Below, in pieces: positions 1 through 64,000 of a DNA stretch of 64,000 nt (position 1 is its first letter; each line of letters opens with the position of its first letter). Source of the stretch: Bacteroidales bacterium (GTDB taxonomy: Bacteria > Bacteroidota > Bacteroidia > Bacteroidales > UBA1715). Location of the stretch: positions 1 to 64,000 of the forward strand of contig JAITUU010000056.1 in the NCBI GenBank assembly GCA_031286165.1. The letters are read 5' to 3'. The translations under genes and the position numbers were made by a program. Under the pieces are notes generated by a model. It did not search any database. It had not been told where the DNA came from and saw only the letters and a program-made list of their open reading frames with translations.

Positions 1-1
1 T

Positions 2-328
2 TGCGGCTGGGCGTTTACCGTACACTATTTGGACCAATCGGCGGCGCAAGCCGCCGGCAGCGTCAAAGAAAAAGTGGATTACCGCACGGTGCTCGATGAG
101 GCAACTTTCGAGAAATTTGCCAAACTGCGCGAAATTCGCAAACGCTTTGCCGAAGCCGAAGCAGTGCCGGCGTATGCCGTGTTTACCAACGAAGAGTTGG
201 CAGAAATAGCCAAACTACCCGAATTGACCGAGCAAACGATTCGCACTATTTCAGGAATCGGCGAAAAAAAGGTGGAGAAATACGGGCAAAAACTCATAGA
301 CGAGATACGAAGGGATATGCCGTTCTAA
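2..328 (+). CDS. DGR accessory protein with HRDC domain (5' end cut by window edge)
   Basis: The reading frame is open from base 2, so this is the C-terminal part (about 108 residues) of a longer gene. An aromatic/basic segment (GWAFTVHYLD) leads into VDYRTVLDEATFEKFAKLRE and a C-terminal HRDC fold with the helix-hairpin pattern ISGIGEKKVEKYG. HRDC proteins of this form are a known accessory class in diversity-generating retroelements, where they sit beside the reverse transcriptase in place of or along with Avd and are thought to bind the template RNA or cDNA complex. The RT starts 43 bp downstream on the same strand, which fits. The role in mutagenic homing is inference. A RecQ or RNase D tail is the alternative, but neighbour and sequence favour the DGR form. 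Confidence 0.8.
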   Translation, partial: CGWAFTVHYLDQSAAQAAGSVKEKVDYRTVLDEATFEKFAKLREIRKRFAEAEAVPAYAVFTNEELAEIAKLPELTEQTIRTISGIGEKKVEKYGQKLIDEIRRDMPF

Positions 329-329
329 G

Positions 330-349
330 CAAGGGGATTAATCCCCTTG
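330..349 (+). promoter_or_regulatory. Perfect palindrome between HRDC gene and RT
   Basis: CAAGGGGATTAATCCCCTTG is a perfect 20-bp palindrome (8-bp stem, TTAA loop). It starts directly after the HRDC stop codon and ends 22 bp before the RT start codon. In the + direction it is followed by a purine-rich A tract, not a T run, so it is not a normal terminator for the accessory gene. It may protect the mRNA end or tune RT translation; that is inference. Confidence 0.55.
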
Positions 350-371
350 TCAAAAAAAAAAAGAGCAAAAA

Positions 372-1511
372 ATGAAACGAGCAGGATATTTGATAGAACG
401 CATTGCCGATATGGACAACCTCTCCCTTGCTTACTGCAAAGCGCGGCGCGGCAAGCAAGCAAAACCCGATGTGCAGGAATTTAGCGCAGGCTTGCAAGCC
501 AATTTGCTGCGCTTGCGCCATCAACTGCTTGCCGGCACAGTGGCAGTGGGCAACTATCACTTTTTCAAAATTTACGACCCCAAAGAGCGCGTAATTTCCG
601 CCGCGCCCTTTGCCGAGCGGGTGATGCACCATGCCATAATGAACGTGTGCCATGCTATTTTTGAAAAAACACTCATAGCCGATACTTACGCCACGCGCCC
701 CGGCAAAGGCATATATCAAGCAATAGCAAAAGCGCGAAAAGCCATGAAAACATACCGCTATGTGGCAAAATTGGATTTTCGGAAATATTTCGACAGTATT
801 TCGCACGAAACATTGAAACACCAACTCCGCAGCAAATTCAAAGACCCCGCGCTGCTCGCTGTTTTTGGTCAAATTATAGATAGTTACAGCACAAGCGCAG
901 GGCGCGGACTACCCATTGGCAACCTCACAAGTCAGTATTTTGCCAATTTTTATCTGTCGGCGTTCGACCACCATATCAAAGAAACCCTCCGCGTGCCGGT
1001 GTATGTGCGCTATATGGACGATATGCTGCTCTTTGCCGAAAGCAAAGAAATACTCAAAGAATATTTACAACACATAGAGGCGCAAAGCGAAAAACTACAA
1101 CTCACACTCAAAGCGGCAGTAATCAATCAAACGGAGCAAGGAATATCGTTTTTGGGTTACAAACTATTTCCAAGCAAAGTGTTGCTCAACCGCAGAAGTA
1201 AAATCCGCTTTCGCCGAAAAATGGCTGAATACAATCACTATATGGAAACAGCGCAGTGGAGCGAAAAAACCTATCAAATGCACCTGTTGCCCTTGCTGAG
1301 TTTTGCCCGCTATGCTTATACCAAGCAATTACGAAAGGAAATTATCGAAGGCTCTAACCGTGTGCTGCGCGGTGGTAGTTGGAACAACAATGCGAGGAAT
1401 TGCCGCGTGTCGAATCGCAACAACAACACCCCCACGAACAGGAACAACAACAACGGTTTCCGCCTTGCCCACAGCTCCATACAAACAGTGTCGGACGACC
1501 ATAGAGTATAG
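372..1511 (+). CDS. DGR reverse transcriptase, C-terminus encoded by the template repeat
   Basis: RNA-directed DNA polymerase of the diversity-generating retroelement type, 379 aa. Motifs: LDFRKYFDSI with first catalytic Asp (about residue 135), GLPIGNLTSQ (179-188), whose SQ ending is typical of DGR RTs rather than group II intron RTs, and YMDD (214-217). No maturase, RNase H or integrase domain is present. The normal RT fold ends near residue 326 (RYAYTKQLRKEII); the last about 50 residues are Asn-rich and are the translated template repeat. Known function of the family: error-prone copying of template RNA at adenines, with the product replacing the variable repeat of a target gene. The stretch looks richer in G+C than its neighbours, which suggests transfer. 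Confidence 0.95.
   Translation: MKRAGYLIERIADMDNLSLAYCKARRGKQAKPDVQEFSAGLQANLLRLRHQLLAGTVAVGNYHFFKIYDPKERVISAAPFAERVMHHAIMNVCHAIFEKTLIADTYATRPGKGIYQAIAKARKAMKTYRYVAKLDFRKYFDSISHETLKHQLRSKFKDPALLAVFGQIIDSYSTSAGRGLPIGNLTSQYFANFYLSAFDHHIKETLRVPVYVRYMDDMLLFAESKEILKEYLQHIEAQSEKLQLTLKAAVINQTEQGISFLGYKLFPSKVLLNRRSKIRFRRKMAEYNHYMETAQWSEKTYQMHLLPLLSFARYAYTKQLRKEIIEGSNRVLRGGSWNNNARNCRVSNRNNNTPTNRNNNNGFRLAHSSIQTVSDDHRV
1353..1480 (+). repeat. DGR template repeat (TR), in frame with RT 3' end
   Basis: From about 1353 the sequence encodes SNRVLRGGSW, then 13 Asn codons (AAC/AAT) between fixed residues CRVS, TPT and GFRLA. These fixed residues match the end of C-type-lectin/FGE-sulfatase-fold target proteins of DGRs, where each AAY codon in the template becomes almost any residue after adenine mutagenesis. 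The adenine-poor tail after the last AAC (GGTTTCCGCCTTGCC onward) would be the homing-initiation end. Edges are estimates, because the variable copy lies outside the window. No second copy of the GGTTTCCGCCTTGCC tail was noticed in the remaining 62 kb. Confidence 0.88.
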
Positions 1512-1597
1512 AACCGATAATTTTCTTGTTTGCTTCGCGAAAAGTGAACAAAAACGAGCATGGTGCTATCACCCTGCCGCAAAACACATCGTAGTAG

Positions 1598-1625
1598 CCT
1601 CCGGCGGAGGTCGAACGGTTGTGTT
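1598..1625 (+). terminator. Hairpin plus T run after the RT
   Basis: CCTCC-GGC-GGAGG forms a short strong stem (1598-1610), followed after a few bases by TTGTGTTTTTTT. It lies between the convergent RT and kinase-like genes and would end RT/template transcription. The AACGGTT at 1614-1620 is also complementary to AACCGTT near 1648, giving a second possible long-range stem. Confidence 0.5.
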
Positions 1626-1628
1626 TTT

Positions 1629-2597
1629 TTATTGCAATAAGCCGAATAACCGTTTTTTCTCCGATTGGCGTGTGAAAAATTCCCGAATATCGGCATATAC
1701 ATCGAGAGCAGAGGTGTAGCGCAAAGTGATTGCATTTTTCAAAAATGCGTGCACTTCTTTGGCATCGTAGTGGGTGGGTGGTTTGCGAAAAACGTGTTTA
1801 TAGGCTGCTTTGTGCAGAATAGCAAAGAGTTCTTTGGGCATTTCGGGTGTTTTTTTCAAAGGAAATGCCACCTGCATATTCAGTATTAAATTCTGATTGG
1901 GGGTGTTGTATGCCGGTACGTGGGCAAAGAGTTCAAAAAGAACGATGCCTATGCTGTATATATCGGTGGCGGTGCTTATGAGATTTGCTTGTTGCAGCAC
2001 CATTTCGGGCGAAGAATAGCTGCGCGAAATGGGCAATCGAGCAAAATTGAGCATGGAAGTTCCCGCCACTTGTATTCGCTCAAAGTCCACGAGTTGTATG
2101 CGCGGATTTTCAGTGTCTATATAGCCCAATTCGTTACTTTCTAGTATGATATTGGTGGGTTTTATATTGCGCTGCACTATGCCGTGTGCGTGCAGTGCGG
2201 CGGTAATTTCGCAGAGTTGGCGTGTTATTTCCAGCAAAAACGGCGCGGAACGCAGTGTTTTGTAATCGGGGTCGAACATTACATTGTGCAAACTCACGCC
2301 CTGCACGTATTCGCGCATAATGTAGTAAGTGCCGTTATGCTGCACAACATCGAGCGTGGGGGCTATGTTCGGGTGCAATTTATTGATATTCAAGAGAATT
2401 TCTTCCACAAGCAGAGCGTGTGCGGGGCTGTGAATGAGTTGCGGCTGCGCACATTGTTTTATAAGTACATGGTAGGGCGCTTGTTCCGATTTTCCGCGAA
2501 ATACATGAAAATATCGTTCGCCGGTGGAAATTACATCGGCTTTATGCGCGGTATTGAAGGTGTAGCGATTGGTTTTTCCGCTGAGTTGCTGTATCAT
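1629..2597 (-). CDS. Protein kinase-fold protein, probable pseudokinase
   Basis: 322 aa with the order of a Hanks-type Ser/Thr kinase: VLIK (Lys 47, ATP anchor), Glu 65/66 in helix C, a hinge near YIMREYVQG, catalytic loop HGIVQRNIKPTN (139-149), DFE (171-173), SSPE (195-198) and TDIYSIG (211-217). The HRD catalytic Asp is replaced by Asn (QRN), DFG is DFE, and no clear glycine-rich loop is visible. The metal-binding Asp 171 and Lys 47 remain. It could therefore bind nucleotide but is unlikely to be a normal kinase. No transmembrane segment is obvious, so it is probably cytoplasmic. It converges on the DGR; a functional link is not shown. Some DGR targets are fused to kinase domains, which makes the neighbourhood worth noting. 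Confidence 0.75.
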   Translation of the reverse strand: MIQQLSGKTNRYTFNTAHKADVISTGERYFHVFRGKSEQAPYHVLIKQCAQPQLIHSPAHALLVEEILLNINKLHPNIAPTLDVVQHNGTYYIMREYVQGVSLHNVMFDPDYKTLRSAPFLLEITRQLCEITAALHAHGIVQRNIKPTNIILESNELGYIDTENPRIQLVDFERIQVAGTSMLNFARLPISRSYSSPEMVLQQANLISTATDIYSIGIVLFELFAHVPAYNTPNQNLILNMQVAFPLKKTPEMPKELFAILHKAAYKHVFRKPPTHYDAKEVHAFLKNAITLRYTSALDVYADIREFFTRQSEKKRLFGLLQ

Positions 2598-2666
2598 AAT
2601 ACTAACTGAATAATGGAGTAATGGAATAAGTGAACAATAGAATAACGGAGAAATTGAAAAAATGTG

Positions 2667-2674
2667 TACTTTTG
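2667..2674 (+). promoter_or_regulatory. -7 box TACTTTTG
   Basis: This matches the Bacteroidota -7 consensus TAnnTTTG. It lies 14 bp upstream of the ATG at 2689 and inside the longer possible frame starting at 2662, so 2689 is the likely start. No good -33 TTTG was seen at standard spacing. Confidence 0.6.
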
Positions 2675-2688
2675 CAAAAAATCATTCT

Positions 2689-3213
2689 ATGCAAAAATAT
2701 TTTTTTTTCGGTATAAAATCGGCAATTACTACGGTATTTCTTGTGTTTGTGTGTAATCTTTCGTTTTCGCAAAGTTTGCAAATAGGCAAAGTGCAGGTGG
2801 GCGGCAATTTTGGTTTCGATATTACGAACAATATTTTGGTGATAGACATTGCGCCGGTGCTGGGCACTTCGCCCATAAAAAATACTACGCTGAGTGTGTC
2901 GCCGTTTTTCAGTTATGCGCAAGATTTGTCGCAGCCGAACAATCGCCTTACGCGCTGCGGACTGCGAGCCGCCGTGCAGTACAGCATTTATGCCGGTCTT
3001 TTTGCTCATGCCGAATACGAACTTTCCTTTGTGTATCTCAATAGGCAATTTCAGGGCGTATATCACGCGCTGCCTATTGGTTTGGGATTTGAACAACTGA
3101 TTGCGCCCAACACCGTAGCCTACGCCGCCGTGTTGTACAATGTCATTCATTCCCAATCCGATTTCGTACAATCGCCTTTTCAGTACCGAGTAGGAGTGCG
3201 GCACGCTTTTTAA
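2689..3213 (+). CDS. Small secreted or outer-membrane protein, unknown function
   Basis: 174 aa from the start chosen by the -7 box. An N-terminal signal peptide (hydrophobic core AITTVFLVFVCNLSFS, cleavage near SQS) is followed by alternating hydrophobic/polar stretches and many Gly, Tyr and Phe residues, ending in YRVGVRHAF with terminal Phe. This resembles a small outer-membrane beta-barrel (about 8 strands). No family is recognised. It is transcribed alone, divergently from the kinase-like gene. Confidence 0.6.
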   Translation: MQKYFFFGIKSAITTVFLVFVCNLSFSQSLQIGKVQVGGNFGFDITNNILVIDIAPVLGTSPIKNTTLSVSPFFSYAQDLSQPNNRLTRCGLRAAVQYSIYAGLFAHAEYELSFVYLNRQFQGVYHALPIGLGFEQLIAPNTVAYAAVLYNVIHSQSDFVQSPFQYRVGVRHAF

Positions 3214-3253
3214 GTTGAGAGTTGAGAACTGAAAATAGAGAAATAAAAAAGTG

Positions 3254-3261
3254 TATATTTG
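3254..3261 (+). promoter_or_regulatory. -7 box TATATTTG of the toxin-antitoxin operon
   Basis: A perfect TAnnTTTG box 18 bp before the ATG at 3280. It overlaps the alternative TTG start at 3259, which rules that start out. Confidence 0.65.
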
Positions 3262-3279
3262 CATATCAAAAAAAATCAG

Positions 3280-3498
3280 ATGAGAGCAATAGAATTTCAG
3301 TCGAAAATTAGCAACAATGCTATTCCGATACCTCAGGCAATGTTGGCAGAGTTGCAACATGAAACGAATAAAAATATTCGAGTAATGGTGTTTGTGGACG
3401 AAAGCGATGGGTATGACAATATAGATTTTAGAAATCTTGCAAAAAGTCAATTCTTAAAAGGTTATGCAGAAAGCGATTCTATTTACGATTTAGATTAA
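3280..3498 (+). CDS. Antitoxin of a PemK-type toxin-antitoxin pair
   Basis: 72 aa, MRAIEFQSKISNNAIPIPQAM at the start, then an acidic C-terminal half ending GYAESDSIYDLD. The IEFQSKI...IPIP start resembles short beta-hairpin DNA-binding antitoxins, and the acidic tail would cover the toxin. It lies 3 bp upstream of the toxin gene. As is usual in such pairs, the antitoxin probably represses its own promoter and is degraded under stress; neither was tested. Confidence 0.75.
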   Translation: MRAIEFQSKISNNAIPIPQAMLAELQHETNKNIRVMVFVDESDGYDNIDFRNLAKSQFLKGYAESDSIYDLD

Positions 3499-3501
3499 AT
3501 A

Positions 3502-3822
3502 ATGGAACAGATAGAAAATGGCTCAATAGCCTTGTTGAAATTTCCTTTTACTGATGGATTTACATACAAACGCCGTCCGGTAGTAATTTTGAAAACATTT
3601 GAAGACGGTGATATGCTTGTGTGTCGTATAACGAGTAAAATGTATGCAAGTCACTATGATATTTGTATTGATGATTGGGAAAATTTCGGATTAAAATTAC
3701 CTTCTGTGATACGTGTTCATAAAATGGCAACATTGGAAACAACCATGATAGAACGTATTTTGGGTACGGTAAGTACTGAAATTATGCAAAAAATCACAAC
3801 CTTATTCAAAGAAATAATCTAA
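3502..3822 (+). CDS. PemK/MazF-family toxin (endoribonuclease)
   Basis: 106 aa. GSIALLKFPFTDGFTYKRRPVVIL is the hallmark PemK/MazF start, in which the conserved Arg-Pro-Val-Val strand follows a loop with the catalytic base. VCRITSK and PSVIRVHKMATLE (Ser/Arg positions) follow the family fold. Length is normal. It ends 5 bp before holB, so holB may be partly co-transcribed with the TA pair. Expected activity: cleavage of mRNA at short sequences. Confidence 0.82.
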   Translation: MEQIENGSIALLKFPFTDGFTYKRRPVVILKTFEDGDMLVCRITSKMYASHYDICIDDWENFGLKLPSVIRVHKMATLETTMIERILGTVSTEIMQKITTLFKEII

Positions 3823-3827
3823 ATCTC

Positions 3828-4949
3828 ATGCTTTTTTCACAAGTTATAGGACAAAACCATTATAAACAAGAACTGCGCGAACTTGTGCACACCAATCGCA
3901 TTAGCCACGCGCTGCTTTTTGCCGCACCCGAAGGAGCAGGTGCCTTGCCGCTTGCCATTGCTTTTGCGCAGTATATTAATTGCGAACACAGAAGCGAAAC
4001 CGATTCCTGCGGTGTGTGTGCAAGTTGCGTGAAATACAATAAATTGCAGCACCCCGATTTGCACTTTGCCTTTCCGGTGGTTACAAGCACCAAAAATCCC
4101 GTGAGCGATAATTTTATAAGCCAATGGCGCGAAGCAGTGCTTACACAGCCCTATTTGAATTTAGATATGTGGCTCGAAACCATTAGCGACGACAATAAGC
4201 AGGGGAGTATTCAAAAAGAAGAAAGTAAGGAAATTCTGCGAAAACTGAATTTGAAAACCTATGAGGCGGAATATAAGGTAATGATAGTATGGATGGCGGA
4301 AAAAATGAACGAAAGTTGCGCCAATAAACTGTTGAAAATTTTGGAAGAACCACCGCAAAAAACACTCTTTTTGCTTGTGAGCGAACACCCCGAAGAATTA
4401 ATGGCTACCATAATTTCGCGCACGCAACTTGTGCGCATTCCCCGCATTGATAGCGAAAGTATGAGAGCGCGCCTGCGTGAAGAGTTTTCGGTGAACGATA
4501 GCGATATGCCCACTATATTGCACACTGCCGGCGGTAATTACCTGAAAGCCGTACAACTGCTTTCGAGCGAAGGGGTGAATGACGATTTTTATAATTATTT
4601 TACCCAACTTACGCGCTTTGCCTATGCCAAAAACGTGCCTGAATTGGCAAAACTATCTGACACTCTGGCTGCGAATTTGGGGCGCGAAAAACAAAAATCT
4701 TTCATAGAATATTGCCTCAAAATGTTCCGCGAAAATTTTGTGCTCAATTATAAGAAACCCGAAATCGTGTATTTATACAAAACAGAAAAGGATTTCTCCG
4801 AAAAATTTCACCCCTTTATCAACGAACGCAATATTTCGGCACTTACCAAAACCATGAACGAAGCCTATTACCACATAGAGCGCAATGGAAGCGCAAAAAT
4901 TATTTTCTTCGATGTGTGCCTCAAACTTGTGGTGCAACTGAGGAGTTGA
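3828..4949 (+). CDS. holB: DNA polymerase III subunit delta'
   Basis: 373 aa clamp-loader subunit. It begins MLFSQVIGQNHYKQELRELVHTNRISHALLF, as in Bacteroidota delta'. The Walker A position is degenerate (PEGAGALPLA, no GKT), which is usual for this non-ATPase subunit. A zinc module CGVCASC (near 60-66) and ILEEPPQKTLFLL, ISRTQL (SRC-like motif region) are present. Acts with DnaX and delta to load the beta clamp; dnaX is at 33.5-35.2 kb. Confidence 0.93.
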   Translation: MLFSQVIGQNHYKQELRELVHTNRISHALLFAAPEGAGALPLAIAFAQYINCEHRSETDSCGVCASCVKYNKLQHPDLHFAFPVVTSTKNPVSDNFISQWREAVLTQPYLNLDMWLETISDDNKQGSIQKEESKEILRKLNLKTYEAEYKVMIVWMAEKMNESCANKLLKILEEPPQKTLFLLVSEHPEELMATIISRTQLVRIPRIDSESMRARLREEFSVNDSDMPTILHTAGGNYLKAVQLLSSEGVNDDFYNYFTQLTRFAYAKNVPELAKLSDTLAANLGREKQKSFIEYCLKMFRENFVLNYKKPEIVYLYKTEKDFSEKFHPFINERNISALTKTMNEAYYHIERNGSAKIIFFDVCLKLVVQLRS

Positions 4950-5009
4950 AAGTTGAAAGTTGAAAACTCACTACTCATTACTCTGTACCCACCAGCCTAG
5001 CATACGGGC

Positions 5010-5044
5010 AAAAAAAAAAGCCGTCCGAAGACAGCCTTTTTTTT
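5010..5044 (-). terminator. Intrinsic terminator of the HU gene
   Basis: On the minus strand: GCTGTC-TTCG-GACGGC followed by T9, i.e. a 6-bp stem (one G-U) closed by a UUCG tetraloop plus a U run. It lies about 20-50 bp after the HU stop codon. The A run on the other side makes it partly bidirectional, so it may also stop holB transcription. Confidence 0.85.
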
Positions 5045-5064
5045 GTAACGTAACAGAAAAATTC

Positions 5065-5337
5065 TTAGTTGATAGAATCAGAAAGGGCTTTTCCTGCTTT
5101 GAATTTAGCAACTTTTTTAGCGGCAATTTTGATTTCTTTACCTGTTTGTGGGTTACGTCCGGTGCGTGCTGCACGAGTACCTACTGAGAAAGTTCCGAAA
5201 CCAACTAATTGAATGCTTTCGCCTTTTTTCAATCCGGCACCAATTGCTTTTACTGTTGCATTCAATGCTTTTTCTGAATCTGCTTTGGTTAAGCCTGCTT
5301 CTGCTGCAATAGCTGCTACGAGTTCTTGTTTGTTCAT
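5065..5337 (-). CDS. hup: Nucleoid protein HU
   Basis: 90 aa, the standard HU length. [27 protein letters not shown], the VGFGTFSV strand, and the arm sequence [12 protein letters not shown] with its intercalating Pro are all present. It binds and bends DNA without strict sequence specificity. Single gene with its own promoter and terminator. Confidence 0.97.
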
Positions 5338-5435
5338 AACGATTATAGTTTTTAAAGTGAGTAAATATTAAATAATTAAATGTTTTTTCTTCTCGTGTGG
5401 TTATCAATAAATACCTGTGTACGTATTGATTTTTA

Positions 5436-5443
5436 CAAACGTA
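5436..5443 (-). promoter_or_regulatory. -7 box TACGTTTG for HU
   Basis: The minus strand reads TACGTTTG about 100 bp before the HU start codon, giving an AU-rich leader of roughly 90 nt. The whole 5338-5585 stretch is very A+T rich and holds no gene. Confidence 0.45.
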
Positions 5444-5585
5444 AGAATAGTATTTTACATTTCCAAATAAAAATACACTTTTTTTCGCAAAAGCGTAAAA
5501 AATCAGGCATTTTGCGCTTTTGCGCCCTTTATACCTATATAATAGGGATTTTTTCGTCTGCCTTTGTTTTGTGGCAAAAATGTGT

Positions 5586-5593
5586 TATGTTTG
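5586..5593 (+). promoter_or_regulatory. -7 box TATGTTTG for the glycosyltransferase operon
   Basis: Lies 21 bp before the ATG at 5615 and shows that the longer possible frame from 5564 is not the real start. Confidence 0.55.
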
Positions 5594-5614
5594 CTGTGGA
5601 ATAGAATAACAGCC

Positions 5615-6823
5615 ATGAAAATACTTATTGTATGCAATAAATTTCCCTATCCGCTCAAAGACGGCGGAGCCATAGCAACCTTTGCCATGATTACAGGTTT
5701 TGCGCAGGCGGGGCATGCCGTTACGGTGGCGGCAATTAATACCAAAAAACACCACTTCGATATAGAAAAACTGCCCCAAGAACTGCGTAGTGTAGCCGAT
5801 TTTTACGCACTTGATGTGGATACAAGCATTACAGTGGCAGGTACTATGCAAAATCTACTGTTTTCTGCAAAACCATATACTGCCACTCGATTTCATACGG
5901 CGCAATTTGCTGATTTACTGATAGATTTGCTGAAAAAACAGAATTTTGATATAATTCAAATTGAGGGATTGTATATGTGCGAATATATAGAAATATTGCG
6001 AAAAAACTGCCATTCGCTCATTTCGTATCGTGCGCACAATGTGGAATACGAAATTTGGGAACGTTTGTACAAAGAAAGCAGCAATCCGCTCAAACGATTG
6101 TATGTAAAAAATCTTGCTGCACGAGTGAAACGCTACGAATATGCGCAGATAAATCGCTACGATTTTTTGGTACCTATTACTACTCGCGATGCCGAGCAAT
6201 ATACTGTCATGGGAAACAAAAAAACTGTGTGTGTAACTCCCACCGGTTTCGATGCCGAACGCATTGAGGCTTTGCCTTCGCAGGAGCGAGCAGTTTCTGT
6301 GTTTCACTTAGGCAGCCTTGAATGGTTGCCCAATCAACAGGGGCTTTTGTGGTTTTTGCAAGAATGTTGGGGCGGTTTACACGCAGAATTTCCGCACATA
6401 GTACTGCGCATAGCCGGAAGAAATGCGCCGCAGCATTTTATAGATACGCTGAAACACTACGCAGGAGTGGAATTTTGCGGCGAAGTGCCAAGTGCCCGTG
6501 GGTTTATGGCAGAAAATACTATTATGATAGTGCCGCTGCTTTCGGGCAGCGGTATGCGCATAAAAATTGTGGAAGGGTTGGCGTATGCCAAAGCAATAGT
6601 TTCTACGCCGGTGGGGGCAGAGGGAATAGATGCCGAACAATTCGGAGCAATATGTATTGCGCACTCTGCCGAAGAATTTACTGCTGCTTTGCGCAATTTG
6701 TTGCTCAATGATACACAGCGCAAAGAGTTGGAACGCAATGCAATAAACTTTGTGCGCACTCATTTTGAAAATTCGCTGTTGGTGCAAAAATTGTTGGAAT
6801 TTTATGAAAATCACATACACTAA
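5615..6823 (+). CDS. Glycosyltransferase, GT4-like (GT-B fold)
   Basis: 402 aa starting MKILIVCNKFPYPLKDGGAIA, typical of nucleotide-sugar GT-B enzymes with an N-terminal Rossmann domain. The C-terminal half has the donor-binding pattern VFHLGSLEWLPNQQG, LRIAGRNAP, VPLLSGSGMRIKIVEGLAYAKAIVSTPVGAEGI, with the conserved Glu in the KIVEGL position of the EX7E motif. It probably transfers a sugar in surface polysaccharide or glycolipid synthesis. The substrate cannot be told. First gene of a same-strand run with 6836 and 7425. Confidence 0.88.
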   Translation: MKILIVCNKFPYPLKDGGAIATFAMITGFAQAGHAVTVAAINTKKHHFDIEKLPQELRSVADFYALDVDTSITVAGTMQNLLFSAKPYTATRFHTAQFADLLIDLLKKQNFDIIQIEGLYMCEYIEILRKNCHSLISYRAHNVEYEIWERLYKESSNPLKRLYVKNLAARVKRYEYAQINRYDFLVPITTRDAEQYTVMGNKKTVCVTPTGFDAERIEALPSQERAVSVFHLGSLEWLPNQQGLLWFLQECWGGLHAEFPHIVLRIAGRNAPQHFIDTLKHYAGVEFCGEVPSARGFMAENTIMIVPLLSGSGMRIKIVEGLAYAKAIVSTPVGAEGIDAEQFGAICIAHSAEEFTAALRNLLLNDTQRKELERNAINFVRTHFENSLLVQKLLEFYENHIH

Positions 6824-6835
6824 ACATAGCATATC

Positions 6836-7381
6836 ATGAAAATAGCAAGTATCATAATCGCCGCACTCTTCGCAGTGTATTTATTAGAAAAATTCCTGTT
6901 GCGCCCTTATTGTATGGCAAAATACGCCAAGCAACAGCGGACAGCCAATGCTTCGGATTTGAAAGAACCGACTATATCGAAACTATACGCACCGCTCATA
7001 CAGCGGTTCAATACATACGCCTACGGCAATCAAGGTACAATAACGGTGTTGGAACGCGAAAAACTGCAACTCTACAAAACCGATAGTTGTCAAATTTTGT
7101 ATTTCACGGTCAATCGCGCCCAAGATTTGGAAATAGAATGGCGGTTTATGTATTTCCGTCAGGAAATGATTTTTCGCCACACCGTGCATAGTGCTGAGTT
7201 TGATACGCACAATGCACAGGCGCAAGAAACACTGTTTCAGGCGATTGTGGCGCAATTCAACGAACAATATAGTGCACACGAAAAGCGCGTAGATGAATCG
7301 GGTATTCCCGAAAAAATACTCGCCGAGCAAGGGATTTCGGCTGAAAATTGGAAAACCGCACGAGCGTTTTTGAGAGAATAG
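6836..7381 (+). CDS. Hypothetical protein with N-terminal membrane anchor
   Basis: 181 aa. One N-terminal hydrophobic segment (IASIIIAALFAVYLL) is followed by a basic patch and a soluble domain of about 150 residues with WRFMYFRQEMIFRH in the middle. No family is recognised. It begins 12 bp after the glycosyltransferase gene and probably shares its mRNA. Likely an inner-membrane protein facing one side; function unknown. Confidence 0.6.
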   Translation: MKIASIIIAALFAVYLLEKFLLRPYCMAKYAKQQRTANASDLKEPTISKLYAPLIQRFNTYAYGNQGTITVLEREKLQLYKTDSCQILYFTVNRAQDLEIEWRFMYFRQEMIFRHTVHSAEFDTHNAQAQETLFQAIVAQFNEQYSAHEKRVDESGIPEKILAEQGISAENWKTARAFLRE

Positions 7382-7394
7382 GAGAGTTTTTGTG

Positions 7395-7402
7395 TATTTT
7401 TG
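7395..7402 (+). promoter_or_regulatory. -7 box TATTTTTG
   Basis: Lies 22 bp before the ATG at 7425, just after the stop of the preceding gene. It supports 7425 as the start rather than the in-frame TTG at 7392, and gives the GT2/ribBA run its own promoter. Confidence 0.55.
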
Positions 7403-7424
7403 CGGAACAATAGAAGTAGATTGC

Positions 7425-8597
7425 ATGTATAGTGTATTTGTTATAATTTTTTGTCTTTGTGTAGCAGCAGTTGTGTATTGCTACGTAGTATTTCCGCTTA
7501 GTATGATAGTGCGGGTGCGTGGCAAGCGCAACAATGCAGTGCTCTTTACTGCACAGGAAGAATTGCCTGAGGTGGCAGTAATTATGGCAGTATATAATGA
7601 AGAAGAAGTAATAGCCGAAAAACTGCGCACGACCTTTGCAACTTCCTATCCGCGCGAAAAACTGCACGTGTATATTGGTTCCGATAATTCCACCGATGCT
7701 ACGCACGCCATTATTGAAACATTTCGCAAAGAATATGCACAGCTGTCATTAAAAATGTATTCGCAGCGGCAGGGAAAACCTGCAATTATCAACGATTTGG
7801 TGGCACAATGCACCGAAATGGTAATTATTTTGACAGATGCGAATGTGTATTTTGAACCGGAAACAGTGTTTGAATTGATAAAACACTACAAAAATCCCGA
7901 AATAGGACTTGTGGGTGCGCTTATAGTGAATACGAACGTGAAAAAATCGGGAATTTCCTATCAGGAAAAAACCTATTTATCGCTTGAAAATAAGGTAAAA
8001 TTTGCCGAAGGAGTGCTTGGTGGAGCCATGATTGGAGCCTTTGGCGGGGCATTTTCCTTGCGTAGAGAGTTGTATAAACCGGTTCCACCGAATTTTATAG
8101 TCGATGATTTTTATATAACAATGCAGGTATTAGTACAAGGACGGCAGGCAATTTTGGAACCGACAGCCCTGTGTTACGAAGATGTGGCAAATGTACCTTC
8201 CGAAGAATTTCGCCGAAAAGTGCGTATTTCCACCGGCAATTTTCAGAATCTGCGAGAATTTCGCTCACTGCTGCGCTGTAATAGCGTGGGGTTGTATTTT
8301 TTCTCGCACAAAGTATTGCGCTGGCTTACGCCGTTTTTCTTGTGCGGAATCATACTTATATCGGGTATTTTAGCGTTTTATAGTTTTTCGTTTGCAGTAA
8401 TTTTTGCAGTTTTTGCGTGTTCACTCATAGCCGTTGCTGCCGAAGGATTATTGAAAAAAATAGGTATTCATACCCGATTATTGCGATTTATTTCGCATTT
8501 TTACCGCATGAATTTTGCATTATTAATAGGTTATTGTAATTATAAAAAAGGAGTACAATCAAATGTGTGGCAACCAACAAAACGAAACCAAAATTAA
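7425..8597 (+). CDS. Membrane glycosyltransferase family 2
   Basis: 390 aa. An N-terminal membrane helix ([21 protein letters not shown]), then the GT2 domain: [23 protein letters not shown] (nucleotide-binding Asp), TDANVYF (DXD position), IVDDFYI, and RRKVRIS in place of the Q/RXXRW motif of processive synthases. Two to three C-terminal membrane helices follow ([35 protein letters not shown]). It resembles cellulose/hyaluronan-synthase-type enzymes or glycolipid transferases. The last 35 bp overlap the ribBA start, so translation is probably coupled. Confidence 0.87.
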
Positions 8598-9801
8598 ACT
8601 CAATACCATAGAAGAAGCGATTGATGACATTCGCACGGGAAAAATTATTATAGTGGTGGACGATGAAGACCGCGAAAACGAAGGTGATTTTATATGTGCT
8701 GCCGAAAAAGTTACTCCCGAAATTATTAATTTTATGATAACCAACGGACGCGGGCTTTTGTGTGCACCCATTACCGAAAAACGCTGTGCGGAACTCGAAA
8801 TCCCTATGCAGGTGCAGGCAAATACTTCGATTTACGAAACGCCCTTTACCGCTACGGTAGATTTGCTCGGACACGGTTGCACCACCGGCGTTTCTATGTA
8901 CGACCGCTCCATGACCATTCGTGCCCTTGCCGACCCCAATACCAAACCCGAAGATTTGGGCAGACCGGGACACATCAGTCCGCTTCGCGCTCGTAATCGC
9001 GGCGTGTTGCGCCGACCCGGACACACCGAAGCCGCTGTGGATTTGGCGCGTTTGGCTGGTTTGTACCCCGCCGGTGCACTCATTGAAATTATCAACGAAG
9101 ACGGCACTATGGCTCGCTTGCCGCAACTTATGGAAATTGCGAAAAAATACGATATGAAAATTGTTTCTATTAAAGATTTGATTGCATATTTGCTTGATAA
9201 AGAAAGTATTGTGGAAATGGGCGAACGAGTAAAATTGCCCACCGAGTTCGGAAATTTCGACCTTGTGCCTTTTGTGCAACTTTCCAACGGACAAGAACAC
9301 ATAGCCCTTATAAAAGGGGAGTGGAAGGCAGACGAAGCGATTTTGGTGCGCGTGCACTCTTCGTGCATGACCGGCGATATTTTTATGAGCGAACGCTGCG
9401 ATTGCGGAAATCAGTTGCACGAGGCTATGCGCATGGTGGAAAAAGAAGGAAAAGGAGTGATAGTGTACCTCAATCAAGAGGGGCGCGGTATAGGACTTTT
9501 CAATAAAATAAAAGCATATAAACTACAAGAACAAGGACTTGATACCGTAGAGGCGAATTTACAACTTGGATTTAAAGACGATGAACGCGACTATGGTATT
9601 GGTGCAACAATTTTGCATCAACTTGGCGTGCACAATATGCGATTACTTACCAATAATCCGAAAAAACGCGCCGGGCTTGAAGGGTATGGACTGCATGTGG
9701 TGGAAAATGTGCCGATAGAATTTCCGGTAACGGAGCATAATAAATTTTATATGCAAACCAAAAAAGAAAAAATGGGGCATAATTTAACGTGCTGCAGGTA
9801 A
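8563..9801 (+). CDS. ribBA: Bifunctional DHBP synthase / GTP cyclohydrolase II
   Basis: 412 aa fusion of two riboflavin enzymes. Residues 1-205, Rib[19 protein letters not shown] (metal-binding Glu and acidic loop), [14 protein letters not shown], and [18 protein letters not shown], converting ribulose 5-phosphate to 3,4-dihydroxy-2-butanone 4-phosphate. Residues 210-400, Rib[22 protein letters not shown] (zinc cysteines), [11 protein letters not shown], and [17 protein letters not shown], opening the GTP ring. No riboswitch-like leader is possible, because the start lies inside the preceding gene. Confidence 0.97.
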
Positions 9802-9805
9802 AAAT

Positions 9806-10387
9806 ATGATACAAATAGAAAACACTCTCGTAAGCCTCGATGTAATTGAAAAACAATTTTGCTGCGATATTGCACGCTGCAAGGGAATATGCTGCATTGA
9901 GGGCGATTCGGGTGCGCCGCTTACCGATGCCGAAGTGCTTGCTTATCAAACATATTTACCGAAAATTTTGCCTTTTTTGTGTGAAGAAAATCAACATGCT
10001 TTGCGCTCACACAATGTGTTTTACTACGACCACGATGGCGAAAAAGTTACTACGCTTATCAATAATGCGCAGTGTGCGTTTACGGTGCTGGAAGATGGCG
10101 TGTTTTCCTGCGCCATAGAACGCGCCTACAAAACCGGCGTAATTCCTGTGCAAAAACCTATTTCCTGTCATTTATACCCTATTCGTTGCAGGCAATATCG
10201 CGATTTTGAGGCGGTAAATTATGAAACATGGGCTATTTGCGGCGATGCTGTGTGCAAAGGAAAAAAGGAGCATGTGCGCGTGTATGAGTTTTTGAAAGAA
10301 CCGTTAATACGCAAATACGGAAAATCGTGGTATGCAGAATTGGAAAAAATTGCAAAAGAATGGCTGGCTCAAAAACAGGGGAAATAA
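9806..10387 (+). CDS. DUF3109 family cysteine-rich protein
   Basis: 193 aa. CCDIARCKGICCIEGDSGAPL at the N-terminus, FSCAIE in the middle, and SCHLYPIRC plus CGDAVCKG near the C-terminus form four Cys clusters, as in DUF3109 proteins of Bacteroidota. The Cys layout resembles zinc/iron-sulfur CxxxCxxC proteins (YkgJ-like); metal binding is likely and function is unknown. It lies 4 bp after ribBA and is very probably co-transcribed. Confidence 0.85.
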   Translation: MIQIENTLVSLDVIEKQFCCDIARCKGICCIEGDSGAPLTDAEVLAYQTYLPKILPFLCEENQHALRSHNVFYYDHDGEKVTTLINNAQCAFTVLEDGVFSCAIERAYKTGVIPVQKPISCHLYPIRCRQYRDFEAVNYETWAICGDAVCKGKKEHVRVYEFLKEPLIRKYGKSWYAELEKIAKEWLAQKQGK

Positions 10388-10392
10388 TCAAT

Positions 10393-11370
10393 ATGTTTGT
10401 AGCACCGTATATACAGTCGTCATTGCGAACGAGAGTGAAGCAATCTATTGTGTTTCTATTACTCATACTATTGCAGTGCGAGTCATTTGCACAAGATACT
10501 ATTTCTGCTCCCCTATCCGATAGTGTGAATGTGCTTTTGCAGGGAAAATTATCTGACCCCACGCCTCGTGTACGCCCGTATCGCGTGGCAATTGTGGCAT
10601 CAGCGGTGCCTATTACTATGGCAGGGGTGTTTGTGTATTTGCACTATGCGTGGTGGAGCGAGCAACGCGCGAAATTTCATTTTTCCGATGACGTGTTGTA
10701 TGCCAAAAATTTAGATAAAGCAGGGCATTTTCTTTCTTCGCTCATAGTATCTACCGCCTTTGCCGATTTATACACGTTTGCCGGTATTCAGCGCAAAAAT
10801 GCCGTGTGGTTTGGAGCCGGTACCTCTATTTTGTGTGCCACCATAGTAGAAGTGCGCGATGGTTTGGCTCCCTTTTGGGGATTTTCGCGTTTCGATGAGT
10901 TGGCAAACGTAATGGGTGCGCTCTATCCTGTGTTGCAGGAAAAAGTGCCGTTTTTTCGGAATTTTAATTTCAAATGGAGTTGGAGTTTTACCAAAGCTTC
11001 GTATTACATGACTTTGCCGGAAAATCAAAATAGTATTTTTTTGGACGACTACGAACGGCAAAATTTTTGGTTCACCATTGATATTGCGCGACTATTTTTT
11101 CCTCACAAAGACCATCGAAAATTTCCCTACTTTATAGACCCTGCCATAGGGTTGAGTGCTCGTGGACTGAATGGACACGATATTACCAATTCCATACCTT
11201 CCACCGGGCACCGTGAATGGTTGCTGGGTTTTGATATTAATCTCTCGAAACTGCGATTTGGTAATTCCAGAGCAGAACACTATGTGCGTAAATACTTGAA
11301 TTTCTACCGATTACCTATGCCTACCATGCGCGTGGCACCCGACCCAAAGTTGTATATTATTAATTGGTAA
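10393..11370 (+). CDS. DUF2279-like envelope protein
   Basis: 325 aa from the ATG at 10393. Signal peptide core SIVFLLLILLQCESFAQ, then a short linker, a membrane helix (VAIVASAVPITMAGVFVYL), KAGHFLSSLIVSTAFADLY, EVRDGLAPFWGFSRFDELANVMGAL, and a soluble C-terminal part. The GHF..S..D.....G.....E..DG order is that of the DUF2279 family of predicted periplasmic/outer-membrane proteins. The n-region (SSLRTRVKQSI) is encoded by a dispersed palindromic repeat (10419-10448). Function unknown. Confidence 0.75.
   Translation: MFVAPYIQSSLRTRVKQSIVFLLLILLQCESFAQDTISAPLSDSVNVLLQGKLSDPTPRVRPYRVAIVASAVPITMAGVFVYLHYAWWSEQRAKFHFSDDVLYAKNLDKAGHFLSSLIVSTAFADLYTFAGIQRKNAVWFGAGTSILCATIVEVRDGLAPFWGFSRFDELANVMGALYPVLQEKVPFFRNFNFKWSWSFTKASYYMTLPENQNSIFLDDYERQNFWFTIDIARLFFPHKDHRKFPYFIDPAIGLSARGLNGHDITNSIPSTGHREWLLGFDINLSKLRFGNSRAEHYVRKYLNFYRLPMPTMRVAPDPKLYIINW
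10419..10448 (+). repeat. Dispersed repeat, copy 1 (inside a coding start)
   Basis: GTCATTGCGAAC...GTGAAGCAATCTAT, imperfectly palindromic (ATTGC/GCAAT arms). The same 30-bp element recurs inverted at 31149-31177. Here it forms the basic n-region of the signal peptide of the 10393 gene. Confidence 0.7.
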
Positions 11371-11513
11371 GTGCACTGTGCTAATGTGTGCTAATATGAT
11401 AATAATGGTATTGAGTAGTTAGTATATGGAACATACATTGCGTGGGCTGAAAATATTGCAACAGTATTACATTGAAAACAAAGCATGTAAAAAACACAAA
11501 ATGTATGGGGGAT

Positions 11514-12485
11514 TTAGGGGACAACAATAGCACTTTCAATAGGGGTAGGCACAAAGCGATATGATTCAATTCCTTTCACTCCCGGTTTTGCCATAAAAAG
11601 TCCGCCGGCGTGGGGAAATTTTTTGTCGGAACCTTCGGGTTGCCAATTTCTGGCAGTAGTAATGTAAAGTTCGTCAAGATTTTCTCCGCCAAAAGCCACC
11701 GAAGTTACGTTTGGAGAGGGCACATCTATGCTTTGCATCAATTTTCGCGTGTAGGGATTCCAGCAACTTACTTTTGCGCCGCCCCAATGCGCCACCCATA
11801 TCATGCCGCGTTCGTCTATGGTGCAGCCATCGGGCGTGCCCCATTCTTTGGGTGTGTCTATAATGCGTTCGCCGCGCGAAATCGAGCGTTTTTCGGCATT
11901 ATACACAAAAGCCATAATGCTGTACGTAGGCGAATCTATGTAGTAAAACGTCAATCCATCGGGCGACCAGCACAAACCGTTGGAAACGGTAACATTCGTG
12001 CGTTTTTCTTCTATGGCAAAATCGCCGGAAATTCTATACAGTGCTGCAATGGGCTTGGTAGTTTCTTTATCCATAGTGCCCACCCAGAGTTCTCCTTGCG
12101 GCGAACATTTTCCATCGTTGAAGCGCACGCGCTCCACATCTATTTCGGGGCGAAGGCGTTCGATTAATTCCTGTGTTTCTAAATTAAATTCATAGATACC
12201 GCGCGCAAGTGCGAGCAATACGTGCGAAGAATCTATCACCACTACCGTAGCAATTTCTTCGGGCATAGGGTAGGAATCCATTTTTTGCAACTGCGGTGCA
12301 TATACATGAAGCATTTTACCGGCTATATCTATCCAAAAAAGCCGCTGAGTAGGAGCGTCCCACAGCGCACCTTCGCCCACGGCTGCTTGTGCATCTATCA
12401 CGAGTTCTATCGGGAGCGATTTTTCTGCGCAACTATATGTAAAAATTCCCATAAGTATGAATAGTAGTTTGTGAATGATTTTCAT
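11514..12485 (-). CDS. SMP-30/gluconolactonase-like lipoprotein
   Basis: 323 aa. Lipoprotein signal MKIIHKLLFILMGIFTYSC with Cys 19 as lipid site. Six-bladed propeller motifs: VGEGALWDAPTQRLFWIDI (metal-binding Glu), RFNDGKCSPQGELWVGTM, SNGLCWSPDGLTFYYIDS (Asn/Asp ligands), and PDGCTIDERGMIWVAHWGG. These match the SMP-30/LRE family, which hydrolyses sugar lactones in a metal-dependent way. The lactone is unknown. It ends a minus-strand run with dnaG (4 bp apart). Confidence 0.9.
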   Translation of the reverse strand: MKIIHKLLFILMGIFTYSCAEKSLPIELVIDAQAAVGEGALWDAPTQRLFWIDIAGKMLHVYAPQLQKMDSYPMPEEIATVVVIDSSHVLLALARGIYEFNLETQELIERLRPEIDVERVRFNDGKCSPQGELWVGTMDKETTKPIAALYRISGDFAIEEKRTNVTVSNGLCWSPDGLTFYYIDSPTYSIMAFVYNAEKRSISRGERIIDTPKEWGTPDGCTIDERGMIWVAHWGGAKVSCWNPYTRKLMQSIDVPSPNVTSVAFGGENLDELYITTARNWQPEGSDKKFPHAGGLFMAKPGVKGIESYRFVPTPIESAIVVP

Positions 12486-12489
12486 GTTT

Positions 12490-14412
12490 TTACACTACGT
12501 GTTTGAGTTCTTTGGTTATGTTTTGTATTGTTTTTTTCTTTTTGGCGAGTTCTGCGGTTATGTGCAGTAATTCTTCGGGCGAAAGCGGATTTTTCAACTG
12601 ATTTGCCAATGCTTTGTATTCGTCTTCCAATCGTTTGCGTTTGTAGGTGGCTATGGTGTCCCACACTACGGTTGAGAGTTTTTGTTCTTCGGTTTCGTAG
12701 GCACTTTGGCGTTTTTTCCAAATTCCGCTCAGGGTCATATCCATTGATTTTTTTACAAAATCTATCGACCACGCCGCACACTGCTGATTGTGGTGATTGT
12801 TGAAATACTGCGAAGCATCGTGTTGTTGTAAATTGTGCTCAAAATATTCGCGAAACATTGCCGGAAATACATCTTGCTGCAAACACATTCCGCCGTCTAT
12901 AATTTCTTTGTGTAAATATTCGTGTACATGAATCGGTTGCGGTAAAATTGGCAAATCCACTGTTTTATCGCCATATACTATGAGTAGTCGCAGGAGTTCT
13001 TTTTCGGTAGAAATAATCCCCATCGTATCGTTTTGCTCGGTAATTTCGGCAATTTGCTCCGGAGTGGGAGTTTGTTGTTGAGGACGGTTATGTGTTTGTA
13101 GTATTGCGGTTTGGGTAATTTTTTGTAACTGTTTGAGCAACACATCTTGCGAAATTTTGAGAATTTTACTACATTCTTCTACATACACCATTTGCGTAAC
13201 CGGGTCGGGAATGAGAGAAATAGTGCGCACCACATCGTTTATCAATTTTGCGCGTTCTATGGGGTCATTTTGCGTTTCACCGGCAAAAAGTTGTGTTTTA
13301 AAAGTTATAAAATCGGTTTTATGCGTTTTTATATAATTATGCAATTCATCTGCACTGTGTTTGCGGGCAAAACTATCGGGGTCATCGCCATCGGGCAATA
13401 GGAGCACCGACACGTTCATTCCTTGTTCCAAAATAATATTGATACCGCGCAGTGCGGCTTTGATGCCTGCCATATCGCCGTCATATACTACCAATACGTT
13501 GTTGGTAAATTTTTGTATCAAGCGAATTTGCTCCACTGTGAGCGAAGTGCCGCTCGATGCAACTACATTGCGCACACCGGCTTGGTGCATGGAAATAACA
13601 TCGGTATAGCCCTCTACCAGAATACATTGGTCTTGTTTTGCTATTTCGGTACGAGCAAAATAAATACCGTAGAGGGTTTTGCTTTTATTGTAAATTTCCG
13701 ATTCGGGAGAATTGAGGTATTTTGCAAATTTTTTATCGGGATTGGCACCCACAATACGTCCACCAAAGCCAATAACCGCGCCGGAAAGGGAGTGAATGGG
13801 AAACATAACCCGTCCGCGAAATCTATCTACATTGCCGTAATCGGCGGTAATGGTCAGTCCGGTTTTTTCCAAATATTCCAATTTGTAGCCGGCTGCGAGT
13901 GCCGCTTGGGTAAAGGCATCTTTTTGTTCTAAGCAGTAACCGAGTTGAAATTGCTTGATAGTTTCTTCGGTAAATCCGCGTTCTTTAAAGTAGGAGAGTG
14001 CTATTGCTTTGCCATCGGCGGTGTTGTGCAAATTGTTTGCAAAATATTCGTTTGCAAAACTATTCACCACCTGCAAACTTTCGCGCAGGTCGAAATGTTG
14101 CTTTTCCTCATCGCTCAAATGAGTTTCTACTACGGCGATGTTGTATTTTTTTGCAATGTATTTGAGTGCATCGGTAAACGACATTTTTTCGTGTTCCATT
14201 ACAAATCCTACGGCATTACCTGCTTTTCCGCAGCCGAAACACTTGTAAATTCCCTTTGCCGGCGACACTACAAACGAAGGCGTTTTTTCGTTGTGAAAAG
14301 GGCAACATCCTTTGTAATTCACTCCGGCTTTTTTGAGCGACATAAAATCACCCAACACTTCGTCTATGCGAGCGCGGTCTATTATTGCCTGTTTACAATC
14401 GGGGTGTATCAT
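12490..14412 (-). CDS. dnaG: DNA primase
   Basis: 640 aa. N-terminal CHC2 zinc finger (CCPFHNEKTPSF...YKCFGCGKAGNA), RNA polymerase core with GRVMFPIHSLSGAVIGFGGRI, TOPRIM acidic motifs LVEGYTDVISMHQAG and VVYDGDMAGIKAALRG, and a helical C-terminal DnaB-binding region. Full length. Synthesises RNA primers at the fork. The 4 bp to the next gene suggest joint transcription. Confidence 0.97.
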   Translation of the reverse strand: MIHPDCKQAIIDRARIDEVLGDFMSLKKAGVNYKGCCPFHNEKTPSFVVSPAKGIYKCFGCGKAGNAVGFVMEHEKMSFTDALKYIAKKYNIAVVETHLSDEEKQHFDLRESLQVVNSFANEYFANNLHNTADGKAIALSYFKERGFTEETIKQFQLGYCLEQKDAFTQAALAAGYKLEYLEKTGLTITADYGNVDRFRGRVMFPIHSLSGAVIGFGGRIVGANPDKKFAKYLNSPESEIYNKSKTLYGIYFARTEIAKQDQCILVEGYTDVISMHQAGVRNVVASSGTSLTVEQIRLIQKFTNNVLVVYDGDMAGIKAALRGINIILEQGMNVSVLLLPDGDDPDSFARKHSADELHNYIKTHKTDFITFKTQLFAGETQNDPIERAKLINDVVRTISLIPDPVTQMVYVEECSKILKISQDVLLKQLQKITQTAILQTHNRPQQQTPTPEQIAEITEQNDTMGIISTEKELLRLLIVYGDKTVDLPILPQPIHVHEYLHKEIIDGGMCLQQDVFPAMFREYFEHNLQQHDASQYFNNHHNQQCAAWSIDFVKKSMDMTLSGIWKKRQSAYETEEQKLSTVVWDTIATYKRKRLEDEYKALANQLKNPLSPEELLHITAELAKKKKTIQNITKELKHVV

Positions 14413-14447
14413 TCAATTACGAATTTTCAATTACAAATTACGAATAG

Positions 14448-14455
14448 CAAAAATA
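14448..14455 (-). promoter_or_regulatory. -7 box TATTTTTG for dnaG
   Basis: Minus strand TATTTTTG, 35 bp before the dnaG ATG. The leader between consists of AATTACGAATT-type repeats. Confidence 0.55.
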
Positions 14456-14468
14456 CGATTTAATTATA

Positions 14469-14527
14469 AACGGCAAAGCCCTCAACGAAGTTAATTGTAA
14501 AACATTTTGTTCAACGAAGTTAATTGC
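14469..14527. repeat. Dispersed repeat with AACGAAGTTAATT, two units
   Basis: AACGGCAAAGCC then CTCAACGAAGTTAATTG (14469-14497), and a second partial unit TTCAACGAAGTTAATTG (14510-14526). A third, nearly identical unit lies at 56096-56125. Non-coding, between dnaG and nth. It may be a mobile REP-like sequence. Confidence 0.6.
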
Positions 14528-14604
14528 AAATTGTAAATTAATTTTTGAACAGCGTGCGAAAAAAATACTATATTCGTTCTCTCTTTTTATAAACCGCAAA
14601 CCCC

Positions 14605-15243
14605 ATGAAACTAACAGAGAAATACGCCGTCTGCATAGCATATTTTCAAAAAATTATGCCCAGCCCGCAGTGTGAACTCAATTTTTCCAACGAATTTGAA
14701 TTACTTGTTGCCGTAATTCTTTCGGCGCAGTGCACAGATAAGCGCGTGAATACCATTACACCTGCGCTGTTTGCGGCTTTGCCCACACCCGAAGCATTTG
14801 CGAATACTACTATTGATGGTATTTATTACTACATTCGCAGTTGTTCCTACCCCAATAATAAAGCAAAATTGCTGCACGCTGCCGCAAAAATGCTATTGGA
14901 GAACTATGGCGGTAAACTGCCGCAGAATATGGAAGAATTACAAAACATACCCGGCGTGGGGCGCAAAACTGCCAACGTACTATGCAGTGTGCTGTGGCAT
15001 CAACCCACTATGGCGGTAGATACGCACGTGTTTCGCGTGGCAAATAGAATAGGGCTGACGAAGGCGAAAAATGTGCTTGAAACCGAAAAACAATTACTCG
15101 CTCACACGCCCAAAGATGCACTCTATTTTATGCACCATTGGTTGATTTTACATGGAAGATACTGCTGTACAGCGCGAAAACCGCACTGCGAACGCTGCGA
15201 ATTGACGCTTGTGTGTGATTATTTTAACAATGTGCCAATATGA
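14605..15243 (+). CDS. nth: Endonuclease III (DNA glycosylase/AP lyase)
   Basis: 212 aa, standard length. VILSAQCTDKRVN, helix-hairpin-helix LQNIPGVGRKTANV with catalytic Lys 121, VDTHVFRVANRIGL with catalytic Asp 139, and the C-terminal 4Fe-4S ligands C-x6-C-x2-C-x5-C (CTARKPHCERCELTLVC). Removes oxidised pyrimidines from DNA in base excision repair. Confidence 0.96.
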   Translation: MKLTEKYAVCIAYFQKIMPSPQCELNFSNEFELLVAVILSAQCTDKRVNTITPALFAALPTPEAFANTTIDGIYYYIRSCSYPNNKAKLLHAAAKMLLENYGGKLPQNMEELQNIPGVGRKTANVLCSVLWHQPTMAVDTHVFRVANRIGLTKAKNVLETEKQLLAHTPKDALYFMHHWLILHGRYCCTARKPHCERCELTLVCDYFNNVPI

Positions 15244-15264
15244 CAATATGCTAATATGGCAATA

Positions 15265-16047
15265 TTAAATATCAAAAAACTTATCTTTTTCAAATTTCAC
15301 AAGGTGCTCGTATTCATGGCGGGGGATACACACAAGTTCGTTATCGCCGATGCCGCGAATTGCTACTTTTTTGGTAATAAACAGAGAGTTATATTCGCTA
15401 TCGAAAGCATTGGTATTGATTCCACGCTGCGAAAAACAGAATGACAGTGAGTTGAGTTTTTGCAATCGTGCCGAAATATTAATGCAGGGACCCACAAAAT
15501 CGTTGCCATTGCCCACGCTGTAAATAAATCCGCGAGCAATGCCGCAACGCAGTTTAAATGGTAGCTGCGCCACTTTTTGTGCTATGCGCGGTAAAAATTC
15601 TTGTTCGTATTTCTGGCAAATGCGGTACATTGCCACTATAACATTGTTGATACTCACATCGCTGAGTGAAGAAACATTCCACAAAAAGAGCAAGCCATCG
15701 CCCAAATATTTAGAAAGAAAGGGTAAATCTGCCCACGTAGAGTAGCCTTCTTCAAATATTTCGCAGGTAAGTTCCTGTTTTATTTCATCGAACATCCATT
15801 TCAAAAACGTATCTAAAAAAAGTGGTACCGCTAAGTGTGGGTCCACTTGTTTGCAAAAAGCGGTAAAGCCTTCCAAATCGAAAATCACACTCAGCGCGTC
15901 TATGGTGGTGGTTTTTGAACTAATAGTGCCCAATCCCAAAATAGATTCGTTGAAATTGTCGAAACTCTGTTTGCGTATCAGTTTTTGTGGGCGATTGTTG
16001 CGCACAATGTCAATAAAATCGGCATTTGTTACAGTAAATTGTGTCAT
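15265..16047 (-). CDS. Class III nucleotidyl cyclase (predicted adenylate cyclase)
   Basis: 260 aa soluble protein with one cyclase homology domain (about residues 50-235). All catalytic positions are visible: metal Asp 57 (FDLEGF), Lys 113 and Asp 117 (KYLGDG), Asp 183 (DFVGPCIN), Asn 190 and Arg 194 (INISARL). Lys/Asp at the base-selecting sites suggest ATP as substrate. The N-terminal 50 residues show no known sensor. No cyclic-nucleotide-binding effector was recognised in the neighbourhood, so the output is unknown; a defence-type (Pycsar-like) pairing is not supported. Monocistronic with its own -7 box. Confidence 0.82.
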   Translation of the reverse strand: MTQFTVTNADFIDIVRNNRPQKLIRKQSFDNFNESILGLGTISSKTTTIDALSVIFDLEGFTAFCKQVDPHLAVPLFLDTFLKWMFDEIKQELTCEIFEEGYSTWADLPFLSKYLGDGLLFLWNVSSLSDVSINNVIVAMYRICQKYEQEFLPRIAQKVAQLPFKLRCGIARGFIYSVGNGNDFVGPCINISARLQKLNSLSFCFSQRGINTNAFDSEYNSLFITKKVAIRGIGDNELVCIPRHEYEHLVKFEKDKFFDI

Positions 16048-16068
16048 AGAGCAGCAAAATTAATACGA

Positions 16069-16076
16069 CAAAAGTA
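16069..16076 (-). promoter_or_regulatory. -7 box TACTTTTG for the cyclase gene
   Basis: Minus strand, 21 bp before the ATG at 16047; gives a very short leader. Confidence 0.55.
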
Positions 16077-16375
16077 CGATTTAATTGGTAATGCTACATG
16101 GTAAATTGTAATTTATTTCTGTTTTCTGTTGTTCGCTGTCTAATATTTCACTACTTTGTACTCATACTGTATTACTTTTTTTAGAGCAGTACACAATTTT
16201 TTGCAATGTTTTTCGTCATATAAAAATGTGTTACAAAACATATTTTTGTAATGCCATGCAGAGTTACAAAAAAAAATGTTAGTTTTGCACATTGAATTGA
16301 TATAATACATTTTACGAAAAAATAGAGATAGTGCCAACAAGCACTGTATGACATACATAATATAGCGTTTCGCTT

Positions 16376-16524
16376 AAATTTTCCCTTTGATACAAAATAC
16401 GACCAATATTTAACAAAAGGGGGAGAGTTGAAGAAGAAACGCCTGCGATAAGCGTAGGCGTTTCTCTTTACTTTCTTTTGTAAGCCTTTGGTCGGGCGAT
16501 GTATCAAAAAGTAAAGGGAAATTA
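16376..16524. repeat. Nested inverted repeat, MITE-like or structured RNA
   Basis: Four nested arm pairs: AATTTTCCC/GGGAAATT (outer, one bulge), TGATACA/TGTATCA (16388-16394 with 16500-16506), CGACCAA/TTGGTCG, and AACAAAAG/CTTTTGT. A central stem AAACGCCTGCG/CGTAGGCGTTT has loop ATAAG. The whole can fold into one long hairpin. It sits in the 555-bp gap 16048-16602 upstream of the WG-repeat gene. The rest of that gap is A+T rich with no gene seen. Confidence 0.6.
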
Positions 16525-16602
16525 GTCTGCGCTTTTTTTGTGTGCTATAGTGAAAGAAAATACAGAAACAATAAAAATTCCTTACATCTAAAAATAATAA
16601 GT

Positions 16603-18204
16603 ATGAAAAAAAGAATCTTACAATCAATGGTTGTGTGCAGTTTAATTGCACTCTGTGTGTCGTGTTCAAGTAATTCATCGCTTGACGTTTCATTAATTCC
16701 CGTACTTTCGGGAGAAAAATGGGGTTATATAGACAAAAAAGGTGAATATGCGATTAATCCGCAATTTGAAGATGCGGGATTTTTTCGTGGCGGATTGGCG
16801 CGAGTGATTGCGCCGGACGGAAAATACGGATACATCAATAAAGACGGAAAATATGAAATTGCGGCGCAGTATAAGCGAGCAACGCATTTTTCACAAGGAC
16901 TTGCCTTTGTGGTTTCCGATGCTTCGTACCCCACGTGTATCAATACATCGGGAGAAACGGTGTTTTCTCTCAAACAAGCACTCGGAGTATATTCTTTTTC
17001 CGAAGGACTTGCGCTCTTTGCCACTGCCGATAAAAAATTTGGATTTGTGGATACCGAAGGACGGGTGGTGATTAATCCGCAATTTGAAGAAGCACTTCCT
17101 TTTTCCGAAGGATTGGCGGCTATTGAGCAAAAAGGGAAATGGGGATTTATCGACAAAACGGGAAAAATCGTTATCAATCCGCAGTTCAATCGCGTTTCGT
17201 GGTTTGTGAATGGTAAAGCAGCCGTATATAATGGTAAACAGTGGGGATTTATAGACAATAAAGGCAGTTATGTAATTAATCCGCAATTCGACCGCGCGGG
17301 AGATTTTAACGAAGGATTTGCGGTGATTTTGCAAGGAAAATTGTATGGTTATATTACCAAAGAAGGAAAAATTGAAATCAACCCGCAGTTTGACAGTGCC
17401 GAAGATTTTTCCAATAGTCTTGCCTGCATACGTCAAGGCGATAGATACGGCTACATTAATACAGAAGGAAAAATAGAAATTAATCCGCAATTTGACCAAG
17501 CATCATCGTTTTTTGGCAATATAGCCTTTGTGGAAAGTGCCGATAAATGGGGAGTGATAGACAGCAAAGGAAAATATGTGGTAAATCCGCAATTTGATAG
17601 AATAAAAATCGAAGTAGAGCAATTTTCGTTTGTGGAAACCGATTACTACGATGCTTCTGCGTTTATTGAGGCATTTTTCAAACGAGCCGAAGATGATTCT
17701 TTTGATGGATTTTCTATTAAATCAACCTTACAAAGCGTTGCCGATAATCCGCGCTATGAAGATGTAAACGCGAGTAGCGAACGCACGGCATATAGTTACG
17801 ATGACCAAGAAATTACCAGCGATATTTCTATTTCAAGCACGTATTTTCGTTTTGCCAATCCTATTTACGAATACCAAACTACCTATGAAAACTTTTGGGG
17901 CTATCGCTACGAAACGGGTTCAAAAAAAGTGTATAAATTTTCTTCGCCGCTCGCAGTGGTGGAATATCACTTCAATTTATCGGGTGATGCACGCAATAGA
18001 GGCGGAGCGGTGGCACACGCGCTGAAAGCGAAAATAGAAAGTCGCTATAAGGTAACAATGGCGGCGGAAGATGGAAAATTCACTGCGCTGCGCAGCGATG
18101 CCATGAGTTTTGCTATTACATATAGTGATTATTCCCTTTCATTCTTTGTGGGTTTCAATAAAGAGGCATTACAAGATGTATTAACAGAACAAAATGACTA
18201 TTAA
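16603..18204 (+). CDS. WG-repeat lipoprotein
   Basis: 533 aa from the ATG at 16603, where a lipoprotein signal begins (MKKRILQSMVVCSLIALCVSC). About nine WG/KWG repeats follow to about residue 345, each like KWGFIDKTGKIVINPQF; the third (YPTCINTSGETVF) is degenerate. WG repeats form a beta-structured, probably ligand-binding surface. The last 190 residues, rich in Tyr, are not recognised. First gene of a run with 18209, 20064 and 20575. No clear TAnnTTTG box was found in front. Confidence 0.88.
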   Translation: MKKRILQSMVVCSLIALCVSCSSNSSLDVSLIPVLSGEKWGYIDKKGEYAINPQFEDAGFFRGGLARVIAPDGKYGYINKDGKYEIAAQYKRATHFSQGLAFVVSDASYPTCINTSGETVFSLKQALGVYSFSEGLALFATADKKFGFVDTEGRVVINPQFEEALPFSEGLAAIEQKGKWGFIDKTGKIVINPQFNRVSWFVNGKAAVYNGKQWGFIDNKGSYVINPQFDRAGDFNEGFAVILQGKLYGYITKEGKIEINPQFDSAEDFSNSLACIRQGDRYGYINTEGKIEINPQFDQASSFFGNIAFVESADKWGVIDSKGKYVVNPQFDRIKIEVEQFSFVETDYYDASAFIEAFFKRAEDDSFDGFSIKSTLQSVADNPRYEDVNASSERTAYSYDDQEITSDISISSTYFRFANPIYEYQTTYENFWGYRYETGSKKVYKFSSPLAVVEYHFNLSGDARNRGGAVAHALKAKIESRYKVTMAAEDGKFTALRSDAMSFAITYSDYSLSFFVGFNKEALQDVLTEQNDY

Positions 18205-18208
18205 ATAT

Positions 18209-20059
18209 ATGATGAGAAAACAGAGTGTAATAGTGCTGTTGTGTGTGATATTGTGTGCCACACACAGCGTGGCACAAGGTATAAAACAACAATCGCAACA
18301 ACACAAACAGCAGCAAACGTGGTTGCAACAAATTGAACAAAAACGCCGAGAAAACGAACTCAAAGAGCAGGCGCGACTGAAACGATTTGAATTGTCGCTC
18401 AATGATTTGTTACTCTTGCAAAAAAAAGGTTTGAGTTATGTTTCTGATTATTTAAGTAATAAAGATTGGACGTTGGAAAAAACACAAGTTTTGGAATTTG
18501 GTTACATTGATGATTTTTTTACCAGTTACGATGCAGTCGTGTGGTCATTTGAAAAAAATAGTTATAACAATAAGGCAAAAGCATGGTTTCATTTATATCA
18601 ATATAGCAAACTCGAAAATGCCATTGTGTATCAAACGAATAAAGACCATTTTAAGAAAATCAGAAGCGAAATTCAAAATTCTTCAACGTTCAAACGTATA
18701 AAAACAGAAACGCAAACAGAGGGTTTGGTAACAATATACAGAGGGAATAATTTGGAAATTCGCATAACTGAATGTACTGCCGATTCTGATACTCCGAATC
18801 ATGATAATATTATGATTTTTAATTTGAAAGAAATCGAAGAACGCCGACAAATAGAAGCAGCACGTAGAGCAAGAGAATATGCCGAGCAACAACGGAGAGA
18901 AAAGGAGGAATATGAAGAACAACTGCGCATAGAAAAAGAAGTAGAAAAACTGCGAGTGCAGGTGCAAAATCATGTGAATCAGGCAAAAGCCTATGAAAAC
19001 CAGAAACGATACAACGAAGCAATAGCGGCATATAATACCGCACTTTTTGTGTATAACGATTCGGAATATGAGTTGGATAATTTCAATGCCAAAGAAATTG
19101 AGAAAAAAATTGCAGAATTGGACCAACTTGTGGTGTTTTTGAAATTGCGGAAAACGAAGGTATATGATTATAAGGAGCAGTATTATACTGAATACGAACG
19201 CATTAATAATAAATTACTGAGCGAAATTAAAGCACTCGTGGCAGGTGAAAAAAATATTACGCCGGCAAGTCTTACCTTTACTTTGAGCATAGATACCGCA
19301 GGAGTAGTAACGCGCAGTGTTACATCTTCGAGTGCCGATACGAAATTGAAAGAACAACTGCAACAAATAACTACCGGCATACAACTCACGCAACCCTATA
19401 TGTATGGCTACACAGTGGCGGCACAAGCGGTATTTTCTTATACCATAAGTAAAGAAAATGCGATTATAAAAGTGAAAAACAAAACTGATGGTTTTTATTC
19501 AAAATCGCCATTGTTCGATACATATTACGATAATTATGGCTTGGATAAAGTACTGCGTTCGGCACCATACGGAAAATTGGTGTTTCAAAGCAGCGCAACT
19601 ACAATTAACGGTAAACATACCGTTGAGAATAACCTTGTGAAATATCACCGCACGGGCGGACCGGCAAATGCGTGGCTTTCGCTGCTTGTGCCCGGACTTG
19701 GAAAACACCGTGTAACCTTTGGCGAGAAAAGCGGCGTGGGCACGGCACTGTGGACATATAGTTTAATAGGCACCGGCGTAGGACTGAAATTGTATTCCAA
19801 TAGTCAATATAGAAAATACATGGCTGCCACCGACCAAAGCGCAATGGATACGCACTATGCCAATGCCAACGCTGCCAATCAGTTTTTTTATGTCTTTGCG
19901 GGAACTGCGGGAATTATATGGATAAGCGATATTTTGTGGGTGTGGCACAGGGGAGCGCAGAACAAAAAAACGCAAAAAGCGTGGAAACAAGCACACTTAG
20001 GATTTTACTACGAACCACAATATAACATTCCCGGATTAGCCTATACCTTTAATTTTTAA
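18209..20059 (+). CDS. Coiled-coil envelope protein with C-terminal membrane segments
   Basis: 616 aa. The start was placed at 18209 because MMRKQSVIVLLCVILCATHSVA is a good signal peptide; the ATG at 18194 overlaps the previous stop and adds only five residues. Charged coiled-coil stretches lie at about 28-65 (many Gln/Arg/Lys) and 210-265 (RRQIEAARRAREYAEQQRR), a TPR-like helix pair at about 260-300, and a C-terminal region with NAWLSLLVPGLGKHRVTFGE and hydrophobic segments (LWTYSLIGTGVGLKLY, FFYVFAGTAGIIWISDILWVW). The end resembles DUF5683-type membrane tails. Function unknown. Confidence 0.72.
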   Translation: MMRKQSVIVLLCVILCATHSVAQGIKQQSQQHKQQQTWLQQIEQKRRENELKEQARLKRFELSLNDLLLLQKKGLSYVSDYLSNKDWTLEKTQVLEFGYIDDFFTSYDAVVWSFEKNSYNNKAKAWFHLYQYSKLENAIVYQTNKDHFKKIRSEIQNSSTFKRIKTETQTEGLVTIYRGNNLEIRITECTADSDTPNHDNIMIFNLKEIEERRQIEAARRAREYAEQQRREKEEYEEQLRIEKEVEKLRVQVQNHVNQAKAYENQKRYNEAIAAYNTALFVYNDSEYELDNFNAKEIEKKIAELDQLVVFLKLRKTKVYDYKEQYYTEYERINNKLLSEIKALVAGEKNITPASLTFTLSIDTAGVVTRSVTSSSADTKLKEQLQQITTGIQLTQPYMYGYTVAAQAVFSYTISKENAIIKVKNKTDGFYSKSPLFDTYYDNYGLDKVLRSAPYGKLVFQSSATTINGKHTVENNLVKYHRTGGPANAWLSLLVPGLGKHRVTFGEKSGVGTALWTYSLIGTGVGLKLYSNSQYRKYMAATDQSAMDTHYANANAANQFFYVFAGTAGIIWISDILWVWHRGAQNKKTQKAWKQAHLGFYYEPQYNIPGLAYTFNF

Positions 20060-20063
20060 CACT

Positions 20064-20561
20064 ATGAAATTTTTGAAATATTTATGTACAGCCGTATTCA
20101 GTGTATTACTGTTTAGCACGTGCGAAGACTATGAGTTTTTGAATTTGAAACGCGACAATCCTTTGGACGCATACTACAAAGCCAACGAACAAGATGGAAT
20201 TGCATTGGTTTTTAATAGTTACAACATGTATGCCGACAACAACAATAATAAAATTGCAAATAAAGGAGAAACCATTAAATTGAGTGTAAGTTTGAAAAAC
20301 ACCGGTTCTCGTACTGCATATAATGTTACAGCCCTATTTTCAACCACAAGTGTGTATGTGAGCGGATTTTCTCCGGCAACATATATTGGTTATGGATACA
20401 GTATATATGCCGGCTACACGGCATGGGAAGAAAGCACGTTTGCGTTTCAATGTACAATTTCCAATTCTACGCCGGCAAATACCGTTATTCCCTTTGCAAT
20501 AGAAATAACCGATAGTGAGGGACATAGGTGGACAGATAGTTTTACAATTACAGTATATTAA
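20064..20561 (+). CDS. Lipoprotein with Ig-like (CARDB-type) domain
   Basis: 165 aa. Lipoprotein signal ending LLFSTC, then a beta-sandwich-like domain with KGETIKLSVSLKNTGSRTAYNVTALFST and TPANTVIPFAIEITDSEGHRWTDSFTITV, the pattern of CARDB/adhesion-type Ig folds. It starts 4 bp after the previous gene. Likely on the periplasmic or outer surface; role unknown. Confidence 0.75.
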   Translation: MKFLKYLCTAVFSVLLFSTCEDYEFLNLKRDNPLDAYYKANEQDGIALVFNSYNMYADNNNNKIANKGETIKLSVSLKNTGSRTAYNVTALFSTTSVYVSGFSPATYIGYGYSIYAGYTAWEESTFAFQCTISNSTPANTVIPFAIEITDSEGHRWTDSFTITVY

Positions 20562-20574
20562 ATAGAGTACAACA

Positions 20575-21678
20575 ATGAAAAAAATCACAATCCTAATTTC
20601 AGCATTGCTCATAGCCATGGGTGCGCACGCGCAGAGCATACAAAGCGAATGGGAATTTCGGCAAGCACAATCACAAAGAGCAGCGCAACTGCAAGCAGAA
20701 AAAGAGAGAAAATTGCAACAAGAGCAACAAGAACAACAACGGGCACGAGAAAAAGCACAACAAAAAGTGCAACTATGTGCACAAAAAGGCGGTGTTATGG
20801 TAAACAATGTATGCTGGGCTACGCGCAATGTAAGTTTACCCGGCACGTTTGCCGCCACTCCCGAAAGTGCAGGCTTGTTTTATCAATGGAATAGAAAAAT
20901 AGGATGGAGTACCACCGAACCTTTGATAAATTCAAACGGTGGATATGAATGGAGTAACAGCACTATGCGGGGTAGTGAGTGGGAAAAAGCAAACGACCCA
21001 AGTCCAGCGGGGTGGCGCGTACCTACATCACATGAAATACAATCTCTCTTGGATTACAATAACGTAACAAGAGAATGGGTAGTGAAAAATGGAGTAACCG
21101 GAAGAAAATTCACTGATAAAACTACCGGAAATTCACTCTTTTTCCCCGCTGCGGGCTATCGCGATGAAGAAGATGGTATTCTCAATGTGATAAAATACTG
21201 CTTTTATTGGAGCACTATTCCGGATGATAGCAACAATGAATTTCTCTCATACGTTCACTATTACGACAATTACGACAGGAACTACGGTTTTACGATTCGT
21301 TCGGTAGCCGATTTGACTTTTGAAGAACAAAACAACGCCAAAGCCGAGCCGGTACGTTTCCCTGCCATAAAAGCAGAATTTCTGGGTGGAGAAAAAGTAC
21401 TCATGAAATGGCTTGCCGAAAATACCAACTATCCGGTAGATGCACTCGATAGAAACGTGACCGGGCTGGTATTGGTAGAATTTGTAGTGCGCGGCGATGG
21501 AAACATAGACAATGTGCGCATTATAAAAAGTGTATATCCAAGTTTAGATAAAGAAGCAATGCGCGTAGTGAAATCTATGGGTAAATGGAAACCCGCCAAA
21601 AACGAAAGCGGCGTAGAAGTGCCTTCTTACTTCACCCTGCCTATTACTTTTCAATTACAGAAAAAGAGTGAGAAATGA
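20575..21678 (+). CDS. FISUMP-domain protein with TonB C-terminal domain
   Basis: 367 aa. Signal peptide (MKKITILISALLIAMGAHAQ), a Gln/Arg/Lys-rich coiled coil (about 20-62), and a Fibrobacter-type major paralogous domain (NVCWATRNV, PSPAGWRVPTSHEIQSLL, FPAAGYRDEEDG, FYWST, YGFTIRSV). The TonB C-terminal fold follows (YPVDALDRNVTGLVLVEFVVRGDGNIDNVRIIKSVYPSLDKEAMRVVKSMGKWKPA). The FISUMP fold is C-lectin-like. Last gene of the four-gene cluster. It is not a DGR target: the GFTIRSV end lacks the template match. Confidence 0.85.
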   Translation: MKKITILISALLIAMGAHAQSIQSEWEFRQAQSQRAAQLQAEKERKLQQEQQEQQRAREKAQQKVQLCAQKGGVMVNNVCWATRNVSLPGTFAATPESAGLFYQWNRKIGWSTTEPLINSNGGYEWSNSTMRGSEWEKANDPSPAGWRVPTSHEIQSLLDYNNVTREWVVKNGVTGRKFTDKTTGNSLFFPAAGYRDEEDGILNVIKYCFYWSTIPDDSNNEFLSYVHYYDNYDRNYGFTIRSVADLTFEEQNNAKAEPVRFPAIKAEFLGGEKVLMKWLAENTNYPVDALDRNVTGLVLVEFVVRGDGNIDNVRIIKSVYPSLDKEAMRVVKSMGKWKPAKNESGVEVPSYFTLPITFQLQKKSEK

Positions 21679-21732
21679 GATGTGAGAACCTTCCCTCGAA
21701 TGTGCTTTGTGGGAGGGCTCTCACTAAGCACT

Positions 21733-22239
21733 TTACCCCTTATTTTCCAATTCCAAACAAAGCAACACTTTTTTGCGCCACAAGCCGCCGGCGTAGCCGG
21801 TCAGTGCGCCGCTGCTGCCCACCACGCGGTGGCAGGGGAGTATGATTGTAATTTTGTTTTTGCCGTTTGCCGCTGCTACCGCTCGCACTGCCTGCGGCGT
21901 TTTCATGAATTGTGCTTGCGCAGAGTAAGTCATGGTTTTTCCGTAGGGAATAGTTTGTAAACTATGCCATACTCGTTTTTGAAATTCGGTACCAATCACA
22001 TCAAGCGGAAGAGTGAAATTTTTGCGCTGCTTTTGGAAATATTCTTGTAATTGCGTGCGCAGCGGTGCAAAGTACGGATTTTCGCCTTCGTGCAAAAAAT
22101 ACTGCCGTGAAAGGTGGCGAAGGTGCAATTCGTGGTGGCTACTATCGGTAAAATCGAGCATACACAGTCCTTTTTCGCTTGCGGCGGCGAGCATGGTGCC
22201 AAGTGGTGTATGTATGTGGGTGTAAGTAAGTATAGGCAT
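21733..22239 (-). CDS. ogt: Methylated-DNA--protein-cysteine methyltransferase
   Basis: 168 aa from MPILTYTHIHTPLGTM. GTEFQKRVWHSLQTIPYGKTMTY, NKITIILPCHRVVGSSGALTGYAGG with the acceptor Cys in PCHRV. Repairs O6-alkylguanine by transferring the alkyl group to itself. The start at 22239 rather than 22272 was chosen because the family begins near the MLAAAS strand and the upstream residues are low complexity. No AdaA-type N-terminal domain. Confidence 0.95.
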   Translation of the reverse strand: MPILTYTHIHTPLGTMLAAASEKGLCMLDFTDSSHHELHLRHLSRQYFLHEGENPYFAPLRTQLQEYFQKQRKNFTLPLDVIGTEFQKRVWHSLQTIPYGKTMTYSAQAQFMKTPQAVRAVAAANGKNKITIILPCHRVVGSSGALTGYAGGLWRKKVLLCLELENKG

Positions 22240-22327
22240 GGAGTAAAAGTAGCAATATTTTTTAAGAGACAACGTTTATTTTACGATTGAATTGCACTAC
22301 GGCGTGTGTGTAATCGAAACTTTTTTG

Positions 22328-22335
22328 TATTTTTG
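22328..22335 (+). promoter_or_regulatory. -7 box TATTTTTG for the PorE-like gene
   Basis: Lies 44 bp before the ATG at 22380 and overlaps the upstream part of the longer frame, which supports the later start. Confidence 0.6.
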
Positions 22336-22379
22336 TGCATATTCTTTTACAATCAACAAAACTCCTAATACGTACCGCA

Positions 22380-24302
22380 ATGAAAAAACTCTGTTTTCTA
22401 TTCTGTATGCTCTTTTTTTATGCGAATGGCTATGCGCAAATCAATCAAGTGTATTCTTCGCAAAATCGCAAGGCAATAGCCAACTACGAAGAGGGCTTGC
22501 GCAACTATCAACTGCGGGATTTTGCCAAGGCACAGCAAAATTTACAAGATGCCATAAAAATAGACCCGGCGTTTACCGAAGCCTACTATTTACTCGCCGG
22601 CGTGTATGCACAAAAAAAAGACAGCGATAAAATGATAGAAACCCTGCAACTTGCCGTGCAAAGCAGTCCGGGCGACCCTATGCCGTATTTCAAACTTGCT
22701 ATGGAATTGATGGATTTGGGCAGATACAGCGAAGCATTGCAAAATTTTAATAAAATTCAGCCGAAGGACAAACCGCTGTTTTCCCCCAAAGAGCAGGAGC
22801 AAATTGCCTATGGCAAAAAACAAGCCGCCGATGCCATTCGTATTATGAAATCACCCATTCCGTTTTCACCGGTGAATATGGGTGCTGCTATCAATACGCA
22901 GTACGATGATTATCACCCGGCTATTACCGTTGATGATAATTTATTCATTTTCACCTCGAATATTCCGGTGAATGCCAAAATGATGCAGGAAGATATTTTT
23001 TATTCCATGCGCTACGATACCGGTGAATGGTCTTCGCGCAGAGTGTTTCCTGCACCCATAACTACGCACAATAACGAAGGCGCATCGTCGATTTCTGCCG
23101 ATGGACGTACTATGGTATTTACCATGTGCAACGCGCCGGGAGGTCTTGGTTCCTGCGATATTTACATAAGCTACTACGCGCTGGGGCAGTGGACTATGCC
23201 GCGCAATGTGGGTGCGCCGGTGAATACCAAATATTGGGATTCGCAGCCGAGCCTTTCGGCAGACGGGCGCACGCTCTATTTTGTGAGTAATCGTCCCGGT
23301 GGAAAGGGCAAAAAAGATATTTGGGTGAGCCACAATATTGCCGAAAATCAGTGGTCGGAACCGCAAAACTTGGGTGCAAGCATCAATACAGCCAACGATG
23401 AAGAGGCTCCGTTTATTCATGCCGATGGCAAAACCTTGTTCTTTTCTTCGGACGGACACTTGGGGCTGGGCAAAAAAGATATTATGATAACGCAGCGCAA
23501 TGCCGATGGTACGTGGAAAACGCCCGTAAATGCAGGCTATCCACTCAATAGTAAAGACGACGAAGGACTGCTCATAGTGAATGCACAGGGTACGAAAGGA
23601 TATTTTGCCTCAAATCGCGAAGGCGGCATGGGCGGTTTAGATGTCTATGAATTTGCTATCAGTCAGGGAATGTTTGCCATTGTGCCTTCACCGGTAACGT
23701 ATGTAACAGGGGTGGTGTTCAACGCCAAAGAACCGGCGAAACGCTTGCCGGCACAGGTTGATTTGCATGATGTGGCAACGAACGAATTGCTCTTTTCCTC
23801 GAATGCCGACCACAACGGAATTTTTATAGTTCCTTTTGAAGAAGACCGCAATTATGCTCTCACGGTGAATTTTTCCGGTTATTTGTTCTATTCGGCGCAG
23901 GTGAATTTAACTACCAATAGAGCACAAATAAAAGTACCGCTACAACCAATAGAGGTGGGGAGTGCTGTGGTGCTCAATAATGTATTTTTCGATACCGACA
24001 GTTACGAACTCAAACCCGAATCGCAAGCCGAATTGTTTACCATTATAGATTTTATGAAGGCAAATCCTTCACTCAGTTTTGAAATTGGCGGACACACCGA
24101 CAATACCGGTTTGAAACAAAATAACAGTACGCTTTCCAACAATCGCGCAAAAGCGGTGTATAATTTCTTGGTAGAACACGGAATAGCAGCCACGCGCCTT
24201 ACGTATAAAGGTTACGCCGATACAAGACCCGTTGCCCCCAACGACAGCGATGAAAATAAGGCGAAAAACCGCCGCACGGAGTTGAAAATTACGAAAAAAT
24301 AA
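22380..24302 (+). CDS. TPR / PD40 propeller / OmpA protein (PorE-like)
   Basis: 640 aa. Signal peptide (KKLCFLFCMLFFYANGYAQ), TPR helices (30-140), WD40-like PD40 propeller (165-440; repeated SADGRTLYFVSNRPGGKG, HADGKTLFFSSDGHLGLGKKDI), a carboxypeptidase regulatory-like domain (about 440-520), and OmpA C-terminal peptidoglycan-binding domain (VFFDTDSYELKPES, GGHTDNTG, NNRAKAVYNFLVEHGI, NRRTELKI). This order is that of PorE, which ties the type IX secretion system to the cell wall. Unlike PorE there is no lipobox Cys, and no other T9SS gene is near, so a general envelope anchor is also possible. Confidence 0.85.
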   Translation: MKKLCFLFCMLFFYANGYAQINQVYSSQNRKAIANYEEGLRNYQLRDFAKAQQNLQDAIKIDPAFTEAYYLLAGVYAQKKDSDKMIETLQLAVQSSPGDPMPYFKLAMELMDLGRYSEALQNFNKIQPKDKPLFSPKEQEQIAYGKKQAADAIRIMKSPIPFSPVNMGAAINTQYDDYHPAITVDDNLFIFTSNIPVNAKMMQEDIFYSMRYDTGEWSSRRVFPAPITTHNNEGASSISADGRTMVFTMCNAPGGLGSCDIYISYYALGQWTMPRNVGAPVNTKYWDSQPSLSADGRTLYFVSNRPGGKGKKDIWVSHNIAENQWSEPQNLGASINTANDEEAPFIHADGKTLFFSSDGHLGLGKKDIMITQRNADGTWKTPVNAGYPLNSKDDEGLLIVNAQGTKGYFASNREGGMGGLDVYEFAISQGMFAIVPSPVTYVTGVVFNAKEPAKRLPAQVDLHDVATNELLFSSNADHNGIFIVPFEEDRNYALTVNFSGYLFYSAQVNLTTNRAQIKVPLQPIEVGSAVVLNNVFFDTDSYELKPESQAELFTIIDFMKANPSLSFEIGGHTDNTGLKQNNSTLSNNRAKAVYNFLVEHGIAATRLTYKGYADTRPVAPNDSDENKAKNRRTELKITKK

Positions 24303-24392
24303 GTCAAAATGTCAATAAGTCAATATGCTAATGAGCCAATAAAACATTGTAAATACCGTACTATCAATGAATAGCGAAAAATTGTATAAAAT

Positions 24393-24424
24393 AATTCGTA
24401 ATTCGTAATTCGTAATTCGTAATT
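24393..24424. repeat. Tandem heptamer AATTCGT, about 4.5 copies
   Basis: Exact tandem copies of AATTCGT directly before the tRNA-Leu promoter. Related AATTACGAATT-like runs occur in several other gaps of the window. Confidence 0.8.
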
Positions 24425-24429
24425 AATAG

Positions 24430-24437
24430 TATATTTG
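24430..24437 (+). promoter_or_regulatory. -7 box TATATTTG for tRNA-Leu
   Basis: A perfect TAnnTTTG box 12 bp before the mature tRNA 5' end. Confidence 0.7.
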
Positions 24438-24449
24438 CACCGCAAAAAA

Positions 24450-24533
24450 GCCCAAGTGTTGAAATTGGTAGACAAGCATGGTTGAGGGCCATGTGCTCAT
24501 TAGGGCGTGCAAGTTCAAATCTTGTCTTGGGCA
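24450..24533 (+). tRNA. tRNA-Leu (anticodon GAG)
   Basis: 84 nt class II tRNA. Acceptor stem GCCCAAG/CTTGGGC with discriminator A. D arm includes AAATTGGTAGACAA. Anticodon stem CATGG/CCATG with loop TTGAGGG (GAG). A long variable arm follows, and the T loop is in AAGTTCAAATCTT. CCA is not encoded (CAA follows), as usual in this phylum. Confidence 0.95.
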
Positions 24534-24541
24534 CAATTTCA

Positions 24542-24578
24542 AAAAAACGCTGTAAATCACAATTTTGCAGCGTTTTTT
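24542..24578 (+). terminator. Intrinsic terminator after tRNA-Leu
   Basis: AAAAAACGCTG / CAGCGTTTTTT, an 11-bp perfect stem with a 15-nt loop, then ATTTTTTAT. Lies 8 bp after the tRNA. Confidence 0.85.
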
Positions 24579-24605
24579 ATTTTTTATCAAACACATACGT
24601 TTCTC

Positions 24606-25208
24606 ATGCTACTATCTACTGCATATTTTCCGCCGCTTTCGTATTTCGCTGCTGTCGCGAAAGTGCAATGTGTTTGCATAGAAGCGTATGAGCATTATAT
24701 AAAACAAAGTTATCGCAATCGTTGCAGCATTTATTCCGCCAATGGCTTACTCAATTTGATAGTGCCGGTGGAACTGCCGCACGGGTCGAAAACGCTCATT
24801 CGCGATGTGCGCGTGAGTTATGCCGAGCAATGGGTAAAGCAACACCGCCACGCATTGGTGTCGGCATACAAATCATCGCCGTTTTTCGATTACTATGCCG
24901 ATGCTTGTTTTGCAATAGTAGAGGCGCAGCCGAAATTCTTGTGGGATTTGAATATGGAAGTATTCACAACACTCTGTAAACTCATAGGAATAACATCGGA
25001 AATTACTGTGAGTAAGGAATTTACATGTCCTCAAAATGAAAATGCAAGTGATTTACGCTACGTAATTTCTCCAAAGCACCGGAGAAAAACATTGTTTTCG
25101 CCATATCCACAAGTATTTCAAGAAAAATTCGGATTTCAGTCTGCGGTGAGTATTTTTGATACGTTGTGTAATGTAGGTCCCGATACGAAGCGATACTTAC
25201 TTAGTTGA
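24606..25208 (+). CDS. WbqC-like family protein
   Basis: 200 aa from the ATG at 24606; the longer frame runs back through the tRNA and is not real. LLSTAYFPPLSYFAAVAK, EAYEHYIKQSYRNRCSIYSANG, LIVPVELPHGSKTLIRDVRVSYAEQWVKQHRHAL and SPFFDYYAD match the WbqC family, found in O-antigen/polysaccharide loci and possibly amino-group transferring. Exact reaction unknown. It lies directly after the tRNA-Leu terminator. Confidence 0.88.
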   Translation: MLLSTAYFPPLSYFAAVAKVQCVCIEAYEHYIKQSYRNRCSIYSANGLLNLIVPVELPHGSKTLIRDVRVSYAEQWVKQHRHALVSAYKSSPFFDYYADACFAIVEAQPKFLWDLNMEVFTTLCKLIGITSEITVSKEFTCPQNENASDLRYVISPKHRRKTLFSPYPQVFQEKFGFQSAVSIFDTLCNVGPDTKRYLLS

Positions 25209-25242
25209 GAACTGAGAACTGGGAGTGGAGAGTTGAAAGGGT

Positions 25243-25770
25243 CTAAAATATTTCGTGATGAATGCGTTCCAAAAGTAATTTTTCAGGATTAAAAGGAGGG
25301 CGGCTTTCCACTTTGTGTCCAATGGCTATGATTGATTCTATTTCAATGTGTGCGGGAATGTTCAGAAGTTTTTTGATGTAATCGGCTGCCAATATGCCGC
25401 TTTCGTGTTCTCTGCCGCGAATTTGTACCCAGCATGAACCCAAACCCAAGTCTTCGGCGGCGAGTTGTAAGTAAATAGATGCTATGGAGCAATCCTCCAC
25501 CCACACATCGCTTTTTTGCGGGTCGGCGCACACCACAATGGCGAGCGGAGCGGTTTTGAGTAGGGTAGAGCCGTGCGCTTTGGCAGAGGCAAGTTGCTCG
25601 ATTGTTTTCAAATTTTGCACCACTACAAATTCCCACGGGTTGCTGCTTTTGCTCGCCGGCGACATGAGTACGGTGTGTAATAAGTTTTCTAATTGCGCGG
25701 AAGAAATTGCTTCTTCGGTGAATTTTCGCGTGCTGCGGCGATTTTGTGCGAGATTGTAAAATGAGCTCAT
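25243..25770 (-). CDS. Nitroreductase family protein
   Basis: 175 aa. RRSTRKFTEEAIS (FMN phosphate-binding Arg/Ser), SPASKSSNPWEFVVVQN, DCSIASIYLQLAAEDLGLGSCWVQIRG, and a C-terminal IAIGHKVESRPP strand. FMN-dependent NAD(P)H oxidoreductase, probably homodimeric. The substrate cannot be inferred. Confidence 0.92.
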   Translation of the reverse strand: MSSFYNLAQNRRSTRKFTEEAISSAQLENLLHTVLMSPASKSSNPWEFVVVQNLKTIEQLASAKAHGSTLLKTAPLAIVVCADPQKSDVWVEDCSIASIYLQLAAEDLGLGSCWVQIRGREHESGILAADYIKKLLNIPAHIEIESIIAIGHKVESRPPFNPEKLLLERIHHEIF

Positions 25771-25877
25771 GATAGGTATTAGGTATTAGTGCTTAGGTAT
25801 TAGTTGAAAGTTGAAAACTGAGAACGTTTGTAATTTATATTGTTCGTATGTTTTGCGTCTGAAATCGTATGTCTAAT

Positions 25878-26462
25878 TTAGTTGTATGCCGGATTTTTGG
25901 GAAATTCTGCCCACATTTTGTATTTTCCGCCCATAGTTTCAAGGCTATTTTTCCACAGATTTTTTGTGTCGGCGGCAAATATGGCACTGCGTGTGAGGGT
26001 GGTTACTATCCATTCGTTGTTGTTGAACTCGCGCTGTAATTGATTTTTGCCCCAACCACAGTAACCTACAAAAAAGCGAAAATCTCCTTCCGTGTTGTCG
26101 TCTGCAATGTAATCTTGCACGGTTTCAAATTCGCCGCCTACGTAAATATTGGGTAAAATTTGTGTACTGCGCGGAATTTTACTACCCAGCGTGTGCAGGT
26201 AAAACAATTCATCTACGCCCAGCGGACCGCCGCTTTGCAGTGGAAGTTGCTGTGAAAACAAGCGATTGATTTCCTTACTTACTTTGGGCGGAAGTTGTTT
26301 ATTGAGAAATAATCCAACGCTTTGATTTTCAGAATGTTCTATAAGCAACACTACCGACTGTGCAAATACGCTACTGCTCGAAAATGGCGTAGCAATGAGC
26401 ACTTTGCCGGTGTGCAATGCTTCATTGTTATGGGTTATATGGTAATTTTCGAGATTGAGCAT
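25878..26462 (-). CDS. YqgE/AlgH family protein
   Basis: 194 aa. GKVLIATPFSSSSVFAQSVVLLIEHSENQSVGLFLNKQ, QSGGPLGVDELFYLH and FFVGYCGWGKNQLQREF are family hallmarks. Function is poorly defined; a regulatory role has been suggested for AlgH. It begins 3 bp after the rhlE stop on the same strand, so the two are co-transcribed. Confidence 0.92.
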   Translation of the reverse strand: MLNLENYHITHNNEALHTGKVLIATPFSSSSVFAQSVVLLIEHSENQSVGLFLNKQLPPKVSKEINRLFSQQLPLQSGGPLGVDELFYLHTLGSKIPRSTQILPNIYVGGEFETVQDYIADDNTEGDFRFFVGYCGWGKNQLQREFNNNEWIVTTLTRSAIFAADTKNLWKNSLETMGGKYKMWAEFPKNPAYN

Positions 26463-26465
26463 TGG

Positions 26466-27875
26466 TTATGCGTTGTCGTTTTTCGGTGCTGTATTGGTGT
26501 TTGCTTTCTTTTTGCCCCAAAATCTTCGTTTATTGTGTTTTGGTTTTGCTTTTTGTTCTTCGGAACTTCCTTGTTCTGTCGGTTTTTCGCCGCCTTCGGC
26601 AGCAGGAGCGGAGTTGTTGCGGTGGTGTTTCGATTTGTGGTCGTGTCCGCTATTGCGGCGCATGGGTGCTTTTGTGCGACTTCTACCGCTGCTGCTGCGA
26701 CCAAATGACGATGAATTTTTGGGATTCCACACCGGCTGTGCACCAAATTCTTCGGGCAAAGGCAGTTTGGGAACTTCTTTTTCAATGAGTGATTCTATGC
26801 GCGAAAATTTGTACATATCGGCTTCGTTGATAAGCGTAATTGCTTCGCCTTTGGCATCGGCGCGTGCGGTGCGACCTATGCGGTGTACGTAGTCGGCGGC
26901 ATCGCCCGGTACATCGTAATTTATCACCACGTTGATTCCTTTAATGTCGATTCCGCGACTGAGAACATCGGTAGCCACAAGAATTTTGAGGCGTTTTGCC
27001 TTGAATTGCAACAACACTTCTTCGCGTTCGTTTTGTTCCAAATCCGAAGAAATTCCCGCTACGGCAAATTTTTCTTTACTAGTGCGCAGTGCACGTACCA
27101 GCGGCATAATGTTGCTTTTTTTAGACGTAAAAATAATCACACTGTCGTAATCGGGATTTTCTTCTAAAATGTGCAGAATTGCCGGTACTTTTTGATTGTT
27201 GCTTGTAAGATATGCTTTTTGCGTAACGCCGGCAGCGGGTTTTGCTATGGCTATGCTTATTTTTTGAGGGTTGCGCAGAATTTTATTTGCCAATGACTGA
27301 ATGGCAGGCGGCATGGTTGCGCTGAAAAACAGTGTTTGTCTATCTTCGGGCAGGTAAGCAAGCACGCGCTGAATATCATCGAAAAATCCCATATCGAGCA
27401 TACGGTCGGCTTCGTCTAAAATCAAGTGGCGCACGTTTTTAAAGTTCACGTATCCCAGCATCAGGTGGGCTATCAATCGACCGGGAGTGGCTATAATAAT
27501 GGTGGTTCCTTCTACCAACGCGCGTTTTTGCGCGTCCCAATCTTTCCCTTTGTCGCCGCCAAAAATTGCCTTACTCGAAGTATCGGTAAAATAGGAAAAT
27601 CCTTGAATTTCCTGATGAATTTGAATGGCGAGTTCTCGCGTGGGCGTAAGAATTACGGTGGTAGTGCCTTGTTGCCCGTTTACTACAATATCGTGCAACA
27701 CGGGAATTACAAAGGCGGCAGTTTTTCCGGTTCCGGTTTGTGCACAGGCTAAAATATCGTGTCCGGCAATAGCAACGGGAATAGCCTGTTCCTGAATGGG
27801 CGAGGCTTTTTCAAAGTTCATGTACGAAATTGCTTCGAGCAACTGTTCGTGTATGTTAAGTTCGTCAAAGGTCAT
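26466..27875 (-). CDS. rhlE: DEAD-box RNA helicase (RhlE type)
   Basis: 469 aa. Q motif ASPIQEQAIPVA, Walker A AQTGTGKTA, PTRELAIQ, ATPGR, DEADRMLDMGF, SATMP, then the second RecA domain with IIFTSKKS, TDVLSRGIDI and HRIGRTARA. The C-terminal 90 residues are basic, Ser/Arg/Lys rich and low complexity, for unspecific RNA contact. Unwinds RNA in ribosome assembly or decay. Confidence 0.95.
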   Translation of the reverse strand: MTFDELNIHEQLLEAISYMNFEKASPIQEQAIPVAIAGHDILACAQTGTGKTAAFVIPVLHDIVVNGQQGTTTVILTPTRELAIQIHQEIQGFSYFTDTSSKAIFGGDKGKDWDAQKRALVEGTTIIIATPGRLIAHLMLGYVNFKNVRHLILDEADRMLDMGFFDDIQRVLAYLPEDRQTLFFSATMPPAIQSLANKILRNPQKISIAIAKPAAGVTQKAYLTSNNQKVPAILHILEENPDYDSVIIFTSKKSNIMPLVRALRTSKEKFAVAGISSDLEQNEREEVLLQFKAKRLKILVATDVLSRGIDIKGINVVINYDVPGDAADYVHRIGRTARADAKGEAITLINEADMYKFSRIESLIEKEVPKLPLPEEFGAQPVWNPKNSSSFGRSSSGRSRTKAPMRRNSGHDHKSKHHRNNSAPAAEGGEKPTEQGSSEEQKAKPKHNKRRFWGKKKANTNTAPKNDNA

Positions 27876-27897
27876 AGAAATACTATTATAATTTGTT

Positions 27898-27905
27898 CAA
27901 AGATA
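27898..27905 (-). promoter_or_regulatory. -7 box TATCTTTG for rhlE-yqgE
   Basis: Minus strand, 22 bp before the rhlE ATG. Behind it (27911-27945) lies a run of AATTGTAAATT-type repeats. Confidence 0.55.
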
Positions 27906-27986
27906 CAATTTAATTGTGAATTGTAAATTGTAAATTACGAATTATTGAGATTTTTTTGATAGTTTGTCATTACACATAGTCTTTTT

Positions 27987-28050
27987 GTCATTCCGCACTT
28001 GATGCGGAATCTCTCCATAAATGTGAGATTCCTGCTTTTGCAGGAATGAC
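27987..28050. repeat. Composite palindromic repeat (GTCATTCC...GGAATGAC)
   Basis: Outer arms GTCATTCC and GGAATGAC; inner hairpins TTCCGCA-CTTGA-TGCGGAA and TTCCTGC-TTTT-GCAGGAA; middle arms GGAATCTC/GAGATTCC. A REP-like mobile palindrome of a kind widespread in bacterial genomes. It lies just after the GH3 gene stop and may act as a terminator. Confidence 0.75.
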
Positions 28051-28058
28051 GGGTGTTT

Positions 28059-31000
28059 TTATTCTATTGCGTTGTAAATAATGTGCTGAATAGTTGTTCG
28101 CACGTTCATTTGCGAAAGCAATTTATTGTCGGCAGTAGGATTTACGCGGTTGGAGAGAAAAATATAGAGCACTTCGTAAGTGGGGTCAGCCCACGCAATG
28201 GTGCCGGTAAATCCGGTGTGTCCATAACTTTGCAATGAAGTACATTTACAGGTGTTATCGGCTTTCTTCGGGCTTTCTTCGGGTCGGTCAAATCCATAGG
28301 CTTTGCGATTGCCGCTTTCGCAAAACGGACAACTTGTAAATAGTTGTATGGTTTCCGGTTTTATAAATTGAGTATCGCCGTAAGTGCCGCCATTGAGCAA
28401 CATTTGGAATACTTTTGCCAAATCGTTGGCATTGGAAAACAAGCCCGCATGACCGCTCACTCCGCCCAACATAGCCGCTGCGGGGTCGTGCACGTAGCCG
28501 TGAATTAATTGTCGGCGGAAAATATAATCGTGTTCGGTAGGGGTAATTTGCTGTTTGCTGAAAAATCGCAGGGGATTGTAACAGAGCGAGTGTGCACCCA
28601 ATTTATGATAAAATTCTGTTTCCATATATTGGTCTATGGGTTGATTGCTCAGGTTTTTAATGACTTCCGCCATGAGCATAAAGCCCAAATCGCTATATAC
28701 CACTTGTTTTTTAGGCAATAATTTTGCATTGAAAATTGTGGTAAACATGCTATCTTTCATGGCAGGATTGATAAATACTTTGTGCGCCACAGGCACGGAA
28801 TAAAGGTCGGTTTTTTCGTGAGAAATTGTACTGTCTTTAAACGCAAAATGGCGTGAAAGAAACACGCCATCACTGAATTTGTAAGGAAATTCAAAACTTT
28901 CCTTCTTGCTTTTTGTGCCCGGCTCCGAAAAATTGGCAATCATATTTTGCACAAAGGGCAAGCCCGCCGGCAGTTGCGATTGGTGGGTGAGAATGTTGTA
29001 AAACCGTAGCGTGTCTTTATCGCTGCCTTGCGCTTGCGGCAGGTAATCTACAAGTATGGCATCGAGGCGGAATTTTTCTTCATCATAGAGTTTCATAAGT
29101 CCCACCGTAGTTGCCGCCGCTTTGGTAATGCTGGCTATGTCGTAGAGTGTTTCGCTTTCTACTTCGCGCGAAGAAGAGGTGCTTACCGTGCCAAAGGCTT
29201 TGTGATACACCACTGCGCCTTTGCGAGCCACCAACACTTGACAGCCCGGCATTGCGGCAGCATCGAGGGCTACTTGTATCACGCTGTCAATTTTTTGCAA
29301 CGTATTTTCGTTCATACCCACATCGAAGGGTTCGGCATAGCGCAGGCGTTTTTGCCACGCAAGGGTAATGCCTGTGCCGGCTTTAATGCCGCCGGCAGTT
29401 ACCGGCAATGTTCCATTTGCCGGCAGTGCGCCAAAAAGTACTTGCGGTGTTTCTTGCTGCACCGCAGCGGTAAAATCATAGCCCACCACAATACTTGAAA
29501 TTGCAGGAACTACGGCGGTTAAGCGGTTCAAAATGTAAGGATTGCCATGCAGTACCAAAATAACGTTATTGCTTTTCGCAATTTGACTCACCATATCTAT
29601 ATGCGCATCGCTAATGCCGTAATTTTTTGCTGCATAGGCGGTCGATGCTTCTAAATTAACAATCACGGTAGTGTAGTCTTTCAATTTTTTGAGCACATCG
29701 GGCAGGTGCGAGGCAGCATTGGCAGGCGTTACAGTATATTTCGCGATATTTGTATAATTTTTTGCTACGGTGTAAAACGCATCATTTTGTGAATCGGAAA
29801 AACGCACGTAGGCAATTTTTTGTGTTTCCAATTTATTGATAGGTAGTTGTTTTTTACTGTCTTTTGCCACTGTAATAGCCGCGCGAATGAGTTTTTTATT
29901 GAGTGCTTTTGCTGCATCGGTATTGAGGTCTTTGTACAAATTTTCGAGCGGAATAGGAGAGAAAGTACTTGAAGTAAGTCCCGACCATGTTTTGGCTATC
30001 AATATTTTACGGCAGTGTGCGGTTATTATATCTTCACTAATTCGTTTCGATGCTATTGCTGCTTTAATTTCGCTAATGGCAGCAGCTACATTTTCGGGAA
30101 AAAGAAGGACATCGTTGCCCGCCAAAAGCGCACGAATTTCGCGGTCGCCCACCGGAAAATTTTTGGCAATACCCTGCATATTGAGTGCATCGGTAAATAC
30201 TAATCCTTTGAAATCCATATTTTTACGTAAAATATTGGTAATAATGGCAGGAGAAAGTGTGGAAGGAATATTTTTGGTTTTTTCCAATTCAGGCACATAC
30301 AAGTGTGCCACCATAACACCCGTAGCCCCACGCTGAATTAAGTAGCGAAAGGGGTAAAATTCTACTGAATCCAAACGTGCTTTTTTGTGAGGAATCACCG
30401 GCATATTGAAGTGCGAATCGGTGTCGGTGTCGCCGTGTCCGGGAAAATGTTTGATAGTGGTAAGTATTTGATTATCTTGCATTCCGGTCATGTAGGCTAA
30501 ACCTTTTTGTGCCACATTTTCGCGCAATTCGCCAAAGGAACGAAAGTTGATAACCGGATTGTTGGCATTATTATTTATATCCACCGAAGGCGCAAAATTG
30601 ATATGAATACCCATGCGATGGCATTGACGGGCAATTTCGGCACCCATAGCATAAATAAGCGTATTATCGGCGATTGCGCCCAACATCAACTGTTTAGGAA
30701 AAGAAATAGTACTGTCTAAGCGCATGGCAAGTCCCCATTCGCCGTCTATGGAAATCAAAAGCGGTAGTTTGCTAATTGATTGAAAATGATTGGTATATCG
30801 TACTTGTTCGGAAGGATTACTTTGCATAAAAATCACACCGCCAATATGACTTTCGCGTATCAATTTTTCGGTTTGTGCAAAGTTGCTTTGTTTTGGATTG
30901 GCATACACGGCTACCATAAATAGTTGCCCGATTTTTTCATCAAGTGTCATGGTTTTGAGCACACTATCTGCCCATGCGGTAGGCACGTTGGCAAACGGGT

Positions 31001-31106
31001 CGGGAGAAGGATTTACTGCGTGCGTGCATGGCGACTGTGGATTTAAAAAACCGTATATTACTGATACACATAATAATACGAAAATTATTTTCACAAAAGG
31101 TTTCAT
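28059..31106 (-). CDS. GH3 beta-N-acetylglucosaminidase fused to beta-lactamase-like serine hydrolase
   Basis: 1015 aa. Signal-anchor start (VKIIFVLLCVSVIYGFL). Residues about 40-390, NagZ-type GH3: MTLDEKIGQLFMVAVYA, KHFPGHGDTDTDSH (catalytic Asp/His pair), and VFTDALNMQG (nucleophile Asp). Middle region: GH3 C-terminal sandwich. Residues about 600-1010, class C beta-lactamase/transpeptidase fold: ASITK (Ser and Lys), YSDLGFMLMAEV (Tyr) and GHTGFTG (third motif). Such fusions are common in Bacteroidota and probably trim cell-wall muropeptides in the periplasm. Monocistronic. Confidence 0.93.
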   Translation of the reverse strand: MKPFVKIIFVLLCVSVIYGFLNPQSPCTHAVNPSPDPFANVPTAWADSVLKTMTLDEKIGQLFMVAVYANPKQSNFAQTEKLIRESHIGGVIFMQSNPSEQVRYTNHFQSISKLPLLISIDGEWGLAMRLDSTISFPKQLMLGAIADNTLIYAMGAEIARQCHRMGIHINFAPSVDINNNANNPVINFRSFGELRENVAQKGLAYMTGMQDNQILTTIKHFPGHGDTDTDSHFNMPVIPHKKARLDSVEFYPFRYLIQRGATGVMVAHLYVPELEKTKNIPSTLSPAIITNILRKNMDFKGLVFTDALNMQGIAKNFPVGDREIRALLAGNDVLLFPENVAAAISEIKAAIASKRISEDIITAHCRKILIAKTWSGLTSSTFSPIPLENLYKDLNTDAAKALNKKLIRAAITVAKDSKKQLPINKLETQKIAYVRFSDSQNDAFYTVAKNYTNIAKYTVTPANAASHLPDVLKKLKDYTTVIVNLEASTAYAAKNYGISDAHIDMVSQIAKSNNVILVLHGNPYILNRLTAVVPAISSIVVGYDFTAAVQQETPQVLFGALPANGTLPVTAGGIKAGTGITLAWQKRLRYAEPFDVGMNENTLQKIDSVIQVALDAAAMPGCQVLVARKGAVVYHKAFGTVSTSSSREVESETLYDIASITKAAATTVGLMKLYDEEKFRLDAILVDYLPQAQGSDKDTLRFYNILTHQSQLPAGLPFVQNMIANFSEPGTKSKKESFEFPYKFSDGVFLSRHFAFKDSTISHEKTDLYSVPVAHKVFINPAMKDSMFTTIFNAKLLPKKQVVYSDLGFMLMAEVIKNLSNQPIDQYMETEFYHKLGAHSLCYNPLRFFSKQQITPTEHDYIFRRQLIHGYVHDPAAAMLGGVSGHAGLFSNANDLAKVFQMLLNGGTYGDTQFIKPETIQLFTSCPFCESGNRKAYGFDRPEESPKKADNTCKCTSLQSYGHTGFTGTIAWADPTYEVLYIFLSNRVNPTADNKLLSQMNVRTTIQHIIYNAIE

Positions 31107-31139
31107 AGTAGTTGTTAGTTGTTAGTTGTTAGTTGTTAG
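31107..31139. repeat. (TTAGTTG)n tandem repeat
   Basis: TAGTAGTTGTTAGTTG... gives about four to five copies of a 7-bp unit directly between the GH3 gene start and the yigZ stop. Confidence 0.8.
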
Positions 31140-31808
31140 TTATTCAGTATAGATTGCTTCACGTTGTTCGCAATGACAGTCTTGATTCTGTTTGTGTATA
31201 TCTTCACCTTTGCCGTTCGTAATTTGTAATTGGTAATTCGTAATTGAAGCCAAGAAGGATTCTGCGTGGGTAATGGGTATGGCGCAGGTAAGGCGGCAGG
31301 ATTGATTGAACGATTGTGAAATCACACGAGCGTTGTGTTGTTTTAGTATTTGATTTACCGTAGTTTGCAATGAATATTTACAGTTGATTGTGAAGTGTTT
31401 TTCAATACTTCGTTCTACTATATGTGCAGCAGAAAGTGCCTCGCGAGCGGCTTCTTTGTATGCTTGTATCAGCCCGCCTACGCCGAGCAAGGTGCCGCCA
31501 AAGTAGCGAACTACACACAGCAATATGTTTGTCAATCCAAAGGCGTCTATTTGTCCCAAAATCGGTTTTCCTGCGGTATTGGCGGGTTCGCCGTCATCGT
31601 TTGTGCGATATTCGCTGCCGGAATAGCCAAGTTTATATGCCCAGCATAGGTGTCGTGCTCCGTGATGTTCCTTGCGCAGACTGTCTATGAGTGGTTTTGC
31701 CTGCGCTGCGGTATCTATGGGGTAGGCAAAGGCGAAGAATTTACTTCCTTTGTCCTTAAAAAGTCCTTCGCAGGGTGTTTCTATGGTTTTGTAACTACTT
31801 TGCTGCAT
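31140..31808 (-). CDS. yigZ: YigZ/IMPACT family protein with repeat-derived C-terminal tail
   Basis: 222 aa. KDKGSKFFAFAYPI, HHGARHLCWAYKLG, NDDGEPANTAGKPILGQI, VVRYFGGTLLGVGGLIQAYKEAA are the IMPACT-domain hallmarks, and a C-terminal ferredoxin-like domain ends near residue 188 (ITHAESFLAS). The last about 33 residues (TNYQLQITNGKGED..., HCEQREAIYTE) are encoded by two intergenic repeats, AATTACGAATT-type and the 31149-31177 element, so the gene has apparently lost its original stop and reads through. Possible role in ribosome-associated regulation; known only by family. Confidence 0.9.
   Translation of the reverse strand: MQQSSYKTIETPCEGLFKDKGSKFFAFAYPIDTAAQAKPLIDSLRKEHHGARHLCWAYKLGYSGSEYRTNDDGEPANTAGKPILGQIDAFGLTNILLCVVRYFGGTLLGVGGLIQAYKEAAREALSAAHIVERSIEKHFTINCKYSLQTTVNQILKQHNARVISQSFNQSCRLTCAIPITHAESFLASITNYQLQITNGKGEDIHKQNQDCHCEQREAIYTE
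31149..31177 (-). repeat. Dispersed repeat, copy 2 (inside yigZ 3' end)
   Basis: Minus strand GTCATTGCGAAC-AAC-GTGAAGCAATCTAT, the same element as 10419-10448 with a 3-4 base difference in the centre. Encodes the last residues of YigZ. Confidence 0.7.
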
Positions 31809-31827
31809 GGCTCACGGTAATAAAAAG

Positions 31828-31835
31828 CAAAAATA
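31828..31835 (-). promoter_or_regulatory. -7 box TATTTTTG for yigZ
   Basis: Minus strand, 19 bp before the yigZ ATG, giving a very short leader. Confidence 0.55.
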
Positions 31836-31928
31836 CATAGGAAATAGGAATGAGGAGTTAGACATAACAAAAAGTAGTAAACAAGTTTTGAGGCGAAATG
31901 CTTTGTGTAGTACTTGTTTTTTGCAAAA

Positions 31929-32300
31929 TCACCCCACAATGCGCATAGCAGCAAAGACTGCACTTACGCACAGGGCAAGAGAGGAAAGCATATACACAAT
32001 CATGGTGGCGAAGTGCTGAGTTTTCAGTAAATTTACCGATTCGAGTGCGAAAGTGGAAAAGGTGGTAAATCCGCCGCACACGCCCACTACAAAGAGCAGA
32101 AACAACCAATGTGTGGGATTTTTGTATAAATAGCCCATAAGTAATCCTATCACAAAACTCCCCAATACGTTTACCGCGAAGGTATGCAGCGGAAATCCGT
32201 GCAAGAGAATTTGGAACTTTTGCAGTGCAAGCGAAATAGAATAGCGCAGCACACTTCCCACGCCGCCGCCTACAAATACTATGGCATATTCTTTTATCAT
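31929..32300 (-). CDS. crcB: Fluoride channel CrcB (Fluc)
   Basis: 123 aa, four hydrophobic helices. GGGVGSVLRYSISL, TFAVNVLGSFVIGLLMGYL (Asn of the pore), GVCGGFTTFSTFALE (Phe-box and central Na site) are family hallmarks. A dual-topology homodimer exports fluoride. No fluoride riboswitch is possible, because it starts 3 bp after the esterase gene. Confidence 0.95.
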   Translation of the reverse strand: MIKEYAIVFVGGGVGSVLRYSISLALQKFQILLHGFPLHTFAVNVLGSFVIGLLMGYLYKNPTHWLFLLFVVGVCGGFTTFSTFALESVNLLKTQHFATMIVYMLSSLALCVSAVFAAMRIVG

Positions 32301-32303
32301 GGG

Positions 32304-33491
32304 TTATCGGTTGAGCATATCGCGCAAAATAAAATTCGTGAGTGTTTCTGCCATTTTTTGGTGTGTGGCTATGCTCGGATGCCAATCTTCGCCGTAAGGA
32401 GCGGTTTGTTGCCCCAAATTCAGGTATAACACGCGATTGTCGCCTTTTTCCACGAAATGACGGCGCACCGCCTGCACATATTCCTGTATGCGTGTCCACT
32501 GTTGCGCTCCTTTGGGGTAGTCATCGCTCATCATTACACCTACGGTGCAAATAATGGTTGCCTGCGGATAATAGGAGCGAAGGGTGTTGATAAAATCCAC
32601 GTAGGCATTCACAAATTTTTCTTGTGTTACGTATTTTGAGCGTCCCTTCACGCGCTCGGCATAAAAATCATTCGTACCCACGTTGATAACAATATAATTT
32701 GGTTCAAAATTTTTGCGGTCGGCTTCTGTCCACAGCGGTTGTGCGCTATCGGGAATTACACGGTCGTAGAATTGCGGCACGGTGCCTTTGGTGCTACCGG
32801 TATTGTTTTGAAACAATCCTCGCCCCGAATATGCTACGCAGGAATACTGCGCTATCAAATTGCGCGTGGTAATTGCGCCCCACGCCATAAAATTATTTTG
32901 ATTGACGGAATTAAAACCGCTGTTTTTTTGCACTTCCTCTGCTGTAAACGATGCCGCATTGCCGTAACCGGTGGTAATGGAATTACCGATAAATTCAATT
33001 TTTAAATTCGATTGCAGGCGCGGATAGTGCAATTCGGTACCCGGTTCTATAAAAAATCCCTGAAATGTCACCGTACCCACCTGACTTTCGGTACGCTTAA
33101 AAATTTCAATCGTGTGAATACTGTCGTTCAAATTCTCTGCGAGTGTGTAAAAGTGCTTTTCGGGGCGGAGTTGCAGAGGATTTTCTTGCACCGCGCCGTC
33201 TATAATTATGGTAAAATAATTGGTGCCTGTGGCAGTGCCGCTGCCGTATTCGGTAAATTCTGCCGCTATGGAAGAACCTTCAAAACTACTGCGAATGCTT
33301 ACGCCGCAGTGTGAAAACACATACTTCGCATCGTTGGACTTATCAACTCTGCCACTATACTGAATGTGGCTGTCGGAAGGTGCTATTTTTCGGTAATAAT
33401 ATTCTAATTCCGCAGGTTCCGGTATGCTATCTTTTTGTGCCATAAGCGGTTGTAGCGCAAGTGTAAAACAAATAAGAAGAAGTGTTTTCAT
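32304..33491 (-). CDS. SGNH-type carbohydrate esterase, CE2-like
   Basis: 395 aa. Signal peptide (MKTLLLICFTLALQPLMAQ), N-terminal jelly-roll domain (about 40-150), then a SGNH hydrolase domain: IEFIGNSITTGYG (nucleophile Ser), VINVGTNDF (Asn block), and EDWHPSIATHQKMA (Asp/His). This two-domain order is that of CE2 acetyl-esterases acting on plant polysaccharides. Secreted or periplasmic. It shares an mRNA with crcB. Confidence 0.88.
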   Translation of the reverse strand: MKTLLLICFTLALQPLMAQKDSIPEPAELEYYYRKIAPSDSHIQYSGRVDKSNDAKYVFSHCGVSIRSSFEGSSIAAEFTEYGSGTATGTNYFTIIIDGAVQENPLQLRPEKHFYTLAENLNDSIHTIEIFKRTESQVGTVTFQGFFIEPGTELHYPRLQSNLKIEFIGNSITTGYGNAASFTAEEVQKNSGFNSVNQNNFMAWGAITTRNLIAQYSCVAYSGRGLFQNNTGSTKGTVPQFYDRVIPDSAQPLWTEADRKNFEPNYIVINVGTNDFYAERVKGRSKYVTQEKFVNAYVDFINTLRSYYPQATIICTVGVMMSDDYPKGAQQWTRIQEYVQAVRRHFVEKGDNRVLYLNLGQQTAPYGEDWHPSIATHQKMAETLTNFILRDMLNR

Positions 33492-33510
33492 AATATATTA
33501 TGGTATGTGA

Positions 33511-34086
33511 TTACAATTCCAAATGCAGTTTTTGTTTGAGCAATTCCACCGCAGGATTTTTTTGTGCCAAATACTCGAATTTTTCGTGCGGCGTATATAA
33601 TTTTTGTTCTGTTAGCACTTCGGAAATCGCAATATTCAGCGAAAAACTTACGCCAAACACTTCGCGAAAGTGGCGAATAATGAGCGGTTGAATTTTTTGT
33701 TCAAAAGTGGATTGCTGCGTTGCGGCTTGCAGGGTACACTGTAATTCTGTGGCGGACTGGAGCGAGAGTTCTATATTTTGTGCAATTACCTGCAACTGCA
33801 TATCACCGGAAAATTGCCGCTTACATTCCTGCCATGCGGCGGTTATATTTCCTTGATTAACAGCACGTTGTGTGTGTATTTCGGTTTTTTCTTCCGGTTT
33901 TTGGTAGTTTACGGGTGTTTCCTTCACTTGGAGTGTTTCCTCCGGAGCAGGCGCAGTGCCCTGTTTCATATCTTTGAACGATTTGCTCAGCGTGGGGTAG
34001 AATTGTGCTTGTTTTGTGGCGGAGTTCGCTGGTGGAACTGTTGCGGTGGGAGCAGGTGTAAGATTTTCTTCTACGTCAGGACTTTT
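33511..34086 (-). CDS. dnaX: DnaX tau-specific C-terminal domain (reached by -1 shift)
   Basis: This frame is open from a stop at 34102-34104 down to 33511 and has no convincing start of its own near the 34083-34092 run. Read from the A10 run it gives KKKSPDVEENLTPAPTATVPP (Pro/Thr/Ala linker), then a folded domain ending YTPHEKFEYLAQKNPAVELLKQKL, which is the usual C-terminus of Bacteroidota DnaX. It therefore belongs to the upstream frame. A -1 shift, or addition of one A, makes a fused tau of about 556 aa. See the 34071-35180 entry. Confidence 0.8.
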   Translation of the reverse strand, partial: KSPDVEENLTPAPTATVPPANSATKQAQFYPTLSKSFKDMKQGTAPAPEETLQVKETPVNYQKPEEKTEIHTQRAVNQGNITAAWQECKRQFSGDMQLQVIAQNIELSLQSATELQCTLQAATQQSTFEQKIQPLIIRHFREVFGVSFSLNIAISEVLTEQKLYTPHEKFEYLAQKNPAVELLKQKLHLEL

Positions 34087-35180
34087 TTTTTTACAATATT
34101 GCTAATGTGCAGCAGAGCCAATTCTACGTGCAGGCGTTTGTTGTTCGACTGCTTGTATTTTTCATCGAATTGCGCCGCAAAATTCATTGCTTTGTACAAA
34201 AAATCCACCGAACAATTTTGCGCTTGCTGCATATACCGCTGGCGAATACTATCGCCTACTTCGAGTAATTCCACCGTTTTGGGGTCTTTGCTCACCAGCA
34301 CATTGCGAAAATGCGCCGTTAAACCAGAAAGAAAATTATTGCCCTCGAAACCTTTATTTAAAATTTGGTCGTAAATTAAGAGTGCTTCCACGTAATTTTC
34401 CTGCAAGCAACAGTCGGTAAGACGAAAAAAATACTCATAATCAAGCACATTCAAATTCTCTATGGTGCTTTGATAGGTAATGTTTCGATTGGAAAAACTC
34501 GCAATTTGGTCGAAAATAGAAAGTGCATCGCGCAAACCACCATCGGCTTTGAGGGCAATTACATTCAGAGCCTCGCGTTCGGCGGGAATGTGCTCTTGCG
34601 CTGCCACCGTAGCCAAGTGCTCTACCATGTCTTCTACACGAATACGCTGAAAATCAAATATTTGGCAGCGCGAAAGAATGGTGGGCAGAATTTTGTGTTT
34701 TTCGGTGGTGGCAAGTATAAAAATCGCGTGTTTTGGCGGTTCTTCCAGCGTTTTCAAAAACGCATTGAAAGCAGCCGTAGAGAGCATGTGCACCTCGTCT
34801 ATAATGTAAATGCTGTATTTTCCTATTTGTGGCGAAATGCGCACTTGGTCTATGAGCGAACGAATGTCTTCCACCGAGTTATTCGATGCGGCATCTAATT
34901 CGTGAATATTGAAGGACGCCGATTCGTTGAAAGACTTGCACGATTCACATTCGTTGCAGGCTTCCACTTCGGGCGTAAGATTCATGCAGTTGATAGTTTT
35001 TGCAAAAATTCGCGCACAAGTGGTTTTTCCCACTCCTCGCGGACCGCAAAATAAATAGGCTTGCCCCAAATATTTATTGGCAATGGAATTTTTAAGTGTT
35101 TGAGTAATAGAATTTTGACCCACCACCGAAGCAAAGGTTGCGGGACGATATTTGCGTGCTGATACTATAAAATTTTCCAT
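34071..35180 (-). CDS. dnaX: DNA polymerase III subunit gamma (DnaX, zero-frame product)
   Basis: 369 aa from MENFIVSARKYRPATFASVVGQ (start 35180; a -7 box lies just upstream, so the longer frame from 35210 is not used). Walker A GPRGVGKTT, zinc module with CNECESC, YIIDEVHMLS (Walker B), FNAFLKTLEEPP, ILSRCQIFDFQRI (sensor/SRC), and the collar domain to about residue 358. The frame stops at TAG 34071, 10 bases after a run of ten A, giving a gamma-length protein; the tau tail is in the -1 frame. Loads the sliding clamp with HolB. Confidence 0.92.
   Translation of the reverse strand: MENFIVSARKYRPATFASVVGQNSITQTLKNSIANKYLGQAYLFCGPRGVGKTTCARIFAKTINCMNLTPEVEACNECESCKSFNESASFNIHELDAASNNSVEDIRSLIDQVRISPQIGKYSIYIIDEVHMLSTAAFNAFLKTLEEPPKHAIFILATTEKHKILPTILSRCQIFDFQRIRVEDMVEHLATVAAQEHIPAEREALNVIALKADGGLRDALSIFDQIASFSNRNITYQSTIENLNVLDYEYFFRLTDCCLQENYVEALLIYDQILNKGFEGNNFLSGLTAHFRNVLVSKDPKTVELLEVGDSIRQRYMQQAQNCSVDFLYKAMNFAAQFDEKYKQSNNKRLHVELALLHISNIVKKKVLT
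34083..34092 (-). promoter_or_regulatory. A10 slippery run in dnaX
   Basis: On the coding strand the zero frame reads GTA AAA AAA AAA GTC CTG ACG TAG. The in-frame heptamer A-AAA-AAA allows tandem -1 tRNA slippage, and a run of ten A also allows RNA polymerase slippage. Both mechanisms are known for dnaX in other bacteria (E. coli frameshift, Thermus transcriptional slippage). A homopolymer sequencing error is the alternative. Confidence 0.65.
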
Positions 35181-35187
35181 AACGGCG

Positions 35188-35195
35188 CAAAGGTA
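35188..35195 (-). promoter_or_regulatory. -7 box TACCTTTG for dnaX
   Basis: Minus strand, only 7 bp before the ATG at 35180, so the mRNA would be leaderless or almost so. Confidence 0.6.
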
Positions 35196-35406
35196 GTAAA
35201 GTATCGGCAATTAGCAACCGGAGTTTTCAGTTTTTTATTAACAGTGATTAGGATATAGGAAATAGGGCTTAGGGGAGTGTGGAATGACGGTTTAATTTTT
35301 TAGAAGTGCCGTATATTTATGGCACAATAATTGCAAAAAAAATAGCGTTATGAAACAAAAATATGATTTTTTGCATACATATATGTGATTGATTTCATAA
35401 AATGCG

Positions 35407-35414
35407 TATATTTG
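35407..35414 (+). promoter_or_regulatory. -7 box TATATTTG of a long leader or small RNA
   Basis: A perfect TAnnTTTG box in the 35196-35743 gap, 240 bp before a strong terminator and 330 bp before the next gene. Confidence 0.6.
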
Positions 35415-35420
35415 TGGTTA

Positions 35421-35686
35421 AATATAAAAAAGCACTATGATAGGACTTTACCAAAACACTGTACACAAGCATATTTTCGATTATTGGAAATATGATGCCC
35501 CTATTGTGTTGAATATCAACATTTTACCCCCCCCCAATTTTTGTGTAAATAGGTGTGATTCAACTACTTATACACATTCTTTTTGTTCAGATAATTTTCA
35601 AGGAGCCTACACGAGTACTTCTGCTCGTTGTGTTTTTATAGCCTCATACCGTAGTTGCTGCTCGCGCAGCGACTGCGGTTTTTTTT
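35421..35686 (+). ncRNA. Candidate small RNA or attenuated leader
   Basis: A promoter (35407) and a strong terminator (35648-35686) bracket about 265 nt with local stems: CATATTT/AAATATG, GTTGA-ATA-TCAAC and ACGAG/CTCGT. A 97-codon frame starting at 35437 runs through the terminator and looks non-coding (Cys/Ser/Tyr/Phe-rich, no recognisable fold). The transcript could be a free RNA or an attenuator for the 35744 operon. Inference only. Confidence 0.4.
35648..35686 (+). terminator. Strong intrinsic terminator upstream of 35744 operon
   Basis: ACCGTAGTTGCTGC / GCAGCGACTGCGGT, a 14-bp stem with two G-U pairs, loop TCGC, followed by T8. It lies 58 bp before the next start codon, so it would attenuate transcription entering the operon. 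Confidence 0.85.
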
Positions 35687-35707
35687 ATTCATTTTTTAAA
35701 TTAAACC

Positions 35708-35727
35708 CTTCGCTACAAGGAGCGAAG
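35708..35727 (+). promoter_or_regulatory. Leader hairpin with CTACAAGGA loop, copy 1
   Basis: CTTCG-CTACAAGGAG-CGAAG, ending exactly 16 nt before the ATG at 35744. A second hairpin with the same loop but a different stem (GTCCG/CGGAC) ends 16 nt before the ATG of the 60166-60564 gene. Same loop, spacing and compensated stem changes suggest a selected RNA element. The loop carries AAGGA, which could act as a ribosome-binding sequence. Confidence 0.6.
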
Positions 35728-35743
35728 TAAAGCAACAACTACA

Positions 35744-36193
35744 ATGAAAAAAATTACCATTCTGATTTGCACTGCACTTATGTTCTTTGCAAGTGCGTGT
35801 GTAGATTCACCTCCCGGACCTTCAAAAAGTGCGGAGCAGTTGCGCCAAGAACTCTGGCAGGTCGAAACTACTACACCACTTTCTTATTTGAATACTAAGA
35901 ATGTAAGCTGTCGTGCCAAAGGACTTTTTGGCGGATTTTTACTGAATAATGGTGCCGAAATTGAGGGAAGAATAGAAAACAGAGCCACGCTTGCTGCTTA
36001 TGGCTATGTAATGTTGGAAGTTACGTATTTTTCTTCCAATGGCAGTCCTCTTATGACATCATATTATGTGCTCAATCAGGGATTTGCTGCAAGTACTTCC
36101 ACGTACTTTTCAATCACTGTACCGGCGGAAGAATATCCTTCGGCAATGGATTCGTTTAGTTGCCGCATTATAGATGCTGCTCCAATTATGTAA
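35744..36193 (+). CDS. Small lipoprotein with FxLYD-like domain
   Basis: 149 aa. Lipoprotein signal MKKITILICTALMFFASAC. The remainder has SAEQLRQELW and a beta-sandwich pattern (GAEIEGRIENRATLAAYGYVMLEVTYFSSNGSPL). The same pattern occurs at 36209 and 37614, so the three are paralogues. No function is known. First gene of a four-gene run. Confidence 0.7.
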   Translation: MKKITILICTALMFFASACVDSPPGPSKSAEQLRQELWQVETTTPLSYLNTKNVSCRAKGLFGGFLLNNGAEIEGRIENRATLAAYGYVMLEVTYFSSNGSPLMTSYYVLNQGFAASTSTYFSITVPAEEYPSAMDSFSCRIIDAAPIM

Positions 36194-36208
36194 TAACAAG
36201 TAAAAATT

Positions 36209-36706
36209 ATGAATATGAAAAAAATATTAATTATATTAGGTGCAGTTATAGGAGTGATTGTGCTTGCATGGGCAGTGTTTATTATTATTGAAAACTATAA
36301 TGATACGTCCTATGATTATGATAATTCAAGTAGCGAACGTTACAGCAGTCCAAGAAGTAATTACAGCCGACCAAAAACCGAAGCGGAGTTGCGTCAAGAG
36401 TTGTTGCAACAAGAACAAGAAAATTATACAAACTATTTGAGCGCAAATGATTTGACAGCACGTCCAACTCTGTGGGGCGGCGCGGTGGTGAAAGGTTGTA
36501 TTAAAAATTCTGCTACACAAGCCGTGTTCAAAGATGTGCGCGTGCAAATTCAGTACTATTCAAAAACAGGAACAGTTACAGGAAGCCATAACGAAGTAAT
36601 ATATGAGTATTTTAAACCAAACACATGTACTTATTTTAGAATAGAAGCACCGGCTCCCTCAAAGTGGGAGTCGTTCAATGTGATTGTTACCGATACAAGT
36701 TATTAA
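36209..36706 (+). CDS. Membrane-anchored paralogue of the 35744 protein
   Basis: 165 aa. One N-terminal helix (KILIILGAVIGVIVLAWAVFIII), a Ser/Tyr/Asp/Arg-rich linker (about 30-55), then EAELRQELLQQEQENYTNYLS and VVKGCIKNSATQAVFKDVRVQIQYYSKTGTV. It lacks a lipobox, so the domain is carried on a helix instead of a lipid. Starts 15 bp after the previous gene. Confidence 0.7.
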   Translation: MNMKKILIILGAVIGVIVLAWAVFIIIENYNDTSYDYDNSSSERYSSPRSNYSRPKTEAELRQELLQQEQENYTNYLSANDLTARPTLWGGAVVKGCIKNSATQAVFKDVRVQIQYYSKTGTVTGSHNEVIYEYFKPNTCTYFRIEAPAPSKWESFNVIVTDTSY

Positions 36707-36722
36707 TTAAATTCAAAAAACT

Positions 36723-37577
36723 ATGAGAACTGTAATCATTACAACAAGTATTCTGTGCTATGCACTGTTTTTCTCTTCCTGTTCAGGAAATACCAACGCA
36801 AATACCGAAAACAATGCCACTGCGATGCAAAACAATGAAGCGGCACTTAGCAATTTGGTGGAACAATGGAATAGTGCTCACGTAAAAAAAGACGTTGGCG
36901 CGTTTTCACAACTCTTCGATAATTCGGTGTTGTTCTATGGCACTCAGTTGGATAAAAACACCTGTATAGAAAAGAAATTAGCCCTTTTCAAAAAATCACC
37001 GGATTTCTACCAACAAATATATGGAGATATAGCCGTAGAACAGAGTGGCGATGACGAAATTACGTGCAGTTTTGTAAAACGAGTTACCGTACATCAAGCC
37101 ACGAGTGATTATCCTTCGTACTTGGTTTTTAGAAATACCGATGACGGTTATAAAATTGTGGTAGAGGGGGATTTAGTAACCGATAAAAATCTTGCGAAAA
37201 AGAACTCACAGAGTAACAAGCAAGATTATTCATTTTACCCGGAAATATCGGTAATATCAGGAAAAATAAAAATTGAAACTTTTTTTGGTCCTCCGGGTTA
37301 TGGCGAAAATCCACAAACCGATGCACGAGAAGATGCGTATATGCTCTATCTTGATAGTCCTATTAATGTAATTTCTCATGTGAAAGAACGTGAAGAAGGC
37401 GATGTTGATGTTACAACCTATAATATTGAAAAATTTCAATTAGCCTCAACTTCCAATGTAAAATTTAGTCCGTATAAAAATAAAACTGTGCGCGTATCAG
37501 GCATATTTTTCGGTGCAATTTCAGGACATCATCACACTCCTGTATTGCTGGATGTGCAAAAAATTGAGGAAGAATAA
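36723..37577 (+). CDS. Lipoprotein with SnoaL-like and DUF4431 domains
   Basis: 284 aa. Lipoprotein signal (LFFSSC), an Asn/Thr-rich linker, an NTF2/SnoaL-like domain (about 38-145: LVEQWNSAHVKKDVGAFSQLF), then a DUF4431-type domain (GKIKIETFFGPPGYGENP, VRVSGIFFGAISGHHHTPVLLDV). The last motif is very close to the family. Function unknown; likely periplasmic. Confidence 0.78.
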   Translation: MRTVIITTSILCYALFFSSCSGNTNANTENNATAMQNNEAALSNLVEQWNSAHVKKDVGAFSQLFDNSVLFYGTQLDKNTCIEKKLALFKKSPDFYQQIYGDIAVEQSGDDEITCSFVKRVTVHQATSDYPSYLVFRNTDDGYKIVVEGDLVTDKNLAKKNSQSNKQDYSFYPEISVISGKIKIETFFGPPGYGENPQTDAREDAYMLYLDSPINVISHVKEREEGDVDVTTYNIEKFQLASTSNVKFSPYKNKTVRVSGIFFGAISGHHHTPVLLDVQKIEEE

Positions 37578-37613
37578 ATAAAAATAACAAAAACAATTTT
37601 AAATACAAGAACA

Positions 37614-38150
37614 ATGAAAAAGAAAATTATTGGAACAATTACAAGCGTTGTGGTGTTTTTGCTTGTGAATATAGGAAATGTTTCGGCACAAAATAGAGAA
37701 AAAGACGAAGAAATGTTGAGAGGTACATATCTTTCAGCGGCAAAACAATTATGGGTAATAGAACGAGCAAATCCTCAACTATTTCTTTCGATTTCAGGTG
37801 CAGAACTGAAAAATCAACGGAAGAAAATAGCAAATGAAACCTTATTTGAAAATGCTCGATATGCTCCCGATGGTGCTTTATTGGAAGGAGTAATTCGCAA
37901 TGAAGCGGCATTTACTAGTTTTCAAGATATTCGTTTGCAGATTTCTTACATATCGAAAACCGGAACGGTAATAAAAAAACAGGACGTAGTATTATATGAA
38001 TATGCACCCGCTCGCGACAAAGGAAAAAGAATTTCATTACGAATTTCTCAAAACGATTTACCTCAGGATTATGCTTCGTTTGAAGTGAAAATTTTGGGCG
38101 CAACCGAAAAAGGGAGCCATGTACAACAAACATTTTTAGAAATGAAATAA
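37614..38150 (+). CDS. Secreted paralogue of the 35744/36209 proteins
   Basis: 178 aa. Signal peptide (GTITSVVVFLLVNIGNVSA), then LLEGVIRNEAAFTSFQDIRLQISYISKTGTVIKKQDVVLYEY, aligning closely with the 36209 protein (VKGCIKNSATQAVFKDVRVQIQYYSKTGTV). Last gene of the run, followed by a strong terminator. Confidence 0.7.
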   Translation: MKKKIIGTITSVVVFLLVNIGNVSAQNREKDEEMLRGTYLSAAKQLWVIERANPQLFLSISGAELKNQRKKIANETLFENARYAPDGALLEGVIRNEAAFTSFQDIRLQISYISKTGTVIKKQDVVLYEYAPARDKGKRISLRISQNDLPQDYASFEVKILGATEKGSHVQQTFLEMK

Positions 38151-38171
38151 CGGCTAATCGGTAAAAAACAA

Positions 38172-38210
38172 AATCGCCCAAACGTATCATACACGTTTGG
38201 GCGATTGTTT
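38172..38210 (+). terminator. Intrinsic terminator of the 35744-38150 run
   Basis: AATCGCCCAAACGT / ACGTTTGGGCGATT, a perfect 14-bp stem with loop ATCATAC, then GTTT. The short T run makes it weaker than the stem suggests. Confidence 0.75.
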
Positions 38211-38361
38211 ATAGATATTCTCTGTATAATTTTTACGTTAATGCAGTGGCAACGGTACACTGTAATTGAGAATATAACTCCGTGAGTGAAAATTACTATT
38301 TCGTTTACGAATTGTGAATAACAATAGGAGAGAGCCAGTGGTATATGTCGGCGATAATATG

Positions 38362-38369
38362 TATTTTTG
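38362..38369 (+). promoter_or_regulatory. -7 box TATTTTTG for mutL
   Basis: Lies 44 bp before the ATG at 38414. The leader is made of ATTCAGTTATTC-type repeats that would otherwise be read as an N-terminal extension. Confidence 0.6.
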
Positions 38370-38413
38370 CAACATTCAGTCATTCTGTTATTCAATTATT
38401 CAGTTATTCGCTC

Positions 38414-40252
38414 ATGTCCGATATTATACAACTTTTACCCGATTCGGTGGCAAATCAAATTGCGGCAGGAGAGGTGGTGCAGCGTCCGGCTTCGGTGGTA
38501 AAGGAATTATTGGAAAATGCCATTGACGCCGGAGCAACGGATATTACCATAAAAATAGTAGATGCAGGGCGCACGCTCTTGCAAATAACCGACAACGGCA
38601 AGGGTATGAGTGAAACCGATGTGCGAATGGCTTTTGAGCGGCATGCAACATCGAAAATTCGCAGTGCCGAAGATATTTTTGCCATAACCTCTATGGGCTT
38701 TCGCGGCGAGGCTTTGGCGTCTATAGCGGCAGTGGCTCATGTGGAAGTGCGCACGCGCCAGCCGGAAAACGATTGCGGCACGCGCCTCGTAATAAAAGCA
38801 TCGGAAGTGGACTTGCAAGAACCGGTTTCGTGCATGGTGGGAACTACCTTTGTGGTCAAAAATTTGTTTTACAATATTCCCGCACGGCGAAAATTTTTGA
38901 AAACCAACCAAGTGGAGCAAAAATTTATTTTCAACGAAATCACGCAAATTGCGCTGGCGCACTGCAATGTGGCGTTTTCTATTTTCGTGGACGATAGTTT
39001 GTTTGCAAAATATTCGGCAACTAACCTCAAACAGCGCATTGGTGCTATTTTCGGAAAAAAAGTAGAAGCGCAACTGCTGCCCATAGAGGGGCAAACGTCC
39101 ATAGTGGCTATTCACGGATTTGTGGGCACGCCCGAAGTGGCAAAAAAACACTCGTATTCGCAATATTTGTTTGTCAATAAGCGATTTTTTCGGCAAAAAA
39201 GTTTTCAGGCGGCTATTATGCGAGCCTATCAAAATTTGATTGCGTCCAAAGATTTTCCGCCCTATTTTGTGTTTTTTGATGTCAATCCGGCGCATATAGA
39301 TGTGAACATTCACCCCACGAAAACCGAAATAAAATTTGTGGAAGAACAGAATATTGTGCATCTTTTGGAAGCAACGGTAAAGCACACGCTGGGGCGCAAT
39401 AATATAGTACCCTCCCTCGATTTTGCAGACGATACCAATTATTCCGACCTTTTTGCGCTTCCTGCGCAGGGTGAAGTGAATATTCCAAATTTCAGTGTCA
39501 ATCCGCACTATAATCCTTTTGAGAACGAGAAAACGGAGAAACATAGAGGGGGAGCCGGTTTGTATTCCGCTCCTCACAAGCAATCTCCGCAGCATTGGGA
39601 ACAATTATTCGACCTTTCCGCTGCGCAAAATCCTCTACCGCAGCAGCAAACCTTCCGTTCGGCACTCAATACTGAGGGCGAAAAACAAGTGCATGAAACG
39701 GGAACCTGTATGCAAATTCAGAAGAAATACATACTCACACAGGGGAAAACGGGTTTGATGCTCATAGACATCAAACGCGCCCATAGTCGTATATTGTACG
39801 AACGATTTATGGCACAATTGCAAACTGCGAAGAATGTAGCGCAGCGTTCTATTGTCCCCATTCGCATAGATGTTACTGCGCAGGAAATGAGCGTATTACT
39901 CGAAATTTTTCCCCAACTTACCGAATTGGGATTTGAAATAGAACACTTTGGTAACAATACTTTTGTAATTCACGGCACACCGGCAGATATAGACACAGCG
40001 CAAGCCGAAGCAATTTTGCATCAATGCGTGGCGGAATACGAAGAAGGAAAATCCCTCAACGCTCGCGAACGCATAGTGCGTGCTCTTGCACAATCGGCGG
40101 CACTCTTTCGCAATCCTACCATGCAGCAAAGCGAAATGCAACTCTTTTTAGCACAACTCTTTCAATGCACCGAACACAATCTTTCCGCCGATGGAAAACG
40201 CGCCATAGTGATACTCGATTACAGCGAAATTTTCAGGAAATTCAATAATTGA
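38414..40252 (+). CDS. mutL: DNA mismatch repair protein MutL
   Basis: 612 aa. GHKL ATPase: MSDIIQLLPDSVANQIAAGEVVQRPASVVKELLENAIDAGATDI, DNGKGM, ATSKI, FRGEALASIAAV, GTTFVVKNLFYNIPARRKFL; S5-like HPTKTEIKF; and a C-terminal dimer domain with LMLIDIKRAHSRILYERF. The endonuclease motif DQHA...E is altered here (D-I-K-R-A-H), so the nicking activity found in many MutLs may be lost or changed. Confidence 0.96.
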   Translation: MSDIIQLLPDSVANQIAAGEVVQRPASVVKELLENAIDAGATDITIKIVDAGRTLLQITDNGKGMSETDVRMAFERHATSKIRSAEDIFAITSMGFRGEALASIAAVAHVEVRTRQPENDCGTRLVIKASEVDLQEPVSCMVGTTFVVKNLFYNIPARRKFLKTNQVEQKFIFNEITQIALAHCNVAFSIFVDDSLFAKYSATNLKQRIGAIFGKKVEAQLLPIEGQTSIVAIHGFVGTPEVAKKHSYSQYLFVNKRFFRQKSFQAAIMRAYQNLIASKDFPPYFVFFDVNPAHIDVNIHPTKTEIKFVEEQNIVHLLEATVKHTLGRNNIVPSLDFADDTNYSDLFALPAQGEVNIPNFSVNPHYNPFENEKTEKHRGGAGLYSAPHKQSPQHWEQLFDLSAAQNPLPQQQTFRSALNTEGEKQVHETGTCMQIQKKYILTQGKTGLMLIDIKRAHSRILYERFMAQLQTAKNVAQRSIVPIRIDVTAQEMSVLLEIFPQLTELGFEIEHFGNNTFVIHGTPADIDTAQAEAILHQCVAEYEEGKSLNARERIVRALAQSAALFRNPTMQQSEMQLFLAQLFQCTEHNLSADGKRAIVILDYSEIFRKFNN

Positions 40253-40275
40253 AGTGGAGATTTTTGAAAAAATGA

Positions 40276-40283
40276 TATATTTG
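40276..40283 (+). promoter_or_regulatory. -7 box TATATTTG before a HEPN-like fragment
   Basis: Lies 35 bp before the ATG at 40319. Confidence 0.5.
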
Positions 40284-40318
40284 TACTTCTATAAAAATTC
40301 TATACAACAACAAAAGTC

Positions 40319-40393
40319 ATGACGTCCGAAGAAAAAGTACAATATTGGATTGATTGGTTAAACGAAAATGTGCGCGTGGCAGAGAAGATATAA
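40319..40393 (+). pseudogene. Truncated HEPN-domain gene start (24 codons)
   Basis: MTSEEKVQYWIDWLNENVRVAEKI then stop. This resembles the first helix of small HEPN-domain proteins (MTxEEKVQYW...A). It has its own -7 box but no continuation in any frame, so it is probably the residue of a deleted HEPN gene. The rest of the 40253-40603 gap holds no gene, only the terminator and promoter listed. Confidence 0.4.
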
Positions 40394-40508
40394 TACTCTA
40401 TGACACATACAAAAAAACGTTAAAACTTATACGGCGGGTATTTGAAATCTGGTAAATTTCAAATTAAAAATTGCACCCGACACGTATGAAGGATTGAAAA
40501 ACAAACCT

Positions 40509-40553
40509 CTCCGCATAATTTTTCTTGTGGTAAAAATTGTGCGGAGTTTTTTT
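40509..40553 (+). terminator. Intrinsic terminator upstream of the rhomboid gene
   Basis: CTCCGCATAATTTTT / AAAAATTGTGCGGAG, a 15-bp stem with one G-U pair and 8-nt loop, followed by T7. Confidence 0.85.
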
Positions 40554-40554
40554 A

Positions 40555-40562
40555 TATATTTG
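40555..40562 (+). promoter_or_regulatory. -7 box TATATTTG for the rhomboid gene
   Basis: Abuts the terminator T run and lies 41 bp before the ATG at 40604. Confidence 0.6.
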
Positions 40563-40603
40563 CACTTGAAAGAACTAAAACTTAATTTTCTAACCCCTAA
40601 TCT

Positions 40604-41368
40604 ATGAGTAATTTCTCTCTTTCAGGATTTTCGGCTATTCCGCCGGTGGTAAAAAATTTACTTTTGCTCAATGTGGTAGCCTTTATTATAGATATTGCGC
40701 TGCGCAGTATGTATGGCTACGATGTGAGTGAATTACTCGGTTTGCACTATATTTCCTCCGCAGGCTTCAAACCGGTGCAGTTGGTATCGTATATGTTTTT
40801 GCACGCTAGCATAGGGCATTTGTTTTTCAATATGTTTGCCCTGTGGATGTTTGGTTCTATTTTGGAGCAATTTTGGGGTCCGAAGCGATTTTTTATTTTC
40901 TATATGGTGTGCGGTATTGGTGCTGGCATTGTACAAATTGCGGTTGCCTATATTCGCATTCGCAGCCTTGCGGCACAGTTGCCACCCGACCAAGCCGCCG
41001 AAATACTGCAACTGCTTTCGCGCGAAGGTGGTGCGGTACTCATGCGTGGGCAAAATTATGCACAACCCTTATGGGGGCAGTTGAATTTGATTATCAACTC
41101 TGTAACAATAGGTGCTTCGGGCGCAATTTTCGGGCTGCTTATGGCGTTTGGCATGCTCTTTCCCAATTCCTACCTGTATATATTCTTTGCCATACCCATA
41201 CAAGCAAAATATTTTGTGATTTTATACGGTGCCATTGAATTATTTTCGGGTGTGAGCAATTCCGTAACCGACAATGTGGCGCATTTTGCTCACTTGGGCG
41301 GAATGTTGTTTGGTTTTGCCATGATTATATGGTGGCGATACAAAGGCAAGGGGCGGTATGAATTGTAA
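40604..41368 (+). CDS. Rhomboid family intramembrane serine protease
   Basis: 254 aa with about six membrane helices. FLHASIGHLFFNMFALWMFG (His/Asn oxyanion region), GASGAIFGLLMAF (catalytic Ser), and NVAHFAHLGGMLFGF (catalytic His). A loop of about 45 residues between helices 3 and 4 (SLAAQLPPDQAAEILQLLSRE) is longer than usual. Cleaves substrate helices within the membrane; substrates unknown. Confidence 0.93.
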   Translation: MSNFSLSGFSAIPPVVKNLLLLNVVAFIIDIALRSMYGYDVSELLGLHYISSAGFKPVQLVSYMFLHASIGHLFFNMFALWMFGSILEQFWGPKRFFIFYMVCGIGAGIVQIAVAYIRIRSLAAQLPPDQAAEILQLLSREGGAVLMRGQNYAQPLWGQLNLIINSVTIGASGAIFGLLMAFGMLFPNSYLYIFFAIPIQAKYFVILYGAIELFSGVSNSVTDNVAHFAHLGGMLFGFAMIIWWRYKGKGRYEL

Positions 41369-41452
41369 ACAATAAGTAAACAAAGCCTTGTGTATTCGGC
41401 TAAAATCTGTATTTTTAGCCTTTGATATACAGCGTTACAAAACAAAACTACT

Positions 41453-42790
41453 ATGGCAAAGAAAATATTTGTATTAGATACCAACGTTATTCTGCACAAT
41501 CACAAGGCTATGTACGCCTTTGCCGATAACGATATAGTGATTCCAATAGCGGTGCTCGAAGAATTGGATAAGTTTAAAAAAGATGAAAGCGAACTTGGTT
41601 GGAATGCACGGCAATTTATGCGCGATTTGGATAAAATTTCCGATGAAAATATATTTACGCACGGTGTGGAATTGGGCGAGGGGCGCGGTAAAATTTTTGT
41701 AAAAACGCTTTCGCGCTATCCCGAAATTCTGCAAAAATCCTTCGTAGAACAAATTCCCGACCACCGAATTTTGGCTACTGCCGTAAATATGAAGGAAGAA
41801 TTACATGATTTACAGGAAGATACACCCGTAATTTTGGTGTCGAAAGACATCAATTTACGCATGAAATCTAAGTCGATAGGAGTGCCGGCAGAGGATTTTG
41901 AGAACGATAAAATTGAAAATCTTGACCTCATAGAAGATGGTGTGCGTGTGATTCCGGTGGCAAGTGCCGAAATTATCAATAAATTTTATGCAAAACACGC
42001 CACGCCGCAGTTTTCGCCCGAAGAAATAGGTATAGCCCGTCCCGAAAACAACGAATATTTTTTTCTACGCTACGACAATTCGCGCGTAATGGTATATTAC
42101 AATCCCTTTACCAATAAGGTGGAACGGGTAGATAAAACCTACGCTTCGGGTATAGAACCGCGCAATTCCGAACAAAGTTTTGCACTCCACGCACTTACCG
42201 ATGACAGCATAAAACTCATAGCCCTTACCGGAACTGCCGGCACAGGAAAAACCTTACTCGCGCTTGCTGCCGCCCTGCAAGTACACGAAAATTACGAGCA
42301 AATTCTCCTCGCACGCCCTATTGTGGCTATGGGAAATAAGGAAATGGGCTATTTGCCGGGAAATGAAAAAGATAAAATTCGCCCCTATATGTTGCCGTTG
42401 TTCGACAATTTGCAGGTAATCAAGCAAAATTTAATCAAACGAAACCAACGAATAGCCGACATAGATGCCATGTTAGATAACGGAAAACTCGAAATTTCGC
42501 CGCTGGCGTATATTCGTGGACGCTCGCTTTCAAAAGTATATTTTATAATAGACGAAGCACAGAACTTGACGCCCCACGAAGTGAAAACAATTATTACCCG
42601 TGCCGGCGAAGGAACTAAAATAGTATTCACCGGTGATATTCAGCAAATTGACTCACCTTACTTAGATAGTTTATCGAATGGACTTTCGCACCTGAGTGCC
42701 AAAATGAAGGGGCAAAAACCCTTTGCAAGCATCAATTTGGTGAAAGGCGAACGCAGCGAACTTTCGGAGTTGGCAAGTACTTTATTATAA
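41453..42790 (+). CDS. phoH2: PhoH family protein, PIN-PhoH fusion
   Basis: 445 aa. N-terminal PIN RNase domain (FVLDTNVILHN, VLEELDKFKK, DHRILATA, VSKDINLRMK) and C-terminal PhoH ATPase (LTGTAGTGKTLLALAAAL, IVAMGNKEMGYLPG, SKVYFIIDEAQNLTPHEVKTIITR, VFTGDIQQIDSPYLD). PhoH2-type proteins are RNA helicases with RNase activity. Follows the rhomboid gene by 84 bp on the same strand. Confidence 0.94.
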   Translation: MAKKIFVLDTNVILHNHKAMYAFADNDIVIPIAVLEELDKFKKDESELGWNARQFMRDLDKISDENIFTHGVELGEGRGKIFVKTLSRYPEILQKSFVEQIPDHRILATAVNMKEELHDLQEDTPVILVSKDINLRMKSKSIGVPAEDFENDKIENLDLIEDGVRVIPVASAEIINKFYAKHATPQFSPEEIGIARPENNEYFFLRYDNSRVMVYYNPFTNKVERVDKTYASGIEPRNSEQSFALHALTDDSIKLIALTGTAGTGKTLLALAAALQVHENYEQILLARPIVAMGNKEMGYLPGNEKDKIRPYMLPLFDNLQVIKQNLIKRNQRIADIDAMLDNGKLEISPLAYIRGRSLSKVYFIIDEAQNLTPHEVKTIITRAGEGTKIVFTGDIQQIDSPYLDSLSNGLSHLSAKMKGQKPFASINLVKGERSELSELASTLL

Positions 42791-42812
42791 CGTTTTTCGA
42801 CACACATTTTCT

Positions 42813-44060
42813 ATGATACAATATACAAATTTTACTTTACATAACGGACTGCAATGTATTGTAAATACAGACCTTACAACTCCCTTTGTGGCAATGAATA
42901 CGCTCTACAAAGTGGGGTCAAAAAACGAAAATCCCGACCGAACGGGTTTTGCTCATTTATTTGAACACCTTATGTTTGGCGGTTCCAAACACATTCCCGA
43001 TTATGACGCCGCCCTGCAACTCGTGGGTGGCGAAAATAATGCCTTTACCAACACCGATATTACCAATTATTATCTTACGCTACCCAAAGAAAATAGAGAA
43101 ACCGGATTTTGGTTGGAATCGGATAGAATGTTGGAATTGGATTTTTCGCAACGCAGTTTAGATATTCAGAAAAACGTTGTGATAGAGGAATTTAAGCAAC
43201 GCTATTTAAACCGTCCTTACGGCGATGCTTACTTGCTGTTACGTCCGCTTGCCTACAAAATTCACCCGTATCAGTGGGCTACCATAGGTAAAAATATAGA
43301 GCACATAGAAGATGCTACACTCACCGACGTGCGTGAGTTTTTTTACGCGCACTACGCACCAAATAATGCCATTCTTACCTTTTCGGGCAATATCAGCGCG
43401 AAAGAAGCCGAGTGCTTGGCGCACAAGTGGTATGGCGATATTCCCGCTCGCACGCTGTATAGTCGTACAATAGCGCAAGAACCGCCGCAAACGGAAAAAC
43501 GCACCCTTAGCGTGGAGCGCGATGTGCCCACAAACGCTATTTACAAAGCATTTCACATGTATAACCGTCTGCACCCCGATTACTACGCCTGCGACATGCT
43601 TTCAGACGTGCTTTCCAACGGAAAATCGGCACGATTGTATGTGTCGCTGGTGCAAAATCAGAAACTGTTCAGTGAAATCAATGCCTACATTACCGGCGAA
43701 GACCACGCCGGACTGCTCATTATTTGCGGAAATGTAATGCCGGGAGTGTCTATGAAAACCGCTGAAACCGCTATTTATGCAGAATTGCACAAGTTACAAC
43801 GCGAAGCTCTGCGCGAATATGAATTGCAAAAAGTGAAAAATAAAATAGAATCACACATTATTTTCAACGAAACCACCATATTGAATAAAGCAATGAATAT
43901 GGCAAAATTTGCACAGTTGGGCGATGTGAATTTGATAAATACAGAAATAAGTAAGTATCAGAATGTTAGTGTAACTGACTTTCAGCGAATTGCAGGTGAA
44001 ATTTTCCGCGAAAGCAATGATTCTACGCTTTATTATTATGCAAAAAATTACAAACAATGA
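42813..44060 (+). CDS. M16 zinc metallopeptidase, catalytic subunit
   Basis: 415 aa. Inverted zinc motif HLFEH in GFAHLFEHLMFGGSKH, with the downstream Glu in the KNVVIEEFKQRYLNRP stretch. Full two-lobe M16B subunit. The stop overlaps the next start by 4 bp (ATGA), giving coupled translation with its partner. The pair forms a closed chamber that degrades short peptides. Confidence 0.93.
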   Translation: MIQYTNFTLHNGLQCIVNTDLTTPFVAMNTLYKVGSKNENPDRTGFAHLFEHLMFGGSKHIPDYDAALQLVGGENNAFTNTDITNYYLTLPKENRETGFWLESDRMLELDFSQRSLDIQKNVVIEEFKQRYLNRPYGDAYLLLRPLAYKIHPYQWATIGKNIEHIEDATLTDVREFFYAHYAPNNAILTFSGNISAKEAECLAHKWYGDIPARTLYSRTIAQEPPQTEKRTLSVERDVPTNAIYKAFHMYNRLHPDYYACDMLSDVLSNGKSARLYVSLVQNQKLFSEINAYITGEDHAGLLIICGNVMPGVSMKTAETAIYAELHKLQREALREYELQKVKNKIESHIIFNETTILNKAMNMAKFAQLGDVNLINTEISKYQNVSVTDFQRIAGEIFRESNDSTLYYYAKNYKQ

Positions 44061-45334
44061 TACATCGCTCACAAGCCCCCGATTTCAAAGTTTTAGAAAC
44101 ACTTGCACCCATACCGTATAAAGTACACACACTCAGCAATGCTGTGCCGGTATATTCCATTCAAGCAGGGGAATTGCAAGTGCTGAAAATAGATTTTATA
44201 TTCAATGCCGGAGAATATTATCAGCATAAACCGTTGGTGTCTTCGGCTACGCTCAATTTACTGAGTGAAGGAAGTTCAAGTTTTACTGCCGAAGAATGTG
44301 CCGAACAACTTGATTTTCTTGGTAGTTATGTGTATTACAATACATCAAAACAGAGTTCGGTAATTAGTTTGTATTGTTTGGAAAAGCACGCCGAACAAAG
44401 CGTGAAAATTGTGCATGAAATGCTGAAAAACCCTTTGTTTTTGCAAGAAAAATTGGATACTTACATTGCAAAAAAACAGCAACAATACATGATAGAACGC
44501 GAAAAAGTGGAAGTAGCGGCACAAAAACTCTTTGCTCGCACGCTTTTTGGTACTCAACACCCATACGGAAAATCGGCAGAGCCGGAAGATTTTCTCAATC
44601 TCACGCGCAATGATATAGTAAAATATCATAGTAAAAACTTACAACCGAACTATTGTAACATATTGATTTCCGGAGCATTTCAAGAAAAACATGGAGTAAT
44701 GCTTGAAACATATTTTGGCGAGCAATCATGGAAACAAACGCCGATAGTGCGCGAATATACAGCCTTTGCCATGCAGCAAAGTGCCGAACAAAAACACTAT
44801 GTGGAGCGCGATAATGCGGTGCAAACAGCCTTGCGCATAGGAAAACCCATCATCAACGTGCATCACCGCGATTATGCAGCATTGCAGGTATTGAATACTA
44901 TTTTGGGCGGTTATTTCGGTTCGCGATTAATGAGCAATATTCGCGAAGATAAGGGCTATACTTACGGAATAGGGTCGGGAATAGTGCCGTATAAGGCTTC
45001 CGGCTGTTTTGTAATAGCCTCGCAAGTGAAAAAAGAAGTGCGCTCGCAGGCTGCCGAAGAGGTGTATAAAGAACTTGCACGCTTGCGCACCGAACTTGTA
45101 CCCACCGAAGAACTGCACAGCGTGCGCAATTATATGTTGGCTACTATGGCTCGCAATTTTGACGGTTGTTTTGCATTAAGTGATAGTTGTAAGTTCTTGA
45201 TGGAATTTGAATTAACCAACGATTATTATCAAAACTATTGGAATACCATTCGTTGTATTACCGCACAGGAATTACAGCGGATAGCCAACGAATATTTTCA
45301 AGAAGATTCTCTTTTTGAAGTGTGCGTAGGATAG
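44057..45334 (+). CDS. M16 peptidase, non-catalytic partner subunit
   Basis: 425 aa with the same fold, but no HXXEH: the equivalent stretch is LNLLSEGSSSFTAEECAEQLDFLGS. The C-terminal lobe has the glycine/Arg-Tyr region that completes the active site in the dimer (GGYFGSRLMSNIREDKGYTYGIGSGI). Typical of heterodimeric M16B enzymes. Confidence 0.92.
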   Translation: MIHRSQAPDFKVLETLAPIPYKVHTLSNAVPVYSIQAGELQVLKIDFIFNAGEYYQHKPLVSSATLNLLSEGSSSFTAEECAEQLDFLGSYVYYNTSKQSSVISLYCLEKHAEQSVKIVHEMLKNPLFLQEKLDTYIAKKQQQYMIEREKVEVAAQKLFARTLFGTQHPYGKSAEPEDFLNLTRNDIVKYHSKNLQPNYCNILISGAFQEKHGVMLETYFGEQSWKQTPIVREYTAFAMQQSAEQKHYVERDNAVQTALRIGKPIINVHHRDYAALQVLNTILGGYFGSRLMSNIREDKGYTYGIGSGIVPYKASGCFVIASQVKKEVRSQAAEEVYKELARLRTELVPTEELHSVRNYMLATMARNFDGCFALSDSCKFLMEFELTNDYYQNYWNTIRCITAQELQRIANEYFQEDSLFEVCVG

Positions 45335-45362
45335 CATAATTTCACTCAAACACCATAAACAC

Positions 45363-45926
45363 ATGAAATATTTAATTGTAGGGCTGGGAAATATTGGCGA
45401 AGAATACGAAAATACGCGCCATAATATAGGTTTCAAAGTAGTTGATGCCCTCGCAAAGGCGCACAATGCCACGTTTCGTTTAGATAGACACGCTTTTGTG
45501 GCGGAATTTTCCTATAAATCGCGCACGATTATTCTCATAAAACCTACTACATACATGAATCTTTCGGGGAAAGCCCTGCATTATTGGGCACAAAAAGAAA
45601 AAGTACCCATAGAAAACGTATTGGTGGTGGTGGACGACCTCGCGCTGCCATTTGAAACTCTGCGCATGAAAGGCAAAGGGAGCGATGGTGGGCACAATGG
45701 CTTGAAACATATTCAGGCTACGCTTGGACATCAAAATTATGCACGTCTGCGATTTGGCGTGGGCAATAATTTTTCAAAAGGACAACAAATAGACTTTGTG
45801 CTGGGAGAATGGAATAGGAGTGAAGAAGAACAATTACCGGCTCTGATACACAAAACTGCCGAAGCAGTGTTATTATTCTGTACACAAGCACTTGAACGTG
45901 CTGTAATGTTTACAAATCAGAAATAA
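45363..45926 (+). CDS. pth: Peptidyl-tRNA hydrolase
   Basis: 187 aa. IVGLGNIGEEYENTRHNIGF (Asn and catalytic His 20), IKPTTYMNLSG, VVVDDLALP (Asp 93 region), GSDGGHNGLKHIQATLG, and RLRFGVG. Releases tRNA from peptidyl-tRNA dropped by ribosomes. Essential housekeeping enzyme. Confidence 0.97.
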   Translation: MKYLIVGLGNIGEEYENTRHNIGFKVVDALAKAHNATFRLDRHAFVAEFSYKSRTIILIKPTTYMNLSGKALHYWAQKEKVPIENVLVVVDDLALPFETLRMKGKGSDGGHNGLKHIQATLGHQNYARLRFGVGNNFSKGQQIDFVLGEWNRSEEEQLPALIHKTAEAVLLFCTQALERAVMFTNQK

Positions 45927-46067
45927 AATCACAAAGTTACAAATACAAACATCACTAAAAGACCATAAATACTACTCTTTTAGTATGTTTGTTGCATACA
46001 TTTGTAATCGTTTAGGATTGTAAATTATTACAAAATCAACTGCAATTTTATTTGTTGTAATAGTCAT

Positions 46068-46190
46068 AAAATCAGTATTTTATGATAGTTATTTGCAAAT
46101 ATACTATAAGTGTTTTTGCGCATTTAGCGAAAAATCGGTTGAAATACCCATTCAAACACTATACAATACAATGAAAATCAGTATTTTATG
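46068..46190. repeat. Two identical 17-bp direct repeats in a long A+T-rich gap
   Basis: AAAATCAGTATTTTATG at 46068-46084 and 46174-46190. The first copy extends to a palindrome CATAAAAT-CAGT-ATTTTATG. The whole 45927-46503 gap (577 bp) is very A+T rich with no gene; it also has several TTACAAA/TTTGTAA stretches. It may hold regulator sites for the XRE gene. Confidence 0.6.
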
Positions 46191-46450
46191 TTTAATTTCA
46201 CACAAAACACTTTATGTGGAAACTCTAATCATTAGAATACTTTAATACAGTACTAATTCCGCGAATACACACGCGCTATAATATACTGCCAAAAACCGGC
46301 ATAATAGACTAAAAACAAGCATGTAAACAATATTTTTTGAGGCATTATGGCAGAATACCTAATACCCTAAAATACGAGTATATAACGTATAATTCGTTTA
46401 GGTTTATTTTCCCGAAATAGTTGTTGTTTACAAAAATAATCATTAAGTAA

Positions 46451-46487
46451 TTACAAAAGTAAACAAAATAATAATTACATTTGTAAT
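46451..46487 (+). promoter_or_regulatory. Promoter and likely operator of the XRE gene
   Basis: -7 box TACATTTG (46476-46483) lies inside the perfect palindrome ATTACA-TT-TGTAAT (46474-46487). A related half-palindrome TTACAAAAGTAA lies at 46451-46462. A repressor bound here would cover the promoter, which suggests autoregulation by the gene at 46504. Confidence 0.55.
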
Positions 46488-46503
46488 CTCAAAAATTACA
46501 AGA

Positions 46504-46965
46504 ATGAATCAAGATATAGCCGACAGATTACAAATAATTTTAAATCAAAAATCGTTGAGCGCGTCTGCCTTTGCCGATGAAATTTCTGTGCAGCGTTCCA
46601 ATATTTCGCACATACTTTCGCGCAGGAGTAAACCCAGCCTCGATTTTATAGAAAAAATGTGCGCTCGCTTTCCCGATATTGATATTTCGTGGTTTATTTC
46701 GGGAAAAGCCGCCGCAAGTACACGGCAGCGAGTGGCGGAAGAACCGGCACAACGCGATTTATTCGGAATGACAGAAACTATACTCGTAGAAGAGCACACA
46801 CAAGAACCAGAACACGTGCACACAGTCGCACAAACACAAGAACCGGCAATAACGGCAGCCAAAAATTACGAAGAAAAACCGCAGAAGGAGCGAAGTGTTA
46901 CGAAAATTATTACGTTTTTCAGCGATAATAGTTTTCAGGAATTTACGCCTGCGCCCGTTTTGTAG
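46504..46965 (+). CDS. XRE-family helix-turn-helix regulator
   Basis: 153 aa. HTH domain in residues 1-65 (ADRLQIILNQKSLSASAFADEISVQRSNISHILSRRSKPSLDFIEKM), then a Glu/Thr/Gln-rich linker (about 75-125) and a short basic C-terminus. The linker holds repeats of EEHTQEPEHVHTVAQTQEP type. It is a monocistronic gene with a palindromic promoter. The target is unknown; the last 23 bp overlap the convergent GT2 gene. Confidence 0.88.
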   Translation: MNQDIADRLQIILNQKSLSASAFADEISVQRSNISHILSRRSKPSLDFIEKMCARFPDIDISWFISGKAAASTRQRVAEEPAQRDLFGMTETILVEEHTQEPEHVHTVAQTQEPAITAAKNYEEKPQKERSVTKIITFFSDNSFQEFTPAPVL

Positions 46966-47974
46966 CCGTCATATCTATTGCCTTTTTACCCCGCAGGTAA
47001 AAATCCCATACTATGCTGCCCATATACATTTGCGGGTGCTGTACGGCTTTGTGTTTCGCCTGCAATTCTTTGCGCTTTGTGCGCAACGTAGGAAGTGCTT
47101 TATAAAAATCCCGATGCGCTTTGAATACCGCTTTCGCATCGCCCCATTTGCCGGAAAGTGCGAATTGCAAAAAGGCTGCACCATCGAATATCATGCGAAT
47201 GAAAATAATTTGCACAAAGTGTTTGTGCGGAAGATTTTTATATAATACATACAGGTTATTGCGAAAATTCAAGTAGGTTTTAAATGGATTAAAGGCAGGC
47301 AAAGCACCTCCGCCAACGTGATATACAGCCGATTGCGGAATATACATGATAGTATATCCGGCATTTTTCATGCGCCAACACAAATCAATTTCCTCCATGT
47401 GGGCAAAAAAATCGGCGTCAAGACCACCACACGCCCAATACACCTCGCTGCGCACAAAGAATGCAGCACCACTTGCCCAAAAAATCTCTTTTTTACTGTT
47501 ATATTGACCGCAATCTTTTTGCACTTCACTAAATAAGCGTCCATCGCAAAACGGAAATCCATAGCGGTCTATGAAGCCACCGGCAGCACCAGCATACTCA
47601 AAATAATCGCGCTTGGTGTAGGATAGGATTTTGGGCATAGCCGCAGCGCAGCGTGGGTGCGCCTTCATGTAGGCAATGATAGTGTCCGTCCAATTCGGCG
47701 TAACTTCCACATCGGAATTGAGTAATACGTAATATTCCGCCGAAATGTGCGCCAAGCCTTTGTTGTAGCCTTCGGCAAATCCGAAGTTTGTATCGAGTTC
47801 TATGCAAACTATTTGCGGAAAGTGCGAGCGCACAAATGCCACTGAATCATCGGTTGAAGCATTGTCAATCACATAAATACGCGCCGTTTCCGCAGGCGAA
47901 TGAGCAACAACCGAAGGCAGGAATTGTTCCAAAAATACCCGTCCGTTCCAATTCAGTATGGCAATGGCTATCAT
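46943..47974 (-). CDS. Glycosyltransferase family 2, rhamnosyltransferase-like
   Basis: 343 aa from the ATG at 47974; the longer frame begins inside an intergenic TTGAAAATTG repeat. AIAILNWNGRVFLEQFLPSV, YVIDNASTDDSV, FGFAEGYNKGL, YYVLLNSDVEVTPNWTD (DXD), WASGAAFFVRSEVY, ADFFAHMEEIDLCWRMKNAGY are those of single-step GT2 enzymes such as WbbL. A C-terminal hydrophobic/basic region is likely at the membrane face. Confidence 0.92.
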   Translation of the reverse strand: MIAIAILNWNGRVFLEQFLPSVVAHSPAETARIYVIDNASTDDSVAFVRSHFPQIVCIELDTNFGFAEGYNKGLAHISAEYYVLLNSDVEVTPNWTDTIIAYMKAHPRCAAAMPKILSYTKRDYFEYAGAAGGFIDRYGFPFCDGRLFSEVQKDCGQYNSKKEIFWASGAAFFVRSEVYWACGGLDADFFAHMEEIDLCWRMKNAGYTIMYIPQSAVYHVGGGALPAFNPFKTYLNFRNNLYVLYKNLPHKHFVQIIFIRMIFDGAAFLQFALSGKWGDAKAVFKAHRDFYKALPTLRTKRKELQAKHKAVQHPQMYMGSIVWDFYLRGKKAIDMTATKRAQA

Positions 47975-48030
47975 AAGTTGAAAATTGAAAATTAAAAATT
48001 GAAAATGGTTTGCATTGCCATATTGACGCA

Positions 48031-48825
48031 TTATCTTTTCATCATGGGTTCAATAATCGCAAGCAATTCTTGTTTTAAATTGCCGTTGCACGAAATCAAT
48101 TCACCGCTGAAAATACAATCATCGTTGCCCGAAAAATCCATAACTTCACCACCGGCATTGCGCAAAATAATTGCACCTGCCGCCACGTCCCACGCTTTGA
48201 GAGCGTATTCGTAGAAAGCATCGGCTCTTCCGCAGGCTACATACGCCAAATCGGTGGCAGCCGAACCCAAGCGGCGCAAACCATGCGAGTGTTTCATAAA
48301 ATGATTCATGGTTTTTTCAAATTCTATCATGCGCGAATGGTCGTTGTAAGGAAATCCGGTAATAATGAGTGATTTTTCTATGGTTTGCACATTAGAAACG
48401 TGAATTTCTCGCTCGTTGCAATACGATTTTCCACCCTTCCACGAGTAAAAACATTCATCGCGGGTAATTTCATACACTATGCCTACCACAAGTTCCTGTG
48501 TCTGCATTAAGGCAACGCTAATAGCGTGGGGCGGCAGTCCGTGAATAAAGTTTGTGGTGCCGTCAATAGGGTCTATAATCCAATTAAACACCTCGCCGCG
48601 CTTGGTAGAAGTTTGTTCTTCGGCTATAAAACCCGCTTCGGGCAATAACTGCGAAAGTGCGGCAACGAGCCGTTCTTCCGAAGCTTTATCTATGGCGGTT
48701 ACAAAATCGTTTGTACCTTTGGTTTCTATATCCTTCCATGTGAGATTTTGCCCTTCACGGCGCACATAGACGCCTACTTGCTTCACAATTTCACGTGCCT
48801 GTGCACATATTTCTTCATAGTTCAT
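48031..48825 (-). CDS. suhB: Inositol monophosphatase family protein (SuhB-like)
   Basis: 264 aa from the ATG at 48825; the -7 box at 48841 excludes the TTG at 48843. GTNDFVTAIDKASEE, FIAEEQTS (metal Glu), WIIDPIDGTTNFIHGLPPHAISVAL (metal Asp pair), and KAWDVAAGAIILRNAGGEV. Mg-dependent phosphatase of inositol or similar sugar phosphates. Co-oriented with the GT2 gene downstream. Confidence 0.94.
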   Translation of the reverse strand: MNYEEICAQAREIVKQVGVYVRREGQNLTWKDIETKGTNDFVTAIDKASEERLVAALSQLLPEAGFIAEEQTSTKRGEVFNWIIDPIDGTTNFIHGLPPHAISVALMQTQELVVGIVYEITRDECFYSWKGGKSYCNEREIHVSNVQTIEKSLIITGFPYNDHSRMIEFEKTMNHFMKHSHGLRRLGSAATDLAYVACGRADAFYEYALKAWDVAAGAIILRNAGGEVMDFSGNDDCIFSGELISCNGNLKQELLAIIEPMMKR

Positions 48826-48840
48826 AGCGTAATTTTTTTC

Positions 48841-48848
48841 CAAAAATA
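48841..48848 (-). promoter_or_regulatory. -7 box TATTTTTG for suhB
   Basis: Minus strand, 15 bp before the ATG; leader of only about 9 nt. Confidence 0.6.
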
Positions 48849-48935
48849 CGAATTTACCCCAGCGATTTTACATTACTAACAAAAAATGTTAATAAAAATT
48901 CGTGCACTACTATATATGGTAAACACAAATTACGG

Positions 48936-48943
48936 TACATTTG
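48936..48943 (+). promoter_or_regulatory. -7 box TACATTTG for gyrA
   Basis: Lies 36 bp before the gyrA ATG. Confidence 0.65.
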
Positions 48944-48979
48944 CTTGCTTAAAAATGTATAAACGTAAGGAAGAAAATA

Positions 48980-51529
48980 ATGACAAGCGAAGGAGAAAAA
49001 ATCATTCAACTCAATATTGAAGAAGAAATGAAATCGGCATATATCGACTATTCCATGTCGGTAATTGTGTCGCGTGCCCTACCCGATGTTCGCGATGGTT
49101 TGAAACCGGTACATCGCCGCGTGCTGTTTGGAATGAACGAATTGGGAAATAATTCCGATAAACCATATAAAAAATCGGCTCGTATTGTGGGTGAGGTTAT
49201 GGGTAAGTATCACCCGCACGGTGACTCGTCTATTTACGGAACGCTGGTGCGTATGGCTCAGCCGTGGAGTATGCGCTACACTATGGTAGATGGTCAGGGT
49301 AACTACGGTTCGGTGGACGGCGACCCACCGGCTGCTATGCGTTACACCGAAGCACGATTGGAACGAATTGCCGAAGAAATGCTTGTGGATATAGAAAAGG
49401 AAACCGTTGATTTTCAGTTGAATTTCGATGACACACTGAAAGAACCACTTGTATTGCCCACACGTATTCCCAATTTGCTGGTAAACGGTGCTTCGGGTAT
49501 TGCCGTAGGTATGGCTACCAACATGGCTCCACACAATCTTTCCGATACCATAGACGCACTTATTGCCTACATAGATAATAAAGAAATTGGCGTAGATGAA
49601 TTGGTAAAAATTATCAAAGCACCCGATTTTCCTACCGGAGGCGTTATTTACGGCTATCAAGGCGTCAAACAAGCCTATGAAACAGGGCAGGGGCGCGTAG
49701 TAATGCGCGGAAAAGCGTTTATAGAAACAGACGGCAATCGCGAAAAAATTATTGTGAGCGAAATTCCCTACCAAGTCAATAAAGCCGAACTGATTAAAAA
49801 AACCGCGGAACTCATTATTGAAAAACGGTTAGAGGGTCTTTCAGACGTAAACGACGAATCGGATAAAGACGGTATGCGTATTGTTTATACGCTTAGAAAA
49901 GACGCTGTTGCGAATGTTGAGTTAAATAAATTATTTAAATACACTGCCCTGCAATCATCGTTCAGTATCAACAATATTGCGCTGGTAAAAGGTCGTCCGC
50001 AATTGCTCGGATTGGTGGATTTGATTAAATATTTTGTGGAACATCGCCACGAAGTAGTTATTCGCCGCACGCAATATGAACTCAAAAAAGCCGAAGAACG
50101 CGCACATATATTGGAAGGCAGAATTATAGCCGTAGATAATATAGACGAAGTGATTCAAATTATTCGCGCATCGCAAACGCCGTCAGAGGCAATCAATAGT
50201 TTAATTGAACGCTTCAAACTATCTGAAATTCAAGCGAAAGACATTGTTGAAATGCGTTTGCGTCAACTCACCGGACTTTTGATAGAAGAACTTCGTGCCG
50301 AGTACGAAAGCATTATGAAACTCATAGCACATTTGCAGGAAATTTTGGCAAGCGAAGAAATGCGTATGCAGATTATCAAAGATGAATTGCTCGAAGTAAA
50401 AGCAAAATACGGCGATGCCCGCAAAACCGAAATTGTGCACGCTGCCGAAGATTTCAATCCCGAAGATTTTTATGCCGATGACGAAATGATTATCACCATT
50501 TCGCACTTGGGCTACATTAAACGCACGCCGCTCACCGAATTTAGAGCGCAAAATAGAGGGGGAGTTGGCTCCAAAGGCAGCGACAGCCGCGATGAAGATT
50601 TCATAGAATACATTTATCCGGCATCAATGCACAATTATATGTTGTTCTTCACGCAAAAAGGACGCTGCTTCTGGCTCAAAGTATATGACATTCCCGAAGG
50701 TGCCAAAAATACCAAAGGTCGCGCTATTCAAAATATGCTCAATATAGAGCCTGACGATAAAGTGAATGCCTTTATTAAAGTGAAACAGTTGCAAGATGCC
50801 GATTACAATCAATCGCATTACTTACTATTTGCCACTAAGCAAGGGGTGATTAAAAAAACCAAATTAGAGGCGTATTCACGTCCGCGTACCAATGGTGTGA
50901 ATGCCATTACTATTCGCGAAGACGACCAAGTAATACAAGTGCGCTTGACCGATGGCAATAGCGAAGTAATTTTGGCAAGCCGCAACGGACGGGCAATTCG
51001 ATTCAACGAACAAACCGTGCGCGAAACAGGACGAAGTTCTACCGGAGTGAAAGGTATGACCCTCGATGTAAACGACCCAACGGACGAAGTTGTGGGCATG
51101 ATAGCCGTGAACGATAAATCGGAAACAATTTTGGTGGTTTCGGAACTTGGCTACGGAAAACGCTCGCTTATAGACGATGAAAATGGAGAACCGGTATATC
51201 GCATTACCAATCGCGGCGGAAAAGGCGTGCGCACACTCAATATTACTGAAAAAACCGGTAAATTGGTAACAATTAAAAACGTAACCGATGACAACGATTT
51301 GATGATTATCAATAAATCGGGTATTACCATACGTATAAAAGTTGCCGATTTACGAGTAATGGGACGCGCCACACAAGGCGTGCGACTTATCAATCTCGGT
51401 AAAAAGAATGACGAAATTGCATCGGTGTGTAAAGTGAGTTCCGAAGAAGAAGGAGAGGAGCAAGACCTTGAAAACGAAGGCGGCGAAACTCCCGAAATTG
51501 ATAATATTCAAGAAGAAAATCAAGAATAA
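48980..51529 (+). CDS. gyrA: DNA gyrase subunit A
   Basis: 849 aa. [59 protein letters not shown] (quinolone-resistance region, Ser/Tyr at the usual position), [11 protein letters not shown] with the catalytic Tyr, then the C-terminal six-blade pinwheel with a GyrA-box-like segment ([12 protein letters not shown]). The tail is acidic ([14 protein letters not shown]). Makes negative supercoils with GyrB. Confidence 0.97.
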
Positions 51530-51619
51530 CACAATAAATCAAGGTGCTACTATGTTAATACGCTAATGTAACAATAAATATTTCAATATCAACAATTTCT
51601 AAAAATATAAAAATAAACA

Positions 51620-52963
51620 ATGAAACGACTATCAATTTTATCAGTAATCACACTCCTTTTCGTGCAATTAGGATTTTCACAATCCGATGAATTTGTACTT
51701 ACGTGGCCCATAGTAAAAACCGAAATAGCAAAAGCCGATGCAAGCGTGGAAAATCCCAAAAAAGCCGCACAACCGGCTACTTGGATGGAAGTTGGTCGCA
51801 AATATTTGCAACTCTACACCTTCGATATTAAAGACAGAAAGGGAGTGCAAATGATTCAACCCGGATTGGCTTCGAGTGATGTACTGTTTATTTTGGGAAG
51901 CCCAAAATCGCAAGACAATGTAGAGGATTACACCGTATTTATATACGACCGCGTGAAATTATTTTTTAAAGATAATCGCTTAGCACGCTACGAACGCATA
52001 GGCGATGCAGCGGTATTTTTCCCTGAAATTACTACCGCACTCGATAAAGCCGCCGCAGCATATTTAAAAGCACACGAACTCGATATTGCAGGCAAACAAA
52101 GCAAAAAAATCAGCGAACAGTTGGCAAAAATTGTGGAATATTACAGCAGCGAAATGTATTATTATTACATAGCACACGATTATGAACGCGCATCGGCAAT
52201 TTTTTCGCGCGTGGGCGATATAGTTGCCACCGGCGCATTGTTGCAAACCAAAGAAGAACGTGCAACCACGCTCAATGACGTAGCAACCGTAGCAAAAATG
52301 GCGAAAGATTACGAAAAAGCCATCAAATTTTTCAATAAAGCAATAGAAATTTCTCCGCGTTTGCCGCTCTACGGCGAAGTATATGCAGTGCAAGCAGCAA
52401 GCGGTGATACCCTCAATGCTATCAGCACCTTGATTGCAGGGCTTGAAGCATTTCCAAGCGATTCACTTGCAATGGATTACACCACAGAATTGATTAATGT
52501 GTATATTCAAACAAAACAAAGCGATAAAGCACTCAAATATTTGGAAAAAGCACTCGAAAAAGAGCCAAATAATGTGAATTTTTTGTATAATATAGGAGTA
52601 TTGTACAACGAACGCCAGCAAATAGAAGAAGCAAAAGCAGCGTATATGCAAGCACTTGCCATAGACCCGAACGATGAAGGCTCTAATTTGAATCTCGGAT
52701 TATTATTCGTGTCGCTTGCCGGTGAAAAAGGCACAGCAGCCGAAAAAGCATGGAAAGATAAAAAAACATACGATGCACTCAAAGCCGAACGCGATGCGCT
52801 GCTCAAACAAGCATTGCCATTTTTACAACGATATGCCGATGTTGTAACCGAACCATATCAAAAACGCAATGCGCTGAAAGATTTGCGCAGTATTTACGCA
52901 CAACTTGGTATGACCAAAGAAGAACAGGCGATTAAGGCACAATTAGATGCAATGATGAAATAA
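51620..52963 (+). CDS. Secreted TPR-repeat protein
   Basis: 447 aa. Signal peptide (MKRLSILSVITLLFVQLGFSQ), an unrecognised N-terminal part (residues 22-140), then about five to six TPR units (YEKAIKFFNKAIEISPRLP, SDKALKYLEKALEKEPNN, IEEAKAAYMQALAIDPNDEG). Likely a periplasmic or outer-membrane scaffold. Separated from gyrA by 90 bp and ended by a strong terminator. Confidence 0.88.
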   Translation: MKRLSILSVITLLFVQLGFSQSDEFVLTWPIVKTEIAKADASVENPKKAAQPATWMEVGRKYLQLYTFDIKDRKGVQMIQPGLASSDVLFILGSPKSQDNVEDYTVFIYDRVKLFFKDNRLARYERIGDAAVFFPEITTALDKAAAAYLKAHELDIAGKQSKKISEQLAKIVEYYSSEMYYYYIAHDYERASAIFSRVGDIVATGALLQTKEERATTLNDVATVAKMAKDYEKAIKFFNKAIEISPRLPLYGEVYAVQAASGDTLNAISTLIAGLEAFPSDSLAMDYTTELINVYIQTKQSDKALKYLEKALEKEPNNVNFLYNIGVLYNERQQIEEAKAAYMQALAIDPNDEGSNLNLGLLFVSLAGEKGTAAEKAWKDKKTYDALKAERDALLKQALPFLQRYADVVTEPYQKRNALKDLRSIYAQLGMTKEEQAIKAQLDAMMK

Positions 52964-52984
52964 AAGCGAATACACAAAACAAAG

Positions 52985-53019
52985 TAGCGATTGAGAGAAA
53001 TTTCAATCGCTATTTTTTT
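52985..53019 (+). terminator. Intrinsic terminator after the TPR gene
   Basis: TAGCGATTGA / TCAATCGCTA, a perfect 10-bp stem, loop GAGAAATT, then T7. The rest of the 52964-53298 gap is A+T rich with GTTGAAAATTG and AATTAACAATT repeats; a possible extra -7 box TACGTTTG lies at 53104-53111. Confidence 0.88.
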
Positions 53020-53266
53020 GTCAATCCATACGAAAAAATATACTCTATTTAACATAATATTAATTATAAAACAGTTAATTTTTTGAAAATTCGTGGGTAA
53101 TTGTACGTTTGCTTACAAATATGCAATTCTCGCGTATTTAGTTGAACGTTAAAAATTGAGAGTTGAAAATTGTTTTGCCAAATTGCTTAATCGACTAATT
53201 GAAAACTGACAACAAATACGTATGAAGAAATTTGTAATTAACAATTAAGAATTAACAATTAAAATG

Positions 53267-53274
53267 TATTTTTG
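53267..53274 (+). promoter_or_regulatory. -7 box TATTTTTG for glmM
   Basis: Lies 24 bp before the ATG at 53299; it shows that the upstream TTG at 53272 is not the start. Confidence 0.65.
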
Positions 53275-53298
53275 CACACGTTAAAAAAAACAATTCGT

Positions 53299-54708
53299 AT
53301 GACACTCATAAAATCAATTTCGGGTATTCGCGGCACTATTGGCGGTGAACCTGCCGAAAATCTTACTCCTATAGATATTGTAACCTTTGCTGCCGCCTAT
53401 GGCACATGGATTTTGCACAATTCGCCCAATGCCGAAAAACGCATTATTATAGGCAGAGATGCTCGAATTTCGGGTGCAATGGTGAGCAATTTGATTGCGC
53501 AAACTCTTGTGGGACTTGGTTTTACTGTTATCGACATTGATTTGGCAACTACACCAACCGTTGAAATTGCCGTTCCTCTGGAAAAAGCAGCCGGTGGCAT
53601 TATTGTAACCGCAAGTCATAATCCCAAACAATGGAATGCACTGAAACTGCTCAATCATAAGGGCGAATTTTTGAACGCCGCCGCCGGTCAGGAAGTTTTA
53701 GCAATAGCCTCCCAACACACATTTTCTTTTGCCGAAGTAGATTATTTGGGAAGAATCGAAAAAAATACTACTTATAACAAAAAACACATAGATGCCGTGT
53801 GCGCACTGCCGCTGGTGGATTGCAAAGCGATTGCACAAGCAAATTTCACCGTTGCCATCGACTGTGTTAATTCCGTGGGTGCTATAGTATTACCACAATT
53901 ATTACAACAACTTGGTGTTGCAAACGTTTTGCAGTTACACTGCGAGCCAAATGGCATTTTTCCGCACAATCCTGAACCGCTGCCCGAACACGTGGGCGAT
54001 ATAGTGAAATTGATACAAACACAAAAAGCCGATGTGGGTTTTGTGGTGGACCCCGATGTGGATAGACTTGCAATTATCAACAATGATGGCTCGCTTTTCA
54101 ATGAAGAATATACCCTTGTGGCAATAGCCGATTACGTGCTTTCTCAAAATGGCGGCGGAAATACGGTGAGCAATCTTTCGAGTACTCGTGCGCTGGCAGA
54201 CATTACCGCTCGCTATGGCGGCACCTACAACGCTGCCGCTGTGGGCGAAGTGAATGTGGTGGAAAAAATGAAAGAAACCCACGCTGTGATTGGCGGCGAA
54301 GGCAATGGCGGCGTGATTTACCCCGAATTGCACTACGGGCGCGATGCGCTGGTGGGTATAGCACTCTTTCTTACACATTTGGCAAAAAGTGGAAAAACCT
54401 GCAAAGAATTGCGCGATACCTACCCTACCTATGTGGTTTCAAAAAATAAAATAGAACTCACTCCCCAAACCAATGTTGATGCGCTTTTGGCGGCTGTTGC
54501 TCAGAAATTTTCCCACGAAAAAATCAATACCATAGACGGCGTAAAAATAGATTTCGCCGAAGGTTGGGTGCATTTACGAAAATCAAATACCGAACCCATT
54601 ATTCGCATTTATGCCGAACATTGCAGCGAAGAACGTGCGCATGAATTGGCACAAAGCGTGATACAAGAAATACAAAAACAGCGCGAAAAAAATGTTTTAT
54701 ACCATTGA
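53299..54708 (+). CDS. glmM: Phosphoglucosamine mutase (phosphohexomutase family)
   Basis: 469 aa. ISGIRGTIGGEPAENLTP, IIIGRDARISG, GGIIVTASHNPKQWNALK (phospho-Ser), VVDPDVDRLAI (metal-binding DxDxD region), GEGNGGVIYP (sugar loop), and RKSNTEPIIRIYAE (phosphate-binding loop). Converts glucosamine 6-phosphate to glucosamine 1-phosphate for cell-wall UDP-GlcNAc. A phosphomannomutase activity cannot be excluded on sequence. Confidence 0.92.
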   Translation: MTLIKSISGIRGTIGGEPAENLTPIDIVTFAAAYGTWILHNSPNAEKRIIIGRDARISGAMVSNLIAQTLVGLGFTVIDIDLATTPTVEIAVPLEKAAGGIIVTASHNPKQWNALKLLNHKGEFLNAAAGQEVLAIASQHTFSFAEVDYLGRIEKNTTYNKKHIDAVCALPLVDCKAIAQANFTVAIDCVNSVGAIVLPQLLQQLGVANVLQLHCEPNGIFPHNPEPLPEHVGDIVKLIQTQKADVGFVVDPDVDRLAIINNDGSLFNEEYTLVAIADYVLSQNGGGNTVSNLSSTRALADITARYGGTYNAAAVGEVNVVEKMKETHAVIGGEGNGGVIYPELHYGRDALVGIALFLTHLAKSGKTCKELRDTYPTYVVSKNKIELTPQTNVDALLAAVAQKFSHEKINTIDGVKIDFAEGWVHLRKSNTEPIIRIYAEHCSEERAHELAQSVIQEIQKQREKNVLYH

Positions 54709-54763
54709 AAGTATCAATATTTTTTTATTTATTTGGCAAAAATTTTAAAACCTACTTACATAT

Positions 54764-55279
54764 ATGGCAAAACCACGTATTATTAAAGACTTTGAAAAGT
54801 TAGACACTGAAATTCAAGAACAAATCAAACTCTCCTATCCTACCGGATTTTTTGAACACCTTGTGTCGTACACCGACCGCGATGGAAATGAACAGTGGGC
54901 ACTCCCTTTTGAAACCGAAGAAAAATATTATTTGGTGCGAATGTCGATAGCACAGGCGAAAAAATTGATAAACGATGATGACGATTACGATGACAACGGC
55001 GTTCTGCGCGATGATATTCAAGAACTCTATCAAGAAAAATACTCCGACAGCGGCGATTTAGACTTTTTAGATGCCGACCTGAGCAGTATAGAAGACCCAT
55101 CGAACGAAATCGTGATGGACATTAAAAACGAATTGGGCGTGGAGGAGGAAGATGAGGAAGAGGATGAAAACAAAAAAACAATAGAAGAATTTGACGATGC
55201 CGATGACGAAGACGACTTCAACGATGACTATGATGATAGCAACGACTACGATGAAGACGATGATGAAGACGAAAATTAA
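54764..55279 (+). CDS. Conserved acidic protein, unknown function
   Basis: 171 aa. A folded N-terminal half (MAKPRIIKDFEKLDTEIQEQI, YPTGFFEHLVSYTDRDG, ALPFETEEKYYLVRMS) and a strongly acidic C-terminus of Asp/Glu runs. Proteins with this start are common in Bacteroidota and are sometimes mislabelled as DNA primase; no catalytic motif is visible. It could be a histone- or nucleic-acid-mimic-type protein, but that is a guess. Confidence 0.8.
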   Translation: MAKPRIIKDFEKLDTEIQEQIKLSYPTGFFEHLVSYTDRDGNEQWALPFETEEKYYLVRMSIAQAKKLINDDDDYDDNGVLRDDIQELYQEKYSDSGDLDFLDADLSSIEDPSNEIVMDIKNELGVEEEDEEEDENKKTIEEFDDADDEDDFNDDYDDSNDYDEDDDEDEN

Positions 55280-55372
55280 AAAAATAACCGAATAACAGAG
55301 TAACTGAATAATGAAACCGACTGAATAAAGAAATTAGTTATTCCGTTATTCAATCATTCAAAATTACATATC

Positions 55373-56083
55373 ATGGGAAGAGCATTTGAATACCGAAGAG
55401 CAGCAAAGGAAAAACGATGGGACAAAATGTCGCGCATATTTCCTCGATTGGCAAAAACTATAACAATGGCAGCAAAAGAAGGCGGTGCAGACCCCGAAAT
55501 GAACGCAAAATTGCGCACTGCAATATTGAACGCTAAAGCGCAAAATATGCCAAAAGATAATATTGATGCCGCCATAAAACGCGCTTCGGGAAAAGATACC
55601 GACAATTACAGCGAAGTATTGTACGAAGGAAAAGGTCCGCACGGAGTATTGATAGTGGTAGAATGTGCCACCGATAACACTACGCGCACTGTGGCAAACG
55701 TGAAATCATACTTCAACAAAAGCGGCGGACAGTTAGTTCCTACCGGTTCGTTGGAATTTATGTTTAACCGTAAAGCAGTGTTTGAAATCAAAAAAACCGA
55801 TACCATAGATGTGGAAGAATTGGAACTCGAATTGATAGATGCCGGACTTGAAAGCACCGAAGTAGGTGAAGAAAGTATTTTTATTTACGCCGATTTCGTG
55901 GATTTTGGCAATATGAGTAAAGCACTCGAAAATTTGCACGTAGAACTCCTCAAAGCCGATTTACAGCGCATACCTACTACCCCACAGGAATTTACCGAAG
56001 AACAGTTGGTTGATATAGAAAAACTACTCGATAAAATTGAAGAAGATGATGATGTGCAAAACGTTTTCACTAATATAGCATAA
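55373..56083 (+). CDS. yebC: YebC/PmpR family protein
   Basis: 236 aa. [72 protein letters not shown], and [17 protein letters not shown] match the family. Known roles: DNA-binding regulator or translation helper at difficult motifs. Length normal. Confidence 0.95.
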
Positions 56084-56095
56084 GATTCAATTACG

Positions 56096-56125
56096 AACGG
56101 CACAGCCTTCAACGAAGTTAATTAA
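56096..56125. repeat. Dispersed repeat with AACGAAGTTAATT (third unit)
   Basis: AACGGCACAGCC-TTCAACGAAGTTAATTA; the same as 14469-14497 but for a few bases. It is followed by AATTACGAATTACGA repeats. Confidence 0.6.
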
Positions 56126-56196
56126 AAATTACGAATTACGAGATAGTTCTCAGGTATCAGTTATTCAAAATTAACCATTAATCAGTAACTATTAGA

Positions 56197-57165
56197 ATGA
56201 ATTATACAAGCGACATAGAGGCAGTTGAAGCGTTGCACAGCAAATATGCGGCACTCAAAGAAGAAATTCACAAAAAAATTATCGGTCAGGAATCGGTAAT
56301 CGACACCGTGTTGCTCTCTATTTTTAGTCGCGGACACTGCTTGCTGGTGGGTGTGCCCGGATTGGCAAAAACGCTGCTTGTAACCACCATAGCCGAAGCA
56401 CTTGGGCTGAAAAACAACCGCATACAATTCACGCCCGACCTTATGCCGAGCGATATTATCGGTACCGAAATTTTAGATAAAAACCGCGAGTTTACCTTCA
56501 TTCAAGGTCCGGTGTTTACCAACTTTCTTTTGGCAGACGAAATCAATCGTACACCGCCGAAAACACAGGCGGCACTGTTGGAAGCAATGCAGGAACACGC
56601 GGTAACCGCAAGCGGGCGTACCTACACATTGGAAGAACCGTTTTTTGTGCTCGCCACACAAAATCCCATAGAGCAAGAAGGCACCTATCCCCTGCCCGAA
56701 GCGCAGTTAGATAGATTTATGTTCAACATTATGCTCGATTACCCCAGCGTGAGCGAAGAAATTGCCATAGTGAAAGCCACCACCATAGATGCCAATGTGT
56801 GCATTAACACCATAGTTTCTGCCGAAGAAATTTTGCAATTTCAAAATTTGGTGCGCAAAATTCCTGTGAACGACAGCGTGATAGACTACGCGGTGCGCCT
56901 TGCGGCAAAAACCCGTAAAAACACCGAACACGCAAGTGCACTTGCCGGCGAATACCTCTCATGGGGTGCCGGTCCGCGTGCTTCGCAGTATTTAATTGTT
57001 GGCGCAAAAGCCCACGCCGCCGTGCATGGCAAGTTTTCTCCCGATATTGAAGATGTGCAGGCAGTAGCCCTCCCTATTCTGCGCCATCGCTTAGTGAAAA
57101 ACTACAAAGCCGATGCCGAAGGACTTTCCATAGACAGCATTATTACTCGCTTGATTGCGGAATAA
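56197..57165 (+). CDS. moxR: MoxR-family AAA+ ATPase
   Basis: 322 aa. GVPGLAKTLL (Walker A of the MoxR type), FTPDLMPSDIIGTE, GPVFTNFLLADEINRTPPKTQAALLEAMQEHAVT (Walker B), ATQNPIEQEGTYPLPEAQLDRFMF (sensor 1), and GAGPRASQYLI. A chaperone-like ATPase normally partnered with VWA-domain proteins; no partner gene is beside it here. Confidence 0.94.
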   Translation: MNYTSDIEAVEALHSKYAALKEEIHKKIIGQESVIDTVLLSIFSRGHCLLVGVPGLAKTLLVTTIAEALGLKNNRIQFTPDLMPSDIIGTEILDKNREFTFIQGPVFTNFLLADEINRTPPKTQAALLEAMQEHAVTASGRTYTLEEPFFVLATQNPIEQEGTYPLPEAQLDRFMFNIMLDYPSVSEEIAIVKATTIDANVCINTIVSAEEILQFQNLVRKIPVNDSVIDYAVRLAAKTRKNTEHASALAGEYLSWGAGPRASQYLIVGAKAHAAVHGKFSPDIEDVQAVALPILRHRLVKNYKADAEGLSIDSIITRLIAE

Positions 57166-57236
57166 GGTAAAATTTACACAACACACAATGTGGGCGGTTT
57201 TTCTGCGTTATTACTTCGTAATCGCAAAAAATATCG

Positions 57237-57244
57237 TACCTTTG
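57237..57244 (+). promoter_or_regulatory. -7 box TACCTTTG for the OstA-like gene
   Basis: Lies 26 bp before the ATG at 57271 and inside the longer frame from 57190, so the later start is used. Confidence 0.6.
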
Positions 57245-57270
57245 CCCTTGCAAAAATTGTAATTTTACCA

Positions 57271-58803
57271 ATGTACAAACAATCATATTTTCTCATACTT
57301 TTTTCCCTTCTCGCGCTTTCGGCAACTGCCCAAAAGCGTAAAATTGAAATTACCCAATGCGATGTAATGAGTGGCGACCGCTATGTGCGCCGTTTGCAGG
57401 GCAATGTTGCCTTTCGCCACGAGAATGCCACCATGTATTGCGACAGTGCTCGCTTGTACGTTGCCGATAATCGTTTTGAAGCGTTTAGCAACGTGCGCAT
57501 AATAGATGGCACGGTAACAATCTATGCCGATACACTTTTTTACAGCAGTCAAACAAGTTTGGCGCAGTTGCGCGGACGCATTACCATGACCAATCGCGAT
57601 ATGACCTTAACTACACGCAAACTCGATTACAACGTGCGCGAAAATGTAGGTTACTACCCCGATAAAGGAAAAATTACCGACCGCTCAAATACCCTTACCA
57701 GCGTGGTGGGTTTGTATTATGTGAAGGAAAATCTCATTCAATTCAAAAAAAATGTAGTATTGGTAAATGCCGATTACACCATTCGCACCGATACGCTCTC
57801 CTATCACACTATTTCCAAAGTAGCATCGTTTATGGGTCCCACACGGGTAGAAAGTAAGCAAAATTTGATTTACACCGAACGCGGCTGGTACAATACCGAA
57901 ACAAACATTGCACAGGGTGTAAAAAAATCGTTTTTGCAATCAAAATCTTATTATGTATATGGCGACACGCTTAATTACAATCGCAATACCGACATAGGCA
58001 CGGCACATCGCAATGTACAAATTATAGATACCACCGAAAAAATTACACTCTTGGGCAACAAAGGCTTTCTCAATGGAAAACAGCGACTTGCCTTTGCCAC
58101 CGGAAACTTGCAAGTAGTGAAAGATTTTGATGGAGATTCCCTCTTTATGCACGCCGACAGCGTGTTCAGCCAGCGATTTACCATGGCAAATCCTGCAAAA
58201 AACGCCGGCGATAGCATAGCACAAGCCGATTCCATAGAGTATAATGTAGTGAAAGCCTTCCACAAAGTGCGATTTTACAAAAGCGACCTGCAAGGCGTGT
58301 GCGATTCACTTAATTACAATTCCTCAGATTCACTTATTGTACTGCTCAACCGCCCTATTATATGGCACGAAGCAAATCAATTAACTGGGCGCACGGTGCA
58401 ACTGCGCTTGAAAAATGATAAGATAGAAGAAATTTTTGTAGATGCCAATGCGTTTTTGGTGGAGCAGGACGATTCCACGCGATTTAATCAGATGAAGGGG
58501 AATACACTCACCGGCTACATTAAAGACAATAAACTCTATCGAGTGGATATTCAAAAAAATGGTGAGGCAGTGTATTTTATGCGCGACAACGATGAACTTG
58601 TGGGCGTGAATAATTTGCTGTGCAACGATATGACTGCCAATTTAATAAACGGTAAACTTTCGAGTTTTGTGTTCCGCAAAAAGCCCGAAGGATTTATAGA
58701 CCCGCCCAACGATGAAAAAGATGCCGAAGTGAAACTCGATAATTTTCAGTGGTTTTCCACTGTGCGACCACTCAATCGGCTCGATATTTTTAATTGGCGA
58801 TAG
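57271..58803 (+). CDS. OstA/LptA-like envelope protein
   Basis: 510 aa. Signal peptide (MYKQSYFLILFSLLALSATAQ), then long beta-jelly-roll OstA repeats: RRLQGNVAFRHENATMYCDSARLYVADNRFEAFSNVRI, LTTRKLDYNVRENVGYYPDKGKI, ADYTIRTDTLSYHTISKVASF. Related to LptA/LptD N-domains that carry lipopolysaccharide across the periplasm; length and repeats fit the Bacteroidota OstA-like form. The 10 C-terminal codons overlap no domain of the next gene. Confidence 0.88.
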   Translation: MYKQSYFLILFSLLALSATAQKRKIEITQCDVMSGDRYVRRLQGNVAFRHENATMYCDSARLYVADNRFEAFSNVRIIDGTVTIYADTLFYSSQTSLAQLRGRITMTNRDMTLTTRKLDYNVRENVGYYPDKGKITDRSNTLTSVVGLYYVKENLIQFKKNVVLVNADYTIRTDTLSYHTISKVASFMGPTRVESKQNLIYTERGWYNTETNIAQGVKKSFLQSKSYYVYGDTLNYNRNTDIGTAHRNVQIIDTTEKITLLGNKGFLNGKQRLAFATGNLQVVKDFDGDSLFMHADSVFSQRFTMANPAKNAGDSIAQADSIEYNVVKAFHKVRFYKSDLQGVCDSLNYNSSDSLIVLLNRPIIWHEANQLTGRTVQLRLKNDKIEEIFVDANAFLVEQDDSTRFNQMKGNTLTGYIKDNKLYRVDIQKNGEAVYFMRDNDELVGVNNLLCNDMTANLINGKLSSFVFRKKPEGFIDPPNDEKDAEVKLDNFQWFSTVRPLNRLDIFNWR

Positions 58804-58829
58804 CAGTTTTTACACCAAACACTACACGA

Positions 58830-59549
58830 ATGAAACTGATTGCAATTTCCGATTTGCACCTTCCGGCAAATAACAAAAAAATAGAAAATTTTAATGCGAA
58901 TATTAATATTTCAAAGGTAATTTCCGGTATTCGCAGTCGAAATTTCGATGCCCTCATTATACTTGGCGACATAGCGTATAACGCACCGAACAAACAATCT
59001 TATCAATTCTGTGTCAATCATTTACGCGAAATTACACAGCCGATTTTTTGCATACCCGGCAACCACGATTCGTGGGAACTTTTACAGCAAACCATGCACA
59101 AAACCATTGTGAACACCACACCCAATTTTGAACACAATTTTGGCACTGTTCCCTTCCTGTTTTTAGATTCTTCCGGTGGAGAAATTGATGCAAATTATGT
59201 GAAATCGTTTTTGAAAACGCATGAAAAGCAAGAAGTTTTTGTATGTGCCCACCACCCTATTGTGCCTACACAAGCCCTCTATATGGAGGAACGCTACGCA
59301 CTGCGCAATCGCCACGAGATTTTGGATTTACTTACGGCACACACCGCTCCTGTTACCGTAGTTTCGGGGCATTATCACTGCCACACCGAACACACGTATC
59401 ACAATGTACGTCAAATAGTTGTTCCATCTCTCCTCTACCAAATTCCGCTTGCTGCGCAAAAATTCACTATCGACAACCGATTTGGTTTTTGCGAATTGAC
59501 CCTCAGCAACACCTCTTGCGCAGTGCACACGGAGTGGTTTGAACACTAA
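58830..59549 (+). CDS. Metallophosphoesterase (calcineurin-like)
   Basis: 239 aa. ISDLHLP, ILGDIAYN, IPGNHDSW, CAHHPIVP and SGHYHCHTEH are the five metal-binding motifs of the family. Likely a phosphodiesterase or phosphatase with a binuclear metal site; substrate unknown. It follows the OstA-like gene by 26 bp and may share its mRNA. Confidence 0.92.
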   Translation: MKLIAISDLHLPANNKKIENFNANINISKVISGIRSRNFDALIILGDIAYNAPNKQSYQFCVNHLREITQPIFCIPGNHDSWELLQQTMHKTIVNTTPNFEHNFGTVPFLFLDSSGGEIDANYVKSFLKTHEKQEVFVCAHHPIVPTQALYMEERYALRNRHEILDLLTAHTAPVTVVSGHYHCHTEHTYHNVRQIVVPSLLYQIPLAAQKFTIDNRFGFCELTLSNTSCAVHTEWFEH

Positions 59550-59593
59550 ATCGTTTCAATCCTCGTTATCTGCGTGCTCTGTTTTCAATACAT

Positions 59594-60019
59594 TTACTCC
59601 CCAAAATCTGCGGGCAAAACTGTCAATGTAGCATCGTATGTATAGCGGGAAGTATGCACAAATTGCCATTTGCTTAAATCCAACGGATTTGCCATTTCTA
59701 CCTCATTTTTCGAGATTTTCAGCGTGTGAATAATTACCGCAATATCCTGTTTTTTGAAGCCTCCGCCAAAATCTATATGGGAGGTTATCATTTTCGATTG
59801 CTGCGGTTGAATGGTATCTAAAATCGGTATCACACCTACTCCATTATCCAATACAATATCATCTTCAGCAGCATCTTGCGCTACTACTGTGGCGCGTATG
59901 GCAATGGGCGCATCGCACTTGTTTTCAATATGAATTCGCAGGTCAAATATCGGGTCGCAGGCGGTTACTATACTCAGTATGATTGAAATAAAAAGTGTTG
60001 TTTTTAGAATTGTCTTCAT
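59594..60019 (-). CDS. Small lipoprotein, unknown function
   Basis: 141 aa from MKTILKTTLFISIILSIVTAC (lipobox TAC). The rest is beta-rich (LRIHIENKCDAPIAIRATVVAQ, QQSKMITSHIDFGGGFKKQDIAVIIHTLKIS). No family is recognised. The upstream frame extension is a palindromic repeat (60039-60071), not coding. Confidence 0.65.
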   Translation of the reverse strand: MKTILKTTLFISIILSIVTACDPIFDLRIHIENKCDAPIAIRATVVAQDAAEDDIVLDNGVGVIPILDTIQPQQSKMITSHIDFGGGFKKQDIAVIIHTLKISKNEVEMANPLDLSKWQFVHTSRYTYDATLTVLPADFGE

Positions 60020-60038
60020 ATATTTGTTTCGTGTTACG

Positions 60039-60071
60039 CCCTCGAACTCCCCCAATGGGGGGACTTGAAAG
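60039..60071. repeat. Palindromic intergenic repeat CTCCCCC-AAT-GGGGGGA
   Basis: CCCTCGAAC-TCCCCC-AAT-GGGGGGA-CTTGAAAG. The hairpin core and its fixed flanks look like a REP-type element; only this copy was found in the window. Confidence 0.5.
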
Positions 60072-60111
60072 AACAATTTGACTGTTTGCGAAGGTAGGAA
60101 AAAATTCGATA

Positions 60112-60156
60112 AAAATCAAGCGTTTCCGCACATGGGGCACGGAAACGCTTGATTTT
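60112..60156 (-). terminator. Terminator after the 60166 gene
   Basis: AATCAAGCGTTTCCG / CGGAAACGCTTGATT, a perfect 15-bp stem (17 bp with flanking A/T) and 11-nt loop, with T runs on both strands. Bidirectional. Confidence 0.88.
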
Positions 60157-60165
60157 CGGAAACAA

Positions 60166-60564
60166 TTATTGGCGCGTGAAGGTCATTGCACCGTCTTCTT
60201 CACTGCTCAAAATCAGCGTATTGCCGTTGAGAGTGTATTGCAACACTACGCTTTCCACTTCGCCATCTTCGTCAGGTGCGTAAGAGAGGGTAATTTCTGT
60301 TGCTGTTTTGGTAAAGGTGCCGCTTCCGCTGCCCATACCCACTACGGTTTCGGTAAAGGTGTTGTTGGCATTGAAAACGTAGGTAATGATGATATTGAAT
60401 CCGCCCTCGCTGATTTGCCCCTTCCAAGTACCTACAATACTGCTTGTTACATTTTCATTTCCGTTGTTTTTGTCGTTGTCATCGTCTTTTTTGCATGAAT
60501 TGAACACTGCCAACGTGCAGAGTGCAAAAAGCATCATTGCGAAAAATTTACTTGTCTTTTTCAT
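60166..60564 (-). CDS. Lipocalin-like lipoprotein
   Basis: 132 aa. Lipoprotein signal (FALCTLAVFNSC), an Asp/Asn/Lys linker, then VGTWKGQISEGGFNIIITYVFNANNTFTETVVGMGSGSGTFTKTATEITLSY and YTLNGNTLILSS, the strand pattern of the lipocalin-like/META-type domain families of Bacteroidota. Expressed behind a structured leader (60581-60600 and 60827-61012). Confidence 0.75.
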   Translation of the reverse strand: MKKTSKFFAMMLFALCTLAVFNSCKKDDDNDKNNGNENVTSSIVGTWKGQISEGGFNIIITYVFNANNTFTETVVGMGSGSGTFTKTATEITLSYAPDEDGEVESVVLQYTLNGNTLILSSEEDGAMTFTRQ

Positions 60565-60580
60565 TGTTTTTTTGTTTAAC

Positions 60581-60600
60581 GTCCGTTCCTTGTAGCGGAC
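60581..60600 (-). promoter_or_regulatory. Leader hairpin with CTACAAGGA loop, copy 2
   Basis: Minus strand GTCCG-CTACAAGGAA-CGGAC, ending exactly 16 nt before the ATG at 60564. Loop and spacing are the same as in copy 1 (35708-35727); the stem differs but stays complementary. Confidence 0.6.
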
Positions 60601-60787
60601 TGATTAGATAAAATATAGATTGATTGTGTGCCGTTTTTTTGGGGAGCAGTTGCACGTTCTGCGTATATGGCGTGGCGGTCGGAGCCGTCGTCGAATATTC
60701 ACGTTTCATAGATATATGACGGTTGAAAAAGCCGATACCTCTATTGCCTATGCGTATTTTTAATTTGCCGCTGAATAATCCAATTAT

Positions 60788-60815
60788 CGTGCCAAACAAT
60801 CGGTTGTTTGGCACG
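60788..60815. repeat. Perfect 12-bp hairpin
   Basis: CGTGCCAAACAA-TCGG-TTGTTTGGCACG. Not followed by a T run on either strand. Lies in the leader between the terminator at 60827 and the 60564 gene. The overlapping frame 60548-60826 has no sign of being coding. Confidence 0.65.
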
Positions 60816-60826
60816 CATACCGACAC

Positions 60827-60873
60827 AAAAAAGCCTTCGAGGAAAACCTGAACGTGGCTTCTCTCTCGAAGGC
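60827..60873 (-). terminator. Intrinsic terminator inside the leader
   Basis: Minus strand GCCTTCGAG / CTCGAAGGC, a 9-bp perfect stem with 23-nt loop, followed by T6. Confidence 0.75.
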
Positions 60874-60904
60874 TATCTGTTTTTACAGCATCTAACTCGT
60901 TGAT

Positions 60905-60950
60905 TATGAGGTTTTTACCCCCCCCCGAAAATCCACATAACTATTTGATT
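60905..60950. repeat. TTTTACCCCCCCCC element, copy 2
   Basis: GTTGATTATGAGGTTTTTA then C9 (on +), followed by TAACTATTTGATTGTC. It aligns with 35509-35570 (GTTGAATATCAACATTTTA, C9, TAAATAGGTGTGATTC). Two diverged copies of one element, in opposite orientation relative to the gene they precede. Confidence 0.45.
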
Positions 60951-61017
60951 GTCAATCATTTATAATACTTGATTTGTATCATTACAAATGCCGCTTGCAG
61001 GCGTTGCAACTCGTTTG

Positions 61018-61025
61018 CAAATATA
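61018..61025 (-). promoter_or_regulatory. -7 box TATATTTG of the 60827-61012 transcript
   Basis: Perfect TAnnTTTG box on the minus strand. Confidence 0.5.
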
Positions 61026-61080
61026 CAAAAATTGGTTAATTCTTTTAATATTGTTCACGCTGTTTTTTTTTTCCTTCCCC

Positions 61081-61118
61081 CCCTCTAAAACGCCGCATTG
61101 AACATAGTTACCGCATTG
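61081..61118 (-). repeat. LuxR 3'-end repeat, left copy
   Basis: On the minus strand this 38-bp sequence encodes NAVTMFNAAF-stop, the end of a LuxR-type HTH gene. It abuts the end of the broken ATPase gene. Copies lie at 62562-62599 and 63973-64000. Confidence 0.75.
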
Positions 61119-61124
61119 AGAAGA

Positions 61125-62362
61125 TTACACAAATAAATGCCCCAACGAAACGACATTTATACCGTCAGTTCGCGTATAAGAAGACGTTCCGGCAATCAAC
61201 ACATTGAGTGAGGTGCACATATCCGCTTTTTCGGGAGTGAGGCGCGTGAGCAATTTTCGTAAATTATCGGCGGCTTCGTCTATGGATTTTGTAGAGCCGA
61301 GTTTGATTTCAAACGCAGCCCACGTTTCGTTTGGCAATTCTATAATTGCATCTATTTCCAATCCCGAAGAATCTCTATAATGATACACCTTTCCGTCAAG
61401 AATATCGGCATAAATACGCAAATCGCGGATTGCCATTGACTCAAAAAAAGTCCGAACGCATCAAAATCATTGAGCAGTCCACCGGGTAAAATTCTCAATG
61501 CCGCAGTTGCAATGGAGGTATCCGTAAAATGCCATTTCGGTTTTACGCGCTGTTGTACCGAAGAGCGAATATGAGTTTTCCACGCAGGTAATTCTTCCAA
61601 TACAAAAATTTCGGAAAGTTGGTCAAGATATTTTCTTACGGTACTTGCAGCCATTGGCGATTTGTCGGTAAACCCTGTTTCTGCGGCTAATTTTTCGAGG
61701 GAGGCTTCGGTGGAAATATTGCGCGAAACGGAGCGTATCAACGCCGCAATACGTTCGGGCGTTGGCGGTGCCTGCAAAGTTCGCATATCAACGTATGCAA
61801 TATTTTCCACATAATCAATCATTGCTTCTTGGGCAATTTAGGGTGTTTCATGTATCAATGCGGGCATTCCGCCGCGCACAATCAGTTTGGCGTAATCCTC
61901 TATTGCAACACCGCCAAGCCCACCTATTTTTGTGTTTTTTACGAAAAAATCACTAAAATTCACGGCTTTAATACTTTCATTACTTTCAGCCAGCGACATT
62001 GTACGCAGCGTTAGTCGCGCAATGCGTCCCGCTCCGGTATGAGTAGAAATATCATCACTCGGACTTGCCGAACCGGTCAAAATAAATTGCCCTTTTTCGG
62101 AACGTACCGTATTCCATATACTTGGCACAAGTTGCCATTCATCGAGCAAACGAGGCGTAGCACCTTGCAGCACAATGTGAGGGATAAGCCTTGCCTGTTC
62201 TCTGATTAGTTCCGATTCGTCAAGCCGTACAGAACTCGCCGCATGGTGCAATGCGGTTGTTGTTTTACCGCAAAAACGAATCCCTTTCAACAAAATTCCT
62301 CCTGTCGATTTGAGTTTTTTTACTATTTTTACATCCAATAAACGCTCGCCATAATTTGCCAT
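61125..62362 (-). pseudogene. DUF4143-type AAA ATPase, broken
   Basis: Reads from MANYGERLLDVKIVKKLKST (62362) with Walker A GIRFCGKTTTA, DEWQLVPSIWNTVR, FILTGSASPS, SLAESNES, FVRGG-like IVRGGMPA, to the DUF4143 nuclease-like C-domain (SGLEIDAIIELPNETWAAFEIKLG). Two lesions are visible: an in-frame stop TAA at 61838-61840 (between HETP and IAQEAMIDYVEN) and a lost base in a T7 run near 61455 (DAFGLF to ESMAIRDLRI). Such ATPases are common, mobile and often decayed. Their role is unclear (toxin-antitoxin-like or transposon-borne). Confidence 0.88.
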
Positions 62363-62384
62363 ATATCAATAAATTACATTATTA

Positions 62385-62468
62385 CATTCGGTTTTGTATG
62401 ATTTTAATGTTTGATTTTGTATGAATTTCACATTAGATTTTGTATAATATTCGCATTTGGTTTTGTAA
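62385..62468. repeat. 23-bp tandem iteron-like array
   Basis: TTTTGTAT/TTTTGTAA begins at 62392, 62415, 62438 and 62461, exactly every 23 bp. Units 1-3 also share CATTNGR-type bases before it. It lies directly upstream of the broken ATPase gene. Spacing of about two helical turns suits a protein binding one DNA face (operator or replication iterons). Confidence 0.75.
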
Positions 62469-62561
62469 ATATAGGTAAAATTACTCAATGACACACAAAT
62501 AGATAATTTTTTTCAAAAAAAAACAATCATAAAAATTCCACATTCCTTTTTCCAATTCCCC

Positions 62562-62599
62562 CCCTCTAAAACGCCGAATTGAACATAGTTACCGCATTG
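62562..62599 (-). repeat. LuxR 3'-end repeat, middle copy
   Basis: Same 38 bp as 61081-61118 with one change (NAVTMFNSAF instead of NAVTMFNAAF). Preceded on + by C7 as in the left copy. Confidence 0.8.
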
Positions 62600-62757
62600 G
62601 CAAGGTTGGTTACGCCCATTTTTTGATACTGTTGCGGCGGTGTACTTTTACGGTGTGCAGACTGATGTTCAGCACTTCGGCGATTTGCTTTTCATCGAAA
62701 CCGCGCATGGTGAGGTTTAACACCTTTTTTCGCGCTCGCTCAATATTTCGGGCGTGT
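62566..62757 (-). pseudogene. LuxR-type HTH domain fragment, frameshifted
   Basis: Minus strand reads PEILSERE, KKVLNLTMRGFDEKQIAEVLNISLHTVKVHRRNSIKK, MGVTNLANAVTMFNSAF-stop, the C-terminal DNA-binding domain of a LuxR/FixJ-family regulator. Two single-base losses in A6 runs (near 62730 and 62620) put the parts in different frames. The sensor/receiver part is missing; the fragment abuts the DUF1016 stop codon. Confidence 0.85.
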
Positions 62758-62758
62758 A

Positions 62759-63889
62759 TTATCCGTTTTCGTTGCTTTCAAGGAGGCGTATCAACTCTTT
62801 CTCCAATTCTTCTTTGGGCGGAAGGTATAGTTGGTATTTGCTCACAAACAGTTGATTAGTAATGTTATCCATTGCATATTCAACCATAATTCGGTCTTTG
62901 TATGCACCCAGCACTATGCCGATTGGCTCATTATCGGTTTCGGTGTTCACTTCCTTGCGGAAATAGTTGAGATAAAAGTTCATTTGACCAATATCGCTGT
63001 GTTCCACTTCGCCGCGTTTGAGATCTATCAAAACGTAACATTTCAACACAATGTTATAAAACACCAAATCGACAGAAAATTTCCGATTGCCCACCGGAAC
63101 GCGGTATTGCCGCTTTACAAAAGCAAAACCTCTGCCGAGTTCGAGTAAAAAGTTTTCCAAATTCTGAATCAGTTTCTCTTCCAATTCGCCCTCTAAATAA
63201 CGTTGTTGCTCCGGAATACCCAAAAATTCAAACACAAAATGTTCTTTGATAATATCTTCGGGTTTTTGAATTTCTGCTCCCTTTTCGGCAATAGCCAATA
63301 CGCCTTTTTTGTCTTTACTCAACGCCAAACGGTGGAAAAGCATACTTTTCATTTGGCGTTTCAATTCGCGAACACTCCAATTTTCTTTTTCGCATTGCTT
63401 GGTGTAAAACTTGATTTCCAATTCGTTGTCGGCTTTCAAAATCTCATAATAGTGCCCCCAATTCAATTTTTCAGAGAGTCTGGGCTTACTTGTCAATTGG
63501 TGAGACGGTGTTTCACTAATTTGGTCAGACACTGTTTGACCAATTTCAGACAATACTGATTGACGGCTCAATTGGTGGGACACTGTCCCACTAATTTGAT
63601 ACGCAAGATATAATTTCCTAATATATATGAGGTTTGAACGTCCCAATCCTCTGCCATACAAGGCGGTAAGGTCTTTCGACAGGCGGTCTAACAATTTCGA
63701 GCCGTATTCCGATTTTTCCAATCCTTTTTGCTCGTATTCAACAATATACCGCCCTATATTCCAATAGGTTTGCACCAAAATATTGTTCACCGCATAAGCC
63801 GCCTGCCTGCGCCCTTGCAGCAATAAATCCCCGATTTGCTCAATGAGCGAACTATATTGAATCCCTTGTTTCTGAATGTCGTTAGCCAT
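62759..63889 (-). CDS. DUF1016 (YhcG) PD-(D/E)XK nuclease-like protein
   Basis: 376 aa. N-terminal helical domain (SLIEQIGDLLLQGRRQAAYAVNNILVQTYWNIGRYIVEYEQKG, GRGLGRSNLIYIRKLY) and C-terminal PD-(D/E)XK core (FVKRQYRVPVGNRKFSVDLVFYN, CYVLIDLKRGEV, DIGQMNFYLNYFRKEV, GIVLGAYKDRIMVEYA). Residues about 100-140 (TVSHQLSRQSVLSE, QTVSDQISE, TPSHQLTSK) are internal repeats encoded by palindromic DNA. Family members are often near restriction, transposon or toxin genes; activity is unproved. Apparently intact, unlike its neighbours. Confidence 0.9.
   Translation of the reverse strand: MANDIQKQGIQYSSLIEQIGDLLLQGRRQAAYAVNNILVQTYWNIGRYIVEYEQKGLEKSEYGSKLLDRLSKDLTALYGRGLGRSNLIYIRKLYLAYQISGTVSHQLSRQSVLSEIGQTVSDQISETPSHQLTSKPRLSEKLNWGHYYEILKADNELEIKFYTKQCEKENWSVRELKRQMKSMLFHRLALSKDKKGVLAIAEKGAEIQKPEDIIKEHFVFEFLGIPEQQRYLEGELEEKLIQNLENFLLELGRGFAFVKRQYRVPVGNRKFSVDLVFYNIVLKCYVLIDLKRGEVEHSDIGQMNFYLNYFRKEVNTETDNEPIGIVLGAYKDRIMVEYAMDNITNQLFVSKYQLYLPPKEELEKELIRLLESNENG
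63494..63597. repeat. Palindromic repeats inside the DUF1016 gene
   Basis: Three palindromes in the + strand: GTGAGAC-GGT-GTTTCAC (63500-63516), GGTCAGAC-ACT-GTTTGACC (63523-63541), and GTGGGAC-ACT-GTCCCAC (63575-63591), each between CAATT and AATTT. Stems differ but keep pairing, so these are related units, not chance. Confidence 0.75.
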
Positions 63890-63916
63890 AGTTTATTCGG
63901 TAAGAATTTCCAACTT

Positions 63917-63924
63917 CAAAAGTA
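63917..63924 (-). promoter_or_regulatory. -7 box TACTTTTG for the DUF1016 gene
   Basis: Minus strand, 27 bp before the ATG at 63889. Confidence 0.55.
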
Positions 63925-63972
63925 GCAAATTTTCATTGAAAGCAGAAATTGAACGTTGAAATTTTCCAATTT

Positions 63973-64000
63973 CCCTCTAAAACGCCGCATTGAACATAGT
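63973..64000 (-). repeat. LuxR 3'-end repeat, right copy (cut by window edge)
   Basis: Identical to the left copy over the visible 28 bp (minus strand ACTATGTTCAATGCGGCGTT then TTAGAGGG). It is probably the 3' end of an intact LuxR gene beyond the window. Confidence 0.75.

Follow-up and report, generated by a model that had tools for sequence, protein, structure and literature searches.

The window, the whole stretch of 64,000 nucleotides analysed here, makes up most of contig C35 of a draft genome of 2.5 Mb that is 98.7% complete. It contains four close-packed genes on one strand (Table 1), whose products are denoted P1 to P4. Genes 1 and 2 overlap by 11 nt, and gaps of 4 nt and 13 nt separate gene 2 from gene 3 and gene 3 from gene 4. 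Coordinates, spacing and Pfam scans bear out the sequence-only reading, which had noted four adjacent reading frames with WG, coiled-coil, Ig-like and FISUMP-TonB domains.

Table 1. Genes, protein segments and non-coding features at the locus (window positions)
Feature	Position	Strand	Size or content	Basis or remark
Non-coding segment upstream of gene 1	16191-16560	+	370 bp	has a second genomic copy
Gene 1 (P1)	16603-18204	+	533 aa, counted from ATG	ORF
Gene 2 (P2)	18194-20059	+	621 aa	ORF
P2 residues 327-423	19172-19462	+	possible TonB/TolA-CTD-like fold	weak structural match, without profile support
P2 residues 484-621	19643-20056	+	C-terminal module	tether lipoprotein is its gene neighbour
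Gene 3 (P3)	20064-20561	+	165 aa; small lipoprotein, one Ig-like head	ORF
P3 residues 20-35	20121-20168	+	lipid Cys and tether, CEDYEFLNLKRDNPLD	alignment of 14 sequences
Gene 4 (P4)	20575-21678	+	367 aa; FISUMP-type/TonB C-terminal domain chimaera	ORF
Captured tonB segment in gene 4	21332-21665	+	334 bp	92% identical, ungapped, to the tonB 3' end (G000:C5)

The segment upstream of gene 1 contains a 13-pair hairpin (16435-16465). Its second copy, 82% identical, lies upstream of another gene of the same genome. The possibility of a multi-copy repeat was rejected, as 503,202 bases of this genome, a sum in which about 12 kb counts double, contain two copies. An Rfam scan of positions 14400-24600 gave no match. 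Contamination by a foreign contig is unlikely, as both flanking genes have close homologues (77-81%) in genus-mates; there the two homologues sit on different contigs. The gene at 22380-24299, past ogt, encodes TPR, PD40 and OmpA domains, the same kinds as in PorE.

P1 contains eight stretches of WG repeats (PF14903, E 5.4e-81, 266.6 bits), a lipobox-like Cys21, judged by eye, and a conserved C-terminal alpha/beta domain at residues 345-533. The predicted structure (mean pLDDT 89) shows a propeller, followed by this alpha/beta domain at the C-terminus. The solved structures that match the model best are propellers (VIA Z 17.8 to eIF3b/eIF2A). BamB is matched by Foldseek at E 2e-10, yet with a TM-score of about 0.3 and an rmsd of about 10. 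The propeller is a common fold, and such matches of a predicted model indicate no function.

P2 consists of a signal peptide, a long coiled coil, an N-terminal domain, TPR-like helices, a C-terminal hydrophobic hairpin and a terminal strand. The two hydrophobic segments of the hairpin score 1.0-1.65 and 1.4-2.2. The last residue is phenylalanine in all 14 aligned P2-type proteins, which we take to resemble an outer-membrane strand signal. Pfam matches to TPRs are below the threshold, and long helices are predicted. In the model (pLDDT 81, pTM 0.43), long helices are combined with a domain rich in strands and with a helical hairpin at the C-terminus; its Foldseek search gave no match as good as E 0.001. 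By eye, the signal peptide fits the rule of glutamine after the cleavage site in Bacteroidetes, as given in PMC5837995.

Residues 327-423 of P2 weakly resemble TonB C-terminal domains (CTDs) in structure: 6i97 is matched with a Foldseek probability of 0.84 and E 0.57, and 6sly with VIA Z 5.6 and rmsd 4.0 over 90 aligned residues. However, in two comparisons with the TonB_C profile, run with shuffled controls, this region scored no better than shuffles, and a TonB-like domain in P2 is retained only as part of the Tol-Pal-like alternative below. In one profile comparison the P2 stretch 130-210 outscored residues 327-423 against TonB_C, which was taken as noise. Membership of the C-terminal module in DUF5683 (PF18935) was also rejected: the matches of the module in relatives are weak (E 0.06-0.09), only two of the 14 members of the module alignment have one (best E 0.088, below the cut-off), and P2 itself has none at E 1.

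The only Pfam matches of P3 are weak and of the Ig type (E 0.013 and 0.024, below the cut-off). No OmpA-type peptidoglycan-binding domain was found by Pfam scans of P3 and P1. The best conserved part of P3-type lipoproteins is the N-terminal tether, C..LKRDNPLD, and residues C20, L28, N32, L34 and also K78 are invariant in 14 such proteins. The head varies. It may consist of a single Ig-like unit, of several such repeats (as many as four matches, in locus L149) or of a FISUMP domain (L153, Fib_succ_major E 1.7e-29); the lipoprotein of L148 is FISUMP-like by eye, yet has no Pfam match.

The tether and the C-terminal module of P2 occur side by side. The tether was expressed as a search pattern once the sequences had been inspected. 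This pattern was found in 36 rows (redundant) among 874 ORFs, and 36 of 36 adjoin a match to the module; the loci were mostly fetched through P2, so this figure tells how specific the pairing is among neighbours, not how often it occurs genome-wide. A tether lipoprotein stands beside 15 of the 18 strong module matches (E at most 6e-25; the profile's own alignment included the majority of these) and beside two of the 12 weaker ones, some of which have their neighbours cut off. One of the 15 strong pairs is visible only in the longer locus L132, and the module match next to the tether in L151 is a tblastn stretch. Of the 15 strong pairs, 11 have 4 nt between the P2 and P3 genes, and four have 1-3 nt.

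The genes for P1, P2 and P3 are adjacent on the same strand in nine loci, namely the window, L131 (genome G105) and L140-L146. A scan of named genomes yielded 17 loci from Bacteroidales, Prevotellaceae, Dysgonamonadaceae, Bacteroidetes or similar MAGs. Seven of them (L140-L146) contain all three genes; six (L147, L148, L149, L151, L152, L153) contain P2 or its C-terminal module with P3 and no visible P1; and four (L150, L154, L155, L156) have no P3, L150 among them having P2. P1 is broken into two frames in L145, and P2 of L144 has no N-terminal domain. Locus L148 starts within P2, and the same genome (G010) has P1 at the end of another contig. Across the cassette loci, identity to the window copies is 45-63% for P1 and 32-42% for P2.

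A scan of genomes in which P2 was the sole query found no relatives. Among 60 genomes, the present one and 59 relatives, the P2 matches outside the own genome are partial, G010 having both halves on two contigs, each of which ends within the gene. When 393 genomes of the order, this one included, were searched with a profile, some P2 match came up in at least 12 and both ends of P2 in at least four (G000, which is the genome of the window, G105, G196 and G372); three candidates were scored per genome, which makes these counts lower bounds. L152 and L153 were both part of the alignment, so that their P2 scores follow by construction, and their N-terminal scores were not used.

Genes 1-3 thus keep their order, strand and spacing in distant genomes, so the cluster is real beyond chance. 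Their synteny is well supported, and we read them as a conserved, sporadically distributed envelope operon of uncultured Bacteroidota. The earlier suggestion that envelope proteins of undescribed function are encoded here in an operon-like arrangement stands for these three genes, in the window and eight other loci. Adjacency in relatives, set beforehand as the test of the four-gene cluster, failed for gene 4: no P4 match lies downstream of P3 in any of the six other cassettes with downstream sequence. In two of the six this sequence is short, at 0.5 and 0.8 kb; L131 and L141 end within P3 and cannot show a downstream gene. That gene 4 belongs to the machine which the sequence-only reading had assembled from all four genes is therefore not supported. 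By comparison of one genome per species, it is a lineage-specific addition beside genes 1-3.

We suggest that genes 1-3 encode a periplasm-spanning tether or display complex. P2 would be exported, with its coiled-coil and TPR part spanning the periplasm and its C-terminal hairpin in a membrane. P3 would be lipidated, dock on P2 via the LKRDNPLD tether and present an Ig-like or FISUMP head. The propeller lipoprotein P1 would be the third subunit.

Two more specific functions may be considered. The complex could mediate adhesion or display at fibre or host surfaces, its FISUMP and Ig heads being the binders. The variation of the heads agrees with this, as do the rumen-type or yak-reticulum origin of two relatives (RUG13712, RGIG9988) and the isolate codes of other relatives, which in our reading look gut-derived. 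However, no carbohydrate-binding family was seen in the Pfam scans of the four window proteins, and we regard such a function as possible, on a tentative footing.

Alternatively, genes 1-3 could be an outer-membrane tether of the Tol-Pal kind, in a phylum with no recognisable tol-pal. According to PMC12204202, tol-pal loci are not identifiable in Bacteroidetes, further tether systems are expected, and PorE was proposed as a tether there in 2025. The P1 propeller would be TolB-like, the coiled coil and TPRs of P2 CpoB-like, residues 327-423 of P2 the counterpart of a TolA/TonB CTD, and the outer-membrane lipoprotein the fourth part. This is suggestive only. The structural match of the P2 region is weak, and the region is not distinguished from shuffles by the TonB_C profile, Z below 8 may reflect a common arrangement, none of the Foldseek matches of P2 reaches E 0.001, and P3 has no OmpA/Pal domain. 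The sporadic spread, with both P2 ends in at least four of 393 genomes of the order, is also ill-suited to a housekeeping role. We consider this assignment quite unlikely.

Gene 4 has a different composition. The TonB_C domain of P4 is clear (PF03544, E 3.1e-16; 60 bits, cut-off 24.6), and matches to Fib_succ_major (27.3 bits against 33.9) and Lcl_C are below the thresholds. Residues 1-245 are 45-51% identical to a FISUMP paralogue elsewhere in the genome (L107), which itself exceeds the Fib_succ_major cut-off with 45.6 bits. Residues 251-365 share 93% identity with the end of the TonB encoded by this genome (95% when the CTDs are compared), and the DNA match ends abruptly at either side. The donor tonB adjoins a MotA_ExbB gene and two ExbD genes on another contig. 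An assembly artefact was rejected, because 28 of 333 nt in the tail are not those of tonB and the flanking sequence is different too. P4 is the sister of the own tonB (100/97), whose branch has zero length, in both TonB_C trees computed, one of 43 domains and one of 22; the bootstrap of the larger tree, which omits G366:C85 and several G385 matches, had not settled, and the smaller one omits two diverged matches (C68, C5) of the genus-mate G002 and the short ones of G001. It is well supported by these comparisons that P4 is a secreted FISUMP-type protein fused in frame to a copy of the end of its host's own tonB.

The tail seems to have been kept under constraint. Over 111 codons, P4 and tonB have 28 nucleotide differences and five amino acid differences, with dN 0.026-0.034 and dS 0.32-0.35 by three methods (dN/dS about 0.1). 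About 19 amino acid changes would be expected under neutrality, and none of 5000 simulations was as conservative, although purifying selection on the tail is overstated if the silent changes fell mostly on the tonB branch. Residue 270 of P4 is leucine; proline is found here in the own tonB and seven other TonB_C sequences of the genus that were compared, and the TonB function of P4 may therefore be altered.

The only strongly hydrophobic segment of P4 is its signal peptide (1.77), and after residue 40 the score is at most 1.05; in the own TonB, a segment at residues 42-60 scores 2.81. With a signal peptide and no further strongly hydrophobic segment, P4 most probably resides as a soluble protein in the periplasm. 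Like that of P2, its signal peptide fits, by eye, the rule of glutamine after cleavage. Periplasmic TonB domain reportedly inhibits transport by FecA and FhuA in E. coli, in work by Howard et al. of 2001. Ten plug-domain matches, nine over the cut-off, were found in the present genome and are possible targets of P4. The TonB CTD binds the TonB box of a transporter via an interprotein beta sheet (PMC11658791). We infer, as the favoured role of P4, that it competes with TonB or docks like TonB at transporters. Its TonB domain would bind the same TonB boxes as real TonB; P4 would brake transport through competition, or park its FISUMP domain beneath the transporters, and would by itself transmit no force.

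Other genomes point to recurrence of such events. Among the 393 genomes of the order, including the present one, at least two further single-frame ORFs combine a FISUMP-like part with TonB_C (in G385 and G366); about five candidates were scored per genome, and the counts are lower bounds. In both, TonB_C is confirmed by Pfam, and the other part, with only sub-threshold Lcl_C matches, is 26-27% identical to the N-terminal part of P4. The G385 fusion groups with TonB_C of its own genome (99/86 in the 43-domain tree and 92/95 in the 22-domain tree), as does, in a weaker case, the G366 fusion (87/69 and 86/88).

The genus-mate G002, listed with 6% contamination, has an exbBD-linked tonB, found in a later scan after a first one in which 33 of 78 candidates were scored, and five further TonB-tailed ORFs that were compared. 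The identity of their CTDs to the one encoded by the G002 tonB is 82, 75, 69, 55 and 51%. In the tree, the most similar of the five is sister to that tonB (96/90), and the next in identity groups with this pair (92/85); the last two, with the lowest identities, are taken to be uninformative on capture from it. One of the TonB-tailed ORFs carries DKNYY repeats. The C145 tail has an internal hydrophobic segment and may be anchored, so not every tail in the genus need be soluble. The tonB CTDs of the present genome and G002 are only 57% identical, and tails that closely match their own tonB would therefore reflect fresh capture or gene conversion. Capture of the own tonB tail thus seems to recur.

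One could go further and regard the own TonB CTD as a reusable docking tag, acquired repeatedly to give mostly soluble decoy TonBs, with genes 1-3 an independent complex. The decoys would occupy TonB-dependent transporters and tune or exploit them; gene 4, at least one and perhaps several ORFs of G002, and the fusions in G385 and G366 would be the cases. We put this forward as a possibility, with some doubt.

At the other extreme, the tail of P4 could be neutral debris, or its similarity could be maintained by gene conversion with tonB. The segment upstream of gene 1 is likewise a duplicated piece, and P4 has lost an otherwise fixed proline. However, the frame is open, the amino acid changes are far fewer than the neutral expectation, and similar fusions arose in other lineages, which makes this explanation unlikely. 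Finally, the earlier proposal that gene 4 encodes a force transducer working with genes 1-3 is very improbable in spite of the intact TonB_C and the common location, because P4 lacks the N-terminal membrane anchor with which TonB engages ExbB/ExbD, no ExbB/ExbD match was found among the nearest neighbours of gene 4 that were scanned (P1-P3, the ogt gene between gene 4 and 22380-24299, that gene itself, and 15268-16047), and gene 4 is missing from the six other judged cassettes.

Taken together, our main reading is that genes 1-3 form an undescribed tether or display operon, and that gene 4 is a decoy or docking chimaera with a captured tonB end; we give it a probability of roughly 0.45. None of the papers covered by full-text search mentions FISUMP, or FISUMP together with TonB; words from the full family name (Fibrobacter succinogenes major, paralogous) do occur there. 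Searches on DUF5683 returned unrelated work only, and those on "WG repeat" work that looks unrelated, judged by title. As far as the literature was searched, genes 1-3 are an undescribed operon of known domain types. Fusions of TonB_C to other domains are already known, and a MORN_2 and TonB_C fusion is present in this same genome; gene 4 is, within the same searched literature, a hitherto undescribed form of such a fusion. If the main reading is true, TonB-dependent import in Bacteroidota has an unrecognised layer, in which secreted proteins bearing a copy of the TonB hook that matches their host's own are able to compete for the transporters of that host. Genes 1-3, for their part, would offer a well-delimited envelope complex that can be put to the test and that has a short lipoprotein tether; the phylum's equivalent of Tol-Pal is still sought.

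The individual parts can be compared with known systems. P1 resembles WG-repeat proteins (PF14903) in its eight repeat stretches and its propeller model, but beyond these it has a conserved domain at the C-terminus, and its operon partners recur. In relatives, the P2 module weakly resembles DUF5683 (PF18935), but it is fused to coiled-coil/TPR or PEGA parts. The N-terminal two thirds of P4 are similar to FISUMP proteins (PF09603/TIGR02145), of which the genome contains paralogues, whereas the TonB tail sets P4 apart. Compared with TonB energy transducers, P4 has a CTD (PF03544) 95% identical to that of the own TonB, but no transmembrane anchor and no adjacent exbBD, and a FISUMP-type domain instead. 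Genes 1-3 resemble PorE and Tol-Pal, as described in PMC12204202, in a parts list of propeller, TPR/coiled coil and lipoprotein; they differ in being separate genes, in which no peptidoglycan-binding domain was found.

The 370-bp non-coding segment (see table) was found in two copies in approximately 0.5 Mb of sequence searched. The copy on contig C28 of the window's own genome lies upstream of a gene encoding 288 amino acids, which is followed on the same strand by a gene for a FISUMP-type protein. On the other side of the cluster, the ogt gene stands between it and the gene of a PorE-like protein, whose homologues in the genus-mates are 79-81% identical.

Coordinates of the duplicated segment and the PorE-like neighbour
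Feature	Position	Description
Non-coding segment, 370 bp	window 16191-16560	13-pair hairpin; immediately 5' of gene 1
Second copy	L220:19651-19284 (G000:C28)	82% identical, orientation unchanged
PorE-like protein	window 22380-24299	TPR, PD40 propeller and OmpA domains

Two relatives of the WG-repeat propeller (gene 1) share its C-terminal domain (L101:6531-8597, L102:7287-9347). Judged by eye, the next protein in both loci resembles the lectin fold of the sulfatase-modifying-factor type. The N-terminal domain of the coiled-coil/TPR membrane protein (gene 2) occurs without the remaining part in other ORFs (L137:7151-7648, L138:5148-7491, L139:6324-8690), and locus L138 contains two adjoining genes, each with this domain. 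A C-terminal module of the gene 2 type is fused with five PEGA stretches in L152:6306-8414; here, too, a tether lipoprotein (gene 3 type) is encoded downstream.

TonB_C tails were observed in five ORFs of the genus-mate G002 (L202, L203, L099, L204, L205). Their N-terminal parts differ, with DKNYY repeats in one of the five. The genome's own tonB is sister to the tail of L202. The FISUMP-like/TonB_C fusion in G385, a genome of the same order, is surrounded by ORFs that resemble, by eye, Ser/Thr kinases, a phosphatase of the PP2C type and a caspase-like protein (L112:2671-13511).
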